Shown here: positions 1-62,306 of the stretch, piece after piece
Position numbering within the stretch: position 1 is the stretch's first letter
Layout: each line of letters begins with the position of its first letter
Origin: an uncultured Lachnospiraceae bacterium
GTDB lineage: Bacteria; Bacillota; Clostridia; Lachnospirales; Lachnospiraceae
Length of the DNA stretch: 62,306 nucleotides
Direction: 5' to 3'
Assembly: GCA_947384285.1 (NCBI GenBank)
Contig: CANDGI010000016.1
Span: 1-62,306, forward strand
Position numbers and translations under genes: made by a program
The notes under the pieces: generated by a model
The model's database searches: none
Told to the model about the DNA's origin: nothing
Seen by the model: the letters and a program-made list of their open reading frames with translations, nothing else

Positions 1-760
1 TGAGACAGGCATTGGGGTGTGCAGGGACGGGCAGACTGTGATGGGAAATGCATGCGGCAAAATAAATGCAGACATATTAAAGGAGTTTTTGCAGAAATTT
101 TATCGGGATGATAATCAGGAGCATATGGTTTATCCAGGAATGGTTTACCTTTCACATCCTACAGAGTACGGCACCCTGTATTCCAAGAAAGAACTGGAAG
201 CCATAGCCTCAATCTGCCAGGAGTATCAGATCCCCTTGTTTTTGGATGGGGCGCGGCTGGGATATGGGCTGATGAGCCTGGAAAGTGATTTGACAATCAA
301 AGATATTGCCAGGTTCTGCGATGTATTTTACATAGGCGGCACAAAGGTTGGCGCATTATGCGGAGAAGCAGTGGTATTTCCTAAGGGGAACGGGCCGGCG
401 CATTTCTTAACGTCCGTCAAGCAGCATGGGGCTTTGCTGGCGAAGGGGCGTTTGCTGGGGATACAGTTTGATACGCTGTTTACCGAGAACTTATATTTTG
501 ATATCAGCCGCCATGCCATAGAGATGGCGGAGCAGTTAAAGCGGATATTAAAAGAAAAGGGATGTGTTTTTTATCTGGAATCTCCTACGAACCAGCAGTT
601 TATTATTTTGGAGGATGGGAAGTTGGAAAAGCTGAAAGAGCATGTACTTGTCAGCTTTTGGGAGAAGGCAGATGATACCCATACGGTGGTGCGGCTTGCC
701 ACGAGCTGGTCTACTACAAAAGAAGATTTGGAGGAATTGGAAAAATGTCTGGAAAGTTAG
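1..760 (+). CDS. Threonine aldolase family PLP lyase (5' end missing)
   Basis: This is a pyridoxal-phosphate enzyme of the low-specificity threonine aldolase / beta-eliminating lyase family, which cleaves L-threonine or allo-threonine to glycine and acetaldehyde in the cytoplasm. The frame is open from base 2 and reads E-T-G-I-G before the first possible start (GTG at 17), so the true start lies outside the window. Counting from that GTG, LFLDGAR (about residues 74-80) is the cofactor-binding Asp region. GGTKVGALCGE carries the probable Schiff-base lysine at about residue 110. About 250 residues are visible, against roughly 340 in the full family. A bidirectional terminator follows. The substrate range cannot be read from the sequence. 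Confidence 0.88.
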   Translation, partial: ETGIGVCRDGQTVMGNACGKINADILKEFLQKFYRDDNQEHMVYPGMVYLSHPTEYGTLYSKKELEAIASICQEYQIPLFLDGARLGYGLMSLESDLTIKDIARFCDVFYIGGTKVGALCGEAVVFPKGNGPAHFLTSVKQHGALLAKGRLLGIQFDTLFTENLYFDISRHAIEMAEQLKRILKEKGCVFYLESPTNQQFIILEDGKLEKLKEHVLVSFWEKADDTHTVVRLATSWSTTKEDLEELEKCLES

Positions 761-884
761 AACAGTAAGTCTAACGCATTTTTCAAACATGCTCGAAGAA
801 TGAAATATTGCGGCTATGGAAGCATTTTCCTTTTACAACAAAATAAATGTCATTCTTTGCAATGTTTTTGCTTGTTGCAAATTG

Positions 885-928
885 AAAAGAGCTGCACACA
901 GCTTTTCTTGTGTAACAGCTCTTTTGTT
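885..928. terminator. Bidirectional intrinsic terminator
   Basis: The arms AAAAGAGCTG (885-894) and CAGCTCTTTT (916-925) pair perfectly, with an inner ACACA/TGTGT stem. A-rich and T-rich flanks let it serve both the threonine aldolase gene and the convergent crotonase gene. The rest of 761-1023 shows no gene. Confidence 0.8.
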
Positions 929-1023
929 TGCAAAAACTAATTCAGATGCACTTGCCGGATGGCAGGCCGCGGATGTTTTTGATTACGAAAGCCAAGGGCT
1001 TAGGAAAATTATCTGCCTGGCCT

Positions 1024-1818
1024 TTAGAAATCGGTCAAATCAGCAGCTCTTCTCTCCAAGAAAGCAGTCATGCCTTCTGTCTTGTCATGAGTAGAGCAGG
1101 TAATGCCGAACAGGTTTGCTTCCATCTCAACGGCATTCTTGATATCCATATCGTAACCGTTGTTGATAGCAGCCTTTGCAATGGAAACAGCATAGCTTCC
1201 CTTGGAAATAATCTTAGCAGCCATCTTCTTAGCGGTATCCATCAATTCCTCTTTTGCAACAACCTTATTTACAAGGCCGATTCTGTAAGCTTCTGCAGCA
1301 TCAATGTTGTCGCAGGTGAAAATCAGCTCTTTTGCACGTCCCATGCCAACCAGGCGGGCAAGCCTCTGGGTTCCGCCGAATCCAGGAATAATGCCAAGCC
1401 CTGTTTCAGGCTGAGCGAAAGAAGCGTTATCAGCAGCAATGCGGATATCGCATGCCATAGCGATTTCACAGCCGCCGCCAAGTGCAAATCCGTTCACAGC
1501 AGCGATGGTAACCTGGCGCATGTTCATCAGCTTGAAGAAAGGCTCTGCAGCTCTCATGCCGAATGCACGTGCTTCTGCAGCAGAGAAGTTCACCATCTCA
1601 GCAATATCAGCGCCAGCTACGAAGGATTTGTAGGGGTTATCCTTTTTGTCTGGACCTCCAGTCAGGATGACAACCTTCACGTCATCTCTTGCTTCAATTT
1701 CAGTTAATGCGCTGTTTAACTCGTCCAAAGTCTCGCTGTTTAAGGCATTTAATGCGCCGGGCCTTGAGATGGTTAAAACGGCAATCTGGTCTGCTACATC
1801 CAATTTTAAATTGTTCAT
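1024..1818 (-). CDS. Enoyl-CoA hydratase / crotonase
   Basis: This crotonase-fold enzyme (264 aa) probably hydrates short-chain enoyl-CoA, for example crotonyl-CoA to 3-hydroxybutyryl-CoA in butyrate or butanol fermentation. The oxyanion-hole segment VAGADI lies at about residues 67-72. GGGCEIAMACD carries Glu118 and QPETGLGI carries Glu138, the two catalytic acids of crotonase. The start at 1818 is chosen because AGGAGG lies 9 bases upstream; an upstream extension of 16 codons has no ribosome binding site. It is a single-gene unit with no thiolase, Hbd or Bcd next to it, so use outside the butyrate pathway is possible. Its promoter overlaps a perfect palindrome. Confidence 0.88.
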   Translation of the reverse strand: MNNLKLDVADQIAVLTISRPGALNALNSETLDELNSALTEIEARDDVKVVILTGGPDKKDNPYKSFVAGADIAEMVNFSAAEARAFGMRAAEPFFKLMNMRQVTIAAVNGFALGGGCEIAMACDIRIAADNASFAQPETGLGIIPGFGGTQRLARLVGMGRAKELIFTCDNIDAAEAYRIGLVNKVVAKEELMDTAKKMAAKIISKGSYAVSIAKAAINNGYDMDIKNAVEMEANLFGITCSTHDKTEGMTAFLERRAADLTDF

Positions 1819-1868
1819 GGGTAAAAACCTCCTAAAAATATGTAATATTGATGTTTCCTGATACATTA

Positions 1869-1897
1869 AATATATAACTTTGACAAAAAATTGTCAA
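1869..1897 (-). promoter_or_regulatory. Crotonase promoter with palindromic operator
   Basis: On the minus strand TTGACA (1892-1897), a 17-base spacer and TATATT (1869-1874) form a strong sigma-A promoter. A perfect 7-4-7 palindrome, TTGACAA-N4-TTGTCAA (1880-1897), covers the -35 and part of the spacer, where a repressor would block polymerase. The shape resembles a Rex site but the bases differ from TTGTTAA-N4-TTAACAA. The binding protein is unknown. Confidence 0.65.
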
Positions 1898-1907
1898 TAA
1901 GGAATAA

Positions 1908-2780
1908 CTAATTCTGTGTACGAAAAACACTGGGCGTACATTTATATTTCCGTTTGAAAATCCGGTTAAAGTAAGAAAGGTTTTCAAATCCTGTCTCTGC
2001 CGCGATATTGGCAATGGAATCTGAGGAGGACAAAAGCAATCTTGCCGCCATGGTCAGCCGGTAATCGTTTAGGTAATCCGTAAAGGAAGCTGCCATGGTG
2101 GATTTGAAAAATTTCATAAAATGGGATTGGCTGAAGCCGCAGATACCGGCGGCGTCTGCAATAGAGATTTTTTCCCTGTAGTTTGTCTCCACGTATTTTA
2201 AGATATCCTTCAGCCGGTCTAAGGATTTGTTTTCCTGGCGCTGGAAAGGAACAGGCGAAGAGGAGGCAAGCCCGTAGAAAAAGGAAAACAGCTGCCCTTT
2301 GATGGCAAGCTGGTAGCCTTCGGGAAAGGTTTTGCAGATTTCATCCATGGTATCCAGGCAGAGGGAAAGGGCAGGATACAGGGGGGAATCTTTGGAAAAG
2401 TGATTGGGAAAAAGAATTTGGCCTTGCAAAAGAGGCTGAAAAAATTTTTCCGTGCAGGCATCCTTTGGGGAAGCCATCAGCATGGCAAGGTTAAAAATAA
2501 TATTTTCGTACTCCATGGAAGCGTTTTCTGTCTGCTCAATGGCGTGGAGCTGCCCAGGCGCGATGACGAGGATATCCCCTTCCCTTGCAAAAATGGGCGC
2601 AAGGTTTACCGTGATTTTTCCCTGCCCTTTTTTCACGTAAATGATTTCCATATCATTGTGCCAGTGGAGGGGTACGATGGAAAAGTCCAAAGGAATGCTG
2701 CAAAGATAAATATTAAATGGGAAGCTGCCCTGTCCATGGGATTTGGTTTCCTGTGTGTTTTCATATTCTGAAATATTCAT
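1908..2780 (-). CDS. AraC family transcriptional regulator with cupin sensor
   Basis: A 290-residue regulator. The N-terminal cupin domain (about residues 25-110) carries the metal- or sugar-binding look of AraC sensors (HWHNDMEIIYVKKGQG). The C-terminal pair of helix-turn-helix motifs (about 190-290) contains FSQSHFMKFFKS and the family signature GFENLSYFNRIFKRKYKCTPS. It is divergent from glycogen phosphorylase across 256 bases, so control of glgP is a reasonable inference. The effector, probably a carbohydrate, is unknown. Confidence 0.88.
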   Translation of the reverse strand: MNISEYENTQETKSHGQGSFPFNIYLCSIPLDFSIVPLHWHNDMEIIYVKKGQGKITVNLAPIFAREGDILVIAPGQLHAIEQTENASMEYENIIFNLAMLMASPKDACTEKFFQPLLQGQILFPNHFSKDSPLYPALSLCLDTMDEICKTFPEGYQLAIKGQLFSFFYGLASSSPVPFQRQENKSLDRLKDILKYVETNYREKISIADAAGICGFSQSHFMKFFKSTMAASFTDYLNDYRLTMAARLLLSSSDSIANIAAETGFENLSYFNRIFKRKYKCTPSVFRTQN

Positions 2781-2907
2781 GGGTTCTGTCCTTTTTTAAA
2801 ATTTGATAGTATTGTACTATATTTTCCCATCATATTGCAAGAAAAATCTGGGAAAAAGAGGTATACTCTGATTGATAAAATAAATAGAGCATGAAGAAAA
2901 TTTAGAT

Positions 2908-2999
2908 AAGGGATTCGGAATAAGCCTCCCGGATTTTGGGGAAAATAAAGTGGAATATCCCTGAGAGAGGACAGTTTGAAAGCAGATGGTTTCCGAATC
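2908..2999 (+). other. Structured leader upstream of glgP
   Basis: GATTCGGAA (2912-2920) is complementary to TTCCGAATC (2991-2999). The overlapping segment AGGGAT (2909-2914) can instead pair with ATCCCT near 2957-2962, so two exclusive folds are possible. It matches no riboswitch class I recognise. Confidence 0.3.
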
Positions 3000-3036
3000 T
3001 GTTACAACGCAGGAATGAAGTTCAGGAGGGAAAAAT

Positions 3037-5304
3037 ATGAGCGTTAACGTAAGGGAATTACTGGAACAGAAATGCTGCAATAATATCGCAGCCTGCACCA
3101 ATGAGCAGCTGTATTACGGGCTGTTAGGAATTGTAAAGGATCTGGCCAAAGAGAAGGAGAGCCAGGAAGGCAAAAAGAAAATCTACTATATTTCCGCAGA
3201 GTTTTTGATTGGAAAATTATTATCCAACAACCTGATTAACCTGGGGATTTATGATGAAGTGGCAGAAATGCTTGCACAGTATGGGAAAGACATCAGCCTG
3301 ATTGAGCAGGCAGAGCCGGAGCCATCCCTTGGAAATGGCGGATTGGGACGTCTGGCAGCATGTTTCCTTGATTCTATGGCAACCTTGGGCATGAACGGGG
3401 ATGGAATCGGGCTGAATTATCATTTCGGGCTGTTTTTGCAGACCTTTGAAAACCGCCTGCAGAAAGAAAATAAGAACCCCTGGATGGAAGCGGAAAGCTG
3501 GCTGACCAGAACGGATGTAAGCTATCCCATCCAATTCGGCGGATTTACCGTACAGTCCAGAATGTATGACCTGGATGTAACCGGATTTGAGAACAGAACC
3601 AATAAGCTGCATCTATTTGATATTGAGACAGTGGATGAAGGCCTGGTAGGGGATGGAATCAATTTTAACAAATGCGACATCATGAAAAACTTAACCTTGT
3701 TCTTGTATCCAGACGATTCGGATGATGCAGGAAGGCTTCTGCGTGTGTACCAGCAGTATTTTATGGTAAGCAATGCCGCACGCCTGATTTTGGCGGAATG
3801 CGAAGCAAAAGGCTGCAAGCTTTATGATTTGCCGGATTATGCAGCAATCCAGATTAATGACACCCACCCCAGCATGGTGATTCCAGAGCTCATCCGTCTG
3901 CTGATGGAACGGGGCATCCGCATGAATGACGCAATTGAAATCGCATCCAAGACCTGCGCATACACCAACCATACCATTTTGGCGGAGGCACTGGAAAAAT
4001 GGCCCATGGACTACCTGAACAAGGCAGTGCCCCAGCTGATGCCCATTATCCGTGAGCTGGACACCATGGTAAAAGATAAGTTTGAGGACAGCTCCGTAGC
4101 CATCATTGACGGGAATAACCTGGTACATATGGCAAATATGGACATCCACTACGGTTACAGCGTCAACGGGGTTGCATACCTCCACACAGAGATTTTAAAG
4201 AAAAACGAGCTGAATAATTTTTATAAAATTTATCCGGAAAAATTCAACAATAAGACCAACGGAATTACCTTCCGCCGCTGGCTGATGCACTGCAACAAAG
4301 GCTTAAGCCGCTATCTGGATGAGGTAATTGGAACCGGCTGGCATAAGGATGCGGATGAGCTTGAGAAGCTTCTTGCCTTTGCCGATGACGAAAAAGCATT
4401 GCAGAAGCTGCTGGAAATCAAGCATGAGAATAAGAAAAACCTTGTGGCTTACCTGAAGGAGAAACAGGGCGTGGAGCTGGACGAGAATTCTATTTTTGAT
4501 ATCCAGATTAAGCGCCTCCATGAGTATAAACGCCAGCAGATGAACGCATTGCATGTGATTCATAAATATCTGGAGATTAAGAAAGGGAAGAAGCCTGCCA
4601 CTCCTATCACCGTTATTTTCGGCGCCAAGGCGGCTCCTGCTTATGTGATTGCAAAAGACATTATCCATTTGATTTTGTGCCTGCAGGAGCTTGTGAACAA
4701 CGACCCGGAAGTAAGCCCTTACCTGAAAGTGGTTATGGTGGAAAACTACAACGTAACCAATGCGGAAAAGTTAATCCCAGCCTGTGACATTTCAGAGCAG
4801 ATTTCCCTGGCATCCAAGGAAGCGTCCGGAACCGGAAACATGAAATTTATGTTAAACGGCGCGGTAACCCTGGGAACTATGGACGGTGCAAATGTGGAGA
4901 TTGCAGACTTGGTTGGACAGGACAACATTTATATTTTTGGAGAAAGCTCCGACACAGTCATTGCCCATTATGAAAAGGCCGATTACGTGTCCAGAGCATT
5001 CTATGAAGAGAATGAGGACATCAAGGAAGCTGTGGACTTTATCGTAAGTGAAGAGATGATGAAGATTGGGCACAAAGAGCATTTGGAGCGTCTCTACAAC
5101 GAACTGCTGAATAAAGACTGGTTCATGACCCTCTTAGACTACAAGGATTATGCGGCAAAGAAAGAGGAAATCTACAAGGATTATGAAAACCGGACCGCAT
5201 GGGCGAAAAAGATGCTTGTCAATACGGCAAAAGCAGGATTTTTCTCCTCAGACCGGACAATAGCAGAATACGATAAAGATATCTGGAAGTTAAGTGGAAA
5301 ATAA
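3037..5304 (+). CDS. glgP: Glycogen/starch phosphorylase (GT35)
   Basis: Cytoplasmic enzyme that releases glucose-1-phosphate from the non-reducing ends of glycogen or maltodextrin with inorganic phosphate. The protein has 755 residues, at the short bacterial end of the family. Diagnostic segments are [20 protein letters not shown] in the N-terminal domain, [18 protein letters not shown], and [14 protein letters not shown], whose Lys603 is the expected pyridoxal-phosphate lysine. A GGAGG site precedes the ATG. The stop overlaps the start of sfsA (TAATG), so the two are translationally coupled. The divergent AraC regulator and the structured leader may control expression. Confidence 0.96.
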
Positions 5305-6089
5305 TGAAATATACGCGGATTACACAGGGACGTTTCTTGGAACGTCCCAACCGTTTTATTGCCCTGGTGGAAATAGACGGCCAAATAGAAAAATGCCATG
5401 TAAAAAATACCGGAAGATGCCGGGAGCTTCTGGTTCCAGGAGCCTTAGTCTGGCTGGAAAAAAGCGATAACCCCAGCCGGAAAACACAATATGACCTGGT
5501 TGCTGTCCGCAAACAATCCGCCAAAAAAGAGGGTTGTTTTGCAGGCAGCTGTTCCTCTGCCATGATAAATATGGATTCCCAATCCGCCAATTTAGTAGTC
5601 AGCTGTCCTTCCATCATGATAAATATGGATTCCCAAGCCCCAAACCAGGCAGTGCGGGAATGGCTGGAACAGAATAAAAGCCCTTTCCCAGAGCTTACGC
5701 TGATAAAGCCAGAATGCAGATACGGCGCTTCCAGGATTGATTTCTACGTAGAAACAGCAGGGGAACAGCCCCGAAAAATTTTTATCGAAGTAAAAGGCGT
5801 AACCTTGGAGGAGGATGGAATCGCAAGGTTCCCGGACGCCCCCACAGAACGAGGAATCAAGCACATGCTTGAACTGCAAAAGGCCATCCAAGAAGGATAC
5901 GAATCCTGCATCCTTTTCGTAATACAAATGAAAGGCATCCATCGGTTTGAACCCAACGACCTTACCCATCCCGCCTTCGGCGAAACCCTCCGCCAAGTGC
6001 ACAAAGCAGGCGTCAGCATTCTAGCCTACGACTGCAAAGTAACCCCAGAAGAAATCTTCCTGGACATGCCGGTAGAAGTAAAACTGTAG
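5304..6089 (+). CDS. sfsA: SfsA family nuclease/sugar-fermentation protein with internal duplication
   Basis: SfsA-family protein, first linked to maltose metabolism in E. coli; the family has an OB-fold DNA-binding N-terminus and a PD-(D/E)XK-like nuclease domain. Typical features here are CHVKNTGRCRELL (about residues 33-45), CRYGASRIDFY and IFIEVKGVTLEE. It has 261 residues against about 230-240 usually. The excess is an 18-codon tandem duplication: codons 82-99 and 100-117 both carry MINMDSQ (bases 5547-5600 and 5601-5654). It overlaps the glgP stop by one base, which ties it to glucan metabolism. Confidence 0.9.
   Translation: MKYTRITQGRFLERPNRFIALVEIDGQIEKCHVKNTGRCRELLVPGALVWLEKSDNPSRKTQYDLVAVRKQSAKKEGCFAGSCSSAMINMDSQSANLVVSCPSIMINMDSQAPNQAVREWLEQNKSPFPELTLIKPECRYGASRIDFYVETAGEQPRKIFIEVKGVTLEEDGIARFPDAPTERGIKHMLELQKAIQEGYESCILFVIQMKGIHRFEPNDLTHPAFGETLRQVHKAGVSILAYDCKVTPEEIFLDMPVEVKL
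5547..5654 (+). repeat. 54-bp in-frame tandem duplication inside sfsA
   Basis: Two 54-bp copies (5547-5600 and 5601-5654) sit side by side in frame. The core ATGATAAATATGGATTCCCA is identical, and the flanks have diverged by several substitutions, so the duplication is not brand new. Confidence 0.9.
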
Positions 6090-6285
6090 AAAATGCGCCC
6101 AATTTTTAACCAGCACTCTTCCCAAAAAATTCTGATAATCTCTTCATTTTAACTTACATTCCTTTCGCTTTGCTCAGGCGCAAATAGGCATTGAAATAAT
6201 TTCTTTCAGCCTACGCTTTACGGGCCGATGCCACGCTGCTTACAACGAGAGGCCTTATTTCATGAAGCTTTTTAAATACAACAGC

Positions 6286-6354
6286 AGCGTTTCATATTCC
6301 GATACCCAGGAAGGACGGGATTCCCGCCCTTCCTGGGTATCCAATATGAAAAAT
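6286..6354. terminator. Long hairpin between convergent genes, probable bidirectional terminator
   Basis: A near-perfect inverted repeat has arms GATACCCAGGAAGG-CGGG (6301-6319) and CCCG-CCTTCCTGGGTATC (6323-6341), extended outward by TTTCATATT/AATATGAAA. This gives a stem close to 30 bp with a 3-base loop. It lies between convergent sfsA and the CNNM-type gene. It is longer than most terminators and might also be a small palindromic element. Bases 6090-6285 show no gene. Confidence 0.7.
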
Positions 6355-7631
6355 TATTCCTCTTCCTCCACAGCCTCCGGCAGCCGCATAAAAATCTTAT
6401 GAATTCGATTCTTTTCCATATCCTCCACCCGGAAATATATATGTTCCGGCGTGGTAATAGACTCTCCAGCCTTCGGAAGATGGTCCAAAAGCCCAATCAG
6501 ATACCCCCCAATGGAGTCGTAATCCTCCGAATCCAAATCAAGATCCAGCATATCGCGCAGATCATTAAGGCCCAAAGAGCCTTGTACCATATATTCCCGG
6601 TCATTGACCTTCTGGATGGGGTCTTCTTCGTCTGCATCATATTCATCCCGGATTTCTCCCACAATCTCTTCCAGCAGATCCTCCAGGGTAATCAGCCCTG
6701 CGGTTGCACCGTATTCGTCCAGCACAATGGCAATATTGATGGAGGATTTGCGCATTTCCAGAAGGAGATCCGCGGTATTCTTGTGTTCATAAGTGTAGTA
6801 AGGCTTGCGCATAATATTGCGGATGGAAAAATGTTCTTTGTCTTCATAGAGAAGCAGGTCTTTCATATTGATAATGCCGATGACATTATCTGTGGAATCC
6901 TCGTATACCGGAAGGCGTGTAAATTTGTCTTCCCGGAAAATTTCCAACAGTTCATAGTAGCTGCTGTTTACATCCGCAAAGGTCATATCAATTCTTGGCA
7001 CCATGACTTCCTTTGCCTGGGCATCCCCGAAATCAAATACATTGTTGATCATTTCGCGTTCTTCTGTTTCTATGACTCCCTCTTCATGGCTCACATCCAC
7101 AATGGTGCGCAGCTCGTCTTCTGTCATAGCGTTCTGCGCGCTGGAAGCATCCACACGCAGCAGTGTTAAGAAGCCAAGAGCCAGCTTGTTGATAATAAAT
7201 ATAACAGGGGTGAGCAGTTTCATAATTCCGCCGATAACTCCTGCGTAAGCCAGGGAAATAGTGTCTGCATAAATGGTTGCAAAGGTCTTAGGGGAAATTT
7301 CACCAAAGATAAGCACCAAAATAGTTAAAATTCCAGTTGCAATTCCAGCTCCGGCGCTCCCGAAGATTTTAGTGGCAAGGGTAGTGGCAAGGGAGGCAGA
7401 GGAAAGATTTACGATATTGTTTCCAATTAAAATGGCGCTAAGCATTTTGCCGGAATCATCGGTAATCTCCAGAACCTTTTTCGCCCGTTTGTTACCCTCC
7501 TCTGCCATGCTTCTGAGACGGATTTTATTTGAAGTGGTCAAGGCCGTTTCCGCTGAAGAAAAAAAGGCAGATAGCATTAGTAAAATAATAATGATAATTA
7601 ATTGTATGACGTCGCTTGAGTCCAAGTACAT
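6354..7631 (-). CDS. CNNM/CorC-type (DUF21-CBS-HlyC/CorC) membrane transporter
   Basis: A 425-residue membrane protein of the CorC/HlyC (CNNM) family, linked in other bacteria to magnesium or cobalt efflux. An N-terminal DUF21 domain with about four hydrophobic segments begins IIIIILLMLSAFFSSAETAL. Two CBS domains follow (VPRIDMTFADVNSSYYELLE, then a segment around IAIVLDEYGATAGLITLEDL). A C-terminal CorC/HlyC domain ends the protein. I place the start at ATG 7631, just before the first membrane helix; its AAAGGAG site is close. The frame stays open 103 codons further upstream through the 42-bp array, but that part looks non-coding. Confidence 0.87.
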   Translation of the reverse strand: MYLDSSDVIQLIIIIILLMLSAFFSSAETALTTSNKIRLRSMAEEGNKRAKKVLEITDDSGKMLSAILIGNNIVNLSSASLATTLATKIFGSAGAGIATGILTILVLIFGEISPKTFATIYADTISLAYAGVIGGIMKLLTPVIFIINKLALGFLTLLRVDASSAQNAMTEDELRTIVDVSHEEGVIETEEREMINNVFDFGDAQAKEVMVPRIDMTFADVNSSYYELLEIFREDKFTRLPVYEDSTDNVIGIINMKDLLLYEDKEHFSIRNIMRKPYYTYEHKNTADLLLEMRKSSINIAIVLDEYGATAGLITLEDLLEEIVGEIRDEYDADEEDPIQKVNDREYMVQGSLGLNDLRDMLDLDLDSEDYDSIGGYLIGLLDHLPKAGESITTPEHIYFRVEDMEKNRIHKIFMRLPEAVEEEE

Positions 7632-7708
7632 CTCTCCTTTCAACTTATTAATATAACGGAAGCAGGAGGATTTTGCAAGAAATTCCCACAAGTTTAGGGA
7701 AATTTTAG

Positions 7709-7876
7709 AAATAAAGGAAAGGGCTGGGCAAAAGGTGTTTTTATCTCTGGAAATAAAGGAAAAAGCTGGGCAAAAGGTGTTTTTATCTCTGGAAATAAAG
7801 GAAAAAGCTGGGCAAAAGGTGTTTTTATCTCTGGAAATAAAGGAAAAGGCTGGCCAAAGGGTGTTTTTATCTTTGG
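7709..7876. repeat. Four-copy 42-bp tandem repeat array
   Basis: Four head-to-tail 42-bp units lie at 7709-7750, 7751-7792, 7793-7834 and 7835-7876. Units 2 and 3 are identical; units 1 and 4 differ by a few bases. Each contains AAATAAAGG, GCTGG and GGTGTTTTTATCT. The array fills the divergent gap 7632-7961 between the CNNM-type gene and the membrane protein at 7962. No other gene is seen in that gap. Confidence 0.95.
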
Positions 7877-7961
7877 ATATCATTGGAAAGGAATAGTTTT
7901 GGCAGGGGCTGAATAGAATGGCATATAAGGAAAGGGACATCCACAGGAGGGAGGAAAAAAG

Positions 7962-8369
7962 ATGGAAAAGAAGTTACCAAAGGCGCCGATTAGGGGGAAG
8001 GAAGAGGGCAGACCCAGATTTTCCGTACTGTCTGTCTTGAAAATTCTGCTGGCCATGTACATGGTGACAGGGGTTCTGCTGCTGGTTTTATCTGCCATGC
8101 TCTATAAAATGCAGCTGAGTGAGAGCGTTGTTTCCATTGGGATTGTGCTGATTTATGTATTGTCAGGATTTTTAGGCGGTTTCTTAGGCGGTAAGGTTAT
8201 GAAAAGCAAAAGATTTTTGTGGGGGATGGCAATGGGGGCATGCTATTTTCTGATTCTTGCCCTTGGATCTATTGTGTTCCAGAAAGGAATCAATATGGAG
8301 CTGTCACGTTTTTTTACCACGCTGGTTCTTTGCACGGCCTCGGGGATGATTGGCGGAATGGCAAGCTAA
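7962..8369 (+). CDS. TIGR04086 family membrane protein
   Basis: A 135-residue membrane protein with four predicted transmembrane segments after a basic N-terminal tail of about 25 residues. Its layout matches the TIGR04086 family of Firmicutes: a helix pair, the glycine-rich GGFLGGKVMKSKRFLWGMA, then two more helices. The molecular function of the family is not known. A GGAGGGAGG site lies upstream. It is divergent from the CNNM-type gene across the repeat array and is followed by a terminator. Confidence 0.7.
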   Translation: MEKKLPKAPIRGKEEGRPRFSVLSVLKILLAMYMVTGVLLLVLSAMLYKMQLSESVVSIGIVLIYVLSGFLGGFLGGKVMKSKRFLWGMAMGACYFLILALGSIVFQKGINMELSRFFTTLVLCTASGMIGGMAS

Positions 8370-8413
8370 CACTACAGCCAACGGTTTATAGTGGGATACG
8401 GGTGGAAAAGCAT

Positions 8414-8466
8414 GGGGGCTGTCCTGGAAAATGGTTACGTTTTCAGGACAGCCCCTCTATATTTTT
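8414..8466 (+). terminator. Intrinsic terminator
   Basis: GGGGCTGTCCTG pairs with CAGGACAGCCCC, with an inner AAAA/TTTT extension. A T-rich run follows. It ends the unit of the small membrane protein. Confidence 0.8.
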
Positions 8467-8611
8467 AAGTAATTGCAATTTCATATAAGAGCATGATTTA
8501 TAAAAATATGCGGCCGTGTTATAATGATAACATAAAGCAGGAAGCTTTCAGGCATGCAGACATTTTAATGAGCAGCCAGTTTATTCGCAAAAGAAAAGGA
8601 ATGATTGAAAA

Positions 8612-9406
8612 ATGATAGGAAAAAAAGGGATTTTGGTGGTGAGCTTTGGTACAAGCTTCCCAGAAACCAGAGAAAAAACGATAGACCGCATTGAGGAGGA
8701 TATCAAAGATGCTTTTCCAGACTATGGATTTTACCGGGCCTGGACAAGCAAAATGATTATCGCCAAGCTTTTGAAACGAGATGGAATACGGATTCCAACG
8801 GTGGAGGAAGCCCTTGGGCAAATGCTGGCGGATGGCATCACGCAGGTGATTGTACAGCCCACCCATCTGATTAATGGGATAGAGAATGAGCGGATGAAGG
8901 AGGATGTATATACCTATGGGAAAGCCTTTGATAAAATCTCTTTTGGAAATCCCCTTTTAACCACAACAAGGGACCAGAGAAAGGTTTTGCAGGCGGTGAT
9001 GGAGGAATTTTCCGGTTTGGAAAAGGAAGAGGGGCTGGTTCTTATGGGGCATGGCACCCCTCATTATGCCAATGCCGTATATGCGGCATTGAACTATATG
9101 CTGAAGGATTTGGGGTATCCCAACGTATTTCTTGGAACCGTAGAGGAATATCCCTCCCTGGATATATTGCAAAGGCAGGTAGAGGAATTCCACCCGAAGA
9201 AAATCCTTTTGGCGCCGTTTATGGTGGTGGCAGGAGACCATGCCCTCCGCGACATGTCAGGGGAGAGTGAGGACTCCTGGCAGAGACGTTTTGAGGGCGC
9301 AGGTTTTTTGGTGGAATGCGTCATAAAGGGCCTCGGGGAATATGCTGGAATCCGCAGGATTTATGTGGAGCATGTGAAAGCTGCAGAGCGCTGGCAGCTT
9401 CCATAA
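8612..9406 (+). CDS. cbiK: Anaerobic sirohydrochlorin cobaltochelatase
   Basis: CbiK inserts cobalt into sirohydrochlorin in the anaerobic cobalamin pathway. The 264-residue length fits the class II chelatase. The N-terminal ILVVSFGTSFPETREKTI and the second-half metal-binding region LMGHGTPHYAN and FMVVAGDHALRDMSGE provide the histidines typical of the active site. It stands alone here: no other cbi genes and no cobalamin riboswitch were recognised in its 140-base leader. An extended -10 (TGTTATAAT, 8517-8525) precedes it. Its 3' end overlaps the convergent maturase gene by 86 bases. Confidence 0.92.
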   Translation: MIGKKGILVVSFGTSFPETREKTIDRIEEDIKDAFPDYGFYRAWTSKMIIAKLLKRDGIRIPTVEEALGQMLADGITQVIVQPTHLINGIENERMKEDVYTYGKAFDKISFGNPLLTTTRDQRKVLQAVMEEFSGLEKEEGLVLMGHGTPHYANAVYAALNYMLKDLGYPNVFLGTVEEYPSLDILQRQVEEFHPKKILLAPFMVVAGDHALRDMSGESEDSWQRRFEGAGFLVECVIKGLGEYAGIRRIYVEHVKAAERWQLP

Positions 9407-10493
9407 GCCCGTCCAGGCAGGCATCAAAAAATATCCGGTAGCTTTGGCAGAAGTAATTTTGGTATGCCTCTATTTCCGGGTTCCAGAGGCGGCTGCGCTG
9501 GCATCCGCCTTTGCATAGAGGATAGTAAGTACAAAGCTTACAGCTTTGCCCCAGAAGGAGGGAACGCTCCAAAAAGCCGGTTTCTCTTCTCCTGGCGTCG
9601 ATTTCGTCCAATCGGTTTTCATTAAAATTTCCCAGGCAGTATTCATCCATCATATAAAAATCGCAGGGATATACGCTGCCATCTGCTTCCACTGCATATT
9701 GGATGCTGCACATGCCGCGCTGGTCGCAGGATTCAGGGAACTGTCCCAGCAAAATGCCGAGATAGTTTTCAAATTGGCGGATGTAGGGCTGTCTGTTCTT
9801 TTTCCAATCTTTATACCACAAGTGGAACAGCTCTGTAAGGAACTGTCCATAGCTTTCTGGATGTATGGAACAGCTGTTTTTCCCATAAGGTTCACCAAAG
9901 GGATCCAGGCAGGCGATATACTGCTGGTAATTCCATTTCTGCCTCTTATAAAAGGCATAGATTTCCTGAATATTTTGAGCTACTGCCTGATTGGCTACTG
10001 TGAGAATGTTGAATTCCACATGATGCGCTTCCAGCAATGCAATGGATCTGGATACCCGGTCGAAAGTGGGCGCATTCTCTTTCCTGCTGTGGCGGAAGGC
10101 ATCGTGGGTTTTTTTGATTCCATCCAAGGAAACCCCTGTCAGAAAATGATTTTCCCTAAGGAAGCGGCACCAGGTTTCGTCCAGGATAAGCCCGTTGGTC
10201 TGCAGAGAATTATACACCTGGACGTTGTTTTTATTATATTGTTTTTGGTAGGATAGCACTTTTTCAAAAAAATCAAGTCCCCGCAGGGTTGGCTCCCCTC
10301 CCTGGAAGGTGTAGCTGGCCATGCCTTCAGCCCGCAGCAAGGTTTTTCGGATGACATTTTTTAAAGTTGCCTCGCTCATGAACCCGTAGGATGCCTGCGC
10401 CCGTTTTTGGGTTTCGTCACAGTAGAAACAATAATCGCATGTCATGTTGCACATGCCAGAAGATGGTTTGATTAATACGCTGATTGGCGGCAT
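9321..10493 (-). CDS. Anaerobic sulfatase-maturating radical SAM enzyme (anSME)
   Basis: Radical SAM protein of 390 residues that should oxidise the active-site cysteine of a sulfatase to formylglycine. The SAM-binding CX3CX2C motif is Cys15-Cys19-Cys22 (CNMTCDYC). TFQGGEPTLRG and SLDG belong to the radical SAM barrel. A SPASM/Twitch C-terminus shows CDQRGMCSIQYAVEADGSVY, CDFY and CKLCTYYPLCKGGCQRSR for two auxiliary Fe-S clusters. It lies 24 bases after the second CHR transporter gene on the same strand. The substrate is probably the sulfatase at 12640, which has a CxPxR motif. The last 86 bases overlap cbiK on the opposite strand. Confidence 0.9.
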   Translation of the reverse strand: MPPISVLIKPSSGMCNMTCDYCFYCDETQKRAQASYGFMSEATLKNVIRKTLLRAEGMASYTFQGGEPTLRGLDFFEKVLSYQKQYNKNNVQVYNSLQTNGLILDETWCRFLRENHFLTGVSLDGIKKTHDAFRHSRKENAPTFDRVSRSIALLEAHHVEFNILTVANQAVAQNIQEIYAFYKRQKWNYQQYIACLDPFGEPYGKNSCSIHPESYGQFLTELFHLWYKDWKKNRQPYIRQFENYLGILLGQFPESCDQRGMCSIQYAVEADGSVYPCDFYMMDEYCLGNFNENRLDEIDARRRETGFLERSLLLGQSCKLCTYYPLCKGGCQRSRLWNPEIEAYQNYFCQSYRIFFDACLDGLMEAASALQLSHAPHKSCGFQHIPRGPL

Positions 10494-10517
10494 AATAAAT
10501 CCTCGCTTTTCTTTCTA

Positions 10518-11072
10518 TTATAACATATGGATGCCCAGATAGGATATCCCGCATAGCGCCATGACAGGGATGGGATTGCATTTTCGTGTACGCAGGATTA
10601 CAAATGCCGCAAGAAAAATGACAGCCCCCGCCCAGTCTATGTTTTGCAGCTGGATATCCCTTTCTGCGAACAAGGCGGTTTGCGCGATGGTGAGCCCGGC
10701 TGAGGCAATCAGAGCCACCACGGCTGGGCGCAGGCTGGAAAGCACGCTTTGGAGCAAGGATGTCCCTTTATAATGGTAGTAAAGAAATGCAAGAAAAGGC
10801 ACAATGATGAAAGAAGGAAAAATGCATCCCAAGGTTGCAGCGAAAGCGCCTCCCATTCCGGCAATGCGGATTCCGACAAAAGTGGCGGAATTGACGGCCA
10901 TCGGCCCTGGGGTCATTTCGGCAATCGTAATCAGGTTCGTAAATTCGTCCATGCTCATCCAAGCGTGCAGTTCTACGATTTGGTTTTGGATCAACGGCAG
11001 GGCAGCATATCCCCCTCCAATGCTGAATAGTCCCACCTGGAAAAAACTGATAAATAATTGAATAAAAATCAT
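10518..11072 (-). CDS. CHR (chromate-type) transporter, second half-size subunit
   Basis: A half-length member of the CHR anion transporter family (184 aa from ATG 11072, about five to six hydrophobic segments). The family signature FSIGGGYAALPLIQ opens the protein, followed by TPGPMAVNSATFVG. Full-length ChrA fuses two such halves; paired short forms work together. Known members export chromate and are sensitive to sulfate. ATG 11072 overlaps the stop of the preceding half in an ATGA, showing tight coupling. Its location between its partner and the sulfatase maturase suggests an anion linked to sulfate ester breakdown, which is inference. Confidence 0.88.
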   Translation of the reverse strand: MIFIQLFISFFQVGLFSIGGGYAALPLIQNQIVELHAWMSMDEFTNLITIAEMTPGPMAVNSATFVGIRIAGMGGAFAATLGCIFPSFIIVPFLAFLYYHYKGTSLLQSVLSSLRPAVVALIASAGLTIAQTALFAERDIQLQNIDWAGAVIFLAAFVILRTRKCNPIPVMALCGISYLGIHML

Positions 11073-11629
11073 GGCGCTCCTTTCTTGCAACGAAAAATTT
11101 CCCGGATAATCCCAAAGGAAGCTACGGCCAAAATGATATAGACGACATTGATATTACAAAAAAAGGCAGCAATAAAAACAATGGCTGTCAAGAGGAGATT
11201 GACAATGGATTTTTCCTTCCATATAGTTTCCCCCAGGCTCCATACCACGTCAAAAATTATGGCGGCAACTCCGGCCTGCATGCCCTTTAATGCCAAGGCG
11301 GCATAGGGGTTTGCGAGAAAGGATGCATAAAAGAAGGAGATAATGGAAAGGATGGCTAAGGGCGGAAGGATAGTCCCCGCAACAGCGGCAGCAATCCCGG
11401 CGGCGCCGGCGGTCCGCCAGCCCACAAGGATTGCAGCATTCACTGCAATCGCCCCTGGGGAAGATTGGGATAGTGCGGCCAAATCCAGCATTTCCTGTTC
11501 ATCGATCCAGTGCAGTTTATCTACAAATTTCTGTTTCATGAGAGTGATGATTACGAAGCCGCCGCCAAAGGTAAAGGCACTGATATAAAGCATGCTAAAA
11601 AAAAGCTGTAGTAATTTTTTCTTTTTCAT
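11069..11629 (-). CDS. CHR (chromate-type) transporter, first half-size subunit
   Basis: First gene of the leftward operon, 186 residues and mostly hydrophobic. The CHR motif FTFGGGFVIITLM sits near the N-terminus and SQSSPGAIAVNAAILVG near residues 53-69. It presumably pairs with the following half-size subunit in the membrane. AGGAGA precedes the ATG at a good distance. Transcription should start from the TTTACA-N17-TATAAT promoter that overlaps the LysR promoter. Confidence 0.88.
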   Translation of the reverse strand: MKKKKLLQLFFSMLYISAFTFGGGFVIITLMKQKFVDKLHWIDEQEMLDLAALSQSSPGAIAVNAAILVGWRTAGAAGIAAAVAGTILPPLAILSIISFFYASFLANPYAALALKGMQAGVAAIIFDVVWSLGETIWKEKSIVNLLLTAIVFIAAFFCNINVVYIILAVASFGIIREIFRCKKGAP

Positions 11630-11663
11630 GTTTCTGTCTCCTGGGATTTTGTAATATATTTTG

Positions 11664-11702
11664 ATTATAAGGCTTGCACTGACATATGTAAAATGCTATT
11701 AT
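11664..11702. promoter_or_regulatory. Overlapping face-to-face divergent promoters of the sulfatase locus
   Basis: Rightward promoter: TTGCAC (11674-11679), 17 bases, TATTAT (11697-11702) with an extended TG. Leftward promoter: TTTACA (read on minus, 11692-11687), 17 bases, TATAAT (11669-11664). The two overlap by about 19 bases, so polymerase can occupy only one at a time. The LysR protein encoded at once to the right is the likely switch. Confidence 0.65.
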
Positions 11703-11753
11703 TTTATGGTAATCATATCAATTTTGGTATAAACAGTGGAATGGAGGTGGGAT

Positions 11754-12638
11754 ATGACGATACGGCATATGAAGATCTTTCTACAGGTCTACGCCTTGGA
11801 AAGCATCACAAGGGCTGCAGAAATTTTGAATATGACTCAGCCTGCCGTTACCCGTGCAATCCAGGAAATGGAGCATTACTATGGCGTCTGCCTGTTTGAG
11901 CGGATTGGCCATCGTTTAAGCCGCATGGCTGCTGGAGAAGAATTTTATGCCCATGCATTACATATTGTGGAAGCATTTGACAGAATGGAAAAGGAATTGC
12001 GGGATTGGGATGAGATTGGAAGAACCCGCATTGGGGCAACCAATACGCTGGGCTGCTTTTTTTTGCCGGAGCTGCTGCTTCAATTTCGGAAGCAGTACCC
12101 TAAACTGGAGATTATCTCTACAGTTACCAATGCAGACATGCTCCAAAACGGTCTTTTGGATAACCAGTATGACCTGGCTCTGATTGAAGGAAATGTCAGT
12201 GTGCAAAAGCTGCATGCCCAGCCCTTTGCCACAGACAAGCTGCTGCTTGTTCTTCCGCCGGGGCATGAGCTGGCGGAGAAAGAGAAGATCTGCCTTTCCG
12301 ATGTAGAGAAATATCCGCTGCTTCTTAGGGAAAAAGGGAGCACAACCCGTTCTCTGCTGGAACATTTTTTCTTTTTGCACCACATAGAGGCATCCCCTGT
12401 GATGGAAAGCTGCAATCCCCAGGCGCTTATCAAGGCTGTCCAATGTGGTCTTGGCATCTCATTTTTGCCAGAGCGGTGGGTAAGAGAGCAGGGGGATGAG
12501 GGGAGTCTGGTATTGCGGGAGATGGAGGAAGAAGGGTTTCAGAGGGAGAATTATGTAGTATGGCATGAAAACAAATTTTTATCAAAGACCATGAAGATGT
12601 TTATTGAGATAATAAAAGAGAAAGGACAGGGATATTGA
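11754..12638 (+). CDS. LysR family transcriptional regulator
   Basis: A 294-residue LysR-type regulator. The N-terminal winged helix-turn-helix reads IRHMKIFLQVYALESITRAA and TQPAVTRAIQEMEHYYG. The C-terminal periplasmic-binding-like effector domain begins at about residue 85 (RIGATNTLGCFFLPELLLQF). The ATG at 11754 has GGAGG 6 bases upstream and is preferred to an upstream ATG at 11736. The stop lies just before the sulfatase start, so the two are cotranscribed, and the gene is divergent from the CHR/anSME operon. Sulfate, a sulfated sugar or a CysB-like ligand are candidate effectors. Confidence 0.92.
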   Translation: MTIRHMKIFLQVYALESITRAAEILNMTQPAVTRAIQEMEHYYGVCLFERIGHRLSRMAAGEEFYAHALHIVEAFDRMEKELRDWDEIGRTRIGATNTLGCFFLPELLLQFRKQYPKLEIISTVTNADMLQNGLLDNQYDLALIEGNVSVQKLHAQPFATDKLLLVLPPGHELAEKEKICLSDVEKYPLLLREKGSTTRSLLEHFFFLHHIEASPVMESCNPQALIKAVQCGLGISFLPERWVREQGDEGSLVLREMEEEGFQRENYVVWHENKFLSKTMKMFIEIIKEKGQGY

Positions 12639-12639
12639 A

Positions 12640-13995
12640 ATGAATAGGCCGAATATTTTGTTTTATTTTTCTGATCAGCAACGTGCAGACACTTTAGGAT
12701 GTTATGGGCAGAAGCTGGATATCAGCCCTAATCTGGACAGGCTGGCAGCAGAAGGAGTGCTATTTGAAAATGCTTTTACTGCCCAGCCTGTATGCGGTCC
12801 TTGCAGGGCGTTGTTTCAGACAGGGCGTTATCCTACCGAGATTAATTGCTATCGGAATGGCCAGTCTCTTCCAGCCAACGTGAAAACTGTGGCAGATTAT
12901 ATGGATGAAGCAGGGTATGACAATGCTTATGTAGGAAAATGGCATCTGGCAAGCGACAGGGATAGTTATTCGCTTCCCCCTCGCACGGATTATGAGACGG
13001 CTCCTATCCCACCGGAGCGGCGAGGGGGGTATCGTGGGTTTTGGAGGGCTGCCGATGTGCTGGAGGCCACCTCGCATGGATATGACGGGTATGTTTTTGA
13101 TGAGGAAATGCAGAAAAGGGAATTCAGGGGATACCGTGTAGATTGCATCACGGATTTTGCGATGGAATATTTGGATCAATATAAGGGTGAAAAACCATTT
13201 TTTTTAACCATATCCCATATTGAGCCCCATCATCAAAACGACCGGGGCCGTTATGAGGGGCCGGATGGCTCCAAAGAGCGGTTTGCAGATTACGAACTGC
13301 CTGAGGATTTAAAAGCCCTTGGAGGGGATGCCGCTGAAATGTATCCTGATTATTTGGGCTGTTGTAAGAGCTTGGACAGCAGCTTAGGACGTTTGATAGA
13401 AAAGCTGAAGGAGATGGGCCTTTATGATAATACAGTTATTATTTATGCTTCGGATCACGGCTGTCATTTTAAAACCAGGAACAAAGATGAACATCTTATG
13501 GGGGCGGACGACTATAAACGCTCCTGCCATGACTCCTCCTTGAAGGTGCCCCTTGTGATTTCAGGGCCTGGATTCAGAGGAGGGAAAAGGGTCAAGGATC
13601 TGGTGAGCACAGCCAGCCTCCCCAAAACATTCCTTGCTATGGCAGGAATGGATATTGGAAATTTGATGATAGGGGAAAATCTAAAAGACCTAGCGGATGG
13701 AAAGAAACATCAGAGGGAAAACAGGGTCTTCGCCCAGATCAGTGAAAGCCGTACCGGAAGATGTATTCGGACAGAGGATTATCTCTACAGCGTATATGCC
13801 CCGGATTCAGATGGATGGCAGGAGGGAAGCAGCGATTACTACGAGGAGGATTTCTTGTACGATCTGAAAAAGGATCCATATCAGCTGAAAAATCTGGTGC
13901 GGGATCCAGAATATAAGGAAAAAAAGAAAGAGCTGTCCAAGCAGCTTTTGGATGAGATTGAGAAGGCAGAAGGAGTAAGGCCCGCCATCGGCTGA
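12640..13995 (+). CDS. Cysteine-type sulfatase
   Basis: Sulfatase of the alkaline phosphatase superfamily (451 aa) that hydrolyses sulfate esters. Asp12 in YFSDQQR and Asp272-His273 in YASDHGCH supply the metal site. Cys52 in VCGPCRALFQTGR is the residue to be turned into formylglycine. The motif is CGPCR instead of the common CxPSR. A C-terminal segment around FLYDLKKDPYQLKNLVRDPE is typical of the family. No signal peptide is seen, so the enzyme appears cytoplasmic and its substrate must be imported or produced inside. It starts one base after the LysR stop. The substrate is unknown; mucin or host glycan fragments are possible. Confidence 0.9.
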   Translation: MNRPNILFYFSDQQRADTLGCYGQKLDISPNLDRLAAEGVLFENAFTAQPVCGPCRALFQTGRYPTEINCYRNGQSLPANVKTVADYMDEAGYDNAYVGKWHLASDRDSYSLPPRTDYETAPIPPERRGGYRGFWRAADVLEATSHGYDGYVFDEEMQKREFRGYRVDCITDFAMEYLDQYKGEKPFFLTISHIEPHHQNDRGRYEGPDGSKERFADYELPEDLKALGGDAAEMYPDYLGCCKSLDSSLGRLIEKLKEMGLYDNTVIIYASDHGCHFKTRNKDEHLMGADDYKRSCHDSSLKVPLVISGPGFRGGKRVKDLVSTASLPKTFLAMAGMDIGNLMIGENLKDLADGKKHQRENRVFAQISESRTGRCIRTEDYLYSVYAPDSDGWQEGSSDYYEEDFLYDLKKDPYQLKNLVRDPEYKEKKKELSKQLLDEIEKAEGVRPAIG

Positions 13996-14063
13996 AGATT
14001 GAAAAACAGGGATACTTTGTAAATACCCTTTTCACCAGCTTTTCTAAAAAATACCAGAGAAAA

Positions 14064-14112
14064 TTAGCACTCACCTATTGACAGTGCTAATAACAAGTGT
14101 TATTGTTATATA
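14064..14112 (+). promoter_or_regulatory. CIRCE operator and clpB promoter
   Basis: TTAGCACTC (14064-14072), a 9-base spacer and CAGTGCTAA (14082-14090) match the HrcA-binding CIRCE element with one mismatch in the right arm. TTGACA (14078-14083) lies within it, and TATTGT follows at 17 bases (14101-14106). HrcA would therefore cover the -35. Confidence 0.88.
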
Positions 14113-14158
14113 AGATATAGAACAAAACATAAAAGTCAGAAGGGAAGGAGGAACCCTT

Positions 14159-16744
14159 ATGAACATTCAGAAATTTACACAAAAGTCAATAGAAGCCATC
14201 AACGGCTGTGAAAAGCTGGCATACGAATACGGCAACCAGGAAATTGAGCAGGAGCATCTTTTGGTGTCCCTGATATCCCAGGAAGACGGCCTGATTCCAA
14301 AATTAATTGAAAAAATGGAAATCAACCTTCCGCATTTTACCGAAAATGCAAAGAACCATCTGGCAAAACGGGTGAAGGTTTCGGGAGGACAGATTTATAT
14401 GGGCCAGAACCTGAATAAGGTGTTGGTCAGCGCGGAGGATGAGGCGAAGGGGATGGGGGACGAGTATGTGTCTGTGGAGCATCTGTTCTTAACGCTGCTC
14501 AAATACCCCAACCAGGCGCTAAAGGAAATATTCAACGAATACGGCCTTACCAGGGAGCGGTTCTTAAAAGCGCTGGCTACGGTGCGGGGAAACCAGAAGG
14601 TAGTTTCGGACAACCCGGAGGCCACCTATGACACCCTGGAAAAATACGGGTATGATATGGTGGAGCGTGCCAGACAGCAGAAGCTGGACCCGGTGATTGG
14701 CCGCGACAATGAGATCCGCAATGTGGTGCGTATCCTGTCCCGGAAAACCAAGAACAACCCGGTTCTGATTGGCGAGCCAGGCGTGGGAAAAACAGCGGTG
14801 GTAGAAGGGCTTGCCCAGAGAATCGTCCGGGGGGACGTGCCGGAAGGACTGAAGGACAAACGGCTGTTTGCGCTGGACATGGGCGCATTGGTAGCAGGAG
14901 CCAAATACCGGGGAGAATTTGAGGAGCGGTTAAAGGCAGTTTTGGATGAAATCAAAAGCAGCGACGGCCAGATTATCCTGTTTATTGATGAACTGCATAC
15001 CATTGTAGGGGCAGGCAAGACCGACGGAGCCATGGATGCGGGACAGCTGTTAAAGCCTATGCTGGCCCGGGGCGAGCTGCACTGCATTGGCGCCACCACC
15101 TTGGATGAATACCGGGAATATATTGAGAAGGATGCCGCCTTAGAGCGGAGGTTCCAGCCTGTTATGGTGGCAGAGCCTGCCGTGGAAGACACCATTTCTA
15201 TTTTAAGGGGCTTAAAGGAACGCTACGAAGTGTTCCATGGGGTAAAGATTACAGATTCTGCCCTGGTGTCAGCGGCAGCTCTGTCCAACCGCTATATCAG
15301 CGACCGGTTTTTGCCGGATAAGGCCATTGATTTGGTGGACGAGGCATGCGCCTTGATTAAAACAGAACTGGATTCCATGCCTGCAGAGCTGGATGAGCTT
15401 AAACGGAGAGTCATGCAGATGGAGATTGAGGAAGCCGCTTTGAAGAAGGAAGAAGACCGTCTCAGCAAAGACCGTCTGGAAGCTCTGCAAAAAGAGCTGG
15501 CAGATTTGAAAAATGAGTTCCAGTCCCGCAAGGCTCAGTGGGACAACGAGAAAAGCTCTGTGGAACGGGTGCAGAAGCTCAGGGAGGAATTGGAAGCGCT
15601 CAACAAAGAGATTGCCATGGCACAGCAGAATTACGACCTGGAAAAAGCGGCGGAGCTGCAATATGGAAAGAAGCCGCAGCTGCAGCGCCAGCTGGAAACC
15701 GAGGAAGAACAGGTGAAAAATAAGGATTTAAGCCTGGTTCATGAAAATGTAAGCGAAGAGGAGATTGCTAAAATTATCTCCCGCTGGACTGGAATCCCTG
15801 TGGCAAAATTGACAGAAAGCGAGCGGAATAAAACCCTGCATCTGGATGAAGAGCTGCACAAGCGTGTCGTCGGCCAGGAGGAGGGCGTCACGAAGGTGAC
15901 AGAAGCGATTATCCGTTCCAAGGCGGGAATCAAAGACCCCAGCAAGCCCATCGGCTCTTTCCTGTTCTTAGGGCCTACCGGGGTGGGCAAGACGGAGCTT
16001 GCCAAAGCCCTTGCTGCCAGCCTGTTTGATGATGAAAACAACATGGTCCGGCTTGACATGAGTGAATATATGGAGAAATATTCTGTTTCCCGCTTGATTG
16101 GGGCTCCTCCTGGATACGTAGGCTATGAGGAGGGCGGCCAGCTGACCGAGGCAGTCCGCAGAAAACCGTACTCTGTGGTATTGTTTGACGAGGTGGAAAA
16201 GGCCCACCCGGATGTATTTAACGTTTTGCTCCAGGTATTGGATGACGGGCGGATTACAGATTCACAGGGACGCACCGTGGATTTCAAGAACACCATACTG
16301 ATTATGACGTCGAACCTTGGCTCTTCCTGCCTGCTGGAAGGCATTGAGGAAAATGGGGAAATCAAACCGGAATGTGAAGCGGCGGTAATGGGAGAACTGA
16401 GGAATAATTTCCGGCCGGAATTTTTAAACCGCCTGGATGAAATTATTTTGTTTAAGCCTTTGAGTAAGCATGACATTGGAAATATCATCCATTTGCTGAT
16501 GGCAGATTTGAACCGCCGTCTTGTGGACCGGGAGGTGTCCGTGGAACTGACCCAGGCAGCACAGGAATTTGCCGTGGAGCATGGGTATGACCCGGTGTAT
16601 GGCGCAAGGCCTTTGAAACGGTATCTGCAAAAGACCGTGGAGACCCTTGCAGCCAAGCTGATTCTTGCAGATGGAGTGGGCGCCGGGGACACAATTTTAA
16701 TTGATGTGGAAAACGGGAATTTAGCTGCCAGATGTAAAGAATAA
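14159..16744 (+). CDS. clpB: ATP-dependent chaperone ClpB
   Basis: Hexameric disaggregase that works with DnaK to rescue aggregated proteins after heat stress. The 861 residues contain an N-terminal Clp_N repeat domain (1-145), AAA+ domain 1 with Walker A GEPGVGKT (205-212), a coiled-coil middle domain (about 400-520), and AAA+ domain 2 with GPTGVGKT (605-612) and [20 protein letters not shown]. The long middle domain separates it from ClpC and ClpA. AAGGAGG precedes the ATG. The CIRCE element upstream places it under HrcA control. Confidence 0.97.
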
Positions 16745-16784
16745 AAAATAAAAACAATAAAAACAATAAAAAGAAATGTATCAT

Positions 16785-16836
16785 ACCGCCATCATGGAGC
16801 CTGCCACGCAATAGGCCAGGCATGATGGCGGTTTAT
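16785..16836 (+). terminator. Intrinsic terminator after clpB
   Basis: ACCGCCATCATG (16785-16796) pairs perfectly with CATGATGGCGGT (16821-16832). An inner GCCTG/CAGGC stem and a short T-rich tail complete it. Confidence 0.8.
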
Positions 16837-16841
16837 TGTGG

Positions 16842-17182
16842 AATCATCCCCTGTATCAAAGTTTACCCTTTGGTGCAGGGGATGCATGGTTTAGTCCATT
16901 TCTTACCCCTATCGGAATCCCGGGCTATGCAACTGGTTTTTGAGCGGCGTTATCGAGGAAAAAGACAAGCAATATTAAAAGTTATTTCTTAACAGTTCCT
17001 AACATATTTGTAAGATAAGTGTAAGGTAAAGACAATGCAAAGTTAAGGAAAATGGGATAGGATATTTTTATGACAAAGGCCTTCCCTTTGATTCTTAAAA
17101 GAATATTAAGAATTTTTATGAAGAAATATCAAGATTATTTTCGTTAAATAAAGTAGAAACAGAAGAAGCAGGAGAGAACATT
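16842..17182. other. Intergenic region with hairpin and 11-bp-spaced direct repeat
   Basis: No gene is seen. CATCCCCTG (16845-16853) pairs with CAGGGGATG (16876-16884) around an inner CAAAG/TTTG stem, with no T-run. Further on TGTAAG-N5-TGTAAG (17009-17025) is a direct repeat with an 11-bp period, like the boxes of OmpR-family regulators (PhoP, WalR). The last 100 bases are AT-rich and probably hold the promoter of the glycosyltransferase. Confidence 0.5.
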
Positions 17183-18205
17183 ATGAGAGACATTACATTT
17201 ACAGTACCTTGTTATAATTCAGAAGATTATATGGAGCGGTGCATTGACAGCCTGCTCACCGGAGAGGAACGGGTGGAGATTATTATTGTAGACGATGGCT
17301 CCACAGACGGCACCGGAGAAATTGCAGATAACTATGCCAGGAATTATCCAGAGATTGTGCGGGTAGTCCACCAGGAAAACGGCGGCCATGGGGCTGGGGT
17401 CAATGCAGGGCTTGCCCTTGCAGCCGGGAAATATTTCAAAGTGGTGGATTCGGATGACTGGCTGGATGAGGAGGAACTGCAAAAGCTCTTAAAAAGAATC
17501 CGTCAGTGGGAGAAAAATGGAGAAACCGTAGATTTGGTGGTTTGCAATTACATATACGATCATTTTTATGAAAATAAAACCAAGCGGATGGGATATAAAA
17601 ATGTGTTAAAGGAAGATGAAATCTGTGGGTGGAACGATATCAAAAGATTCCGGCCTTCCCAGTATCTTGTGATGCACTCCCTGTTTTTCCGTACAGAAGT
17701 GCTGAAAAAGTCAGGGGTAAAGCTTCCAAGGCATACCTTTTATGTGGACAATATTTTTGCCAACCAGCCCCTGCCCTATGTAAAGACATTGTGTTACCTG
17801 AACCTGGATATGTACCATTATTTTCTGGGCAGGGAAGACCAGTCTGTGAATGAGAAGGTGCTGATGCAGCGGATTGACCAGCAGATCCGCGTGACAAAAT
17901 TGGTTTCGGGCTGTGCGGATTTGGAGAAGGTGGAGGAGGAATATCCCAAGCTTGCGGATTACCTTATCCGGAATATTTCGATTATGATGGCGATTTCTTC
18001 CATTCATCTTTTGCTGATTGGAACGCCGGAGTCCTGGGAAAAACGGGAAATGCTCTGGAATTATGTGAAGATCCATAACAAAAAATTATATCATATGCTG
18101 AGGTTCCGGACTATAAGCGGATTCACGTTCCTGCCAGGAAAAGCGGGGGCAGGGATTACTTTGGCAGGGTACAAGGCGGCGCAGAAGCTGTACCAGTTTA
18201 ATTGA
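17183..18205 (+). CDS. Glycosyltransferase family 2
   Basis: A 340-residue GT-A fold transferase of family 2. The nucleotide-sugar-binding VDDGSTDGTGEIA is near residues 37-49, and VDSDDWLDEEEL gives the DXD-like metal motif near 90. FYVDNIF in the second half is also typical. There is no clear transmembrane segment, so it probably acts at the inner membrane face on a cell-wall or capsule glycan. It heads a rightward set with a papain-like protein and a flippase-like protein. Donor and acceptor cannot be deduced. Confidence 0.88.
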   Translation: MRDITFTVPCYNSEDYMERCIDSLLTGEERVEIIIVDDGSTDGTGEIADNYARNYPEIVRVVHQENGGHGAGVNAGLALAAGKYFKVVDSDDWLDEEELQKLLKRIRQWEKNGETVDLVVCNYIYDHFYENKTKRMGYKNVLKEDEICGWNDIKRFRPSQYLVMHSLFFRTEVLKKSGVKLPRHTFYVDNIFANQPLPYVKTLCYLNLDMYHYFLGREDQSVNEKVLMQRIDQQIRVTKLVSGCADLEKVEEEYPKLADYLIRNISIMMAISSIHLLLIGTPESWEKREMLWNYVKIHNKKLYHMLRFRTISGFTFLPGKAGAGITLAGYKAAQKLYQFN

Positions 18206-18306
18206 GGAGCTGTCCGAAATAGCGGCTTCCAGACAGCAGAAAAATTTACAAGAGGGGAAACAGGAACATACAGGAAAAATTTACAGGAAGAAAAGAGGCT
18301 GACAGG

Positions 18307-18915
18307 ATGGAAAAATTATATCTGGCATTGGTAGATACTCCAGGATTATTTGCATATTTGATACGGAAGGTGATTGGAATTGATTACATACATGTGGTTC
18401 TTTCCATGGACGAGGAATTGAATGAGGCCTACAGCGTAGGAAGAAGAAACCCGTCGGTGCCGATTCTGGCAGGATTTGAAAAAGAAGATGCCAGAAAAAT
18501 CGAGCAGGCGTTTCCCACAGCGAAATATAAAATTGTAAGCCTTACATGTACCAGGCAGCAGAAAGAGGAAATTCAAAGAAAGCTTAAGGAATGTTTTGAA
18601 CAAAGATTTCGTTATCATTATTGTATCCTGGGGCTTCCCATGTTATTATGTAATATACCCTTTTACCAGAGGAACCATTATACCTGTTCTTCTTTTGTGG
18701 CAAATATTTTGAACGAAAGCGGGATAGAGCTGTTTGAGAAACATTTTTCCCTGGTTACTCCAAGAGATTTTTATGAGCTTGAAAATACCAGCCTGGTTTA
18801 TGAAGGGACGCTGCATGATTTTAACGGAAGCTGCCTGCGCTATCCCAAGGAGCATCCAGGTATTTTCCGGCAGGCAATGCAGAAACTATCTTATGTAATG
18901 AATGGAGCAGTATAA
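18307..18915 (+). CDS. Permuted papain-fold (YiiX-like / NlpC-P60 clan) cysteine hydrolase, predicted
   Basis: A 202-residue protein I recognise only by pattern. A histidine comes first (His29 in DYIHVVLSMDEELNEAYSVG) and the cysteine later (Cys127 in HYTCSSFVANIL). This is the order of the circularly permuted NlpC/P60 families such as YiiX, in which the enzyme cleaves amide or ester bonds in lipids or peptidoglycan. No signal peptide is present, so it may be cytoplasmic or peripheral. It stops 3 bases before the flippase-like gene, which suggests a joint envelope role. It could also be an inactive relative. Confidence 0.55.
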   Translation: MEKLYLALVDTPGLFAYLIRKVIGIDYIHVVLSMDEELNEAYSVGRRNPSVPILAGFEKEDARKIEQAFPTAKYKIVSLTCTRQQKEEIQRKLKECFEQRFRYHYCILGLPMLLCNIPFYQRNHYTCSSFVANILNESGIELFEKHFSLVTPRDFYELENTSLVYEGTLHDFNGSCLRYPKEHPGIFRQAMQKLSYVMNGAV

Positions 18916-18918
18916 TCT

Positions 18919-19956
18919 ATGAATCGGAAAAATTTAATCAGTGCAGGAGTGCTTTTATTGCTGGCAGCCTTGACTGTCAGCGCTATTTTCAAAGGGAATG
19001 ATATGGCAGCAGTTTTTGCGGCAATGGGAAAACTGCATCCGGCATATCTGTGCGCCGCCGCTGCCACGGCAATATTTTTTGTGTCCGCAGAGGGGCTTAT
19101 GATATGGTATCTTCTCCGGCTGCTGGATTATAAGACAAGTGCGGCAGTCTGCATAAAATATTCTTTTGTGGGGTTTTTCTTTTCCGGCATTACCCCCTCT
19201 GCCACTGGGGGCCAGCCCATGCAGCTTTATTATATGCAGAAAGAAGGGCATAAGGTTTCCGACAGCACCGTTGTGCTTATGACGGTGGCGGTCATCTACA
19301 AATTTGTGCTGGTGGTTATGGGCGTGGGCATTTTAATTTTTTATCACGAACCATTGGCTCTTTACCTGAAACAGTATCTTTATTTATACTATTTAGGGCT
19401 GTTTTTGAACACGGCTTTGGTGGTTATCCTGCTTTTTATCATGGTAAGCCCCAAATGCTTCAAGGGCATTGTGGTTTTCAGTGAAAAAGTTTTGAAAAAA
19501 TTCCGTCTGCTGAAATCTTCCAGGGAACGGACGGAGAAATTGATTGAGATGGCAGACCAATACCATGAAGCGGTGTTGTTTTTCTTGAAAAATAAAAGCA
19601 GGATTGCAGCGGTCATAGGATTTACGGTGGTGCAAAGGTGCAGTGTGTTTTTCCTCACCTGGCTGATTTATAAGGGGCTGGGGCTGGAGGGAACCACGGC
19701 CTTCACGGTGATGAGCCTTCAGGCAGCCATTTACATTGCGGTAGATATGCTGCCTTTGCCGGGTGCCCAGGGGATTACGGAAATGATGTATAAAACGGCC
19801 TTTTCCATGATTTTCCCAGGGGCGTTCCTTACAGCGTCCATGTGCGTGACCCGGGGGCTGAATTTTTACATGGTGCTGATGATCAGCGCGCTGGTGTCTC
19901 TTTGGTGCCATTTCCGTTCCCGGAGGACTGGGAAGATGGCGGTGGAATTGCCGTAA
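18919..19956 (+). CDS. LPG synthase flippase-like (UPF0104) membrane protein
   Basis: A 345-residue integral membrane protein with about eight hydrophobic segments, related to the lysylphosphatidylglycerol synthase transmembrane region family. Typical segments are FFFSGITPSATGGQPMQLYY (about 90-110) and LPLPGAQGITE (about 275-285). It lacks the aminoacyl-transferase domain of MprF. Known relatives move or handle lipids and glycolipids. Following the glycosyltransferase and the papain-like protein, a role in envelope lipid or glycan assembly is likely but unproved. Confidence 0.85.
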   Translation: MNRKNLISAGVLLLLAALTVSAIFKGNDMAAVFAAMGKLHPAYLCAAAATAIFFVSAEGLMIWYLLRLLDYKTSAAVCIKYSFVGFFFSGITPSATGGQPMQLYYMQKEGHKVSDSTVVLMTVAVIYKFVLVVMGVGILIFYHEPLALYLKQYLYLYYLGLFLNTALVVILLFIMVSPKCFKGIVVFSEKVLKKFRLLKSSRERTEKLIEMADQYHEAVLFFLKNKSRIAAVIGFTVVQRCSVFFLTWLIYKGLGLEGTTAFTVMSLQAAIYIAVDMLPLPGAQGITEMMYKTAFSMIFPGAFLTASMCVTRGLNFYMVLMISALVSLWCHFRSRRTGKMAVELP

Positions 19957-20074
19957 GTGTTCATAGTTCCCCTGCTTTGTGTTGTAAATTCTGCTGTTGG
20001 ATTTTACGGCGGCGCCCAGACAAATGAAGCAGACGAATAACTGTAAATTGTAAATATATTTTATAAGATTTCAT

Positions 20075-20114
20075 AAGCAGGCTGTTCTTTAAATTGGAAA
20101 CAGCCTGTTTTTTA
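20075..20114 (+). terminator. Intrinsic terminator
   Basis: CAGGCTGTT (20078-20086) pairs with AACAGCCTG (20099-20107), followed by TTTTTT. It ends the envelope cluster. Confidence 0.85.
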
Positions 20115-20126
20115 CTGTAAAAATAA

Positions 20127-20150
20127 AACCTTTTCATCCAGCCATACGTT
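20127..20150 (+). promoter_or_regulatory. Candidate ECF-type autoregulatory promoter
   Basis: AACC (20127-20130), exactly 16 bases, then CGTT (20147-20150) matches the general ECF sigma pattern (AAC -35, CGT -10). It lies 36 bases before the sigma factor start. No good sigma-A promoter is seen in the same gap. Confidence 0.5.
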
Positions 20151-20185
20151 ATATGATTAGATACCATAAAAAGGAGCGTCCAGGC

Positions 20186-20731
20186 GTGAACGACAGAGAA
20201 ATGATACGTGAAATCCAGAAAGGGAAAAAAGAATATTTGAACGATATCGCAGAAAAATATTATGACGATATTTACCGGTTCTGCTGTTACCAGACGGGAA
20301 GCTGCCAGGATGCCGGGGATTTAACCCAGGAGACGTTTCTTAACTTTATCCGGTCTGTGGAACACTACCATTACCGGAACCTGAAAGGGTATCTGCTTAC
20401 GATTGCCAGGAATGTGTGCGTGGACTATTTCAGAAGCTGCAAACGCAGACAGGAGAAAGAGGAGGATTTTCAGAAGGAGGAAGTGGAATATGCAAGGGCA
20501 GGGAATGTCCAGGGAATCAGGACCGGCCAGGAAGAATTTCTGGTTACCGTGGAGCAGCTGACCAGGCAGCTTCCCCACATGCAGAGGGAAGCCGTGGTGC
20601 TCTATTATGGATATGGGCTGAAATACAGGGAAATTGCAAAGATTACCGGGGCAGGGATTGCAACGGTGAAGTCCAGGGTGCGGCAGGGAACGGAAAAGAT
20701 AAGGCAAAATGTTAGGAGGGAGGATTTTTGA
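20186..20731 (+). CDS. ECF-type RNA polymerase sigma factor
   Basis: A sigma-70 family factor of about 181 residues. Region 2 is visible in YDDIYRFCCYQTGSCQDAGD, TQETFLNFIR and GYLLTIARNVCVDYFR. Region 4 is LPHMQREAVVLYYGYGLKYR with the helix-turn-helix ATVKSRVRQGTEKIR. The start is uncertain; GTG at 20186 has GGAG 9 bases upstream, while the ATG at 20153 has none. It is followed by a membrane protein, an ABC ATPase and a permease that it probably controls. No clear anti-sigma factor is encoded next to it. Confidence 0.88.
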   Translation: MNDREMIREIQKGKKEYLNDIAEKYYDDIYRFCCYQTGSCQDAGDLTQETFLNFIRSVEHYHYRNLKGYLLTIARNVCVDYFRSCKRRQEKEEDFQKEEVEYARAGNVQGIRTGQEEFLVTVEQLTRQLPHMQREAVVLYYGYGLKYREIAKITGAGIATVKSRVRQGTEKIRQNVRREDF

Positions 20732-20914
20732 ATGAGTTCTCAGACTGCAGCGGGGGTTTATATTTGGGCACGGACGGAGCTGGCAGATTGCCCTTTGGCA
20801 CGCTGCCCAGTTTGTGCGCCAAAGAGCGGCCCTGCATTTCCGTCCGCATCCAAAGAAAAAAGATTTGCCAGAATATTTTATAGAAGAAGGAGAAAAAATG
20901 GAGAAGAAAAATAA
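20732..20914 (+). CDS. Possible 60-residue ORF after the sigma factor
   Basis: An ATG at 20732 follows a very good GGAGGGAGG site and directly abuts the sigma factor stop. The 60-residue product has two cysteine pairs (CPLARCPVC) and a basic C-terminus. I do not recognise it. It occupies the place where an anti-sigma factor would be expected and overlaps the start of the next gene. The frame of the next gene is also open across this stretch, so a frameshifted N-terminus is an alternative explanation. Confidence 0.25.
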   Translation: MSSQTAAGVYIWARTELADCPLARCPVCAPKSGPAFPSASKEKRFARIFYRRRRKNGEEK

Positions 20915-21650
20915 AATTATGCTGGAAGAGATTCCCATAGATACCGAGCAAAAGCAAAGGATTCTAAGAAAAATCGCAGAAGCAGCAGAAGAAAAGAAGT
21001 ACGCATACTGCCCTTCTTTCTGGGAAATTTTTTACGGCCAGTTAAAATATATTTCCAGTTTCTGCCTGGGAGGGCAAATCATATGCTTCCTTCTTTTCCT
21101 GGCTGTGTTTGGTTATTTCCAGAGCCAGGGCGTGGGCATGACCGTGTATTTGGGGATTGGTTCTGCATCCTCTTCCTGCATAGGCGTTTTTCTGATGATG
21201 GAGCTAAGCCGCAGCAGGGACTATGGCATGGCAGAGCTGGAGCAGGCCTGCTACCTGGATCTGAAACAGGTATGGTGCATAAAAATGATATTGTTTGGGA
21301 GCCTGGATATTGTGACGCTTACGGCCATGGCCTTTGGGATTGCAGGAAACACGTCTTTGAATATGATAAGGATTATTGTGTATCTTCTAGCTCCCTTTGT
21401 CTTGTCCAATGCCTTGCAGCTTTTGGTGTTTACTTTTTTGAGGAGCAGGAAAGGAGAATATCTGCAAATGGGGGCGGCAGCCTTTGCCAGCGGAATGTCT
21501 CTGCTGCCATTGGATCATCCAAACTGGTATACCACCGCATATTTTGGCATATGGGTGTGTGTGCTGGCAGCTGCCCTGGTGTTTCTGGTCAGGGAAATTG
21601 TGCAGTTGTATCATAATCTGGAGGAAGGAGAAGGGATATGTTGGAGCTGA
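20898..21650 (+). CDS. Membrane protein of sigma/ABC cluster
   Basis: A 250-residue protein with a charged N-terminus of about 55 residues and six hydrophobic segments. I choose ATG 20898 because AGAAGGAG precedes it; the frame could start earlier at GTG 20814. The stretch CPSFWEIFYGQLKYISSFCL before the first helix resembles permease-like proteins often found between an ECF sigma factor and an ABC ATPase in Clostridia. It overlaps the ATPase start by 13 bases. The function is not known; a permease or sensor subunit is likely. Confidence 0.65.
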   Translation: MEKKNKIMLEEIPIDTEQKQRILRKIAEAAEEKKYAYCPSFWEIFYGQLKYISSFCLGGQIICFLLFLAVFGYFQSQGVGMTVYLGIGSASSSCIGVFLMMELSRSRDYGMAELEQACYLDLKQVWCIKMILFGSLDIVTLTAMAFGIAGNTSLNMIRIIVYLLAPFVLSNALQLLVFTFLRSRKGEYLQMGAAAFASGMSLLPLDHPNWYTTAYFGIWVCVLAAALVFLVREIVQLYHNLEEGEGICWS

Positions 21651-22504
21651 AGCTGGATCGGGTAAGCAAGCATTATAAACAGAAAATTGTGGCTGACCGC
21701 CTGGAATATACATTTCAAAAAGGCATTTACGGGCTGCTGGGGGAAAACGGAGCTGGGAAAACCACGCTGCTGCGCATGATTGCCGGAGTATTGCGGCCTA
21801 CCACAGGAGAAATATTGTGCAATCAATGTGAGATCAGGAAAATGGGGGGAGCCTACCGCATGAAGCTGGGATACCTGCCCCAGGAGTTTGGCTATTACCC
21901 CAATTTTACGGTCTGGCGTTATCTGGAGTATTTGGCGGAATTAAAGGCGGTGCCGCCCGAAGCGGCAGGGGAGAGAATCGAAAAACATCTGGAACAGGTA
22001 GGGCTGTCGAGCGTGAAAACAGACAAAATCAAAACCCTTTCCGGCGGCATGGTGCGCCGGCTGGGCATTGCCCAGGCTCTTTTGAATGACCCGGAAATAT
22101 TGATTCTGGATGAGCCCACCTCCGGGCTGGATCCGAAGGAGCGCATCCGTTTCCGGAATTTGCTGGGCGCGCTGGGCAGGGAGAGGATTGTGCTTTTGTC
22201 CTCCCACATTGTGGCGGATATTGAATTTATTGCGGATGAAATACTGATTATGAAAGCTGGGAAATTCGCTGGGACAGGAAACCAGAAGGAAATGTTAAAG
22301 GCAGTGGAAGGAAAGGTGTGGGAATGCCTGGTTATGCCGGAAAATCTGGAGGGACTGAATCAAAAATTTGCGGTGAGCAGCGTGAAGAATCTGGAGGAGG
22401 GCAGCGTACAGGTGCGGATTGTGTCAGAACATAAGCCCATGGAGCACGCGAAGCTGGTTCCCCCGAATCTGGAAGATGTGTACTTAGGAACTGTAGAAAA
22501 ATAG
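21638..22504 (+). CDS. ABC transporter ATP-binding protein
   Basis: A 288-residue ATPase of the ABC-2 export type. Walker A is GENGAGKTT (35-43), the signature is LSGGMVRRLGIAQALL, Walker B is ILILDEPTSGLDP and the switch histidine follows in SSHIV. It should energise the permease at 22559 and perhaps the membrane protein at 20898. Its start overlaps the end of that upstream gene, which shows an operon. The cargo is unknown; related clusters handle antimicrobial peptides or envelope stress. Confidence 0.93.
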   Translation: MLELKLDRVSKHYKQKIVADRLEYTFQKGIYGLLGENGAGKTTLLRMIAGVLRPTTGEILCNQCEIRKMGGAYRMKLGYLPQEFGYYPNFTVWRYLEYLAELKAVPPEAAGERIEKHLEQVGLSSVKTDKIKTLSGGMVRRLGIAQALLNDPEILILDEPTSGLDPKERIRFRNLLGALGRERIVLLSSHIVADIEFIADEILIMKAGKFAGTGNQKEMLKAVEGKVWECLVMPENLEGLNQKFAVSSVKNLEEGSVQVRIVSEHKPMEHAKLVPPNLEDVYLGTVEK

Positions 22505-22558
22505 AGGTACAGACTGCCTGGTTTTCTGCCGTTCCTTATAGCAAGCAGGAGGGAAGAA

Positions 22559-23704
22559 ATGAGACTTTGGAAAATGGAATTTTATAAAATTGCTGCAAGG
22601 CCTGTGATGAATATAGGGTTTCTGCTGGTGGCTGGATTTTTTCTGCTGGTTATCTGGCAGGAAGCAGACGGAACCAGGACGGAGATTGACGGAAAAGTGT
22701 ATCATGGATTGGAAGCGGTGGAAAAAGACCGTCAGCTGGCAAAAGAATACGAAGGCAGATTTACCATGGAAAAAGCGGAGGATATTGTGGAGCGTTTTGG
22801 ATTTTCCGGCTATGCGGGAAAGAGCGAAGAAGGATTTTCCAATGTGAGGGAAGGAAATTTCTGCAGCCAGTTTGTAACAGACGTGATGACAGATTTTTTA
22901 CAGACACAGGAGCGGCCTTTAGGATTTTCCACTGGGGAAGCATGGGAGAATTATGGGAAAAGGTATGTGGAAGGGAAGATTCAGTTTGGATATACCAAAG
23001 GCTGGAAAGAGCTGCAGCAGGTGTGGTACATGGCAATGGTGTCCCTGCATGTGTGGCTGGTGCTTATGATAGCTCCGGTTTTTTCGGAAGAATACAGCAG
23101 GAAGGTGACGGGAATATTGTTGTCTACGGCCTTCGGGAAATCGAAGGATATGTTCAGAAAAATAGAAGCGGCTATGGGGGTTGGCATTCTTTCCTATTTT
23201 TTTGTCTACGTCCTGCTCTTTGGCGTGACGGCTGTTGTTTACGGGGTGGATGGGCTTGGGGCAAGCATTGGCATCAACAGCAGCTTTCTTGTGGTTTCAG
23301 GAAGAGAGGATTGGAGTATCTCATTTTTCCTTTTTCTTATGTTCCTGTCAGGGCTGGCATCTGTTCTGCTGAATGTGGGAATTGTTCTGTTTGTTTCCTC
23401 AAAATGCAGCCGGCTCGTATCCGCAGCAGCCGCCGGGATTCTCCTTTATCTGCTGCCTTATGGGCTCAACCAGATTTTATTCCAGATGCTGTTAGGCATG
23501 GGAGCTGCAAACAGCCCCATAGGCTGGCGGATGATGGATGCCATGCGGATTTTCTGTTTTTCCATGCCTATGTATCTGCCCCACCCGGATCTTTTTTATA
23601 TTCCTGTCCGCTGGGCGGTGTATATTCCCCTGATTACGGTTATGGCAATGATATGGTGTATCTGGAGGGGATGCCAGAATTACAGAGGGTATGAGGAGAC
23701 GTAA
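22559..23704 (+). CDS. ABC transporter permease
   Basis: A 381-residue permease. One transmembrane helix near the N-terminus (about 18-36) is followed by an extracellular domain of about 120 residues and then five more helices, the layout of ABC-2 type export permeases. VFSEEYSRKVTGILLSTAFG is a segment common to them. It lies 54 bases after the ATPase. The large external domain may bind the substrate. No closer family assignment is possible. Confidence 0.82.
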   Translation: MRLWKMEFYKIAARPVMNIGFLLVAGFFLLVIWQEADGTRTEIDGKVYHGLEAVEKDRQLAKEYEGRFTMEKAEDIVERFGFSGYAGKSEEGFSNVREGNFCSQFVTDVMTDFLQTQERPLGFSTGEAWENYGKRYVEGKIQFGYTKGWKELQQVWYMAMVSLHVWLVLMIAPVFSEEYSRKVTGILLSTAFGKSKDMFRKIEAAMGVGILSYFFVYVLLFGVTAVVYGVDGLGASIGINSSFLVVSGREDWSISFFLFLMFLSGLASVLLNVGIVLFVSSKCSRLVSAAAAGILLYLLPYGLNQILFQMLLGMGAANSPIGWRMMDAMRIFCFSMPMYLPHPDLFYIPVRWAVYIPLITVMAMIWCIWRGCQNYRGYEET

Positions 23705-23799
23705 TACTTTTCATTCAAAACTGTAAAAATATCTAGATTTTTTCCTGCAGGATGTTTATAATAAATGCATATAAAACGAAACGTGCAGGAGAGAAGGAA

Positions 23800-24828
23800 A
23801 TGGAAAACAATCTACTATTTATCAACCAGAAAAAAGATATTATCCAGGAATTTCTGGCTGCCATGGAAGGAAAAGAGGGTTCGCTTAAGATAGATACCGC
23901 CGACAATGGATTGGACGCGGCCCTCCTCTTAAACAAGAAAATATATAAAGTGGTGGTTACAGGATTGAATCTGCCCACATATGACGGAACCAAGATTGTG
24001 GAGTATCTGAACCAGAATTATCCCCATACGGTATGCATTGTTTACACCTGGAGGCTGGAGCAGGTGCACTTGAAGCTTTTGATTAATGAGCGGAGGGTAT
24101 TCCGCATTTTCCAGCGGCCTGCAGATTATGAACAGATGTATGAAGCCATTATGGATGGAATCGTCAAGTTTGATAAGAAAGAAATTGACGCCTTGGAAAA
24201 AAAGGATTTGAGCCGGAGGCTGAAAGAAGCTTCTTTGCAGGCAGCAGAGATAAGGAGAACCTTAAAGGAGCATCCAAAGGAAAGAAGCGAATTGGCAAAA
24301 TTTTTGTGGTCGCTGCTGAATGTATATATCTGCGATCTCAGGCCGGATATGCTGGCAAAGGAAAAAAAGATGCTTGTACAGTTTGAAAAGAAATTGATGC
24401 TTCGGTTTTTGGGCAGCAGAGAAAAACATATCAGCAGCCTGGAAGAGCTGACGGAGGATATCTGCAGCCATTTTCACCGGCCAGAGCAGCGGCGGATTGT
24501 TAAGATTGGAGCAGAAAATTTTCCAGAGACCGTGGGAGAGGATTTTTATGTAAAACCCTATTTTGTTATCTGGATGCTTCTCACAAGATTTGCAATGATG
24601 TCCCAGGAATATGACGTACAGGTCACATTGATGCTCATCAATCAAAAGAGATTCCGTGTAAGGGTGGAAGGTACATTCCCAGAAGAGACATGGGGGCTTG
24701 TCCACATGGATCAGACTGCCCGGATGATAACAAGCGTAACCCAGACCGTTTTGGAATGCTTTTCCGACCGCTTCACCCAAAGCATCGGCGACGAACGGGT
24801 AGTCTACTATATGGAAATGCAGGATTAG
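23800..24828 (+). CDS. Degenerate receiver-domain protein with histidine-kinase-like C-terminus
   Basis: A 342-residue protein that I do not recognise as a named family. The first 120 residues fold like a response-regulator receiver: VVVTGLNLPTYDGTKIVEYL aligns with the beta3-alpha3 loop, but the phospho-acceptor Asp position is Gly, and the usual Lys-Pro is Arg-Pro (FQRPADYEQM). A helical stretch follows. The C-terminal 140 residues (from about LSSLEELTEDI) resemble a histidine-kinase ATPase without clear N or G boxes. ATG 23800 has AGGAG upstream. It may be a phosphorylation-independent partner of the sigma/ABC cluster just upstream. Confidence 0.5.
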   Translation: MENNLLFINQKKDIIQEFLAAMEGKEGSLKIDTADNGLDAALLLNKKIYKVVVTGLNLPTYDGTKIVEYLNQNYPHTVCIVYTWRLEQVHLKLLINERRVFRIFQRPADYEQMYEAIMDGIVKFDKKEIDALEKKDLSRRLKEASLQAAEIRRTLKEHPKERSELAKFLWSLLNVYICDLRPDMLAKEKKMLVQFEKKLMLRFLGSREKHISSLEELTEDICSHFHRPEQRRIVKIGAENFPETVGEDFYVKPYFVIWMLLTRFAMMSQEYDVQVTLMLINQKRFRVRVEGTFPEETWGLVHMDQTARMITSVTQTVLECFSDRFTQSIGDERVVYYMEMQD

Positions 24829-24864
24829 TTACACGGTGATGTTTCTGGAGCTTTCGATACACAG

Positions 24865-24920
24865 GAAAAACAGGATAGCCCTTTGCCTAGCTTGCGTGCT
24901 AAAGGGCTATCCTGTTTTTT
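24865..24920. terminator. Bidirectional intrinsic terminator
   Basis: AAACAGGATAGCCCTTT and AAAGGGCTATCCTGTTT pair over 17 bases. A-run and T-run flanks allow it to end both the upstream plus-strand gene and the penicillin-binding protein gene. Confidence 0.9.
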
Positions 24921-24948
24921 GTCCGTATCAAAATATAAAAAGCTCGCT

Positions 24949-27684
24949 TTATTGAGAATCCTCTGATGGCTCAGAAGGAGGCTCGTCGCTCCCTTCTTCT
25001 GGTTCGTTTTCCTCCTCTGGCGGTTTTTCCGGTTTATTGTCGTCCGGCTTCTTATCCTCCTCTTCTTCGTCCTCCACCTTGTGATCCGTTTTGTTTTCCA
25101 CTGCATTGTCCGGCTGGCCTAGCGTGTCGTCATTGATGCTGGGAGGTTGAATCTCAGGTATTTCCGGGATGACAGAGGCAGCGGTATGGACCGTACAGTA
25201 ATTTTCATGGCTTAAGGAGTCGGACAAAAGATAGGGGCCGTCTTCTGTATCTGGGGAGCCTCCCACGATATAAATGCCGCCCTGCCTGTTTTCTGCCGGA
25301 CAGAATTCATTCGCAAGCATACCGGAAGCGGTACAGATGGTAGCGCTTACATGGTGGTCGCAGTATTCTGTGGGAACCGTCCCGGCGGCAAAATATTCCG
25401 TTTCTACCATGCTGCCTCTTGGATCTGCATCACACAAGCCTTCCACCGCCAGTTTCCCGGATTTTTTGCATACTGCGGCAGTGGTAATTCCCTCTGGCTG
25501 GGTAAAGTCCTTGTATTCTAAGGCTTCATGGAGCCTTCCCATAATATTTTTCCACAATGTTTTAGGATTGGCGGTCAGCGCGCCGTCCTGGGGGCTGTTG
25601 TCATCATAGCCGCACCAGACGGAGCAGGTATAGTAAGGGGTATAACCGGAAAAAAGCGCGTCCCGGTTTTTGGTGGTTGTCCCTGTTTTTCCCGCAATGG
25701 GCATAGTCCCGAAATTGACTGCGCCACCGGTTCCAACATTTACCACGTCCTGCATGGCGGAAGTTAAAAGAAATGCGGTGCTCTCTTTTAATACGGTGTG
25801 GGTTTCCTGGGTATTGTCAATCAGCACATTTCCGCTGTGGTCAAGGATTCTGGTGTAAAATCTTGGCTTTGTGTAGGTTCCGCCGGCTGCGATGGTGGCG
25901 TAGGCAGCGGTTAATTCCAGGTTGGTCACTCCCTGGGTAATGCCGCCAAGAGCCAGGGACTGGACGATATCATCTTGGGTCAATGTGGTAAATCCAAAGT
26001 TCTGCAGATAATCGTAGCCTGTCTGGGGGGAGATATCCGTTAAGGTTTTGACAGTTACCACGTTGATGGATTTTGTAATGGCATAGCGGATGGTGGTAAA
26101 TCCCCGGTAGTTGTCATCATAGTTGCGCAGGGAGGTTCCGTTGGAATAGGAAAAGGGCGCATCATCCTGGACAGTGGCCAATGTCATTCCGGCAGTGTCT
26201 AGGGCGGGTGCAAAGGCTGCAAGCACCTTGAAGGTGGAGCCGGGCTGCCTGGTGGTGTCAGTGGCGCGGTTTAACGTCCGGCTTCCGGTTTTGTCCCCTC
26301 TGCCCCCGACGATTGCTTTTACATCCCCGGTATACTGGTCAATAATCGTAACGGCTGCCTGGGGCTGCAAGGTAAATACCACAGATTCCCCATTGTCTAC
26401 AATTCTGTCCCCAGATTCCATAATTTCTGCTTTGTAGGCGTCTATGGCAGCCTGGGCTTCTTCCTGGCTGGAAAAGTTCAGGGAGTAGTCCGGTGTGGAG
26501 CTGCTGTAATAGGAAATCATGGTCTGGTCGCTGTAATTTTTCAGCGTGCCGTCTTTTTTCTCAATGGTGAGACGGTAGGAAAAGGAATATTGCGGGGCGG
26601 TGGAATAATTTTCAAGGTTGTTGACCTCCTCATCGCAAATGCTTTGAACCGCCATATCCTGTGTGGATTCAATGGTCAGGCCGCTGTTGTAGATGGCCTT
26701 GTAAGCCTGGGTGTCTGTATAGCCTTTCTTTTCCACCAGATCCTGGACTACCTGGTCAATGGTGGCGTCTACAAAATAGGAGTTGGGGTTTTCTTCTGCA
26801 TACTCAATATTTACCTGCTGGATACGGGAATATACATCATCCTTTAAAGCCTCATTGTATTGGCTTTCGGAGATATATTCCTGTTCTTTCATATTTTTCA
26901 ACACCTGCTTTTGCCGCTTTTTGTTTTCCTCTGGGTGGCTGACCGGGTTGTAGGCAGAAGGGTTTTTGGTGATTCCTGCAATGACTGCGCTTTCAGAAAG
27001 GGACAGCTCGGAAACATCCTTGCCGAAATAACGCCGGGAGGCAGATTGTACCCCGAGGGTATTCTGGCCCAGGTTGATGGTGTTCAGATAATTTTCCAGT
27101 ACCCAGTCCTTGGATTTTATTTTGCTTAATTCCATAGCAAGGTACTGTTCCTGGATTTTACGTTTTACTTTTTCCATCCCCGATTGGTTGGTCCAGCCTT
27201 CAAAAACATTATTTTTCAAAAGCTGCTGGGTGATGGTGCTGGCGCCTTGCTTAAAATGAAAGCCATTGGCGATGCCGGTAAATCCAGCACGGATAATTCC
27301 CTTCAAATCAATGCCGTTGTGCTCATAAAAGCGTTCGTCTTCGATGGCTACAAAGGCGTGCTGCATGTCTTTGGGAATCTCGTCCAGGGTGACATAGACC
27401 CGGTTGGAGCCGGAAGCCACCAGCTTCGCAGTCTGGTTTCCCTGGTTGTCCAATACCACAGAAAGATAGCCTGTGGGAGTGGGATCAATATCGGAAATAT
27501 CAGGAGCGGAATCTATGATGCCTTTGAAGATTCCTATCCCGGCACAGCCGCCTGCCACGATAGCCGCCAGAAAGCAGATTAACAGTGTTTTAAAGAAAAT
27601 AACTGAAAATTTCCTGCGGATCAGCGAGGCGGTGGAAGTAATCTTTTTTTCTTTCCGTGACACGTTTTTCTTTCCATATTTCAT
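24949..27684 (-). CDS. Class A penicillin-binding protein (PBP1A type)
   Basis: Bifunctional peptidoglycan synthase of 911 residues, anchored by one N-terminal helix (about 33-55). The GT51 transglycosylase domain shows EDERFYEHNGIDLKGI and QGASTITQQLLKN. The transpeptidase domain has GSTFK (SxxK), KSINVV (SxN) and GKTGTT (KTG). After a PASTA-free extension the protein ends in a low-complexity acidic, proline-rich tail of about 70 residues. AAAGGAGG precedes the ATG. It stands alone and convergent with the receiver-like gene. The acidic tail is common in clostridial PBPs and probably lies outside the membrane in the wall. Confidence 0.95.
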   Translation of the reverse strand: MKYGKKNVSRKEKKITSTASLIRRKFSVIFFKTLLICFLAAIVAGGCAGIGIFKGIIDSAPDISDIDPTPTGYLSVVLDNQGNQTAKLVASGSNRVYVTLDEIPKDMQHAFVAIEDERFYEHNGIDLKGIIRAGFTGIANGFHFKQGASTITQQLLKNNVFEGWTNQSGMEKVKRKIQEQYLAMELSKIKSKDWVLENYLNTINLGQNTLGVQSASRRYFGKDVSELSLSESAVIAGITKNPSAYNPVSHPEENKKRQKQVLKNMKEQEYISESQYNEALKDDVYSRIQQVNIEYAEENPNSYFVDATIDQVVQDLVEKKGYTDTQAYKAIYNSGLTIESTQDMAVQSICDEEVNNLENYSTAPQYSFSYRLTIEKKDGTLKNYSDQTMISYYSSSTPDYSLNFSSQEEAQAAIDAYKAEIMESGDRIVDNGESVVFTLQPQAAVTIIDQYTGDVKAIVGGRGDKTGSRTLNRATDTTRQPGSTFKVLAAFAPALDTAGMTLATVQDDAPFSYSNGTSLRNYDDNYRGFTTIRYAITKSINVVTVKTLTDISPQTGYDYLQNFGFTTLTQDDIVQSLALGGITQGVTNLELTAAYATIAAGGTYTKPRFYTRILDHSGNVLIDNTQETHTVLKESTAFLLTSAMQDVVNVGTGGAVNFGTMPIAGKTGTTTKNRDALFSGYTPYYTCSVWCGYDDNSPQDGALTANPKTLWKNIMGRLHEALEYKDFTQPEGITTAAVCKKSGKLAVEGLCDADPRGSMVETEYFAAGTVPTEYCDHHVSATICTASGMLANEFCPAENRQGGIYIVGGSPDTEDGPYLLSDSLSHENYCTVHTAASVIPEIPEIQPPSINDDTLGQPDNAVENKTDHKVEDEEEEDKKPDDNKPEKPPEEENEPEEGSDEPPSEPSEDSQ

Positions 27685-27977
27685 AGTAAGCCTCCTTTAC
27701 AAAGAAAATACGTGGTTTCTTTTTATAAAAATGGAACAGATATTATTTCTTAGTATCTGATTTATCACAGTATTATAACAAAAAAGAGCTGGTAAATAAA
27801 GCTAAAATTTTGGGGAGAAGGAATTGCTGTGAAAATCAATTACAGTTTTTATATAATGGAAAAACGCATCTGGGTAATAAAAAGAATTTATGTTCGGAAA
27901 TGAATTGAAAAATTAAAAGTAACAAGATATGCTTTTGCAGAAGGTAAAATTCAGGCTGTGTTAAATAGGAGGGATGG

Positions 27978-28250
27978 ATGGAAACAAATAAAGCAATTGT
28001 GGTGCAAAACATCAATATTACCGTTTCAGAGGAAAATTTTGACGAGTATATCTCCATTACTGATATTGCAAAAGCTAAAGCGGGCAAGTCCAGAGGAGCA
28101 GATGTTGTCAAAAATTGGATGCGGAACAGAGCAGCATTAGAATTTTTGGGCACGTGGGAACAGATCTGCTATCCTGCTTTTAAAGCGGTGGAATTCGGCC
28201 GCTTAAAAAGTGAGGCAGGTTTACATACAGACATTTTGAATGCTGCATGA
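27978..28250 (+). CDS. KilA-N domain protein, probably C-terminally truncated
   Basis: A 90-residue protein matching the first part of the KilA-N DNA-binding domain: ISITDIAKAKAG, then DVVKNWMRNRAALEFLGTWE and FKAVEFGRLKSEAG. Full proteins of this type, common in phage and mobile elements, run to 250 residues or more. This one stops right after the EAG segment, and no continuation is found in the next 120 bases. GGAGGGATGG precedes the start. It is either a small stand-alone protein or the remains of a mobile element gene. Confidence 0.7.
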   Translation: METNKAIVVQNINITVSEENFDEYISITDIAKAKAGKSRGADVVKNWMRNRAALEFLGTWEQICYPAFKAVEFGRLKSEAGLHTDILNAA

Positions 28251-28321
28251 TTCGGTTTTACTGCGAAAGCATGGCGGAATGAAAACAGGTTAGAAATGAT
28301 GAAAGTTTACTATGCAAAATA

Positions 28322-28350
28322 TTGTAAAGTTCCCATTAGAATGTTATAAT
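28322..28350 (+). promoter_or_regulatory. Promoter of the alcohol dehydrogenase gene
   Basis: TTGTAA (28322-28327), 17 bases, TATAAT (28345-28350), 28 bases before the start codon at 28379. Confidence 0.75.
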
Positions 28351-28378
28351 GATAAAAAAAGAAAAGGAGAGGATTATC

Positions 28379-29560
28379 ATGGCGAGATTTACTTTACCAA
28401 GGGACATCTATCACGGAAAGGGATGTCTGGAGGAGCTTAAGAATTTAAAGGGGAAGAAGGCAATCCTTGTAGTGGGCGGCGGCTCCATGAAGCGTCAGGG
28501 CTTCTTGGACAAGGCGGCAGGCTATCTGAAAGAAGCAGGCATGGAGGTGGAGCTTTTTGAAGGCGTAGAGCCAGACCCTTCCGTGGAAACTGTTATGAAG
28601 GGGGCAGAAGCTATGCGGGCATTCGAGCCGGACTGGATTGTTTCTATGGGCGGCGGATCCCCCATCGACGCTGCCAAGGCTATGTGGGCATTCTATGAGT
28701 ACCCGGATACCACCTTTGAAGATTTGTGCATTCCATTTAATTTCCCGGAGCTTAGGCAGAAAGCAAAATTCTGCGCAATTCCCACCACATCAGGAACTGC
28801 AACGGAGGTTACCGCTTTCTCTGTTATCACCAACTATCAGACAGGCGTAAAATATCCGCTGGCTGATTTCAATATCACGCCGGATGTTGCCATTGTAGAT
28901 CCGGATCTTGTGGCTGGCCTTCCGGCAAAACAAGTTGCTTACACAGGAATGGACGCTTTGACCCATGCCATCGAGGCCTATGTTTCCACATTGAACTGCC
29001 CCTTTACCGATCCTCTTGCATTGCAGGCAATTGAGATGGTTCTGGATTACCTTCCAGCATCCTACCATAACGATATGGCGGCAAGGGAAGAGATGCATTA
29101 TGCACAGTGCTTGGCTGGCATGGCATTTTCCAATGCATTGCTGGGCATTGTACATTCCATGGCGCACAAGACAGGCGCAGCATTCTCAACAGGCCATATT
29201 CCTCATGGATGCGCAAATGCCATTTATCTGCCCTACGTAATTAAGTACAATGCAAAAGATCCGGTTGCTGCAAAACGCTATGCGGAAATCGCTCGCAGGA
29301 TGGGACTTGCAGGCACATCAGAGAAAGCACTGATTAACAGCCTGTGCGCAAAAATTGATGAATTCAATGTAGTGCTCAACATTCCAAAGACACTGAAAGA
29401 TTTTGGAATCAACGAGGATGAGTTCAAGGAGAAGATTTCCGGCATTGCAGAACGTGCAGTAGGCGACGCATGCACAGGCTCCAATCCAAGGGAAATCGAC
29501 CCAGCTGTGATGGAAAAATTATTTACCTGTACATACTATGGAACAGAGGTAGATTTCTAA
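28379..29560 (+). CDS. Iron-containing alcohol dehydrogenase (butanol dehydrogenase type)
   Basis: Group III NAD(P)-dependent alcohol dehydrogenase of 393 residues that probably interconverts short aldehydes and alcohols in fermentation. SMGGGSPIDAAKAMW (about 90-104) is the dinucleotide-binding loop. IPTTSGTATEVT and MDALTHAIEAY follow. The histidines of VHSMAHKTGA and HIPHGCANA supply the metal site. The ATG at 28379 has AGGAG at 9 bases. It is monocistronic with its own promoter. Substrate preference cannot be settled from the sequence. Confidence 0.92.
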   Translation: MARFTLPRDIYHGKGCLEELKNLKGKKAILVVGGGSMKRQGFLDKAAGYLKEAGMEVELFEGVEPDPSVETVMKGAEAMRAFEPDWIVSMGGGSPIDAAKAMWAFYEYPDTTFEDLCIPFNFPELRQKAKFCAIPTTSGTATEVTAFSVITNYQTGVKYPLADFNITPDVAIVDPDLVAGLPAKQVAYTGMDALTHAIEAYVSTLNCPFTDPLALQAIEMVLDYLPASYHNDMAAREEMHYAQCLAGMAFSNALLGIVHSMAHKTGAAFSTGHIPHGCANAIYLPYVIKYNAKDPVAAKRYAEIARRMGLAGTSEKALINSLCAKIDEFNVVLNIPKTLKDFGINEDEFKEKISGIAERAVGDACTGSNPREIDPAVMEKLFTCTYYGTEVDF

Positions 29561-29592
29561 ATTTTTGTTCCAAAACCTCATCATGGGCGGTT

Positions 29593-29683
29593 CTGCCGGG
29601 AAATGAAATTTGTCTAAAATATATTGTTGTGCCGCTGGAAGCGCTGCGGCATATATTGCGGATAACTTGTCATTTCCCGGCAG
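29593..29683. repeat. Dispersed palindromic element, copy A
   Basis: Outer arms CTGCCGGGAAATGA (29593-29606) and TCATTTCCCGGCAG (29670-29683) pair perfectly. The tip is GCCGC...GCGGC (29631-29650). It shares an 18-base block, AAGTTATCCGCAATATAT (read on minus, 29668-29651), and a 15-base block, AATATATTGTTGTGC (29618-29632), with copy B at 56681-56768. Confidence 0.75.
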
Positions 29684-29712
29684 CCCCGGAAAAAGATAAA
29701 GCGTGTTAAAAA

Positions 29713-29753
29713 AATGCCTTCTGACAATTTGCCGCCAGGGCGAAGGGGAGGGG
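29713..29753 (+). repeat. Dispersed intergenic repeat, copy 1
   Basis: AATGCCTTCTGACAATTTGC and the following CGCCAGGGCGAAGGGGAGGG closely match sequences at 45354-45395 and more loosely 47620-47660. All three lie just upstream of a coding start. Confidence 0.7.
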
Positions 29754-29795
29754 CATTTCATTTTTGCATGGCGGGTGTTTGGAAAGAGGAAGAAT

Positions 29796-30440
29796 ATGTC
29801 GGTGAAAGCATTATACCAGGGCGGAACCGGGGAGATTGTGGAGAAAAAATCCCGGTTTATTGCAAATTTTAAGGAAATTGAATCAGAGGAGGAAGCCCTT
29901 GCATTTATTGGGAAGATAAAAAAGCGGTATTGGGATGCACGGCACAATTGTTATGCTTTTGTAGCCGGGGAAAACCATAACCTGCAGCGGTGCAGCGATG
30001 ACGGGGAACCTGCCGGGACAGCTGGAAGGCCTATGCTGGATGTGCTTCTCAAAGAAGATATCCATAATGCAGCGGTGGTGGTAACCCGGTACTTTGGCGG
30101 AATCTTGCTTGGAACCGGAGGGCTGGTGCGGGCCTATCAGAGAGCCGTCCAGGAGGGGCTTTCCCATAGCGTTATCATTGAAAAAGCAAAGGGCCGTTCT
30201 CTTAAGATTGACAGTGACTATAATGGAATCGGCAAGATTCAGTATATTCTTGCTAAGAATCAGATTACAGCCATGGACACCAGCTACACAGATAAGGTGG
30301 TGGCGCATGTTATGGTTCCGGTGGAGAAGCTGGAAGCATTGAAGCAGGAGATTACCGAAGGAACCAACGGGACAGCGGGTCTTTGGACAGGGGATTTGGC
30401 GGAATTTGCAGTGATTGACGGAAAAATAAAAATTTTTTAA
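29796..30440 (+). CDS. YigZ/IMPACT family protein
   Basis: A 214-residue protein of the YigZ (UPF0029/IMPACT) family. The N-terminal domain has KKSRFIANFKEIESEEEA and the signature CSDDGEPAGTAGRPML, then VVVTRYFGGILLGTGGLVRA. A ferredoxin-like C-terminal domain follows (about 140-205). Eukaryotic IMPACT affects translation control through GCN1; the bacterial role is unclear, with a ribosome- or nucleic-acid-linked function suspected. ATG 29796 is chosen because AGAGGAAG precedes it. It is followed by tRNA-Gln. Confidence 0.9.
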   Translation: MSVKALYQGGTGEIVEKKSRFIANFKEIESEEEALAFIGKIKKRYWDARHNCYAFVAGENHNLQRCSDDGEPAGTAGRPMLDVLLKEDIHNAAVVVTRYFGGILLGTGGLVRAYQRAVQEGLSHSVIIEKAKGRSLKIDSDYNGIGKIQYILAKNQITAMDTSYTDKVVAHVMVPVEKLEALKQEITEGTNGTAGLWTGDLAEFAVIDGKIKIF

Positions 30441-30448
30441 AAAAGTAC

Positions 30449-30477
30449 TTGCAATTTTAGCGAATCTCGTATATAAT
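30449..30477 (+). promoter_or_regulatory. tRNA-Gln promoter
   Basis: TTGCAA (30449-30454), 17 bases, TATAAT (30472-30477), 19 bases before the mature tRNA. Confidence 0.8.
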
Positions 30478-30496
30478 ACATTTTGTTGAAAAACAA

Positions 30497-30568
30497 TGGC
30501 CCATCGCCAAACGGTAAGGCAACGGACTCTGACTCCGTCATTTCAAGGTTCGAATCCTTGTGGGCCAG
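30497..30568 (+). tRNA. tRNA-Gln (anticodon CUG)
   Basis: A 72-base tRNA whose acceptor arms TGGCCCA and TGGGCCA pair perfectly. The T-arm contains GGTTCGAATCC. The anticodon stem CGGA/TCCG encloses the loop CTCTGAC, giving anticodon CTG for the codon CAG. The discriminator base is G, as in tRNA-Gln. CCA is not encoded and must be added. A UUG tRNA would be expected elsewhere in the genome for CAA. Confidence 0.95.
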
Positions 30569-30574
30569 CTTGTA

Positions 30575-30604
30575 ACCCATCACAAAGCGTGATGGGTTTT
30601 TATC
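30575..30604 (+). terminator. tRNA-Gln terminator
   Basis: ACCCATCAC (30575-30583) and GTGATGGGT (30589-30597) form a 9-bp stem followed by TTTT. Confidence 0.85.
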
Positions 30605-30711
30605 TTTAAGAAGGAATCTGCTGTTATGAAAGCTGCGTTTTTGTATATTCAGATGGATATGCGGCTGGCCAGACAGCATTCTATGGAAAAGTTTGGAGGC
30701 AAAAGGAAGAT

Positions 30712-31422
30712 ATGTACAGTTTTGAAAGCAGAGTGCGCTATAGTGAAGTGGATAGTGAAGGGCGCATCACGTTAAATGCTATCCTGGATTATTTTCAGGA
30801 CTGCAGCTCCTTCCAGTCTGAGGAGCTTGGAGTAGGGCTGGGATTTTTGATGGAGCAGAATCTTGTGTGGGTATTGACATCCTGGCAGGTGGAGATTAAG
30901 CGGTATCCCTCCTATGGGGAGAAGATTACAGCCAGCACATGGCCTTATGGGTTTAAAGGATTTTTAGGCTACCGCAATTTTCTTATCAAAGGAAAAGGGG
31001 AAGAGGTCTGCGCCTGTGCCAATTCTGTCTGGGCGCTGCTTGAAATGGAAACCGGCAAGCCTGCAAGGATACCCCAGCAGATGGCGGATGCATATGAGTT
31101 TTCCCCGCAGCTCCCTATGGAGAAGGCTTCCAGGAAAATTCATTTACCGGAACACATGCAGGCCAGGGAGCCATTTCCTGTGCAGAAATACCATATTGAT
31201 GTAAACCGGCATGTGAATAATGGCAAGTATGTGAGCATGGCTCAGGAATACCTGCCGCAGAAAGCCCAGGTAGGGAAACTGAGAGCGGAATACCGGAAGG
31301 CGGCTGTTTACGGGGATGTGATTTATCCTTTTATCCGGCAGGAGGAGACGAAGATGACAGTGAATCTGGCGGACGGGCGGGGGCTGCCCTATGCAGTGAT
31401 AGAATTGGAGGAGAAGAGATGA
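30712..31422 (+). CDS. Acyl-ACP thioesterase
   Basis: Thioesterase of the plant FatA/FatB-like bacterial family, 236 residues, with two hot-dog domains. It releases free fatty acids from acyl carrier protein. RVRYSEVDSEGRITLNAIL opens the first domain and WVLTSWQVEIKRYPSYGEK follows. YHIDVNRHVNNGKYVSMAQE in the second domain carries the catalytic Asn-His pair. The stop overlaps the next start (ATGATG). Chain-length preference is not deducible. Confidence 0.9.
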   Translation: MYSFESRVRYSEVDSEGRITLNAILDYFQDCSSFQSEELGVGLGFLMEQNLVWVLTSWQVEIKRYPSYGEKITASTWPYGFKGFLGYRNFLIKGKGEEVCACANSVWALLEMETGKPARIPQQMADAYEFSPQLPMEKASRKIHLPEHMQAREPFPVQKYHIDVNRHVNNGKYVSMAQEYLPQKAQVGKLRAEYRKAAVYGDVIYPFIRQEETKMTVNLADGRGLPYAVIELEEKR

Positions 31423-32255
31423 TGCGGTTAGGTGAAAAGCAAAAGCTGATTGTGGTAAAGAAGGTTGAGTTCGGCGTATATCTGGCAGAACAGATGGAAG
31501 ATGAAAAAAGGGTGCTGCTTCCAGCCAAGCAGGTGCCCCAGGGTACGGAGCTGGGAGATGAGATAGAGGTTTTTCTTTATCGGGATTCCAAAGACCGTAT
31601 CATTTCCACCATCCAGGAGCCAAAGCTGAAAATGGGGGAGGTAAAGCCCCTGAAAATTATATCTGTACAGAGAATCGGGGCATTTCTGGATTGGGGGCTG
31701 GAGAAAGATTTATTTCTTCCTTATAAAGAACAGGAGGGAAAGGTCCGGGAAGGCGACGAGATACTGGTAAGGCTTTATATTGATAAAAGCGGACGTCTCT
31801 GCGCAAGCATGAAGGAGATTTATGAGATATTGGAAACGGATTCCCCTTACCGGATTGGTGATATGGTAACAGGGCGCGTGTATGAGTTCAGTGACAATTT
31901 TGGAACTTTTGCCGCTGTGGATGACCGGTTCTCAGCGTTGATTCCACGCCATGAGGATCACAGCTTTCTTCGGATTGGGGATAAGGTGGAAGCCAGGGTT
32001 ACAGGGGTGAAGCCAGACGGAAAACTGGATTTGACCCTTCGGAAAAAGGCTTATCAGCAGATGGACGAGGATGCGCTGCAGATCCTTGCATTGCTTGAGG
32101 AATATGGCGGGGAGCTTCCTTTTAATGATAAGGCATCGCCGGAGGTTATCATGCAGGAAACCAAGATGAGCAAAAATGCATTTAAACGTGCGGTAGGCCG
32201 CTTATATAAAGAGAGAAAGATTGTAATTACAGGCAAGAGTATTCGAAAGATATAG
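31419..32255 (+). CDS. S1-domain RNA-binding protein (CvfB/YitL-like)
   Basis: A 278-residue protein of the CvfB family. Three S1-like OB domains (about 5-65, 70-130, 145-210) include ISVQRIGAFLDWGLEKDLFL and GDKVEARVTGVKPDGKLDLT. A C-terminal winged helix (about 225-278) holds MSKNAFKRAVGRLYKERKI. In Staphylococcus the homologue binds RNA and affects virulence gene expression. It overlaps the thioesterase stop and lies 12 bases before the CPBP gene, so the three are cotranscribed. The start could be either of the two adjacent ATG codons. Confidence 0.9.
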   Translation: MMRLGEKQKLIVVKKVEFGVYLAEQMEDEKRVLLPAKQVPQGTELGDEIEVFLYRDSKDRIISTIQEPKLKMGEVKPLKIISVQRIGAFLDWGLEKDLFLPYKEQEGKVREGDEILVRLYIDKSGRLCASMKEIYEILETDSPYRIGDMVTGRVYEFSDNFGTFAAVDDRFSALIPRHEDHSFLRIGDKVEARVTGVKPDGKLDLTLRKKAYQQMDEDALQILALLEEYGGELPFNDKASPEVIMQETKMSKNAFKRAVGRLYKERKIVITGKSIRKI

Positions 32256-32267
32256 GAGGAGCGCTGC

Positions 32268-33305
32268 ATGTCCGAGAACAAGAGGGTAAACCGTGTATTT
32301 TTGATAACCATCCTGCTTTATGTAGGGACAAGCCTGGGCCTTAGCCTGGTGGCGCCTTATGTTCCAGCCTTAGCAGGGATGTCCAGCTACGCCTCCATTT
32401 TGCTGTCCCAGGCATTGATTTTTCTGCCGGGTTTTCTGTATTGCAAGTCTGTCGCCAAGCGGGACCAGCTGTCCAGCGGGCCGCATGGCCATCCAGCTGT
32501 GGAAGGCGAAGACTTTCATAGTACGAAGAAAGGAACAAAAGTCCGGGACTTCCTGCCATACCGGAAGATAAACATTGCCACCATTGTGTTGGTAATCGTA
32601 TGCACTTATTTAATGTATCCACTGATTATTGTGTTAAATGCCATCTCCATGATTTTCACAACTACCGGATCAGAAGCGGTCATGGATTTGATGCAGGGCC
32701 AGAGCTTTGTGTTAAGCCTTCTTTTCACCGCAATGCTTCCGGCCTGCGTGGAAGAATTTATTTTCCGGGGCGTCCTGTTCCAGACCTATAAAAAAAGCAG
32801 GATGCTTCCAGCGATTCTGCTCAGCGGATTCTTATTCGGATGCGCCCACATGAACCTGAACCAGTTTGTCTACGCATTTGCCCTTGGAATCTATCTGGCA
32901 TTTCTGGTAGAAGCAACCGGAAGCATGTTCAGCTCCATGATTGCCCACTTCACCTTAAACGCCACCAGTGTAGTGATGACATTCCTTCTGCCCATCTTAT
33001 ACGATAAACTGGGAATGGAACAAAGCATGCAGGTGCAGGCAGGAGGTTTTGCCGCCACCATGGAGAACAGCGAACTTATCATGTTTCTCATGGGCATCAC
33101 AATCTGGGCCATCATTGCCATCGGAACCACCTGCGGCGCAGCAGGCGTTTACATAGCCATCTGCAGAATTAACCACCGCTGGGACTATGTAAAGCATATG
33201 TTTTCCGGCGGAACAAGAGAAAAAATAATTACACTCCCAGTAATCCTGGCAATTTTAATTTCCTTCGCAATGATGGGAATGCGCATCTGCCTGGAGCACC
33301 TCTGA
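32268..33305 (+). CDS. CPBP family intramembrane glutamic endopeptidase
   Basis: A 345-residue membrane protein of the CPBP (CAAX protease and bacteriocin-processing) family with about eight helices. Motif 1 is VEEFIFRGVLFQTYKK, with the Glu-Glu and Arg of the active site. Motif 2, FGCAHMNLNQFVYAF, supplies the histidine. The family cleaves prenylated or bacteriocin-type peptides or degrades membrane proteins; the substrate here is unknown. Its last 16 codons form the first copy of a degenerate tandem array that continues past the stop. Confidence 0.9.
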   Translation: MSENKRVNRVFLITILLYVGTSLGLSLVAPYVPALAGMSSYASILLSQALIFLPGFLYCKSVAKRDQLSSGPHGHPAVEGEDFHSTKKGTKVRDFLPYRKINIATIVLVIVCTYLMYPLIIVLNAISMIFTTTGSEAVMDLMQGQSFVLSLLFTAMLPACVEEFIFRGVLFQTYKKSRMLPAILLSGFLFGCAHMNLNQFVYAFALGIYLAFLVEATGSMFSSMIAHFTLNATSVVMTFLLPILYDKLGMEQSMQVQAGGFAATMENSELIMFLMGITIWAIIAIGTTCGAAGVYIAICRINHRWDYVKHMFSGGTREKIITLPVILAILISFAMMGMRICLEHL

Positions 33306-33435
33306 TTTCCATCGGAGTAATGAAATACGCATCTACCCAGAGCGCCTTTGATTTCCTTCATAACGATGGAAGTGCACATCTGCCTGGAGCATTATGGATT
33401 TCCTTGGCAATGATGGGAATGTGCATTTATTTCAA
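33258..33435. repeat. Degenerate 46-47-bp tandem array from the protease 3' end
   Basis: Copies begin with ATTTCC at 33258, 33305, 33351 and 33398 (the last is partial). They share GATGG, GCATCTGCC and GGAGC elements. The first copy encodes the end of the protease; the others are non-coding. Bases 33436-33536 hold an inverted repeat, GGCAGGAGCC / GGCTCCTGCC, without a T-run. Confidence 0.85.
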
Positions 33436-33536
33436 TACACAGGGAAGGCAGGAGCCCCCAAAATATTTAAAGAGAAAAGGCAGGCTCCTGCCCAAAAAAA
33501 TATTGAGACAGGAACCCGCCCTCTTCCGTTGGAAAT

Positions 33537-33713
33537 TTAGATGGAAATATCAATATTACCGCCAATATGCGGATTCACAGACTGTTCCATGAGCTTTAAC
33601 ATGGAATCGCCCATATTTTCCATCGTATCCAGCTGTTTGCTTAACATGATGGCGCCGAAATCATTGGCTGTGCTGGTCATGCTAAGAGCGGTTGACAAAG
33701 AAGCAATATCCAT
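33537..33713 (-). CDS. YjfB family putative motility protein (58 aa)
   Basis: A 58-residue peptide read on the minus strand: MDIASLSTALSMTSTAND at the start, then AIMLSKQLDTMENMGDSM and IGGNIDISI at the end. This matches the YjfB_motility family of small proteins found with flagellar genes in Clostridia and Bacillus. AAAGGAGG lies at a good distance before the ATG. It is the only minus-strand gene between 28 and 50 kb. The exact role is unknown, but it fits a motile bacterium. Confidence 0.85.
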   Translation of the reverse strand: MDIASLSTALSMTSTANDFGAIMLSKQLDTMENMGDSMLKLMEQSVNPHIGGNIDISI

Positions 33714-33814
33714 AACCGTGCCTCCTTTCTGTTGGGTTTTCCCTTATTTATTATGGCATGGAGAAAGGTAAAAATCAATACAGAATGCAATAATGACAAC
33801 ATTCGAGAAAATAT

Positions 33815-33892
33815 CGTAATATTTTTGTAAAAGTTTACAGTTGACATAAACCCTTCTACTTGCTATAATAAATTTCGTAATAAATTCGTAAC
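33815..33892 (+). promoter_or_regulatory. Consensus promoter of the NlpC/P60 gene flanked by 11-bp direct repeats
   Basis: TTGACA (33841-33846), 17 bases, TATAAT (33864-33869) with an extended TG is a perfect sigma-A promoter. CGTAAT-N5-TGTAAA (33815-33831) lies upstream and CGTAAT-N5-CGTAAC (33876-33892) downstream. Both resemble the WalR box TGTWAH-N5-TGTWAH. WalR controls cell-wall hydrolases in Firmicutes, which suits the gene. Confidence 0.6.
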
Positions 33893-33938
33893 AAATGAAG
33901 AATCCGATAAGGACTTCATCAAAGATATGGAGGGTCAT

Positions 33939-35159
33939 ATGAATAGAAATTCAATCAGAAGGGCAACTACATGTTGTTTGACGGCAGCAGTCGTACTTAC
34001 AAGCAGTTCTTTTATATCACACGCAGCAGTAAGCGCAGGGGCAGGAGATTTGCTTTCCTCGGCGCAGGAGACACAGGCAGAGGACAAACAGGAGACAACG
34101 AAAGAGAATTCTGCAACTGCAGGCGTAACAGAGATTTTTGCCAATTCCCTGGCACCGAAGCAGGAAGCAATTGATACTTCCGGGGATGCAAAGCAGAAGG
34201 AAGGGGAAGCTGCACCGAAGACAGAATATGATGATATTGCAATTGCTCAGGTTGATAATTATGTAAATGTCCGTTCTGTACCAGGAGAGGACGGAGAAGT
34301 ACTTGGAAAATTATATAACAATTCTGCATGTACCGTACTTGGAACAGAGGGTGACTGGTATAAGATTCATTCTGGTAATGTGGAAGGATACATAAAGGCT
34401 GAGTTCCTTGTGCTTGGCGATGCGGATTTGGCTAAGTCAGTAGGATACAGAGTTGCAGATGTAACAACAGATAATTTGAATGTCCGTTCCGATTCCAGCA
34501 CAGAGGCGGAAGTGTTAGGACAGGTTCCTCAGGGCGAGAAGCTTAGCGTAGTGGAAGAGAAGGACGGCTGGGTAAAGGTAGCAATTGAAGAAGGAGACGG
34601 ATGGGTATCCGGTGAGTTCGTAGACTGCAGTACCAATTATGTAGTGGCTGAATCCAAGGAAGAAGAGGAAGCTCGTTTGAAGAAAGAAGAAGAAGAGCGT
34701 AAGGCAGCAGAAGAGGCTGCAAGAAGGGCAACAAGGTCCCAAAGCTCCAGTTCTTCCGGATCATCTTCTTCATCCTCCTCAGGAGAGAGCAGAAGCTATG
34801 CTCCCCCAAGCGGCGGAAGCGGACAGGCAGTTGCAGATTATGCATGCCAGTTTGTAGGTAATCCTTATGTTTACGGCGGGACAAGCTTGACAAACGGAGC
34901 AGATTGTTCTGGATTCGTAATGAGCGTATACGCAGCATTTGGCGTAGGCCTTCCCCATTCCTCCAGCGCATTAGCAGGAGTAGGATACGGCGTAAGCGCA
35001 GATGCAATGCAGCCAGGTGATATTGTATGCTACAGCGGACACGTTGGAATCTACATTGGCGGAAATACCATCGTACATGCAAGTACAGAAGCTACAGGCA
35101 TTAAGTATACTTCCCCAGCAAACTACAGAACAATCATAGCAGTAAGAAGAATTTTCTAA
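33939..35159 (+). CDS. Secreted SH3-NlpC/P60 peptidoglycan hydrolase
   Basis: A 406-residue exported hydrolase that probably cuts the stem peptide of peptidoglycan. A signal peptide ends near SHAAVSA (about residue 30). Two bacterial SH3 domains follow (about 92-150 and 160-225), each with an NVRS motif. A Glu/Lys/Ala-rich helix and a Ser/Gly linker (about 235-290) lead to the NlpC/P60 domain, where Cys323 (GADCSGFV), His368 (SGHVGIYIGG) and His380 form the catalytic set. GGAGGG precedes ATG 33939. The strong promoter and WalR-like boxes suggest abundant, wall-stress-linked expression. A good terminator follows. Confidence 0.94.
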   Translation: MNRNSIRRATTCCLTAAVVLTSSSFISHAAVSAGAGDLLSSAQETQAEDKQETTKENSATAGVTEIFANSLAPKQEAIDTSGDAKQKEGEAAPKTEYDDIAIAQVDNYVNVRSVPGEDGEVLGKLYNNSACTVLGTEGDWYKIHSGNVEGYIKAEFLVLGDADLAKSVGYRVADVTTDNLNVRSDSSTEAEVLGQVPQGEKLSVVEEKDGWVKVAIEEGDGWVSGEFVDCSTNYVVAESKEEEEARLKKEEEERKAAEEAARRATRSQSSSSSGSSSSSSSGESRSYAPPSGGSGQAVADYACQFVGNPYVYGGTSLTNGADCSGFVMSVYAAFGVGLPHSSSALAGVGYGVSADAMQPGDIVCYSGHVGIYIGGNTIVHASTEATGIKYTSPANYRTIIAVRRIF

Positions 35160-35203
35160 TAAAATGATATAAGGCGCTGTCCGTTACCAGACAGTGAAAC
35201 ACA

Positions 35204-35246
35204 GCAAAGGCTGCAGCTTTTATAGGCTGCAGCCTTTGTAAATTTT
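35204..35246 (+). terminator. Intrinsic terminator
   Basis: AAAGGCTGCAGC (35206-35217) pairs with GCTGCAGCCTTT (35226-35237), followed by a T-rich tail. Confidence 0.8.
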
Positions 35247-35755
35247 ATTCATCCATCCCGCACCCCCCTAAAATGTCTCACAATTACCCATATTTTCTAA
35301 AATAGATTTTCCATAAAAACAGTGAAAATTATTCTTAATTCTCCGTCGTGAAAAAATGCACAAAATAATCCAACCCCAGATAAAATTATCCAGAAGTTAT
35401 CCACGTAAAAAGACAGCGAAAAATCCAAAAATGTGAGTTATACACGGAGTTATCCACATTATCCACAAAAATTCATGTGAATAACCTGGTTTACATAGTG
35501 AAAAAAAGAAACATCTGTTTTGTGAAGTTGTAATAAAGTTGATGATTTTGAGAAAAAATAGAAAAAAGCATTGACTTTTTAAAAGACAAAAAAAACATAT
35601 TTTGAGGCAGAAATATCAGTTAATTTTGAATATTGTCAGTAAGGAATAACAAAAAGGACGGTTGAAAAATTTTCCTTCATTTGGTATACTTCTAGGGTAC
35701 TTTTGAAACACCCGTGCCAAGGCTTTTGGCGCACCATAATAGAAGCAGGTGTTAT
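35247..35755. other. Long AT-rich intergenic region with DnaA-box cluster and promoter
   Basis: No gene is seen. A cluster of DnaA boxes (35386-35484) is followed by a very AT-rich stretch (about 35520-35660). A strong promoter, TTGAAA (35662-35667), 17 bases, TATACT (35685-35690), serves the gene at 35756. The whole gap is unusually long for this window. Confidence 0.75.
35386..35484. promoter_or_regulatory. Cluster of six DnaA-box-like sites
   Basis: Two perfect boxes TTATCCACA abut at 35450-35458 and 35459-35467. TTATTCACA lies on the minus strand at 35476-35484. One-mismatch sites are TTATCCAGA (35386-35394) and TTATCCACG (35397-35405); TTATACACG (35438-35446) is weaker. An AT-rich tract follows, as in an unwinding element. 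No dnaA or dnaN lies nearby. Confidence 0.75.
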
Positions 35756-36433
35756 ATGATTAAAAAGATAGAAATACTTGGGATGTCTCTGGATAATTAT
35801 ACAGTAAAAGAAGCAATGCAGAAGGTGGAAGGGTTTTTGCAGAATTCTGTGATGAATACCATAGAGGCTGTTTCCATGGAGACATTGGTGAAGGCTCAGG
35901 AAGAGGAGCAGCTCAAAGAGTGCATTGAAGGTCTTGATTTGACGATTGTCAGCGACAAGGAGATTTTAAAGGCTGCCAAGGAGACTTCTCCCCAGCGGAT
36001 TCAGGAAACTGCGGAAAATCTGTTTCTGGAGGAATTTATGAAGCGGGCGTCCCGTAACAGCCGAACGGTTTACCTGTTAGGAAATACCAGTGAACAGCTT
36101 ATTGCATTGCAGGAATTTTTACAGGAAAACTATGATAGAATAAAAGTAGTGGGAAGTTATGCGTTGGCGGATTGCGTAGGAGATTATGATACAGTAATCA
36201 ATGAAATCAATATTGCAGAGCCGGACGTGCTCATATCCGTGCTGGCTACCCCATGCCAGGAGTATTTTTTAAACGCGAATAAAGAAAAATTTAATGTGAA
36301 AATCTGGTATGGGCTTGGGAACCAGTATGCGGTGAAGAAGGGTGTGTCCGAGGTGGCTGGATTTGCGAAAAAGCTAATCCAGAAGGGTATGATGCACAGT
36401 ATGCTGGCGCGTTATCAGAAGAAAGATGAGTGA
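35756..36433 (+). CDS. WecG/TagA/CpsF family glycosyltransferase
   Basis: A 225-residue transferase of the WecG/TagA family (GT26), which adds a sugar to a lipid-linked precursor of wall teichoic acid or surface polysaccharide at the inner membrane face. Family-typical segments are LDLTIVSDKEILKAA, TVYLLGNTSEQL and VLISVLATPCQEYFL; the last takes the place of the usual LGxPxQE motif. ATG 35756 follows AGCAGGTG. It is somewhat divergent in its N-terminal half. The YitT-like gene follows after 9 bases. Confidence 0.8.
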   Translation: MIKKIEILGMSLDNYTVKEAMQKVEGFLQNSVMNTIEAVSMETLVKAQEEEQLKECIEGLDLTIVSDKEILKAAKETSPQRIQETAENLFLEEFMKRASRNSRTVYLLGNTSEQLIALQEFLQENYDRIKVVGSYALADCVGDYDTVINEINIAEPDVLISVLATPCQEYFLNANKEKFNVKIWYGLGNQYAVKKGVSEVAGFAKKLIQKGMMHSMLARYQKKDE

Positions 36434-36442
36434 GGAAAGAGA

Positions 36443-37324
36443 ATGGACAGGTTTTTTGCTTACAGGCGGACGCCCTTGTTTTTATATGCAGTAATCATTG
36501 CAGGAACCGGCCTGCTGGCGTTTGCCATCAAATGTATTTTTGATCCAATCAGCATGGTAACGGGAGGGTTTACAGGTCTTTCCATCCTGCTGAAGGATTT
36601 GACAGGAATTTTTTATCCAGGCGGCGTTCCCCTGTGGTTTGCCAATCTTGCCCTGAATATCCCCGTGTTTTTGATTGCATGGAAGGTAAAAGGGAAACAA
36701 TTTATTGGGAGGACAGCCATTGCCACGGCGCTGCTCTCTATTTGGCTGTATCTTATCCCAGAGCTTGATTTTATAAAAGGGGATTATATTTTGGCAACGG
36801 TATTCGGCGGCGTGCTTTCCGGTGTGTCCATGGGAATGATTCTTTGGGCAAATGCCACAACGGGAGGAACGGAGATGGTGGCCTCTTTAGTTCAGTGCAA
36901 GCTGAAGCATTACTCAGTGGCACAGATTATGCAGGTTTTGGACGGAATGGTGGTGCTGGCAGGGCTGTATGTGTTTGGCCTGCGTCCTTCCATGTACGCC
37001 ATCGTGACGATTTTTATTTCATCAAAGGTAACAGATACGATTTTGGAAGGTATGAAATTTTCCAAAGCAGCTTATATTATTACAGAGAAGTATGAGGAGG
37101 TATCCAAAAGCATTATGGAGACGCTGGACAGGGGCGTCACAGGCCTGGAGGCCAGAGGGATGTACTCTGGGGAAAGAAAATGCATGCTTTACTGTGTGGT
37201 GTCAAAAAAACAGATTGTGCTGTTAAAGGAGCTGGTACACAAAATAGACAGGAATGCTTTCGTAATCGTAGGGGATGTGAGGGAAGTGCTGGGAGAAGGT
37301 TTTATTGAAAACAGGGAGCATTGA
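36443..37324 (+). CDS. YitT family membrane protein (DUF2179)
   Basis: A 293-residue protein with about five to six N-terminal transmembrane segments (10-200). A soluble C-terminal DUF2179 domain follows (about 205-290), with VTGLEARGMYSGERKCMLYC. Repeated membrane motifs such as DPISMVTGGFTGLSI and ATTGGTEMVASL are typical. The physiological role of the family is not established. Cotranscription with the WecG-type gene is likely. A hairpin with a T-run follows. Confidence 0.9.
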   Translation: MDRFFAYRRTPLFLYAVIIAGTGLLAFAIKCIFDPISMVTGGFTGLSILLKDLTGIFYPGGVPLWFANLALNIPVFLIAWKVKGKQFIGRTAIATALLSIWLYLIPELDFIKGDYILATVFGGVLSGVSMGMILWANATTGGTEMVASLVQCKLKHYSVAQIMQVLDGMVVLAGLYVFGLRPSMYAIVTIFISSKVTDTILEGMKFSKAAYIITEKYEEVSKSIMETLDRGVTGLEARGMYSGERKCMLYCVVSKKQIVLLKELVHKIDRNAFVIVGDVREVLGEGFIENREH

Positions 37325-37377
37325 AAAAAGTTTGTGTACTATGCCGAGGAAGAAAAAGCCGATATTTTGAAAAAAAC

Positions 37378-37420
37378 GAGGAAATGCATAAAAAAATATG
37401 GATTTCCTCTTTATTTTTTT
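37378..37420 (+). terminator. Intrinsic terminator
   Basis: GAGGAAAT (37378-37385) and ATTTCCTC (37402-37409) pair, followed by TTTATTTTTTT. Confidence 0.75.
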
Positions 37421-37453
37421 GTGCTATTGCATTAAAATACATATGGAGTTGTT

Positions 37454-37482
37454 TTGTTTTCCTAAAATACATGAGATATAAT
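37454..37482 (+). promoter_or_regulatory. Promoter of the PucR/CdaR-type regulator
   Basis: TTGTTT (37454-37459), 17 bases, TATAAT (37477-37482). Confidence 0.65.
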
Positions 37483-37579
37483 TGTGAAAGTTGACTGAAA
37501 ATTATGCACAAAAAGCAGAAATCAGAAACTGCCGGCAGATAAGCGGCAGTTCAGATGGAAGGGAAAAGGAGTGAAACAA

Positions 37580-38668
37580 ATGATTTCGAACCAAATACTT
37601 CAAAGTACAATTGATGGATTAAAGGGAATAACCAGAATTGATTTATGTATTATTGATACGGAAGGCAAAGTATTGGCAACGACTTTTCAGGACACAGAGA
37701 ATTATGTGGCAGCGGCCCTGGCTTTTGTGGAGTCTCCAGCAGACAGCCAGGTATTCCTTGGGCGCCAGTTTTTTAAGGTGTTTGATGAGCATCAGCTGGA
37801 GTATGTGCTTCTTGCAAATGGCGACAGTGAAGATGTTTATATGATAGGGAAAATTGCCAGTTTTCAGATACAGAATCTCTTGATTGCCTATAAAGAACGG
37901 TTTGATAAGGATAATTTCGTGAAGAACCTGCTTTTGGATAACCTGCTTTTGGTAGACATTTATAACCGCGCCAAGAAGCTGCATATTGATACAGAGGCCA
38001 GGCGCGTGGTCTTTATTATAGAAACAGACCGGGAAAAGGAAGGGAATGAGCTGGAAAAGGTACGAAGCCTTCTGGGCGGAAAATCCAAAGATTTCGTGAC
38101 AGCAGTGGATGAGAAGAATATCATTGTGGTAAAAGAAGTTATGGACAATGAAGGCTATGAGGAATTAAACAAAACGGCAGAGATGGTTTTGAGCCTGTTC
38201 CATACCAGCGATGATATGGACATCCACATCGCCTACGGTACGGTGGTCAATGAGATTAAGGAGGTCTCCCGTTCTTACAAAGAGGCAAGAATGGCTCTGG
38301 ATGTGGGGAAAATCTTTTTTGAAGAGCGTCATGTGGTGGCCTATTCTACCCTTGGCATCGGCCGCTTGATTTACCAGCTTCCCATTCCTCTTTGCAAAAT
38401 GTTTATCAAAGAGATTTTTGACGGGAAATCACCGGATGAGTTCGATGAAGAGACGTTGACTACCATCAATAAGTTTTTTGAAAACAGCCTGAATGTTTCG
38501 GAGACCTCCAGGCAGCTGTATATTCACCGGAATACGCTGGTGTACCGGCTGGATAAGCTGCAGAAAAGCACGGGGCTGGATCTTAGGGTGTTTGAGGACG
38601 CCATTACCTTTAAAATTGCATTGATGGTTGTAAAATATATGAAATATATGGAATCATTGGACTATTAG
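37580..38668 (+). CDS. PucR/CdaR family helix-turn-helix regulator
   Basis: A 362-residue regulator. The N-terminal half (1-120) looks like a diacid-sensor or GAF-like domain. The middle (about 130-280) resembles the GGDEF-like domain of CdaR proteins (HIAYGTVVNEIKEVSRSYKE). The C-terminal HTH_30 domain (about 300-355) has LNVSETSRQLYIHRNTLVYR. The ATG at 37580 has AGGAG at 8 bases and is preferred to GTG 37571. Such regulators often sense sugar acids or purines. It directly precedes ftsE by 26 bases, an arrangement worth noting since the roles differ. Confidence 0.88.
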   Translation: MISNQILQSTIDGLKGITRIDLCIIDTEGKVLATTFQDTENYVAAALAFVESPADSQVFLGRQFFKVFDEHQLEYVLLANGDSEDVYMIGKIASFQIQNLLIAYKERFDKDNFVKNLLLDNLLLVDIYNRAKKLHIDTEARRVVFIIETDREKEGNELEKVRSLLGGKSKDFVTAVDEKNIIVVKEVMDNEGYEELNKTAEMVLSLFHTSDDMDIHIAYGTVVNEIKEVSRSYKEARMALDVGKIFFEERHVVAYSTLGIGRLIYQLPIPLCKMFIKEIFDGKSPDEFDEETLTTINKFFENSLNVSETSRQLYIHRNTLVYRLDKLQKSTGLDLRVFEDAITFKIALMVVKYMKYMESLDY

Positions 38669-38694
38669 GCAGGTTGCCCAGGATGGAGGTATCT

Positions 38695-39378
38695 ATGATA
38701 AAGCTTGAAAATGTCAGCAAATCATATTCTGCCGGGATTCCGGCGTTGAATGATGTGAGCCTGTATATTGAACCTGGAGAGTTTGTGTTTGTCGTGGGAG
38801 ACAGCGGTTCCGGGAAGTCTACGCTGATAAAACTACTATTAAAAGAATTAGAGCCCACGAAGGGAAGCATCACAATCAATAACCAGAAGCTGGGAAACAT
38901 CCGGCATAGGGATATTCCCAGATTCCGCCGGAATATCGGCGTCGTGTTCCAGGATTTCAGGCTGTTAAAGGACCGGAATGTTTATGAAAATGTGGCTTTT
39001 GCCCAGAGGGCTGTGGGAATGCCGGTAAAGACCATGCGGAGGAAGGTTCCTGCAGTGTTGTCCATGGTAGGCCTTGCTGCAAAATACAAATCCTATCCCA
39101 AGGAAATATCCGGCGGCGAGCAGCAGAGGGTGGCGATTGCCAGGGCGCTGGTGAATGAACCCAAAATCCTTCTTGCGGATGAGCCCACCGGTAACTTAGA
39201 TGCCCACAATGCATGGGAAATTATGAAGCTGTTGGATGAAATCAACCAACGGGGCACCACTGTCCTGGTGGTGACCCATAACCTGGACATTGTCAAAGCA
39301 ATGAGAAAGCGTGTGATTACAATGAAAAAAGGCGTCGTCATTGAGGATGAGCGGGCAGGTGACAGTTATGAGGATTAG
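38695..39378 (+). CDS. ftsE: Cell division ATP-binding protein FtsE
   Basis: ABC-type ATPase of 227 residues that pairs with FtsX to control peptidoglycan hydrolases at the division site or side wall. Walker A is GDSGSGKSTL (about 36-45). The signature is ISGGEQQRVAIARAL and Walker B is ILLADEPTGNLD. ATG 38695 has GGAGG at 5 bases. It overlaps the start of ftsX by 11 bases. The FtsEX partner hydrolase might be an NlpC/P60 enzyme such as the one at 33939, which is inference. Confidence 0.96.
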   Translation: MIKLENVSKSYSAGIPALNDVSLYIEPGEFVFVVGDSGSGKSTLIKLLLKELEPTKGSITINNQKLGNIRHRDIPRFRRNIGVVFQDFRLLKDRNVYENVAFAQRAVGMPVKTMRRKVPAVLSMVGLAAKYKSYPKEISGGEQQRVAIARALVNEPKILLADEPTGNLDAHNAWEIMKLLDEINQRGTTVLVVTHNLDIVKAMRKRVITMKKGVVIEDERAGDSYED

Positions 39379-40276
39379 TACATTTTGGTATACATTGCGG
39401 CAGGGAGCAAAGAATATATGGAAAAATAAAATGTTTTCCCTGGCATCCATCGCTACCATGTCTGCATGTATTTTTCTTTTTGGGGTTTTCTATTCCGTAG
39501 TGGTCAATTTCCAGAGTGTAGTCAGGGAAGTGGAATCCGGGGTTGCCGTTACGGTTTTCTTTGTGGAAGGCGCAACACAGCAGCAGATGGATGAGATCGG
39601 CGAGCAGATTGGGAAGCGCGTAGAGGTTTCAGAGAAAAAATTCGTTTCTGCCGAGGAAGCCTGGGATAATTTTCAGAAAATTTATTTTAAAGGGGCGGAG
39701 GACATGGCGGAAGGCTTTGCAGAGGATAATCCCCTTGCCAATTCTGCCCATTATGAAGTCTATATGAATGATATTTCCATGCAGAAGTCGCTGGTGACGT
39801 TTATTCAGTCCCTGGATGGGGTGAAGGAAGTAAAAAGCTCTGATCTGGCAGCCAATACGTTGACAGATTTTAACCGGCTCATCGGATATGTGTCCGCCGG
39901 GATTATTCTGATTCTGCTGTGTGTGGCAGTATTTTTGATTAGCAATACGGTTACCATCGGCATCGCGGTTCGCCGGGAAGAGATTGCCATCATGAAATTA
40001 ATCGGGGCTACCGATTATTTTGTACGTGCGCCTTTTATTGTAGAGGGAGTCCTGATTGGAATTATCGGTTCCGGGCTGCCCCTTTTGGTGCTTTATCAAA
40101 TGTACCGGAGAATTATTGTCTATGTGGGAGAAAAATTTCTCTGGTTAAACAATATGATGGAATTCCTTCCGGTGAATAAGGTGTTTTCCACTTTGGTTCC
40201 CGTAGGGTTGATATTGGGCGTGGGCATTGGTTTTTTGGGAAGCAGGGTGACCATACGCAAACATTTGAAGGTTTAA
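39368..40276 (+). CDS. ftsX: Cell division protein FtsX
   Basis: Membrane partner of FtsE, 302 residues. A first helix after WKNKMFSLASIATMSACIFL is followed by an extracellular loop (about 45-165) and three C-terminal helices. The loop would contact a peptidoglycan hydrolase or its activator. ATG 39368 lies inside ftsE and gives the usual MRISTFWYTLRQG start. S41 peptidase follows, as often seen in Clostridia. Confidence 0.95.
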   Translation: MRISTFWYTLRQGAKNIWKNKMFSLASIATMSACIFLFGVFYSVVVNFQSVVREVESGVAVTVFFVEGATQQQMDEIGEQIGKRVEVSEKKFVSAEEAWDNFQKIYFKGAEDMAEGFAEDNPLANSAHYEVYMNDISMQKSLVTFIQSLDGVKEVKSSDLAANTLTDFNRLIGYVSAGIILILLCVAVFLISNTVTIGIAVRREEIAIMKLIGATDYFVRAPFIVEGVLIGIIGSGLPLLVLYQMYRRIIVYVGEKFLWLNNMMEFLPVNKVFSTLVPVGLILGVGIGFLGSRVTIRKHLKV

Positions 40277-40358
40277 AAATTTAAGGAGCCCATGGAAGGC
40301 AGGCAAGCGGAGATTTTATTTCGTGGCAGTTTTTTTGAGCAGGAAAAGAGGAAGCATA

Positions 40359-41648
40359 ATGGAGAACCAGGAAAACTTTAATTCGAATGATTTTATGCCG
40401 CAGAATTTTGAGCCGCATAAGAAAAGGAAATCGGAATTTGGAAAAGGGATTGCAGTGGGGATAATTGCCACATTGCTGGCAGTAACGCTGGCGGCTGGCG
40501 GAATCTGGCTGGGGGTCTGCGCTGGCGGCGGCTGGCAGCAGGCGGACAAAAAGCAGGAGAAAACCACCAAGGAGGCAATTTCCCAGAAGGATGTAGAGAA
40601 AAAGGCAGATACCATTGCAGACTTGATTGACCAGTATTACTACGAAGAGATTGACGAGGATGCATTGGTAGAAGGAATGTATGCCGGGATGGTAAGCGGG
40701 CTGGGAGATCCTTATTCCGCTTATTATACTGCCGAGGAATATGCGTCCCTGATGGAAGGAACCACAGGGACTTATTATGGCATAGGAGCAGTGCTGACCC
40801 AGAATATCAATACAAGGATTGTCACAATCCTCCATGTGTACCCTGGGACTCCGGCAGAGGAAGCCGGGGTAAAGGATGGAGATGTGATTGCTAAAGTAGG
40901 GGACATTGAGGGGGACAGCATGGAGCTGTCAGAGCTGGTAACCCATATCAAGGGAGAAGAAGGGACAACAGTACATTTGGAACTGGTGCGTGAAGGGGAA
41001 AAGGATCATATTGAATTGGACGTGGAGCGGCGCCGGATTGAGGTTCCCACTGTCCAGTCCCAGATGCTGGAGGGAAATACAGGGTTTATCCAGGTTTCAG
41101 AGTTTTCAGAGACTACGCCGGAGCAGTTTTCCAATGCGCTAAAGGAGCTGCAGGGACAGGGAATGAAGTCTGTCATTGTAGATTTGCGGGATAATCCAGG
41201 CGGCGTGCTCCAGTCTGTATGCAAAATGCTGGATGAAATTCTGCCGGAGGGTCTTTTGGTGTATACGGAAGATAAGTATGGCGGCCGTTCTGATTTTAAA
41301 TCGGACGAAAAGTGCATGGATATTCCTATGGCGGTGCTGATTAATGGGAACAGCGCCAGCGCATCGGAGATTTTTGCCGGTGCAATTAAGGATTACAAAT
41401 ATGGGACGCTGATTGGCACCCCTTCCTTCGGAAAGGGGATTGTACAGACAATTATTCCTATGGACGATGGAAGCGCTGTGAAGGTTACCATGGCAAAATA
41501 TTTTACGCCTAACGGAAATTATATCCATGAGGTGGGAATTTCTCCGGACATTGAATTGGAATATGAATATCAGGGAGAGGATGAGACATATAATCCTATG
41601 CACGATAACCAGGTGGTGAAGGCTTTGGAGGTTTTAAACAGCAATTAA
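40359..41648 (+). CDS. S41 family C-terminal processing peptidase
   Basis: Membrane-anchored serine peptidase of the CtpA/CtpB type, 429 residues. One transmembrane helix (about 32-52) precedes a helical segment. A PDZ domain follows (about 150-235) with YYGIGAVLTQ and GTPAEEAGVKDGDVI. The S41 catalytic domain contains VDLRDNPGG, the nucleophile motif NSASASEI (about 331-338) and the catalytic lysine in SFGKGIVQT. It lies downstream of ftsEX. Likely substrates are extracytoplasmic wall or signalling proteins. Confidence 0.95.
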   Translation: MENQENFNSNDFMPQNFEPHKKRKSEFGKGIAVGIIATLLAVTLAAGGIWLGVCAGGGWQQADKKQEKTTKEAISQKDVEKKADTIADLIDQYYYEEIDEDALVEGMYAGMVSGLGDPYSAYYTAEEYASLMEGTTGTYYGIGAVLTQNINTRIVTILHVYPGTPAEEAGVKDGDVIAKVGDIEGDSMELSELVTHIKGEEGTTVHLELVREGEKDHIELDVERRRIEVPTVQSQMLEGNTGFIQVSEFSETTPEQFSNALKELQGQGMKSVIVDLRDNPGGVLQSVCKMLDEILPEGLLVYTEDKYGGRSDFKSDEKCMDIPMAVLINGNSASASEIFAGAIKDYKYGTLIGTPSFGKGIVQTIIPMDDGSAVKVTMAKYFTPNGNYIHEVGISPDIELEYEYQGEDETYNPMHDNQVVKALEVLNSN

Positions 41649-41750
41649 CTTGACCTTCTGCCTGGCATACGGTAAGATATTGATAGAAATCATGATGGGA
41701 ATGGAACGATGGATGTTCCATTGATATAGGGTGCAATAAGCATCCCTAAT

Positions 41751-42827
41751 ATGGAAGTGAGGTACAATAGAGTGAGACAGTTTTTTGGAATGAGCCAGAG
41801 TGGAGATTTAAAGAAGGCGGTCCAGGGGCTTAAGAACCCTCAGGTGATTCTGCTGATGTCCAATGACAAGCAGTTTGAAGCTCATGTAGAGGAATTAGAG
41901 CAGCTTTTTCCCGGAGTTCCCAGCATAGGCTGTATTGGCATGAGTTATGACATCAGGATGGTGGAAAAGGGCGTGGGAGTTGTAGCGTATTACGATGGAG
42001 TTACCGCAGCGGCAAATGTGCTGGAGAAGGTATCTACCATGCCGGTGAAGTATATCAGGCGTTTGACGCAGGATGTAGAGAAGGTAGGCGCTTCTGGAAC
42101 CAATACCATCTGTATTGATTTTTGTTCTGGGAATGATGCATGTGTGCTGACTACCGTACACAGCGTGTTAAAGCACAAGAATATTTCCCTGGTAGGGGGA
42201 ACCGGCGATGCAGGCAAGGTGTCTGCCAATGGGAGGGTTTACCAGGATGCGGTAGCTTATGTGCTGGTGAAGAACCATGGAGGAAAAGTAAAAGCTTATA
42301 AGGAAAATATTTACCGTGAGATGCCTGGACATCGTTTTATTGCTTCGAAGACAGATAAGGCCAAATATATTATGGGGGAGCTGAACGGGAAGCCTGCCAA
42401 ACAGGTGTATCAGAATATTCTGCATGTAACGGAGCAGGAAATTACAACGCAGACCTTCAAAAATCCTTTTGGGCGTATCAGCGGAGATGATACCTGTATT
42501 ATATCCATCAAAGAGGTGGATGGGAATGCATTGGCCTGCTTCCGGCAGGTAAATGATTCAGATGTGCTTGTTCTGCTGGAGCTGGGGGATTACAGGAAGA
42601 TTGTAAAGGATACCATACAGGAAATCCGCAATGATTTTAATAAAATTTCAGCAGTATTTTCGGTGAACTGCCTGTTTCGGTATTTACTGTTCAGTGACAA
42701 CAATTATATGCAGGAATACTTGCAGGAGATGGGAACCCTTGGGAACCATGCGGGCCTTGTGGGGTATGGGGAGCATTATAACAATCGGTTTGTGAACCAG
42801 TCCATGACATGTGTGGTCTTTGAGTAA
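41751..42827 (+). CDS. FIST domain sensory protein
   Basis: A protein of up to 358 residues with FIST_N (about 25-210) and FIST_C (about 215-350) domains, a sensory module thought to bind small ligands such as amino acids. Typical segments are VPSIGCIGMSYD, SLVGGTGDAGKV and HAGLVGYGEHYNNRFVNQSM. The start is uncertain: GTG 41772 has GAGG at 9 bases, while ATG 41751 lacks a site. Two small hairpins lie just upstream (41700-41721 and 41728-41747). The chemotaxis receptor starts 12 bases after its stop, so the pair probably forms a two-part sensor. Confidence 0.88.
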   Translation: MEVRYNRVRQFFGMSQSGDLKKAVQGLKNPQVILLMSNDKQFEAHVEELEQLFPGVPSIGCIGMSYDIRMVEKGVGVVAYYDGVTAAANVLEKVSTMPVKYIRRLTQDVEKVGASGTNTICIDFCSGNDACVLTTVHSVLKHKNISLVGGTGDAGKVSANGRVYQDAVAYVLVKNHGGKVKAYKENIYREMPGHRFIASKTDKAKYIMGELNGKPAKQVYQNILHVTEQEITTQTFKNPFGRISGDDTCIISIKEVDGNALACFRQVNDSDVLVLLELGDYRKIVKDTIQEIRNDFNKISAVFSVNCLFRYLLFSDNNYMQEYLQEMGTLGNHAGLVGYGEHYNNRFVNQSMTCVVFE

Positions 42828-42839
42828 AGGGAGAAAAAA

Positions 42840-43775
42840 ATGGGATATTGGAAAAAAGTAGAGAAAGAAATGAAACAGGAGAAAAAAGATAGTCTTTATC
42901 CGGTGGTTTATGTGACCGACAGCTTGAAAGACTATCAGCAGGAGCTGGTGGAAAAAGAAGTGGATTCCCTGCGGGAGCTGGGGCTGGTAAACAGTTCTTT
43001 CCAGGAGGTGCTGCGGGAATCAGAGAATTTCCAGGAGCATCTTAAGAGTTTTGGGCATACATTTGCAAATATTGACCAGGTATCAAGACAATTTGATGAG
43101 GTAAAAGGCGAGATTACCCAGTCAGTGGATCTGGCTCAGGGCGGCGTGGAGGACTTAAAGAGCAGCGCAAAGCAGGTGGAGTCCCATTTCGTTGAGATAG
43201 AGGACACCTTCCAGGATTTCTTGGAGGCAGTGAGAAACATTAAAAACTGTACCCGCAAAATCATAACAATTGCAGACCAGACAAATATCCTTGCATTGAA
43301 TGCTACGATAGAAGCGGCGAGAGCCGGGGAGCAGGGAAAAGGGTTTGCTGTGGTGGCTGTGGAGGTGAAGGCGCTGGCGGATGAAATCAAAAAGCTGGTG
43401 GCAGAGGTGAACGGCAGCATTGGTGATGTGGAAGAGGGAACGGCAAAGCTGAACGGCAGCATCAATTCTTCCCAGGCAGCGCTGGGCGAGAGCCTTGGCA
43501 AGGTGGACAATACATACGCCATGTTTGATAAGATTACGGAGGCGGCAGAGGGAGCTACCTCTGTGCAGGAAGAGATTTCCAGAGCCATTGACGATTCCCG
43601 CAGGGAGCTTGATTCCCTGGAGGGATTTTTCGGCCAGACCAGGGAAAGCTACCGGGAGGTTATGAACCATATCAATGCAGCCAGCAAGCTGGGCACAACC
43701 AAGAGCGCAATGTTTGAGGATGTGGACAATATGCTGTCCCAGATTCCGCCTATGATTGCGGATTATGATTCTTAA
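42840..43775 (+). CDS. Soluble methyl-accepting chemotaxis protein
   Basis: A 311-residue receptor with no transmembrane segment. The signalling hairpin tip is clear: [20 protein letters not shown] then [20 protein letters not shown] (about residues 141-185). The N-terminal 60 residues are short and hold no recognised sensory domain, so sensing is probably done by the adjacent FIST protein. The coiled coil is shorter than in most receptors. It should signal to CheA from the cytoplasm. GGGAG precedes the ATG. Confidence 0.92.
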
Positions 43776-43802
43776 GGGCTCATTGATGTCTTCAGAAACC
43801 AG

Positions 43803-43831
43803 TTGACAAATCCAGGAAAATCATATATGAT
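43803..43831 (+). promoter_or_regulatory. Promoter of the thiamine operon
   Basis: TTGACA (43803-43808), 17 bases, TATGAT (43826-43831), just before the riboswitch. Confidence 0.75.
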
Positions 43832-43845
43832 TAGCACGAACAACA

Positions 43846-43934
43846 GAACGCAGAGGGACTGCATAGCAGTTGAGAAGGTTAAAACCTGACTCTTTGAACC
43901 TGTCAGTTAATACTGTCGTAGGGAGCGGAAGATA
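43846..43934 (+). promoter_or_regulatory. TPP riboswitch (THI element)
   Basis: The thiamine pyrophosphate aptamer is recognisable by CGCAGAGGGA, then GTTGAGAAGG, ACCTGACTCTTTGAACCTG and TAATACTGTCGTAGGGA. These occupy the conserved order of the P2/P3 and P4/P5 helices. When TPP is bound the downstream terminator should form and switch off the thi operon. Confidence 0.93.
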
Positions 43935-43948
43935 TGTGCAAGGAAAAG

Positions 43949-43974
43949 AGACGCTCGCTGCAGCGTCTTTTTTT
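43949..43974 (+). terminator. Riboswitch expression-platform terminator
   Basis: AGACGCT (43949-43955) and AGCGTCT (43962-43968) form a stem followed by a run of seven T. It sits 15 bases after the aptamer and 47 bases before thiC, as expected for transcription attenuation. Confidence 0.9.
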
Positions 43975-44020
43975 ATGTGCAAAGACAGCCCTCCAGACAC
44001 AACTTTTAAGGAGGAAAACT

Positions 44021-45325
44021 ATGAGAGAATACGCAACTCAGATGGAAGCGGCCCGCAAGGGCATCGTAACAGAAGAGCTGAAAAAGGCAGCCCAAAAGGA
44101 GCGGATGTCCACAGAGGAATTGCTGCCGCTGGCAGCTCAGGGAAAAGTGGTTATCTGCGCCAACAGGAACCATGCCTGCATTGACCCGGAAGGGGTAGGC
44201 TCCATGCTGCGCACCAAGATAAACGTAAATATTGGGGTATCCCGGGACTGCAAGGATTATGATGTGGAGATGGAAAAAGTTATGGAAGCGGTAAACTTGG
44301 GCGCCCATGCCATTATGGATTTATCCTCCCATGGAGATACTATCCCATTCCGCAGAAAGCTTATTTCTGAATGCCCAGCCATGATTGGGACAGTGCCGGT
44401 ATACGATTCCGTCATCCATTACCAGAAGGACTTGGCGGACTTGACGGCGCAGGATTTTATTGACGTGGTAAGGCTGCATGCCGAAGACGGGGTAGATTTT
44501 GTAACCCTTCACTGTGGAATCACAAGAAAGACCATCGACCAGATTCGGAAGCACAAACGGAAAATGAATCTTGTATCCAGAGGAGGCTCTTTGGTATTTG
44601 CCTGGATGTGTATGACAGGGGAGGAAAATCCATTTTATGAATATTTTGATGACATTCTGGAAATCTGCCGGGAATATGACGTGACAATTTCCCTGGGGGA
44701 CGCCTGCCGGCCCGGCTGCCTGGCGGATGGTTCTGACGTATGCCAGATAGAGGAACTGGTGCGTCTGGGAGAATTGACGAAACGCGCTTGGGAAAAGGAT
44801 GTCCAGGTGATGGTGGAAGGGCCGGGGCATATGCCTATGGATCAGATTGCAGCCAACATGAAAATCCAGCAGTCCATTTGCATGGGTGCGCCTTTCTATG
44901 TGCTGGGGCCTATCGTGACAGACATTGCACCAGGCTATGACCATATCACCTCGGCCATCGGCGGAGCCATTGCAGCCCAGAACGGAGCGGCTTTCCTGTG
45001 CTATGTGACTCCGGCAGAACACTTGGCGCTGCCAAATGTGGAGGATGTGAAACAAGGCATCATTGCTTCAAAGATTGCGGCCCATGCAGCGGACATTGCA
45101 AAAGGAGTCCGGGGAGCTAGGGAAATAGATGATAAGATGGCAGAAGCGCGCAGAACCCTGGATTGGGAAGCCCAGTGGGAATGCGCCATAGATCCTGCAG
45201 CTGCAAAAAAAATCCGGGAAGACCGGAAACCAGAGCATGACGATACCTGTTCCATGTGTGGGAAATTCTGTGCAGTCCGAAGCATGAACAAAGCATTGTC
45301 CGGGGAATACATTGATATATTATAG
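44021..45325 (+). CDS. thiC: Phosphomethylpyrimidine synthase ThiC
   Basis: Radical SAM enzyme that rearranges aminoimidazole ribotide into hydroxymethylpyrimidine phosphate. It has 434 residues, the shorter clostridial form. Family segments are [40 protein letters not shown] and [18 protein letters not shown]. The C-terminal cluster motif reads [13 protein letters not shown], binding a 4Fe-4S cluster. AAGGAGG precedes ATG 44021. An upstream GTG at 43934 in the same frame overlaps the terminator and is rejected. It heads the riboswitch operon. Confidence 0.97.
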
Positions 45326-45331
45326 GAAGAA

Positions 45332-45396
45332 GGCTAATGCGAAGCATTATAGGAATGCCTTCTGACGATTTGCCGCCGGAGCGAAGAGGAGGGGGC
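45332..45396 (+). repeat. Dispersed intergenic repeat, copy 2
   Basis: Starts with the hairpin AATGC-GAA-GCATT and continues with GGAATGCCTTCTGACGATTT and GCCGCCGGAGCGAAGAGGAG. It lies between thiC and thiW. Matching sequences occur at 47596-47660 and 29713-29753. Confidence 0.75.
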
Positions 45397-45422
45397 GCTG
45401 CCTTGTGAAGGAGGAAGGATTA

Positions 45423-45935
45423 ATGAAAGTAAATGTAAAAAAAATAGCGATAGCAGGAATGATGACGGCGCTTGGCGTCAGCTTGTCAGCTTTTTCTATT
45501 CCAGTGGGGGCATCCAGATGTTTTCCAATCCAGCATCTTTTGAATGTGCTGGCAGGGATTTTTCTAGGGCCGGGGTACGCGGTGGGATTTGCATTTTCCA
45601 CGTCGCTGATTCGGAACCTGATGGGAACCGGAAGCATTCTGGCATTTCCAGGCAGTATGGTGGGGGCGTTTTTGGGAGCGGCTCTTTATCAATATTCGAA
45701 AAAAATGTGGACAGCTTTTGCAGGGGAAATCCTGGGCACAGGCCTTCTTGGAGGGATGCTCTGTTATCCCGCAGCAGCCTTGCTTTTGGGGAATAAAGAG
45801 GCTGCTCTGTTCACCTATGTATTTCCCTTTTTTATCAGTACAGCAGGAGGGTGTATCCTGGCGGCAATGCTGATGTGCGTATTATATAAAGCAGGAGCAG
45901 TCCACTATTTGCAGGGAATGCTGCAGGAAACATAG
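45423..45935 (+). CDS. thiW: ThiW, thiamine-precursor ECF transporter S component
   Basis: A 170-residue membrane protein with five to six helices, the substrate-specific S subunit of an energy-coupling factor transporter. ThiW is thought to import the thiazole precursor. VSLSAFSIPVGASRCFPIQH and LLNVLAGIFLGPGYAVGFAF are characteristic. AAGGAGG precedes ATG 45423. The general ECF ATPases and T subunit are not in this window. Placement next to ThiM supports thiazole salvage. Confidence 0.9.
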   Translation: MKVNVKKIAIAGMMTALGVSLSAFSIPVGASRCFPIQHLLNVLAGIFLGPGYAVGFAFSTSLIRNLMGTGSILAFPGSMVGAFLGAALYQYSKKMWTAFAGEILGTGLLGGMLCYPAAALLLGNKEAALFTYVFPFFISTAGGCILAAMLMCVLYKAGAVHYLQGMLQET

Positions 45936-45975
45936 AGCCTGTTTCAAACAGGGTGCAGAGAGAAGGAGCGGAACA

Positions 45976-46944
45976 ATGAGTGGAAAAAACCAGACAAGGA
46001 ATACGAAGCCGCCTACGCTGTTTCATGTTCCATGGGGACAGGGAGAGGGGATGATTCTGCCAAAAGACATTGCAGAGGTCTACCAGAATATCAGACAGGA
46101 GAAATATTTGATACATATGATTCCCAATACTGTCTCTGCGGCTCTCTGTGCAGATGGGCTTTCCGCGCTGGGGGCCAGGCCGCTGATGGCGGTGGCGCCG
46201 GAGGAGATGGAAGAGATTGCTGCACAGGCAGATGGATGCGTGGTAAACTTAGGCCAGCTGAACCAGGAAAAAATAAAGGCAGCAGGACGGGCAATGAAAT
46301 ATACAGCCAAAGAAAAAAAGCCTTTGGTATTAGACCCGGCAGGCTGCGGTGCATCCGCATTCCGTCTGCAGGCAGTACAGGATTTGCTGGAAATTCCCTG
46401 GAAAGGAATGATAAAAGGAAACCGTTCAGAAATTTACAGCATCCAGCAGCAGAAGCTAACAAAAGAAGGCATTGATTCCTTGGAAAACCACAGCCTAACA
46501 GAAGAAATCCGGCCAGGCAGCCTCTATTTTGTTACCGGAAACCCGGACTGCATTCTCTGGAAAGGCGGCAGGCTTGAGATTTCCCATAAAAAAACGCCCT
46601 GCCAGAATATAGTAGGAAGCGGCTGCCTGGCAGGCGCGGCAGCCGGAGCATGCAGCAGCGCAGTTCAAGCTATCCATACATTGGATATGAAACAGACATC
46701 CAAAAAGAGCGCACCCGCTGGAGCATCAGCCAGCAAAAATGAAATTCCCATTTCTGATATGGCGCTGGCAGCAGTTGCCGCTTCCCTGGGCATGGAATTC
46801 GCACTGGAATATGCAGGCCAGGCGAAAGGCTATGGCACAGCCAAATCAGCATTGCTGGACGGCCTAAGCATGTTGTCAGAAAAATGCTTCCTGGAATGGC
46901 TGAATGGAAAGGCAGGACTGATTTCCGTCCATATCCCAAAATAA
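45976..46944 (+). CDS. thiM: Hydroxyethylthiazole kinase
   Basis: Phosphorylates hydroxyethylthiazole for thiamine salvage. IHMIPNTVSAALCADGLSAL corresponds to the usual IHCITNxV N-terminal motif, ALGARPLMA follows, then VLDPAGCGAS and the ATP-site segment NIVGSGCLAGA. It has 322 residues against about 270 for the family. The extra length comes from an N-terminal stretch of about 45 residues and a Lys/Ala/Ser-rich insertion near 228-250. It is divergent but has the key motifs. It lies between thiW and thiE in the same operon. Confidence 0.88.
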   Translation: MSGKNQTRNTKPPTLFHVPWGQGEGMILPKDIAEVYQNIRQEKYLIHMIPNTVSAALCADGLSALGARPLMAVAPEEMEEIAAQADGCVVNLGQLNQEKIKAAGRAMKYTAKEKKPLVLDPAGCGASAFRLQAVQDLLEIPWKGMIKGNRSEIYSIQQQKLTKEGIDSLENHSLTEEIRPGSLYFVTGNPDCILWKGGRLEISHKKTPCQNIVGSGCLAGAAAGACSSAVQAIHTLDMKQTSKKSAPAGASASKNEIPISDMALAAVAASLGMEFALEYAGQAKGYGTAKSALLDGLSMLSEKCFLEWLNGKAGLISVHIPK

Positions 46945-46981
46945 GAAAAACAACTGCACCCCCGCAGGAAAGGAGAAGCCC

Positions 46982-47596
46982 ATGAAAAAATATCTCTATT
47001 TGATTGCAGATTTTTCCTATGGAGAAGATAAAATAAAGGCAGCATTAGCCGCCGGCCTTGACTATATCCAGCTTAGGGAAAAAAATATTTCTTCTGCAGA
47101 ATATCTTCTGCGGGCAAAAAGGCTGAGGGAAATGGCCAGACACTATTTTGCAAAGCTTATCATCAATGACAGGCTGGATATTGCAGCCCTAAGCAAAGCC
47201 GATGGGGTGCACCTAGGGCAGGAGGATATTCCTGTCAAGGATGCACGGATGTTTCTAGGAGCAGGAAAAATCATCGGAGCCACGGCAAAAACGGTGAACC
47301 AGGCAAAGGAAGCAGTGAAAGCAGGTGCAGATTATCTTGGCAGCGGCGCATGGTTTCCCACAGAGACAAAGAAGGATGCAGTGCATATTTCTGAGGAAAT
47401 CTACCGGGAAATCCTTAAGGCGGCTCCTATCCCAAATGTGGCGGTGGGAGGAATTACCAGGGATAACTGCCAAAAGCCCCTTTCCTTGGGCGCCAGCGGG
47501 CTTGCAATTTCCGCCGGAATTTTAAAAGCTCTGGATCCTGGGGCAGAAACCCGAAAGATACGCCGTCTTCTGGAAAAATGGGAAAATATGGAGTAG
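46982..47596 (+). CDS. thiE: Thiamine phosphate synthase
   Basis: Couples hydroxymethylpyrimidine diphosphate to thiazole phosphate to give thiamine phosphate. The 204-residue TIM barrel is of family length. DYIQLREKNIS, LIINDRLDIAALSKADGVHL and GQEDIPV are the conserved substrate-binding segments, and IGATAKTVNQAKEA and NVAVGGIT follow. AAAGGAG lies upstream. It is the fourth gene of the thi operon. Confidence 0.95.
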   Translation: MKKYLYLIADFSYGEDKIKAALAAGLDYIQLREKNISSAEYLLRAKRLREMARHYFAKLIINDRLDIAALSKADGVHLGQEDIPVKDARMFLGAGKIIGATAKTVNQAKEAVKAGADYLGSGAWFPTETKKDAVHISEEIYREILKAAPIPNVAVGGITRDNCQKPLSLGASGLAISAGILKALDPGAETRKIRRLLEKWENME

Positions 47597-47660
47597 GGTT
47601 AATGCGAAGCATGATTCGGAATGCCTTCCAGCGGTTTGCTGGAGGAACGAAAAGGAGGAG
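47596..47660 (+). repeat. Dispersed intergenic repeat, copy 3
   Basis: TTAATGCGAAGCATGATTCG, GAATGCCTTCCAGCGGTTTG and CTGGAGGAACGAAAAGGAGG follow in order. The first half closely matches copy 2 before thiW. The element ends in the thiD ribosome binding site. Confidence 0.7.
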
Positions 47661-47664
47661 CATG

Positions 47665-48462
47665 ATGAAAACTGTACTTACCATAGCAGGAAGCGACTGC
47701 AGCGGCGGAGCTGGCATACAGGCAGATTTAAAGACGATTGCGGCTCATGGGCTGTATGGGGAAAGTGTAATTACTGCGCTGACAGCGCAGAATACCATGG
47801 GGGTAGCGGAGGTTGTTCCGGTATCCCCTGATTTTTTGGAAAAGCAGCTGGAGTGCGTCTTTACCGATATCAGGCCGGATGCGGTAAAAATTGGTATGAT
47901 TCCAGGCATCGGGCAGATGGAGGTAATCAGAGACTGCCTTTTGCGGTATCAGGCCGGCTCCGTGGTTATGGATACCGTAATGGCATCCACCAGCGGAAAG
48001 AACCTGATGGAGCCAGAGGCTTTGTCATTTTATAAGGAAAAACTGCTGCCTCTGGCAGATTTTTATACGCCCAATCTGCCGGAAGCGGAGGTATTGTTAA
48101 AAACAACTGTAAAAACAAGACAAGAAAGGGTTGCGGCGGCAAGGGAGTTTGCGTTACAATACAAGGGTATCGTTTATTTAAAAGGCGGACATGACGGCTT
48201 TTCTGCAGATGATCTGCTGTTCTGCCAGGGAAAACCCATATGGATTTCCGGAAAACATATTGAGAGCGGAAATACCCATGGCACTGGATGCACCTTGTCT
48301 TCGGCTATAGCCTGCGGGCTGGCATCCGGCCTAAGTGCAGAGGAAAGCGCAAGGAAGGCAAAGGCTTACCTGGCGGGAGCAATTTTGGATGGAATGAATC
48401 TGGGAAAAGGAAATGGGCCGCTGAACCATATGTATAGGTTCAATCCTACAAATTTAACGTAA
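47665..48462 (+). CDS. thiD: Hydroxymethylpyrimidine/phosphomethylpyrimidine kinase
   Basis: Performs two phosphorylations that give hydroxymethylpyrimidine diphosphate. The 265-residue ribokinase-fold protein begins VLTIAGSDCSGGAGIQADLK. VKIGMIPG, VVMDTVMASTSG and NTHGTGCTLSSAIACGLA supply the substrate and ATP sites. Two adjacent ATG codons exist (47662, 47665); the second is better spaced from AGGAGG. A longer in-frame extension through the repeat is rejected. It is the last thi gene recognised. Confidence 0.94.
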   Translation: MKTVLTIAGSDCSGGAGIQADLKTIAAHGLYGESVITALTAQNTMGVAEVVPVSPDFLEKQLECVFTDIRPDAVKIGMIPGIGQMEVIRDCLLRYQAGSVVMDTVMASTSGKNLMEPEALSFYKEKLLPLADFYTPNLPEAEVLLKTTVKTRQERVAAAREFALQYKGIVYLKGGHDGFSADDLLFCQGKPIWISGKHIESGNTHGTGCTLSSAIACGLASGLSAEESARKAKAYLAGAILDGMNLGKGNGPLNHMYRFNPTNLT

Positions 48463-48476
48463 AGGGGACTTGGCAG

Positions 48477-49358
48477 ATGAAAAAGAAAATACTTTTGTTC
48501 GGATTAGGGATTTGCTTGTTGTTTACCGCCTGTTCCGAGAAGAAGGAGACAGAAAAAGGGAATCAGCCCGATATAAAGCAGGAAGCAGAGAAGGAAGAGG
48601 GAGATCCCTCTGAGAAGACAGAGGACGAAGAGGAAATTCCAGCCAGCGCCGAGGAGCCAGGGGAAGCGCTGGCACAGCCGCCGGAGGTGACCTTTGTTGA
48701 TTATTCCCAGGATATCAAAGACGAAGAAAGCGGCGTAATGCTTCTTTCCGTGATGGAAAACTGCCCGGTGGTTTCTATTCCTGAAAATGAGGCTGCTGCT
48801 GAGAAAATAAACATGGCATTTGAACAGAAGCATACGGAAGCCCAGACGTATATTGAGGAGGATACAAAACTGGCGCGGGAGGCTTACGAGGAACTTTCCG
48901 AGGAAGAAAAGCAGAACTGGACAGGGTATGGATATGGCTCCACCTACAAAATGGTATATGCTTCCACCAGGATTTTGAGCATTGAAGCCCAGAGCTATCA
49001 ATGGCAGGGAACCCCTCATCCCAATACCTGGACATTTTCTTATTGCTTTGACGCCACCACCGGAAAGCTGCTGTCTTTGGCAGATATTTTTACAGACAGG
49101 GCGAAGGTTGAGGAAATTGTAGAGCAGCATGTGTTAGATACCATTACCAAAGAACCTTACAAGGATGCATTGATGGAGGACTATGAGAGCTTTGTCTCTG
49201 ACATCCTTACCGAGGATGTGTTCTACCTGAATGAAAAAGGCATGGTAGTTATCTGCAATCCCTACATGGTGACCTCTTATGCCGGAGGAGTAATAGAAAT
49301 TGTCGTACCATATGAAGAATTGAAAGATGTCATGCATGAGATTTATCTGCCAGAATGA
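48477..49358 (+). CDS. Lipoprotein with DUF4163/DUF3298 (RsiV-like) domains
   Basis: A 293-residue lipoprotein. The signal peptide ends in the lipobox LFTACSE, with Cys19 to be lipidated. An acidic linker (about 22-72) leads to a DUF4163-type domain and a C-terminal DUF3298 domain (about 165-285) with FDATTGKLLSLADIF and YAGGVIEIVVPYEELKD. RsiV, which binds lysozyme in Bacillus, has the same folds, but no sigma factor gene is adjacent. It lies 14 bases after thiD and may be read from the same transcript by chance. Confidence 0.85.
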   Translation: MKKKILLFGLGICLLFTACSEKKETEKGNQPDIKQEAEKEEGDPSEKTEDEEEIPASAEEPGEALAQPPEVTFVDYSQDIKDEESGVMLLSVMENCPVVSIPENEAAAEKINMAFEQKHTEAQTYIEEDTKLAREAYEELSEEEKQNWTGYGYGSTYKMVYASTRILSIEAQSYQWQGTPHPNTWTFSYCFDATTGKLLSLADIFTDRAKVEEIVEQHVLDTITKEPYKDALMEDYESFVSDILTEDVFYLNEKGMVVICNPYMVTSYAGGVIEIVVPYEELKDVMHEIYLPE

Positions 49359-49469
49359 TTTTTCAGGCACGCTCTGGCATGAGGCATGCAAAGCGCAGCT
49401 GCCTTTCTGTCCGTATCCCAATATAAAAAGTTCACTCTAGAGGCAAGACGAAGGGAATGATTGTTTATT

Positions 49470-50519
49470 ATGGAAAAATCAGTTTTAACAACCTTATGCT
49501 ACATCGAAAAAGATGGAAAATATTTGATGCTCCACCGCGTGAAAAAGCAGAAGGATGTAAATAAGGATAAATGGATTGGAATAGGCGGGCATTTTGAAAA
49601 AGGGGAAAGCCCTGAGGAGTGTCTGCTTCGGGAGGTAAAAGAGGAGACCGGTCTTACATTGACCGGTTTTTCTTTTCGGGGGCTAGTGGCTTTTTCAGCC
49701 CTAGGCTGGCCCACAGAGTATATGTGTCTGTATACAGCGGACAGTTTTGAAGGTGTTTTGACAGACTGTGAGGAAGGGATATTGGAATGGGTTCCAAAAG
49801 AAAACCTTATGTCGTTGAATCTGTGGGAGGGGGATAAGATATTTTTCAAATTGCTGTTGGAGAATGCACCCTTTTTCTCCCTGAAATTAAGCTATGACGG
49901 CGACCGTCTCAAAGAAGCAGCGCTAAATGGAAAGCCTATGGAGCTGCTTGCACTGCGCCGGGAGGACGGCAGCGAAACGGGTCTGGTGCGGGAGCGGTCT
50001 CTGGTTCACGAAAATGGGGATCTGCATGGCACTTCCCATGTGTGGATTGTACGCCCAGGGGAGACAGGCAGTTTCCAACTGCTGTTGCAAAAACGAAGCC
50101 TGCGAAAAGATTCTTATCCTGGCTGCTATGACATTTCCTCCGCAGGGCATGTGCCGGCAGGAAGCAGCTATCTGGATTCTGCCTTGCGGGAGCTGGAGGA
50201 AGAACTGGGAATAAAGGCCAAGCCCGAGGATTTGAAAGAAGCCTTTTTGCATTTGGGCTATGCAGAAGCAGAATTTCATGGGAAGCCTTTTAAAAACGCA
50301 GAGGCCAGCATGGTGTATCTTTATGACAAACCCGTGGAGCTGGCAGACTTGTCTCTTCAGAAAGCGGAGGTGGAGGAGGTGTGCTGGATGGAGTATGACA
50401 AGGTATTGGCAGAGGTCCGGCAGGAAGCAGAGCGGGGAAGGGCAGAAAAGTATTGTATTTTTCTGGAAGAGTTAGAGAAGATTGGGGAGATTTGCCGGCA
50501 GGGCATACTCAGGCGTTAA
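49470..50519 (+). CDS. Tandem NUDIX hydrolase protein
   Basis: A protein of about 349 residues with two NUDIX domains. The N-terminal one (about 1-140) resembles oxidised-nucleotide hydrolases of the MutT type and has an intact box, GGHFEKGESPEECLLREVKE plus ETGL. The C-terminal one (about 165-335) resembles isopentenyl diphosphate isomerase-like NUDIX proteins. Its box reads AGHVPAGSSYLDSALRELEE with Ser where the first Glu is expected. A TTG at 49461 has a better spaced AAGGG and is an alternative start. Substrates are unknown. Confidence 0.85.
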   Translation: MEKSVLTTLCYIEKDGKYLMLHRVKKQKDVNKDKWIGIGGHFEKGESPEECLLREVKEETGLTLTGFSFRGLVAFSALGWPTEYMCLYTADSFEGVLTDCEEGILEWVPKENLMSLNLWEGDKIFFKLLLENAPFFSLKLSYDGDRLKEAALNGKPMELLALRREDGSETGLVRERSLVHENGDLHGTSHVWIVRPGETGSFQLLLQKRSLRKDSYPGCYDISSAGHVPAGSSYLDSALRELEEELGIKAKPEDLKEAFLHLGYAEAEFHGKPFKNAEASMVYLYDKPVELADLSLQKAEVEEVCWMEYDKVLAEVRQEAERGRAEKYCIFLEELEKIGEICRQGILRR

Positions 50520-50561
50520 ACATGTTCTGGCAAGTGGAAGTTATATTCTGCAATCCAGTGG

Positions 50562-50633
50562 AGAGAGGCGCGGACTGCAATAGAAATGATTGGCGTGACA
50601 ATGCCTGAGGATTTACCCACTCCAGAAAGATAA
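50562..50633 (+). pseudogene. Remnant of dinD C-terminus
   Basis: The frame reads ARTAIEMIGVTMPEDLPTPE followed closely by a stop. This resembles the C-terminal end of DNA-damage-inducible protein D, where a TMPEDLP motif is conserved. No start, no body of the gene and no ribosome binding site are present. The fragment lies between the NUDIX gene and the convergent glycosylase. Confidence 0.5.
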
Positions 50634-50656
50634 TATGGATGGCCGGATGGAGAAAG

Positions 50657-51205
50657 CTACAAAAACGGCAGAATCTCCCTTCCCCAGCATTCTGTCAGGC
50701 GTTCCAGGCTCCAGGCAGCATTGGCGGGGCTGGTGGAGGGAAGCCTATGGATGAAGGAGAGGGCTTCTGATTTGGCAGGACTGCCAGAAAATTTTTCCAG
50801 AATCATAGGCCGGGTATATTTATCAAAAAGCTCACAGGTTTTATTCCCATTTCCAAAGATAGCAGAAATAGAGGACTGTTCCAGTAATCTGGGAATATCA
50901 GCAGGAACCACATTGCGGATGCTGCTGTCGGAGGAGCCCATAATCTCGCAGCTTTTGATAACGTCCCAGAGGGCAATCCGGTGGGCAAGCAGAAGCTGCT
51001 TTTTTTCCGGGATGCTGGCAGGAACGGGTTCCCTGGTAATGGCAGCCAAAACTTTCCAGAAACGATTCTGGGGGTGTCCATAAAAAAACAGGTTTTCTCT
51101 GGATTTCACCGAGGGAAAAGTGCCAAGGACCAGGACTTTGGAATCCTGGTGGAATACAGGTTCAAATTTGTGGGTGAGATGCTGGTAATCTGCCAAAGGG
51201 ATCAT
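50657..51205 (-). CDS. Hypoxanthine-DNA glycosylase (uracil-DNA glycosylase superfamily)
   Basis: A 182-residue DNA repair glycosylase that removes deaminated bases, most likely hypoxanthine. VLVLGTFPSVKSRENLFFYG is the family motif-1 region and HPQNRFWKVL follows. RLPSTSPANAAWSLERL is the motif-2 loop. It matches the DNA-deoxyinosine glycosylase subgroup. It is the only minus-strand gene in the 34-62 kb part other than the last fragment. A weak AAAGGAT site precedes the ATG. Confidence 0.9.
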   Translation of the reverse strand: MIPLADYQHLTHKFEPVFHQDSKVLVLGTFPSVKSRENLFFYGHPQNRFWKVLAAITREPVPASIPEKKQLLLAHRIALWDVIKSCEIMGSSDSSIRNVVPADIPRLLEQSSISAIFGNGNKTCELFDKYTRPMILEKFSGSPAKSEALSFIHRLPSTSPANAAWSLERLTECWGREILPFL

Positions 51206-51317
51206 CCTTTCTAAGTGGAAAGTCTTAATTCGTTACAATTATAAGTATAAGCAGTTTTCTGCAGAATTACCAGAAAAACAAGGAAAAAAATCTGGGGATT
51301 TTTGGGAGGGATAAGAG

Positions 51318-52205
51318 ATGGAAGATGCATATGTATTACAATTAACCGGGACAAGATTCAAGGATTTATATCTGTGTTTCTGTGGGATGTCGGAATGCGA
51401 GCCCAATCATAGTTATGGCCCGGCAGTCCGGCCGAATTATATCATCCACTATGTTTTGTCTGGGAAAGGCATTTATCAGGTGGGAGAGCATCGGTATGAA
51501 CTGCAGCAGGGTCAGGGCTTTCTAATTGAGCCGGAGGCGGTTACCTTTTATAAGGCGGATGGGAAGGAGCCCTGGTCCTACCTTTGGATTGGGTTTGCCG
51601 GGGAACAGGCTGAGGTTTATCTCCAGGATTTGGGGTTGAATAGCAGCCAGTTGGTTTTCCAGAGCAGCCAGGAACGTGACTTGAAGCGGATTGTGGTAAA
51701 AATGCTGAAATACCATACCTCCACCCAGACCAATCAGTATTACCTCCAAAGCCTTCTCTATGAATTTTTTGCCGTATTGACGAAAAATGCGCAGCCTGGG
51801 CCTATAACCAAGGAAACAAAAGAAAGCATCTATGTGCAGAAGGCCATCAATTTTATCCGCAATAATTATTCCGCAGGAATCGGGGTAAAAGACATTGCGG
51901 AGCATGTCTGCGTCAGCCGCAGTTATCTGTACAAATTGTTTGAAGAAACCCTAAAAATGTCTCCCAAGGATTTTTTAACCCAGTTCCAGATTTCCAGGTC
52001 CAAAGAGCTTTTGAGTGTGACGGAGTTGTCTATTGAAGGGGTTGCCTTGTCCTGTGGGTATGGGGATGCGCTGGTGTATTCCAAAACCTTTAAGAAGATT
52101 ATTGGGATGCCGCCCAGCGTATACCGCAAAAGCCACCGCAGGGAAGTGGAGGAGCGGCTAAAGTCTAAGGAACAGAAATTAGAGGAGATGATGGAAACAT
52201 TTTGA
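51318..52205 (+). CDS. AraC family regulator of alpha-galactoside genes
   Basis: A 295-residue AraC regulator like RafR and MsmR. The N-terminal cupin (about 25-105) has IHYVLSGKGIYQVGEHRYEL and a Trp-rich YLWIGFAGEQ. The C-terminal double helix-turn-helix (about 180-285) contains VCVSRSYLYKLFEETLKMSP and SCGYGDALVYSKTFKKIIGM. It precedes a GPH symporter and a GH36 alpha-galactosidase, so induction by melibiose, raffinose or related sugars is likely. Confidence 0.92.
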   Translation: MEDAYVLQLTGTRFKDLYLCFCGMSECEPNHSYGPAVRPNYIIHYVLSGKGIYQVGEHRYELQQGQGFLIEPEAVTFYKADGKEPWSYLWIGFAGEQAEVYLQDLGLNSSQLVFQSSQERDLKRIVVKMLKYHTSTQTNQYYLQSLLYEFFAVLTKNAQPGPITKETKESIYVQKAINFIRNNYSAGIGVKDIAEHVCVSRSYLYKLFEETLKMSPKDFLTQFQISRSKELLSVTELSIEGVALSCGYGDALVYSKTFKKIIGMPPSVYRKSHRREVEERLKSKEQKLEEMMETF

Positions 52206-52331
52206 CTGTTTTTTAAAACAAAACTTTCTAACGGAGGCCGGCAAAAAGCGTATATAATAAAACCATCTTAAGAAGATGTATGTGCACAGCATTTTCATGG
52301 TAAATTTTATTAAATTTTTACGGAGGAAATT

Positions 52332-53731
52332 ATGGATATGCAGAATGAAAATGTTGGGAAAATGCAGTATAAGCAGGTATCCGCAAGGGAGAAGTTTGTT
52401 TTGGAATCGGTGCGATTGGAAAAGACGCCATCTGCAATCTGGTGGGATCATTCTTGATGTTGTATTTTACAGATACATTGTACCTTGCGCCGGCTTTCGT
52501 AGGTGTATTGTTCTTTGTGGCAAGGATTTGGGATGCGGTTAATGACCCGGTAATGGGGATGATTGTGGATAATACCCGGACAAAATATGGGAAGTTCCGT
52601 ATCTGGCTGGTAGTGGGAACGCTGATAAATTCCGTAGTGTTTGTGCTTTTGTTCCACAGCTTCCATTTGCAGGGAACTGCTTTGTATGCATATGTTTCTG
52701 TTATGTATATTTTGTATGGAATGACTTACACCATTATGGACGTGCCCTATTGGTCCTGGCTTCCGAACCTGACCAATGACCCCCGGGAGCGGGAAAAAAT
52801 TTCTGTTATTCCCAGATTCTTTGCAAGCCTTGCAGGGTTTTCAGTAGCAACATTTGGACTGTACATTATTTTTGGGCTCAATGAGGCGGCAGGGGAAAGC
52901 AACAAGTATGCAGAAACCGGATACACATTGTTTGCGCTGATAATTGCAGTTATTTTTATCATCACCATTGGAATTACGGTATGTAATGTAAAAGAAGAGT
53001 CCACGTTAAATGCAAAAGTCCAGAAGACTGGTTTGAAACAGGCGCTTATGGTAATTGTAAAAAATGACCAGCTTGTGGCATTTATCGGATTGCTTCTTAC
53101 CTTTAATCTCAGTACTCAGATTGCAAAAAGCTTTGCAGTTTATTATTTCAAAAACGTATGCGGGAATGAGTATTTGTACTCTATTTTTGGAATGGCAATC
53201 ATAGCGGAAATGCTGGGGCTGGTATGCTTTCCGAAAGTTGCAGCAGCCATCGGGAGGGAGAAAGTATATGCTATTGCCTGTGCGCTTCCAATTGTCGGTC
53301 TTCTCTCCCTTGGAGCCTGTGGTTACATTGCGCCAACGAATGCTGTTCTCGTTGTAATCTGCTGTGCCATTTTGTTTTTCGGTTCCGGCCTGTCACTGGG
53401 TGTAACCACCTGCTGCATGGCAGATGTGATTGACTATGGGGAAGTGAAATTCGGCGTCAGAAATGAGAGCGTTACCTGTTCCGCACAGACATTTCTTATG
53501 AAAGCTGCGATGGCTGCAGCCGGAGGACTGACTGGCGTAGGACTTGGGCTTGTAGGATATGAGGCAAAAGAGAAGGTGCAGACAGCTGGAACGATTCTGG
53601 GCATCCGCGTGCTGATGATTGTCATTCCGATTATTTTAGCAGCTCTAAGTTACTTTATCTATAAGAAATTTTATACCTTGAAAGGTAAAAAAATGGAAGA
53701 AGTTGCCCGGAAGTTACAGGAAATGCATTAA
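52332..53731 (+). CDS. GPH family sugar:cation symporter, frameshifted near the N-terminus
   Basis: Melibiose/raffinose-type carrier of the glycoside-pentoside-hexuronide family, about 12 helices. ATG 52332 has a good GGAGG. Its frame opens with SAREKF and breaks at 52395-52397 (AAG TTT G). In the next frame the family motif continues as CFGIGAIGKDAICNLVGSFL and then runs intact to 53731. One missing T would restore a single 466-residue protein. Later segments are family-typical: DAVNDPVMGMIVDNTRTKYG and PYWSWLPNLTNDPRERE. Either the gene is a recent pseudogene, or there is a sequencing error, or a shorter protein starts inside. Confidence 0.85.
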
Positions 53732-53791
53732 AATGATTAAAAATGGACAATGGTTTCCCGAACAATTGTCTATTGTGTTTGGAGGTAGAAG

Positions 53792-56020
53792 ATGAGCATT
53801 ATTTTTCATGAAAAGACCAAAGTATTTCATTTACAGAATGACAGTATCAGCTATATTATGATGGTTCTGCCCAATGGGCAGATGGGGCATCTTTACTTTG
53901 GAAAGAGAATCCATGACAGGGAAGGCTTTGAAAATCTGCTGGAAACAGCGCCGCGGCCCATGTCTTCCTGCACCTTTGAGGGGGATAAGTACTTTTCCCT
54001 GGAGCATGTCAAGCAGGAATTGCCCAGCTGCGGAACCGGGGATTACAGAAGCCCGGCGGTGGAAGTAAAGCAGGAGAACGGGAGCCGGATTTCAGATTTC
54101 CAATACCATTCTTATCGTGTGGAATCTGGGAAGCCGAAGCTTCCCGGACTTCCGGCTACCTACACAAAAGACAAGGGGGAGGCGGAAACTCTCGTGCTGA
54201 ACCTGTATGATTCCGTGACAGGCCTGTGGGCGGAGCTGTTTTACACCATATTTGCCCAGGGAGGGATTCTGGCCAGAAGCATCCGGTACTGTAACAAGGG
54301 AAGCCAGCCGGTGCAGCTTGAACGGGCCATGAGCCTATGTTTGGATCTTCCTGACTGTGATTATGACTGGGTACAGCTGTCCGGCGCCTGGGCAAGGGAA
54401 CGCCATGTAAAGGAGCGCAGGCTTGCCATGGGCGTCCAATCCATCGGCAGCATGAGGGGGAATTCCTCCCATGAGCATAATCCGTTCCTGATTTTGAAAC
54501 GGCCCCTGGCCAGTGAACAGCAGGGGGAGGCCATTGGCTTTAGCTTCGTATACAGCGGCAATTTTCTAATGCAGGCAGAGGTGGATGCTCACGAGAATGC
54601 CAGGGTGCTGGTGGGTATCCATCCAGATACCTTCGCATGGTATCTGGAGCCGGAAGAAAGCTTCCAGACGCCGGAGGCATTGATGGTGTATACCGATTCG
54701 GGGCTGAATGATATGAGCCAGACCTTCCACAGGCTCTTTCAGAAGCGTTTGGCCAGGGGATACTGGCGGGACCGGGTACGTCCCATTCTTATCAACAACT
54801 GGGAGGCTACGTATTTTAATTTTACCGAGGACAAGCTGGTACAGATTGCAGAAAAGGCAAAGGAATGCGGTGTGGAATTGTTTGTGCTGGACGACGGCTG
54901 GTTCGGCGCCAGAAATAATGATTTTGCCGGGCTTGGGGATTGGAGAGCCAATACTGAGCGTCTGCCCCAAGGGATTGCCGGGCTGGCAGAGCGGATCAGC
55001 CAGCTTGGCATGAAGTTTGGATTGTGGTTTGAGCCTGAAATGGTGAACAAGGATTCTGATTTGTACCGCAGCCATCCCGATTGGATTTTGGAGGTTCCCA
55101 AAAGGGCAAATACCCATGGCAGGAATCAGTATGTGCTGGATTTTTCCAGAAAAGAAGTGGTGGACTGCATTTTTGAAATGATGGCGGAAATTCTACGTAA
55201 GGCAAAAGTATCCTACATCAAATGGGATATGAACCGCAGCATCACGGAATGCTTCAGCAAATCCTTTGGATCCGAAAGGCAGGGAGAGATTTTCCACCGC
55301 TATATATTAGGGGTGTATGACCTGTATGAGCGGCTCACATCAGAATTCCCGGAGGTATTGTTTGAGTCCTGCGCCAGCGGCGGCGGCAGGTTCGACCCGG
55401 GCATCCTGTATTATGCACCCCAGGGCTGGGCGAGTGACAATTCAGATGCCGTAGAGCGGATGAAAATCCAGTACGGCACCTCCATGTGTTATCCCATCAG
55501 CAGCATCGGCAGCCATGTGTCTGTGACGCCCAACCATCAGGTATACCGCAGCACGCCGCTGCACACCAGGGCAAATGTGGCCTATTTTGGAACCTTTGGC
55601 TACGAACTGGATTTGAACAAACTGACAGGGGAAGAAATTGAGGAGGTGAAAACCCAGATTGCATTTATGAAGGAATACCGCCATCTGCTGCAGTTTGGCA
55701 GGTTCTACCGGCTGAAAAGCCCCTTTGAGGGAAATGAAATGGCGTGGATGGCAGTCAGCGAGGACAGGAAAACGGCAGTAGTTGGCTGGTATCGTATGTT
55801 GAATGTGGTGAATGACCGATTTACCCGGGTGAAGCTGCAGGGGCTTGATAAGGATTTCTGCTACGAAATCAGCCAGGATGGTTCCAGGCATTACGGGGAC
55901 GAGCTAATGAACCTGGGACTGGTTACTTCGGACGCTACTGCAGGGCAGACGCCGGAGGATGAGATACCTTGTACTGATTTTGAGTCAAGGCTTTATATTT
56001 TGAAAGCGGTGGAAGTATGA
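53792..56020 (+). CDS. Alpha-galactosidase (GH36)
   Basis: Cytoplasmic retaining alpha-galactosidase of 742 residues that splits melibiose, raffinose and stachyose. FVLDDGWFGARNNDFAGLGD starts the barrel motif. Asp479 in YIKWDMNR is the probable nucleophile. The acid/base region is WASDNSDAVERM with Asp549. ESCASGGGRFDPG lies between. A GGAGG site precedes the ATG. The stop overlaps the next gene in ATGA. The absence of a signal peptide agrees with uptake by the symporter encoded upstream. Confidence 0.96.
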   Translation: MSIIFHEKTKVFHLQNDSISYIMMVLPNGQMGHLYFGKRIHDREGFENLLETAPRPMSSCTFEGDKYFSLEHVKQELPSCGTGDYRSPAVEVKQENGSRISDFQYHSYRVESGKPKLPGLPATYTKDKGEAETLVLNLYDSVTGLWAELFYTIFAQGGILARSIRYCNKGSQPVQLERAMSLCLDLPDCDYDWVQLSGAWARERHVKERRLAMGVQSIGSMRGNSSHEHNPFLILKRPLASEQQGEAIGFSFVYSGNFLMQAEVDAHENARVLVGIHPDTFAWYLEPEESFQTPEALMVYTDSGLNDMSQTFHRLFQKRLARGYWRDRVRPILINNWEATYFNFTEDKLVQIAEKAKECGVELFVLDDGWFGARNNDFAGLGDWRANTERLPQGIAGLAERISQLGMKFGLWFEPEMVNKDSDLYRSHPDWILEVPKRANTHGRNQYVLDFSRKEVVDCIFEMMAEILRKAKVSYIKWDMNRSITECFSKSFGSERQGEIFHRYILGVYDLYERLTSEFPEVLFESCASGGGRFDPGILYYAPQGWASDNSDAVERMKIQYGTSMCYPISSIGSHVSVTPNHQVYRSTPLHTRANVAYFGTFGYELDLNKLTGEEIEEVKTQIAFMKEYRHLLQFGRFYRLKSPFEGNEMAWMAVSEDRKTAVVGWYRMLNVVNDRFTRVKLQGLDKDFCYEISQDGSRHYGDELMNLGLVTSDATAGQTPEDEIPCTDFESRLYILKAVEV

Positions 56021-56655
56021 AAATGAAAAGATTTTGTTATATGCTGGTTGGAATTTTGTTCATTGGAATCTGTGTGGGATTCCTTCGGATGGCGGGATTT
56101 GGGGTAGATCCCTTTAGCTGTATGAATCTTGGCATCAGCGGATTTATCCATATGGGTTTTGGAACATGGCAGTTGATAGTAAATGCTGTGCTGCTGGTTC
56201 TTGTGTTTTTTACCGTCCGCCGCTGCATTGGTCTGGGAACGGTAGTAAATATGGTCTGCGTAGGCTACATTGCAGATTTTCTCTGCTGGGTGATGCAGGA
56301 TGCCATTCATCTGGAAATGGGCTGGGAACTTAGGATTCTGATGCTTGTCCTGGGGTTATTGTTTGCTTCCCTGGGGGCGGCTATGTACATGGTTGCTGAA
56401 ATGGGCATTGCTCCCTACGACAGCGTTGCATTTATCATTGAGAAGTTCAGCAAAGGGAAGATACCTTTTAAATACGGAAGAATCTGTTCCGATGTGGTGG
56501 TGATGGCTGTGGGAGTAGGGTTCTGTGCGGTTTCCGGCAACTCCATATGGACGGTGGCAGGACTTGCCACTCTGCTGAATTCCATGTTTAACGGGCCGCT
56601 GATTCAGTTTTTCCGCAGCAGGTTTGAAAAGACGCTGGAAGAGGAAAGCCGATAA
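56017..56655 (+). CDS. YczE/YyaS-like membrane protein
   Basis: A 212-residue membrane protein with five helices, of the YczE/YyaS/YitT-like family. CVGFLRMAGFGVDPFSCMNL and EMGIAPYDSVAFIIEKFSKG are the repeated glycine/proline motifs of the family. In Bacillus YczE is linked to surfactin production, but the molecular role is unclear. It overlaps the alpha-galactosidase stop, so it is translated with the sugar locus. Confidence 0.85.
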   Translation: MKMKRFCYMLVGILFIGICVGFLRMAGFGVDPFSCMNLGISGFIHMGFGTWQLIVNAVLLVLVFFTVRRCIGLGTVVNMVCVGYIADFLCWVMQDAIHLEMGWELRILMLVLGLLFASLGAAMYMVAEMGIAPYDSVAFIIEKFSKGKIPFKYGRICSDVVVMAVGVGFCAVSGNSIWTVAGLATLLNSMFNGPLIQFFRSRFEKTLEEESR

Positions 56656-56680
56656 CTCAAAAACAGAAGCAGAAAGGGTT

Positions 56681-56768
56681 TGCTGGGAGAGGAAAGTTAT
56701 CCGCAATATATTGTTGTGCTGATGAGGAAAGTACAGGATATATTGTGGATAATTTATTTTTTCCAGCA
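56681..56768. repeat. Dispersed palindromic element, copy B
   Basis: Outer arms TGCTGG (56681-56686) and CCAGCA (56763-56768). Middle arms AAGTTATCCGCAATATAT (56694-56711) and ATATATTGTGGATAATT (56738-56754) pair with few mismatches. It shares 18- and 15-base exact blocks with copy A at 29593-29683. The minus strand carries a perfect DnaA box, TTATCCACA (56752-56744). A T-run after it could make it a terminator. Confidence 0.75.
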
Positions 56769-56793
56769 GCCTCTTTTTTTTATTTTATTCTTT

Positions 56794-56822
56794 TTGTATT
56801 TTCGGGGGAAATTATGTATAAT
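56794..56822 (+). promoter_or_regulatory. deoB promoter
   Basis: TTGTAT (56794-56799), 17 bases, TATAAT (56817-56822) with an extended TG. Confidence 0.75.
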
Positions 56823-56863
56823 TTATCTATAGCATAGAGGAAGTAAAAGAAAGAGGGAGAAAA

Positions 56864-58051
56864 ATGAAATATAAACGTATTTTCACGATTGTTGTGGATT
56901 CCCTTGGCGCTGGGGCATTGCCGGATGCGGCAGAGTATGGGGATGCGGGCACAGACACCCTTGGGCATATTTCACAGAGCATGGATGAATTTCATATTCC
57001 AAATCTGCAGGCGCTTGGCATAGCCAATCTCCATCCCTTAAAGCAGGTGGAGGCAGTGGAGCGGCCCATGGGATATTATGCATATCTGAATGAGGCAAGC
57101 GCCGGAAAGGACACCATGACCGGCCATTGGGAAATGATGGGGCTTTACATTACAAAGCCGTTCCAGACATTTACGGAAAATGGGTTTCCCAAGGAGCTTT
57201 TGGATGAGCTGTCAAAGAGAACCGGGCGTGTGATTATTGGAAATAAAAGCGCCAGCGGAACAGAGATTTTAGAGGAATTGGCGGAGGAGGAGATTGCCAC
57301 AGGCCACATGATTGTATATACATCTGCGGATTCTGTTCTCCAGATTTGCGGGAATGAGGAAACCTTCGGCCTGGAGGAACTATACCGCTGCTGTGAGATT
57401 GCCCGTGAGATTACCAGGAAGGATGAGTGGAAGGTGGGCCGCGTCATTGCAAGGCCATATGTGGGAAAGAAAAAAGGAGAATTCAAAAGAACCAGCAACC
57501 GCCATGATTATGCCCTAAAGCCTTACGGAAGGACGGCGCTGAACGTGCTGAAGGATGCAGGGCTTGACGTAATATCAGTAGGCAAGATTTTTGATATTTT
57601 TGACGGCGAGGGGCTGACCGAATCCAATAAATCCCAAAGCTCGGTTCATGGGATGGAGCAGGCTATGGAAATTGCAAAAAGGGATTTTGTGGGGCTTTGC
57701 TATGTGAACCTTGTGGATTTTGACGCTTTGTGGGGGCACCGGAGGGATGTGGATGGCTATGCCAGGGAATTGGAGAAATTTGACAGAAAGCTGGGAGAGC
57801 TGCTTGGCCTTTTCAGAGAAGATGATTTGCTGGTGATTACGGCGGATCATGGAAACGACCCCACCCATACAGGCACAGACCATACAAGGGAGAGAGTTCC
57901 CTTCCTGGCATATTCCCCTTCCATGGAAGGTTTTGGAAGATTAGCGGATTCCCCCGATTTTGCAATGGTTGGCGCAACGATCGTGGATAACTTCGGGCTG
58001 AAAATGCCGGATGGCACAATTGGCGCCTCCATTCTTAGGCAGTTGAATTAA
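56864..58051 (+). CDS. deoB: Phosphopentomutase
   Basis: Interconverts (deoxy)ribose-1-phosphate and 5-phosphate in nucleoside breakdown. The 395-residue alkaline phosphatase-fold protein begins [19 protein letters not shown], with metal-binding Asp and the DTLGH motif. [13 protein letters not shown] holds the phosphorylated Thr. [20 protein letters not shown] binds the second metal. GGGAG lies upstream. The final codons form the first of three 72-bp tandem copies. deoC follows, forming a deoxyribonucleoside operon. Confidence 0.97.
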
Positions 58052-58198
58052 AATGTGGATAATTTCGGGCTGAAAATGCCAGATGGCACAATTGGCGCCT
58101 CCATTCTTAGGCAGTTGAATTAAAATGTGGATAATTTCGGGCTGAAAATGCCAGATGGCACAATCGGCGCCTCCATTCTTGGGCAGTTGAATTAAAAT
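57983..58198 (+). repeat. Three-copy 72-bp tandem repeat from the deoB 3' end
   Basis: Copies are 57983-58054, 58055-58126 and 58127-58198, differing by only a few bases. The first holds the last 22 codons and the stop of deoB. Each later copy repeats them with the stop but without a start signal. The unit length is a multiple of three. Confidence 0.97.
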
Positions 58199-58294
58199 CA
58201 GGGAATGACAAAGCTTATATCGTGTTATGTAGGAAGGAATGGAGCAGAAATTTCGCAATTACTTAAATGAAAGAAAAAAGGAGCACAGATTATC

Positions 58295-58960
58295 ATGGAA
58301 AAAAAGGATATTTTAAAGATGGTTGACCATACGCTGCTTCGCCAGGATGCCGCATGGGAGGAGATCCGGGGGATTTTGGATGATGCAGTTTGCTATGGGA
58401 CAGCTTCTGCATGCATCCCGGCCTCTTATGTAAAACAGGCGGCAGCATATGCACAAGGAAGGCTGCCAATCTGCACCGTCATTGGATTTCCCAATGGGTA
58501 CAGCACAACGGCGGTAAAGGTGTTTGAGGCGGAGGATGCCCTGGCAAACGGGGCAGAGGAAATTGATATGGTAATCAATCTGGGACAGCTGAAAGACAAA
58601 CGATACCAGGAGATAGAAGAGGAAATCCGTGAGGTTCACAAGGCCTGCGGCGGAAAGATACTGAAGGTCATCATTGAAACATGCCTGCTTACGGAGGAAG
58701 AGAAAATCAAAATGTGCGGAATCGTTACCAATGCAGGGGCGGAATACATGAAAACCTCCACAGGCTTTTCAACTGCAGGAGCAGTGTTTGAGGATGTCAA
58801 GCTGATGCGGGCGCATCTTGGAAAAGACGTGAAGATAAAGGCAGCAGGAGGGATTTCTTCTTTTGCAGATGCAGAAAAGTTTGTACAGCTTGGCGCGGAC
58901 AGGCTTGGAACCAGCAGGCTGGTAAAAATCTTGAAGGATGAGGGCGCCAGGCTGACCTGA
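58295..58960 (+). CDS. deoC: Deoxyribose-phosphate aldolase
   Basis: Splits 2-deoxyribose-5-phosphate to glyceraldehyde-3-phosphate and acetaldehyde. The 221-residue TIM barrel begins KMVDHTLL. Later segments are [16 protein letters not shown] and [24 protein letters not shown] holds Lys153, the Schiff-base lysine, and IKAAGGIS the second active-site lysine. AAAAGGAG lies upstream. It completes the pathway begun by deoB; the acetaldehyde could be reduced by an alcohol dehydrogenase such as that at 28379. Confidence 0.97.
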
Positions 58961-59000
58961 TGGATGATTGTGAAATACGGCGAAAGGAAGAAGCATAAAG

Positions 59001-59675
59001 ATGGTAAGGAACAAAGGAAGACGCCTGAACCAGTATATAGGGGATTATGTGGTGTTTGATTTGGAAACCACAGGAATCCGGCAGGATTTGGACAGGATTA
59101 TTGAAATATCGGCAGTAAAAGTGAAAGACCATAAGGTGGCGGAGCAGTATACCACCTTGGTTCATCCGGGGATGCACATTCCCAGGGCGGCAACCGCAGT
59201 CAACGGAATCACGGATGAAATGGTAAGGGATGCGCCTGGCATCAAGGAGGCTGTACAGGGATTTTTGGATTTTGTGGGAGATGGCATTCTGGTGGGACAC
59301 AACATACATACCTTTGATACGAATTTTATTTATGATGCGGCTTTTGAAGCTTGCGGACAGGAGGTAGGGAATGACTATATTGATACCTTGTATCTGGCAA
59401 GGAAATGCCTTCCCCAGCTTTCCCATCACAAGCTGTCCGATGTGTCCGAGCATTTCCATATCAGCACGAAAGGCGCCCACCGGGCGTTGAACGACTGCAT
59501 CATGACCCAGAAGTGTTATGAGGAATTGGGAAAAATCCTGGAAAAAACAAGAAAGACCCAGCCGGATATCCTCTGCCCTCTGTGCAAAGCAGAAATGATA
59601 AGGCGCAAGGGAAAGTACGGGGAATTCTACGGATGCAGCAATTTCCCTGGATGCCGGGGAACTAGGAAAATCTAA
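59001..59675 (+). CDS. DEDDh 3'-5' exonuclease with topoisomerase-type zinc finger
   Basis: A 224-residue protein. Residues 1-175 form a PolC/DnaQ-like exonuclease: YVVFDLETTGIRQDLDRIIE (Exo I), VGHNIHTFDTNFIYD (Exo II) and HRALNDCIMT (Exo III). A C-terminal zinc ribbon with CPLCKAEM and YGCSNFPGC matches those at the ends of topoisomerases. The fusion and the nearby topB suggest a shared DNA repair or topology role. AGGAAG precedes the ATG. Confidence 0.9.
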   Translation: MVRNKGRRLNQYIGDYVVFDLETTGIRQDLDRIIEISAVKVKDHKVAEQYTTLVHPGMHIPRAATAVNGITDEMVRDAPGIKEAVQGFLDFVGDGILVGHNIHTFDTNFIYDAAFEACGQEVGNDYIDTLYLARKCLPQLSHHKLSDVSEHFHISTKGAHRALNDCIMTQKCYEELGKILEKTRKTQPDILCPLCKAEMIRRKGKYGEFYGCSNFPGCRGTRKI

Positions 59676-59678
59676 AAA

Positions 59679-59784
59679 GGATAGGTGAAAATCTGTTGGA
59701 AATATGCTGAGAATGGAGAAAAAGGAAAATCCAACGGGATAGGTGGAAGCCTGTCTGGAAAATATGCTGAGAATGGAGAAAAAG
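59679..59784 (+). repeat. Two-copy direct repeat in the leader of the small gene
   Basis: GGATAGGTG...CTG...GGAAA then AATATGCTGAGAATGGAGAA occurs at 59679-59724 and again at 59737-59784. The second copy supplies the ribosome binding site of the next gene; the first carries a duplicate site without a gene. Confidence 0.85.
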
Positions 59785-60009
59785 ATGTTTAAAAAGAAGA
59801 AAAGCCATGCAAAGATAAAGCCCTATAACCCCCAAACCCAGGAGGCGGTGATTCGTGCCAGCATCTGTACAGGAGAGCAGGTAGCGGGATTTCGGGATAA
59901 GGAAACCGGGAAATTTGAGGAAGCCATGCTGATACGGGGCGAAGGGGATTTACAGGAATTCTGCACCCGCTATGAGGTGCGGCAGGAAGAAATTAAGAAA
60001 GTGTGGTAA
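59785..60009 (+). CDS. Conserved small protein of unknown function
   Basis: A 74-residue basic protein beginning FKKKKSHAKIKPYNP and containing IRASICTGEQVAGFRDKETG. I recall similar short proteins in Lachnospiraceae genomes, some wrongly labelled aspartate dehydrogenase, but I cannot assign a function. ATG 59785 has GGAG at 6 bases; an in-frame GTG at 59743 lies inside the duplicated leader and is rejected. It ends 5 bases before the topB start. Confidence 0.7.
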   Translation: MFKKKKSHAKIKPYNPQTQEAVIRASICTGEQVAGFRDKETGKFEEAMLIRGEGDLQEFCTRYEVRQEEIKKVW

Positions 60010-60014
60010 AAATT

Positions 60015-62231
60015 ATGAAGTCATTAGTGATAGCAGAAAAGCCCAGCGTAGGCAGGGATATTGCCAGAGTATTGGGCTGTAAGAAAAGCGGCAATGGATT
60101 TCTGGAGGGAACAGATTATATCGTAACCTGGGCATTGGGCCATCTGGTAGAGCTTTCTGACCCAGAAAGCTATGGGGAGCAATGGAAGACATGGAACATG
60201 GAAACACTGCCTATGCTGCCGGAAAAGTTAGAAATCCAGGTGATTAAAAAGACTGGGAAGCAGTACCAGGCCGTAAAAACCCAGATGTACCGGAAGGATG
60301 TGGGGCTTATTATTATCGCCACAGACGCAGGCCGGGAGGGGGAGCTGGTAGCCCGGTGGATTATAAAGAAGGCGGGGGTTCACAAACCCATGAAACGGCT
60401 GTGGATTTCCTCGGTGACGGATCAGGCAATCCGCCAGGGATTTCATCATCTAAAGGACGCAAAGGAGTATCAGAACTTGTATGAGGCAGCGGTGGCGAGG
60501 GCAGAAGCGGACTGGCTGGTGGGATTAAATGCCACCCGGGCGCTGACGGTAAAGCATAATGCCCAGCTTTCCTGCGGCAGGGTCCAGACGCCCACCCTTG
60601 CCATGATTGCCAAACGGGAATCCCAGATTAAGGAGTTTCAGCCAAAATCCTACTATGGACTGAAGGTAAAGGGAGCGGGGATTTTCTGGAGCTGGAAATC
60701 CAAGGACAACAGCCCTGCAGTTTTTTCAGAAGAAAAAATCCGGCAGGTGCAGGAGAAAGCCGTAGGCAGTACAGGAACCGTAGAGGAAATCAAAAGGAAA
60801 CAGCAGAAATCCTATGCGCCCCAGCTGTATGATTTGACCTCCCTGCAGCAGGACGCAAACCGGATGTTCGGATTTTCTGCCAAGCAGACCCTTGATTCCA
60901 TGCAGCGGCTGTATGAGCGGTATAAGGTGGTGACTTATCCCAGAACCGATTCCAGGTATCTGACCCAGGATATTGTGGATACGCTGCCAGAGCGGGTGAA
61001 GGCCTGCCGGGGCGGAAGCTATGGAAATATATGCAGCAGGCTTTTGAAATCCCCCATAAAAGGAAACAAATCTTTTGTGGACGATAAAAAGGTTTCGGAC
61101 CATCACGCCATTATTCCCACCGAGCAGGGGATCCGCCTGAACGAACTGGAATACAGCGAGCGAAAGATTTATGAATTGGTTGTCTCACGGTTCCTTGCAG
61201 CCCTGCTTCCGCCCTGTGAGTATCAGCAGACGGAAGTGACCGTGCTCCTTGACGGGGAACGGTTTGCGGCAAAAGGAAGAATCATGCAGCGGGCAGGCTG
61301 GCAGGAAATCAGGAAAATCCAGGAGGATTCTGGAATCCTTTCGGAGGATGAGGATGCAGAAGAATCCTTTGGGGAAGAAAAAATGGAGCTGGCAGGAGAA
61401 TTGCCAGAGTTTACAAAGGGGCAGAAAATCCTTTTTCAGGAGGGAAAAATTACGGAAGGCAGAACAAAGCCGCCGCTGCCTTTCACTGAGGCCACGCTCC
61501 TTGCGGCTATGGAAAACCCGGTGAAATATATGGAAAGCTCTGATAAGGAGCTGAAAAAAACACTGGGTGAGACAGGTGGGCTTGGAACGGTTGCCACCCG
61601 TGCAGATATTATTGAAAAGCTGTTTCACAGCTTTATGATTGAAAAGAAAGATAAGTACATCCACCTGACATCCAAAGGCAGGCAGGTGTTAGAGCTGGCG
61701 CCTTCGGGGCTGACTTCCCCGGAGCTGACCGCAAGATGGGAACAGCAGCTTGCAGATATTGCCAAAGGAAAATCCAGGAAGAAGGATTTTGAAGCTGAAA
61801 TACGAGCCTATACCGTAGATATTGTAGGGGATATCGCCGCATCCTCCAAGACGTACCGCCATGACAACCTGACTGGGAAAAAGTGCCCGGAATGCGGAAA
61901 GCTGCTGCTGGAGGTTAACCATAAAAACGGCAGGATGCTGGTGTGCCAGGACAGGGAATGCGGCTACCGGAAAACATTGTCAAGAACCACCAATGCAAGA
62001 TGTCCTCAGTGCCATAAGAAGATGGAGCTGGTAGGAGAAGGGGAAAACCAACGGTTTACCTGCGTGTGCGGTTACCGGGAAAAGCTTTCTGCCTTTGAGA
62101 AGCGGAAAAAAGAAAGCGGGAGAGGGGTATCTAAAAAGGATGTTTCAAACTATATGAACAAGATGAAACAAGAGGCAAAGGAGCCGGTCAACAATGCTTT
62201 TGCCGACGCCCTTGCCAAGATAAAATTGTAA
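60015..62231 (+). CDS. topB: DNA topoisomerase III
   Basis: Type IA topoisomerase of 738 residues that relaxes and decatenates DNA through a single-strand break. The Toprim domain starts SLVIAEKPSVGRDIARVLGC and has ATDAGREGELVARW. The active-site tyrosine is Tyr308 in TYPRTDSRYL. The C-terminus has two zinc ribbons (CPECGKLLL to CGYRK and CPQCHKKMEL to CVCGY). The start is ATG 60015. The exonuclease two genes upstream carries a similar zinc ribbon. Confidence 0.96.
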   Translation: MKSLVIAEKPSVGRDIARVLGCKKSGNGFLEGTDYIVTWALGHLVELSDPESYGEQWKTWNMETLPMLPEKLEIQVIKKTGKQYQAVKTQMYRKDVGLIIIATDAGREGELVARWIIKKAGVHKPMKRLWISSVTDQAIRQGFHHLKDAKEYQNLYEAAVARAEADWLVGLNATRALTVKHNAQLSCGRVQTPTLAMIAKRESQIKEFQPKSYYGLKVKGAGIFWSWKSKDNSPAVFSEEKIRQVQEKAVGSTGTVEEIKRKQQKSYAPQLYDLTSLQQDANRMFGFSAKQTLDSMQRLYERYKVVTYPRTDSRYLTQDIVDTLPERVKACRGGSYGNICSRLLKSPIKGNKSFVDDKKVSDHHAIIPTEQGIRLNELEYSERKIYELVVSRFLAALLPPCEYQQTEVTVLLDGERFAAKGRIMQRAGWQEIRKIQEDSGILSEDEDAEESFGEEKMELAGELPEFTKGQKILFQEGKITEGRTKPPLPFTEATLLAAMENPVKYMESSDKELKKTLGETGGLGTVATRADIIEKLFHSFMIEKKDKYIHLTSKGRQVLELAPSGLTSPELTARWEQQLADIAKGKSRKKDFEAEIRAYTVDIVGDIAASSKTYRHDNLTGKKCPECGKLLLEVNHKNGRMLVCQDRECGYRKTLSRTTNARCPQCHKKMELVGEGENQRFTCVCGYREKLSAFEKRKKESGRGVSKKDVSNYMNKMKQEAKEPVNNAFADALAKIKL

Positions 62232-62238
62232 AAATGTT

Positions 62239-62306
62239 TTACTGATTCAGATCAAATTTCTGTACCATCTGGTTCAGGGTTTCAGCTTGGGAAGCCAGCT
62301 CCTCAG
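62239..62306 (-). CDS. Methyl-accepting chemotaxis protein, C-terminal end only
   Basis: The last 22 codons of a minus-strand gene are visible: EELASQAETLNQMVQKFDLN and one more residue before the stop at 62241-62239. This is the common end of transmembrane chemotaxis receptors, where ASQAExLxxMVxxF is conserved. The rest lies outside the window. It is convergent with topB. Confidence 0.75.
   Translation of the reverse strand, partial: EELASQAETLNQMVQKFDLNQ

Follow-up and report, generated by a model that had tools for sequence, protein, structure and literature searches.

The five genes between positions 9321 and 13995 of the window (the whole 62,306-nt stretch analysed here, contig CANDGI010000016.1 of an uncultured Lachnospiraceae bacterium) may form a module for the disposal of sulfate released inside the cell. 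A cytosolic sulfatase would free sulfate, a pair of half-size CHR transporters would export it, and an oxyanion-sensing LysR-type regulator would switch the module; judging from sequence comparisons, we assign this reading a probability of about 0.5. In the proposed scheme, the sulfatase would acquire its formylglycine at Cys52 in the cytosol through an anaerobic sulfatase maturase (anSME), and would strip sulfate from a small compound already inside the cell, probably derived from a sugar or an organic acid. The two CHR halves would act as one anion transporter expelling the released sulfate. The LysR protein, encoded between the divergent units, would sense sulfate or a related oxyanion and switch both of them: the two CHR genes with the maturase to one side, and LysR with the sulfatase to the other.

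As noted in a preliminary description of this DNA, two leftward genes for paired CHR halves, joined by an ATGA overlap, lead into the maturase, and a rightward LysR gene abuts a Cys-type sulfatase gene (LysR stop at 12638, sulfatase ATG at 12640); both arrangements were confirmed at the positions given in Table 1. The second CHR half starts at the ATG at 11072, the TTG at 11090 in the ORF list being an extension, and is separated from the maturase by 24 bp. The likely start of the LysR gene is the ATG at 11754 and not the GTG at 11736. A convergent cbiK-like gene (8612-9406) overlaps the maturase by 86 bp. The promoter-like site on the CHR side has 11 of 12 consensus matches, and the divergent region contains two such sites against 1.1 expected in shuffles; in a comparison of two sequences, this region was largely identical to its counterpart in Lachnospiraceae bacterium 3-1.

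Table 1. Features of the CHR-maturase-LysR-sulfatase block, in window coordinates.
Feature	Position	Strand	Basis
Anaerobic sulfatase maturase (anSME), radical SAM/SPASM	9321..10493	-	Profile match over cut-off
CHR half-transporter, second of pair	10518..11072	-	PF02417
CHR half-transporter, first of pair, QSSPG motif	11069..11629	-	PF02417
ATGA stop/start overlap of both CHR genes	11069..11072	-	Sequence
CHR-LysR intergenic region, divergent	11630..11753	-	Sequence comparison
CHR-side promoter-like site, TTTACA-17-TATAAT	11664..11692	-	Consensus match only
LysR-type regulator	11754..12638	+	Domain matches; listed start is GTG 11736
Cys-type sulfatase (type I), apparently cytosolic	12640..13995	+	PF00884 and motif
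CGPCR motif, Cys52 the predicted formylglycine site	12793..12807	+	Sequence; C52, P54 and R56 invariant in alignment

The CHR genes encode two single CHR domains of ~190 aa each in tandem, as in the pairs of the short-chain CHR superfamily, and score 166.4 bits (second half) and 146.2 bits (first half) against PF02417, which has a cut-off of 28.6. The NCBIfam cut-offs for ChrA and ChrB (250) were not reached, the best scores being 84 and 69 bits, and a search by sequence returned no solved structure of a CHR protein. CHR proteins are known mainly through chromate, an unlikely everyday substrate for anaerobes of animal guts. In Bacillus subtilis, the YwrB/YwrA pair (chr3N/chr3C) is likewise made up of mono-domain CHR proteins whose two genes lie together and have a regulator, and PMC8940164 presents it as a chromium efflux system suspected of sulfate co-extrusion; that pair has the Lrp-type regulator ChrS and was assayed for chromate tolerance, whereas the partners in the window are a LysR regulator, a maturase and a sulfatase. 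CHR genes have also been tied to other anions: PMC4435449 places two of them in arsenic operons, and a table in PMC11358556 has a Synechococcus CHR mutant growing worse under phosphate lack (64%).

The CHR pair could instead import a sulfated substrate or an oxyanion on which the sulfatase then acts. No importer for a sulfated substrate, nor any other transporter, was found among the five genes; the title of a study cited in PMC8550094 has the fungal CHR-1 causing chromium accumulation, and PMC8550094 itself gives a 45-fold rise of the Neurospora CHR gene trm-50 in sulfur starvation. We nevertheless regard import as clearly unlikely, given that the studied half-size bacterial pair is described as an exporter in PMC8940164 and that relatives of the locus sulfatase have their own importer genes close by (TctABC in locus L163, a sugar-type binding protein gene in L120). 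The lack of an importer among the five genes also means that the earlier label of a self-contained module fits maturation and disposal, and not uptake.

The maturase belongs to TIGR03942 (370.1 bits, cut-off 349.45) and carries a CxxxCxxC motif (CNMTCDYC) and a SPASM domain (PF13186, 31.2 over a cut-off of 21.5); against the PRK13758 equivalog NF010321 it scores 399 bits, below the cut-off of 441. Neither a second TIGR03942 match over cut-off nor a further CHR pair was found in the 83%-complete assembly of the same genome. The sulfatase (PF00884, 162.3 bits) is a type I (S1) enzyme of the Cys type in which D12, C52, P54, R56, H102, H197, D272 and K293 are invariant across 18 aligned sulfatases and H273 is present in at least 90% of them; we take these positions to be the metal and catalytic residues. 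The nearest solved chains in a sequence search are named sulfatases, several of carbohydrates, and the arylsulfatase, choline-sulfatase and PehA equivalog models all remained under cut-off. The enzyme is probably a sulfatase rather than a phosphonate hydrolase, with putative activity on a predicted small sulfated compound. The combination of a TIGR03942 maturase with a CxPxR sulfatase is that of the anSME-sulfatase pairs of anaerobes, but here a candidate anion transporter adjoins the maturase, whereas 90 of 100 other maturase loci had no CHR pair in the stretch read, some of these stretches being cut short by contig ends.

The N terminus of the sulfatase opens straight with the fold (MNRPNILFYFSDQQ), so that no signal peptide is apparent by eye, and the enzyme looks cytosolic, in line with the earlier placing of sulfate release in the cytoplasm. 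By a hydrophobicity rule and by eye, the 18 sulfatase ORFs in CHR loci look cytosolic too; two are short pieces in L059, and the two flagged by the rule (L065, L156) are ORF extensions. In maturase loci without CHR, 6 of 45 sulfatase ORFs were flagged and four look clearly exported by eye (L077, L098 twice, L099). Location thus fails to separate CHR from non-CHR maturase loci, and a contrast with exported sulfatases was rejected as a distinguishing feature.

A neighbourhood of CHR and anSME confined to this strain would have counted against the preliminary description, but it is not peculiar to the strain: of 100 other maturase loci, 10 have a CHR pair close to the maturase, and the maturase and CHR locus surveys together reject a strain-specific oddity. 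Within the family, 5 of 40 maturase loci had a CHR pair in the stretch read, against 0.26 expected (Poisson P = 7e-6, an estimate that treats gene positions as random), or ~20 times the chance number; these were 40 of 41 other loci, with G024 left out. Within the class, the count was 5 of 60 against about 0.53 expected at an assumed CHR density (P = 2e-4), from 60 of 63 further loci (G309, G263 and G283:C215 left out). The 10 linked loci span several families and two CHR clades, and four of them contain the CHR-CHR-maturase run. Co-directional gaps from CHR to maturase measure 9 to 166 bp (window, L047, L089, L093, L094, L133, L136); the sulfatase is directly joined to CHR in L065, L148 and L209, and LysR to the maturase or sulfatase in the window, L068, L133, L140, L165 and, with the maturase first, L071. 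The analysis of flanking proteins covered 125 of 143; the window's own 5 were set aside, as were 13 ORFs that overlapped others or were short or very long. In L148, the sulfatase ORF of the opposite strand took the place of one flanking ORF. Searches of open-access papers found none on a CHR-sulfatase-maturase linkage.

Of 80 loci from a scan seeded with linked CHR pairs, 79 had a readable pair, and 20 of these 79 carry a maturase or sulfatase no more than 8 kb away; two of the 20 belong to Spirochaetes bins (L200, L211). The proportion of linked loci is biased upward by the seeding and by the retention of only the 80 best among at least 556 relatives. Among 40 generic CHR pairs of the family, none was linked to a sulfatase or maturase (L228, L236 and L238 being stretches of 3 to 5 kb), which indicates that the linkage concerns no more than a part of the CHR family and rejects CHR as a universal sulfatase partner. 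Of these 40 loci, 39 could be placed on a tree, the other one having given no pair, and 14 of them fall, unlinked, in the large clade of the window. On a tree of 90 CHR pairs, linkage occurs in two far-apart groups and its label requires 18 changes, of which strongly supported branches force at least 7; shuffled labels require 26, so that part of the recurrence reflects shared descent. The association of CHR with the maturase at genome level is weak (31/38 vs 100/161, raw p = 0.023, genome size ignored). In an empty-site comparison, the same-genus genome G176 lacked both a PF02417 match and a maturase scoring near the cut-off, and the best matches there to cbiK and to clpB are on separate contigs.

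The regulator, divergent from the CHR genes, is a LysR family member (PF00126, HTH_1, 61 bits; PF03466, LysR_substrate, 169.4 bits) whose best curated matches include YeiE and a selenium-associated LysR, all under cut-off. Its identification as YeiE, whose neighbour YeiH is another kind of transporter than CHR, was rejected at 190.7 bits against the NF040889 cut-off of 480, this being only the nearest curated model. According to PMC12880088, Salmonella YeiE governs the adjacent membrane gene yeiH against sulfite, and some YeiH orthologues are annotated as putative sulfate exporters; the locus resembles this sulfite-resistance pair in that a LysR gene adjoins a membrane-protein gene, but the Salmonella pair is without sulfatase or maturase, and the LysR of the window scores far under the YeiE cut-off.

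LysR genes accompany CHR pairs more widely. In the seeded scan, 18 of 79 loci have LysR with the CHR pair and neither maturase nor sulfatase nearby, so the LysR signal need not be sulfatase-specific; LysR also lies within 1.5 kb of the pair in 12 of 40 generic loci. Where the stretch around a CHR pair contains no maturase, LysR is the sole recurrent neighbour (15 of 118 flanking genes, MatE following with 4), which we count in favour of the proposed module. The first two counts, the sulfite- and selenium-related matches and the arsenic operons would all suit a general oxyanion-stress cassette of CHR pair and LysR (for chromate, selenate, sulfite, arsenate or another anion), the sulfatase lying near it through loose clustering of sulfur genes. 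We consider such a cassette rather unlikely in view of the repeated maturase junctions, which occur in separate CHR groups and families and, in the family sample, well above chance. This recurrence beside the maturase across families suggests that the natural job of CHR there would be to pump out released sulfate.

The fate of sulfate in the linked genomes bears on this proposal. In 9 of 11 linked genomes, the searches found no CysD over cut-off and no ATP sulfurylase of PF01747; among these nine, G170 (79%) and G514 (83%) are incomplete. CysD over cut-off is present in G258 and in the window's own genome, where sulfate is therefore not strictly a dead end. The module might then scavenge sulfur, turning ester sulfate toward cysteine synthesis while CHR takes up or balances sulfate. 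This we judge decidedly improbable, since most linked genomes lack both markers, and, elsewhere in the family sample, CysD occurs in only 4 of the 38 genomes whose maturase match reaches 319 bits or more (absent in 34) against 36 of the 161 others, the window's own genome being left out. Sulfate export can be extended, tentatively and at a little under even odds, to some half-size CHR groups, whose native job may be the export of sulfate from cytosolic sulfatases, under an oxyanion-sensing LysR, in anaerobes mostly unable to assimilate it.

Sulfatases also work in the lysosome, where the same logic of moving sulfate out of the sulfatase compartment applies. The lysosomal sulfate transporter SLC26A11 (PMC13408680) is unrelated to the CHR pair in protein and organism, and the analogy is one of role only. 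If the proposal is correct, the CHR family would gain a physiological substrate, and lysosomal sulfate export a bacterial counterpart. The repeated maturase junction names a testable natural substrate for CHR proteins, and sulfate export would fill a gap in the metabolism of bacteria with intracellular desulfation, namely the missing step of disposal. The exported sulfate could feed sulfide-forming neighbours, which would make the exporter a possible point of cross-feeding.

The preliminary description had reported five genes at 9321–13995 of the window, their order and the ATGA common to the two CHR genes, and all of these were confirmed as described. As listed in the table below, the CHR pair is followed downstream by the anaerobic sulfatase maturase (anSME) after 24 bp, and a single base separates LysR from the sulfatase. 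The CHR pair is the sole one found in the window's own assembly (3.2 Mb, 83% complete), and the maturase is the assembly's sole match over the TIGR03942 cut-off, the next reaching 188 bits. One further PF00884 match is present in the assembly, in a 778-aa frame, and such a match also occurs in the related genome G176 (754-aa frame); judging by size, we take these for lipoteichoic-acid-synthase-like enzymes. With these set aside and no other maturase over the cut-off, the maturase most probably acts on the sulfatase of the same block. The maturase gene shares 86 bp at its 3' end with a convergent CbiK-like gene (8612–9406); in locus L133 (Lachnospiraceae bacterium 3-1), an ORF as long as the CbiK-like gene (264 aa) overlaps the maturase by 80 bp.

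Features of the window
Feature	Position	Strand	Context
anSME (maturase)	9321-10493	-	five-gene block
second CHR half	10518-11072	-	five-gene block
first CHR half	11069-11629	-	five-gene block
LysR	11754-12638	+	five-gene block
sulfatase	12640-13995	+	five-gene block
TPP riboswitch	43842-43941
GA-cis RNA	45321-45406

Several repeats were also observed in the window. The gene at 5304–6089, presumably SfsA-like, has an apparent in-frame internal repeat in which INMDSQ occurs twice. A 42-bp unit is repeated four times in tandem (7708–7877, 95% match), in frame near the start of a long ORF (6354–7940), by eye a CorC-like membrane protein, the true start of which may lie downstream of the repeats. 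Three nearly identical copies of a 72-bp unit (57983–58198) are found at the end of ORF 56864–58051 and beyond its stop.

The association of CHR pairs with maturases was surveyed around maturase loci in 200 Lachnospiraceae genomes (40 of the 41 other loci of at least 319 bits fetched) and in 391 Clostridia genomes (60 of 63 additional loci fetched), in stretches of at most 19 kb, shorter where contigs end, labelled by profiles derived from the proteins of the window and sequences related to them. The proximity of a CHR pair and an anSME is not confined to this strain: CHR pairs were detected in 5/40 family loci (L047, L054, L059, L065 and L068) and 5/60 class loci (L089, L093, L094, L115 and L132), the latter from families f25, f51 (two), f86 and f29 of the class sample, all outside the family of the window. 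With gene positions treated as random, 0.26 family loci would be expected by chance from CHR counts and genome sizes, versus 5 observed (P = 7e-6), and ~0.53 class loci versus 5 observed (P = 2e-4), the latter expectation resting on an assumed 1.2 CHR pairs per 2.6-Mb genome.

Named genomes were also scanned with six first CHR halves from linked loci (the window's and those of five relatives) as seeds. At least 556 relatives were obtained, of which the best 80 were retained. A CHR pair was readable in 79 of these, with a maturase within 8 kb in 18, a sulfatase within 8 kb in 10, either in 20 and LysR within 1.5 kb in 29, figures pushed upward by the seed. A fairer contrast is provided by 40 family loci from the best generic PF02417 matches: no linkage to maturase or sulfatase was found in these 40 stretches, three of them just 3 to 5 kb long, and LysR lay within 1.5 kb in 12. 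On a 129-row tree, most of the generic loci (25 of 39) group apart, adjoining the five linked class loci that are distant from the window, and the other 14, all unlinked, fall inside the large clade of the window. The QSSPG motif of the first CHR half is spread over linked (24/31), unlinked (38/59) and generic (7/39) loci, and so marks a group, not linkage. The linkage label requires 18 changes on a 90-row tree and is more clustered than in any of 500 shuffles; since strongly supported branches force at least 7 changes on this tree and 9 on the 129-row tree, linkage has been gained or lost several times.

Where the stretch around a CHR pair shows no maturase, LysR is the one clearly recurrent family (15 of 118 flanking genes), and MatE follows with 4; a sulfatase is present in two of these loci (L148 and L212). 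Around CHR pairs with a maturase, the commonest families among 125 of 143 neighbours were LysR (15) and sulfatases (10), followed by AraC-type regulators (9) and cupins (6), the sulfatase count being partly expected in a set selected for having a maturase. In the window, L047, L089, L093, L094, L133 and L136, the CHR genes lead into the maturase, from which 9 to 166 bp separate them; a direct sulfatase-CHR junction occurs in L065, L148 and L209, and a junction of LysR with the maturase or the sulfatase is seen in the window, L068, L133, L140 and L165. L071 has the maturase first and then LysR, and in the remaining loci the genes are convergent or at least one gene lies between them. L133 has the same four protein types and five-gene order as the window, a sulfatase 91% identical and a largely identical divergent region. 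Among individual loci, L071 (9040–11066) has the window's LysR type directly after its maturase and lacks a CHR pair within its stretch, the CHR-joined sulfatase of L065 (11074–12777) carries CIAAR (C-x-A-x-R) in place of the expected CxPxR, and L059 (1–4395) has three short consecutive sulfatase-like ORFs upstream of its LysR-CHR block, which may be fragments of disrupted genes or reflect misassembly.

The catalytic-type residues are conserved across the aligned sulfatases. Close relatives of the window's enzyme (~65% identity) are found in L136, L163 (Anaerotruncus colihominis) and L120, the last with a maturase and no CHR pair in its stretch; the sulfatase of L132, a locus whose CHR pair falls in the distant group, is 49% identical. 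A GntR/LacI-type regulator adjoins the sulfatase in L163, L120 and L136, a sugar-type binding protein gene is close to it in L120, and in L163 (9333–13899) the CGPCR sulfatase lies directly downstream of TctA, TctB and TctC matches. These importer-type genes and regulators suggest a small imported sulfated compound as substrate, with the TctABC-type importer of L163 a candidate entry route. The 18 sulfatase ORFs of CHR loci, two of them short pieces in L059, look cytosolic, as do nearly all of 45 in maturase loci without CHR.

Of the 11 linked genomes, two have CysD over the cut-off, G258 and that of the window, with a weak match far under it in G148, and PF01747 was found in none of the 11; CysD was present in 41/200 genomes of the family sample and in 4/38 maturase-bearing family genomes, the window's left out. 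Missing genes weigh less than present ones in draft assemblies; with CysD and PF01747 mostly missing, released sulfate is probably waste in most linked or maturase-bearing genomes, and the window's own CysD-bearing genome is an exception and could assimilate some of it. A connection between CHR proteins and sulfate has long been suggested: PMC8940164 cites Nies 1998, the title of which names chromate/sulfate antiporters, and suggests sulfate co-extrusion by YwrBA. CHR has also been tied to arsenic operons (PMC4435449) and to phosphate lack (PMC11358556), and the passages of PMC5699817 covered contained nothing further on sulfate efflux. No description of CHR-sulfatase or CHR-maturase linkage was found among the open-access titles and opening lines of abstracts listed, or in passages of PMC8550094, and the new element seems to be this genomic link between CHR and sulfatase maturation. 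Cytosolic sulfate, a dianion, would require an exporter. The preliminary interpretation, that sulfate released in the cytoplasm is exported by the CHR pair under LysR control, is plausible and strengthened, the pair being a putative sulfate exporter.
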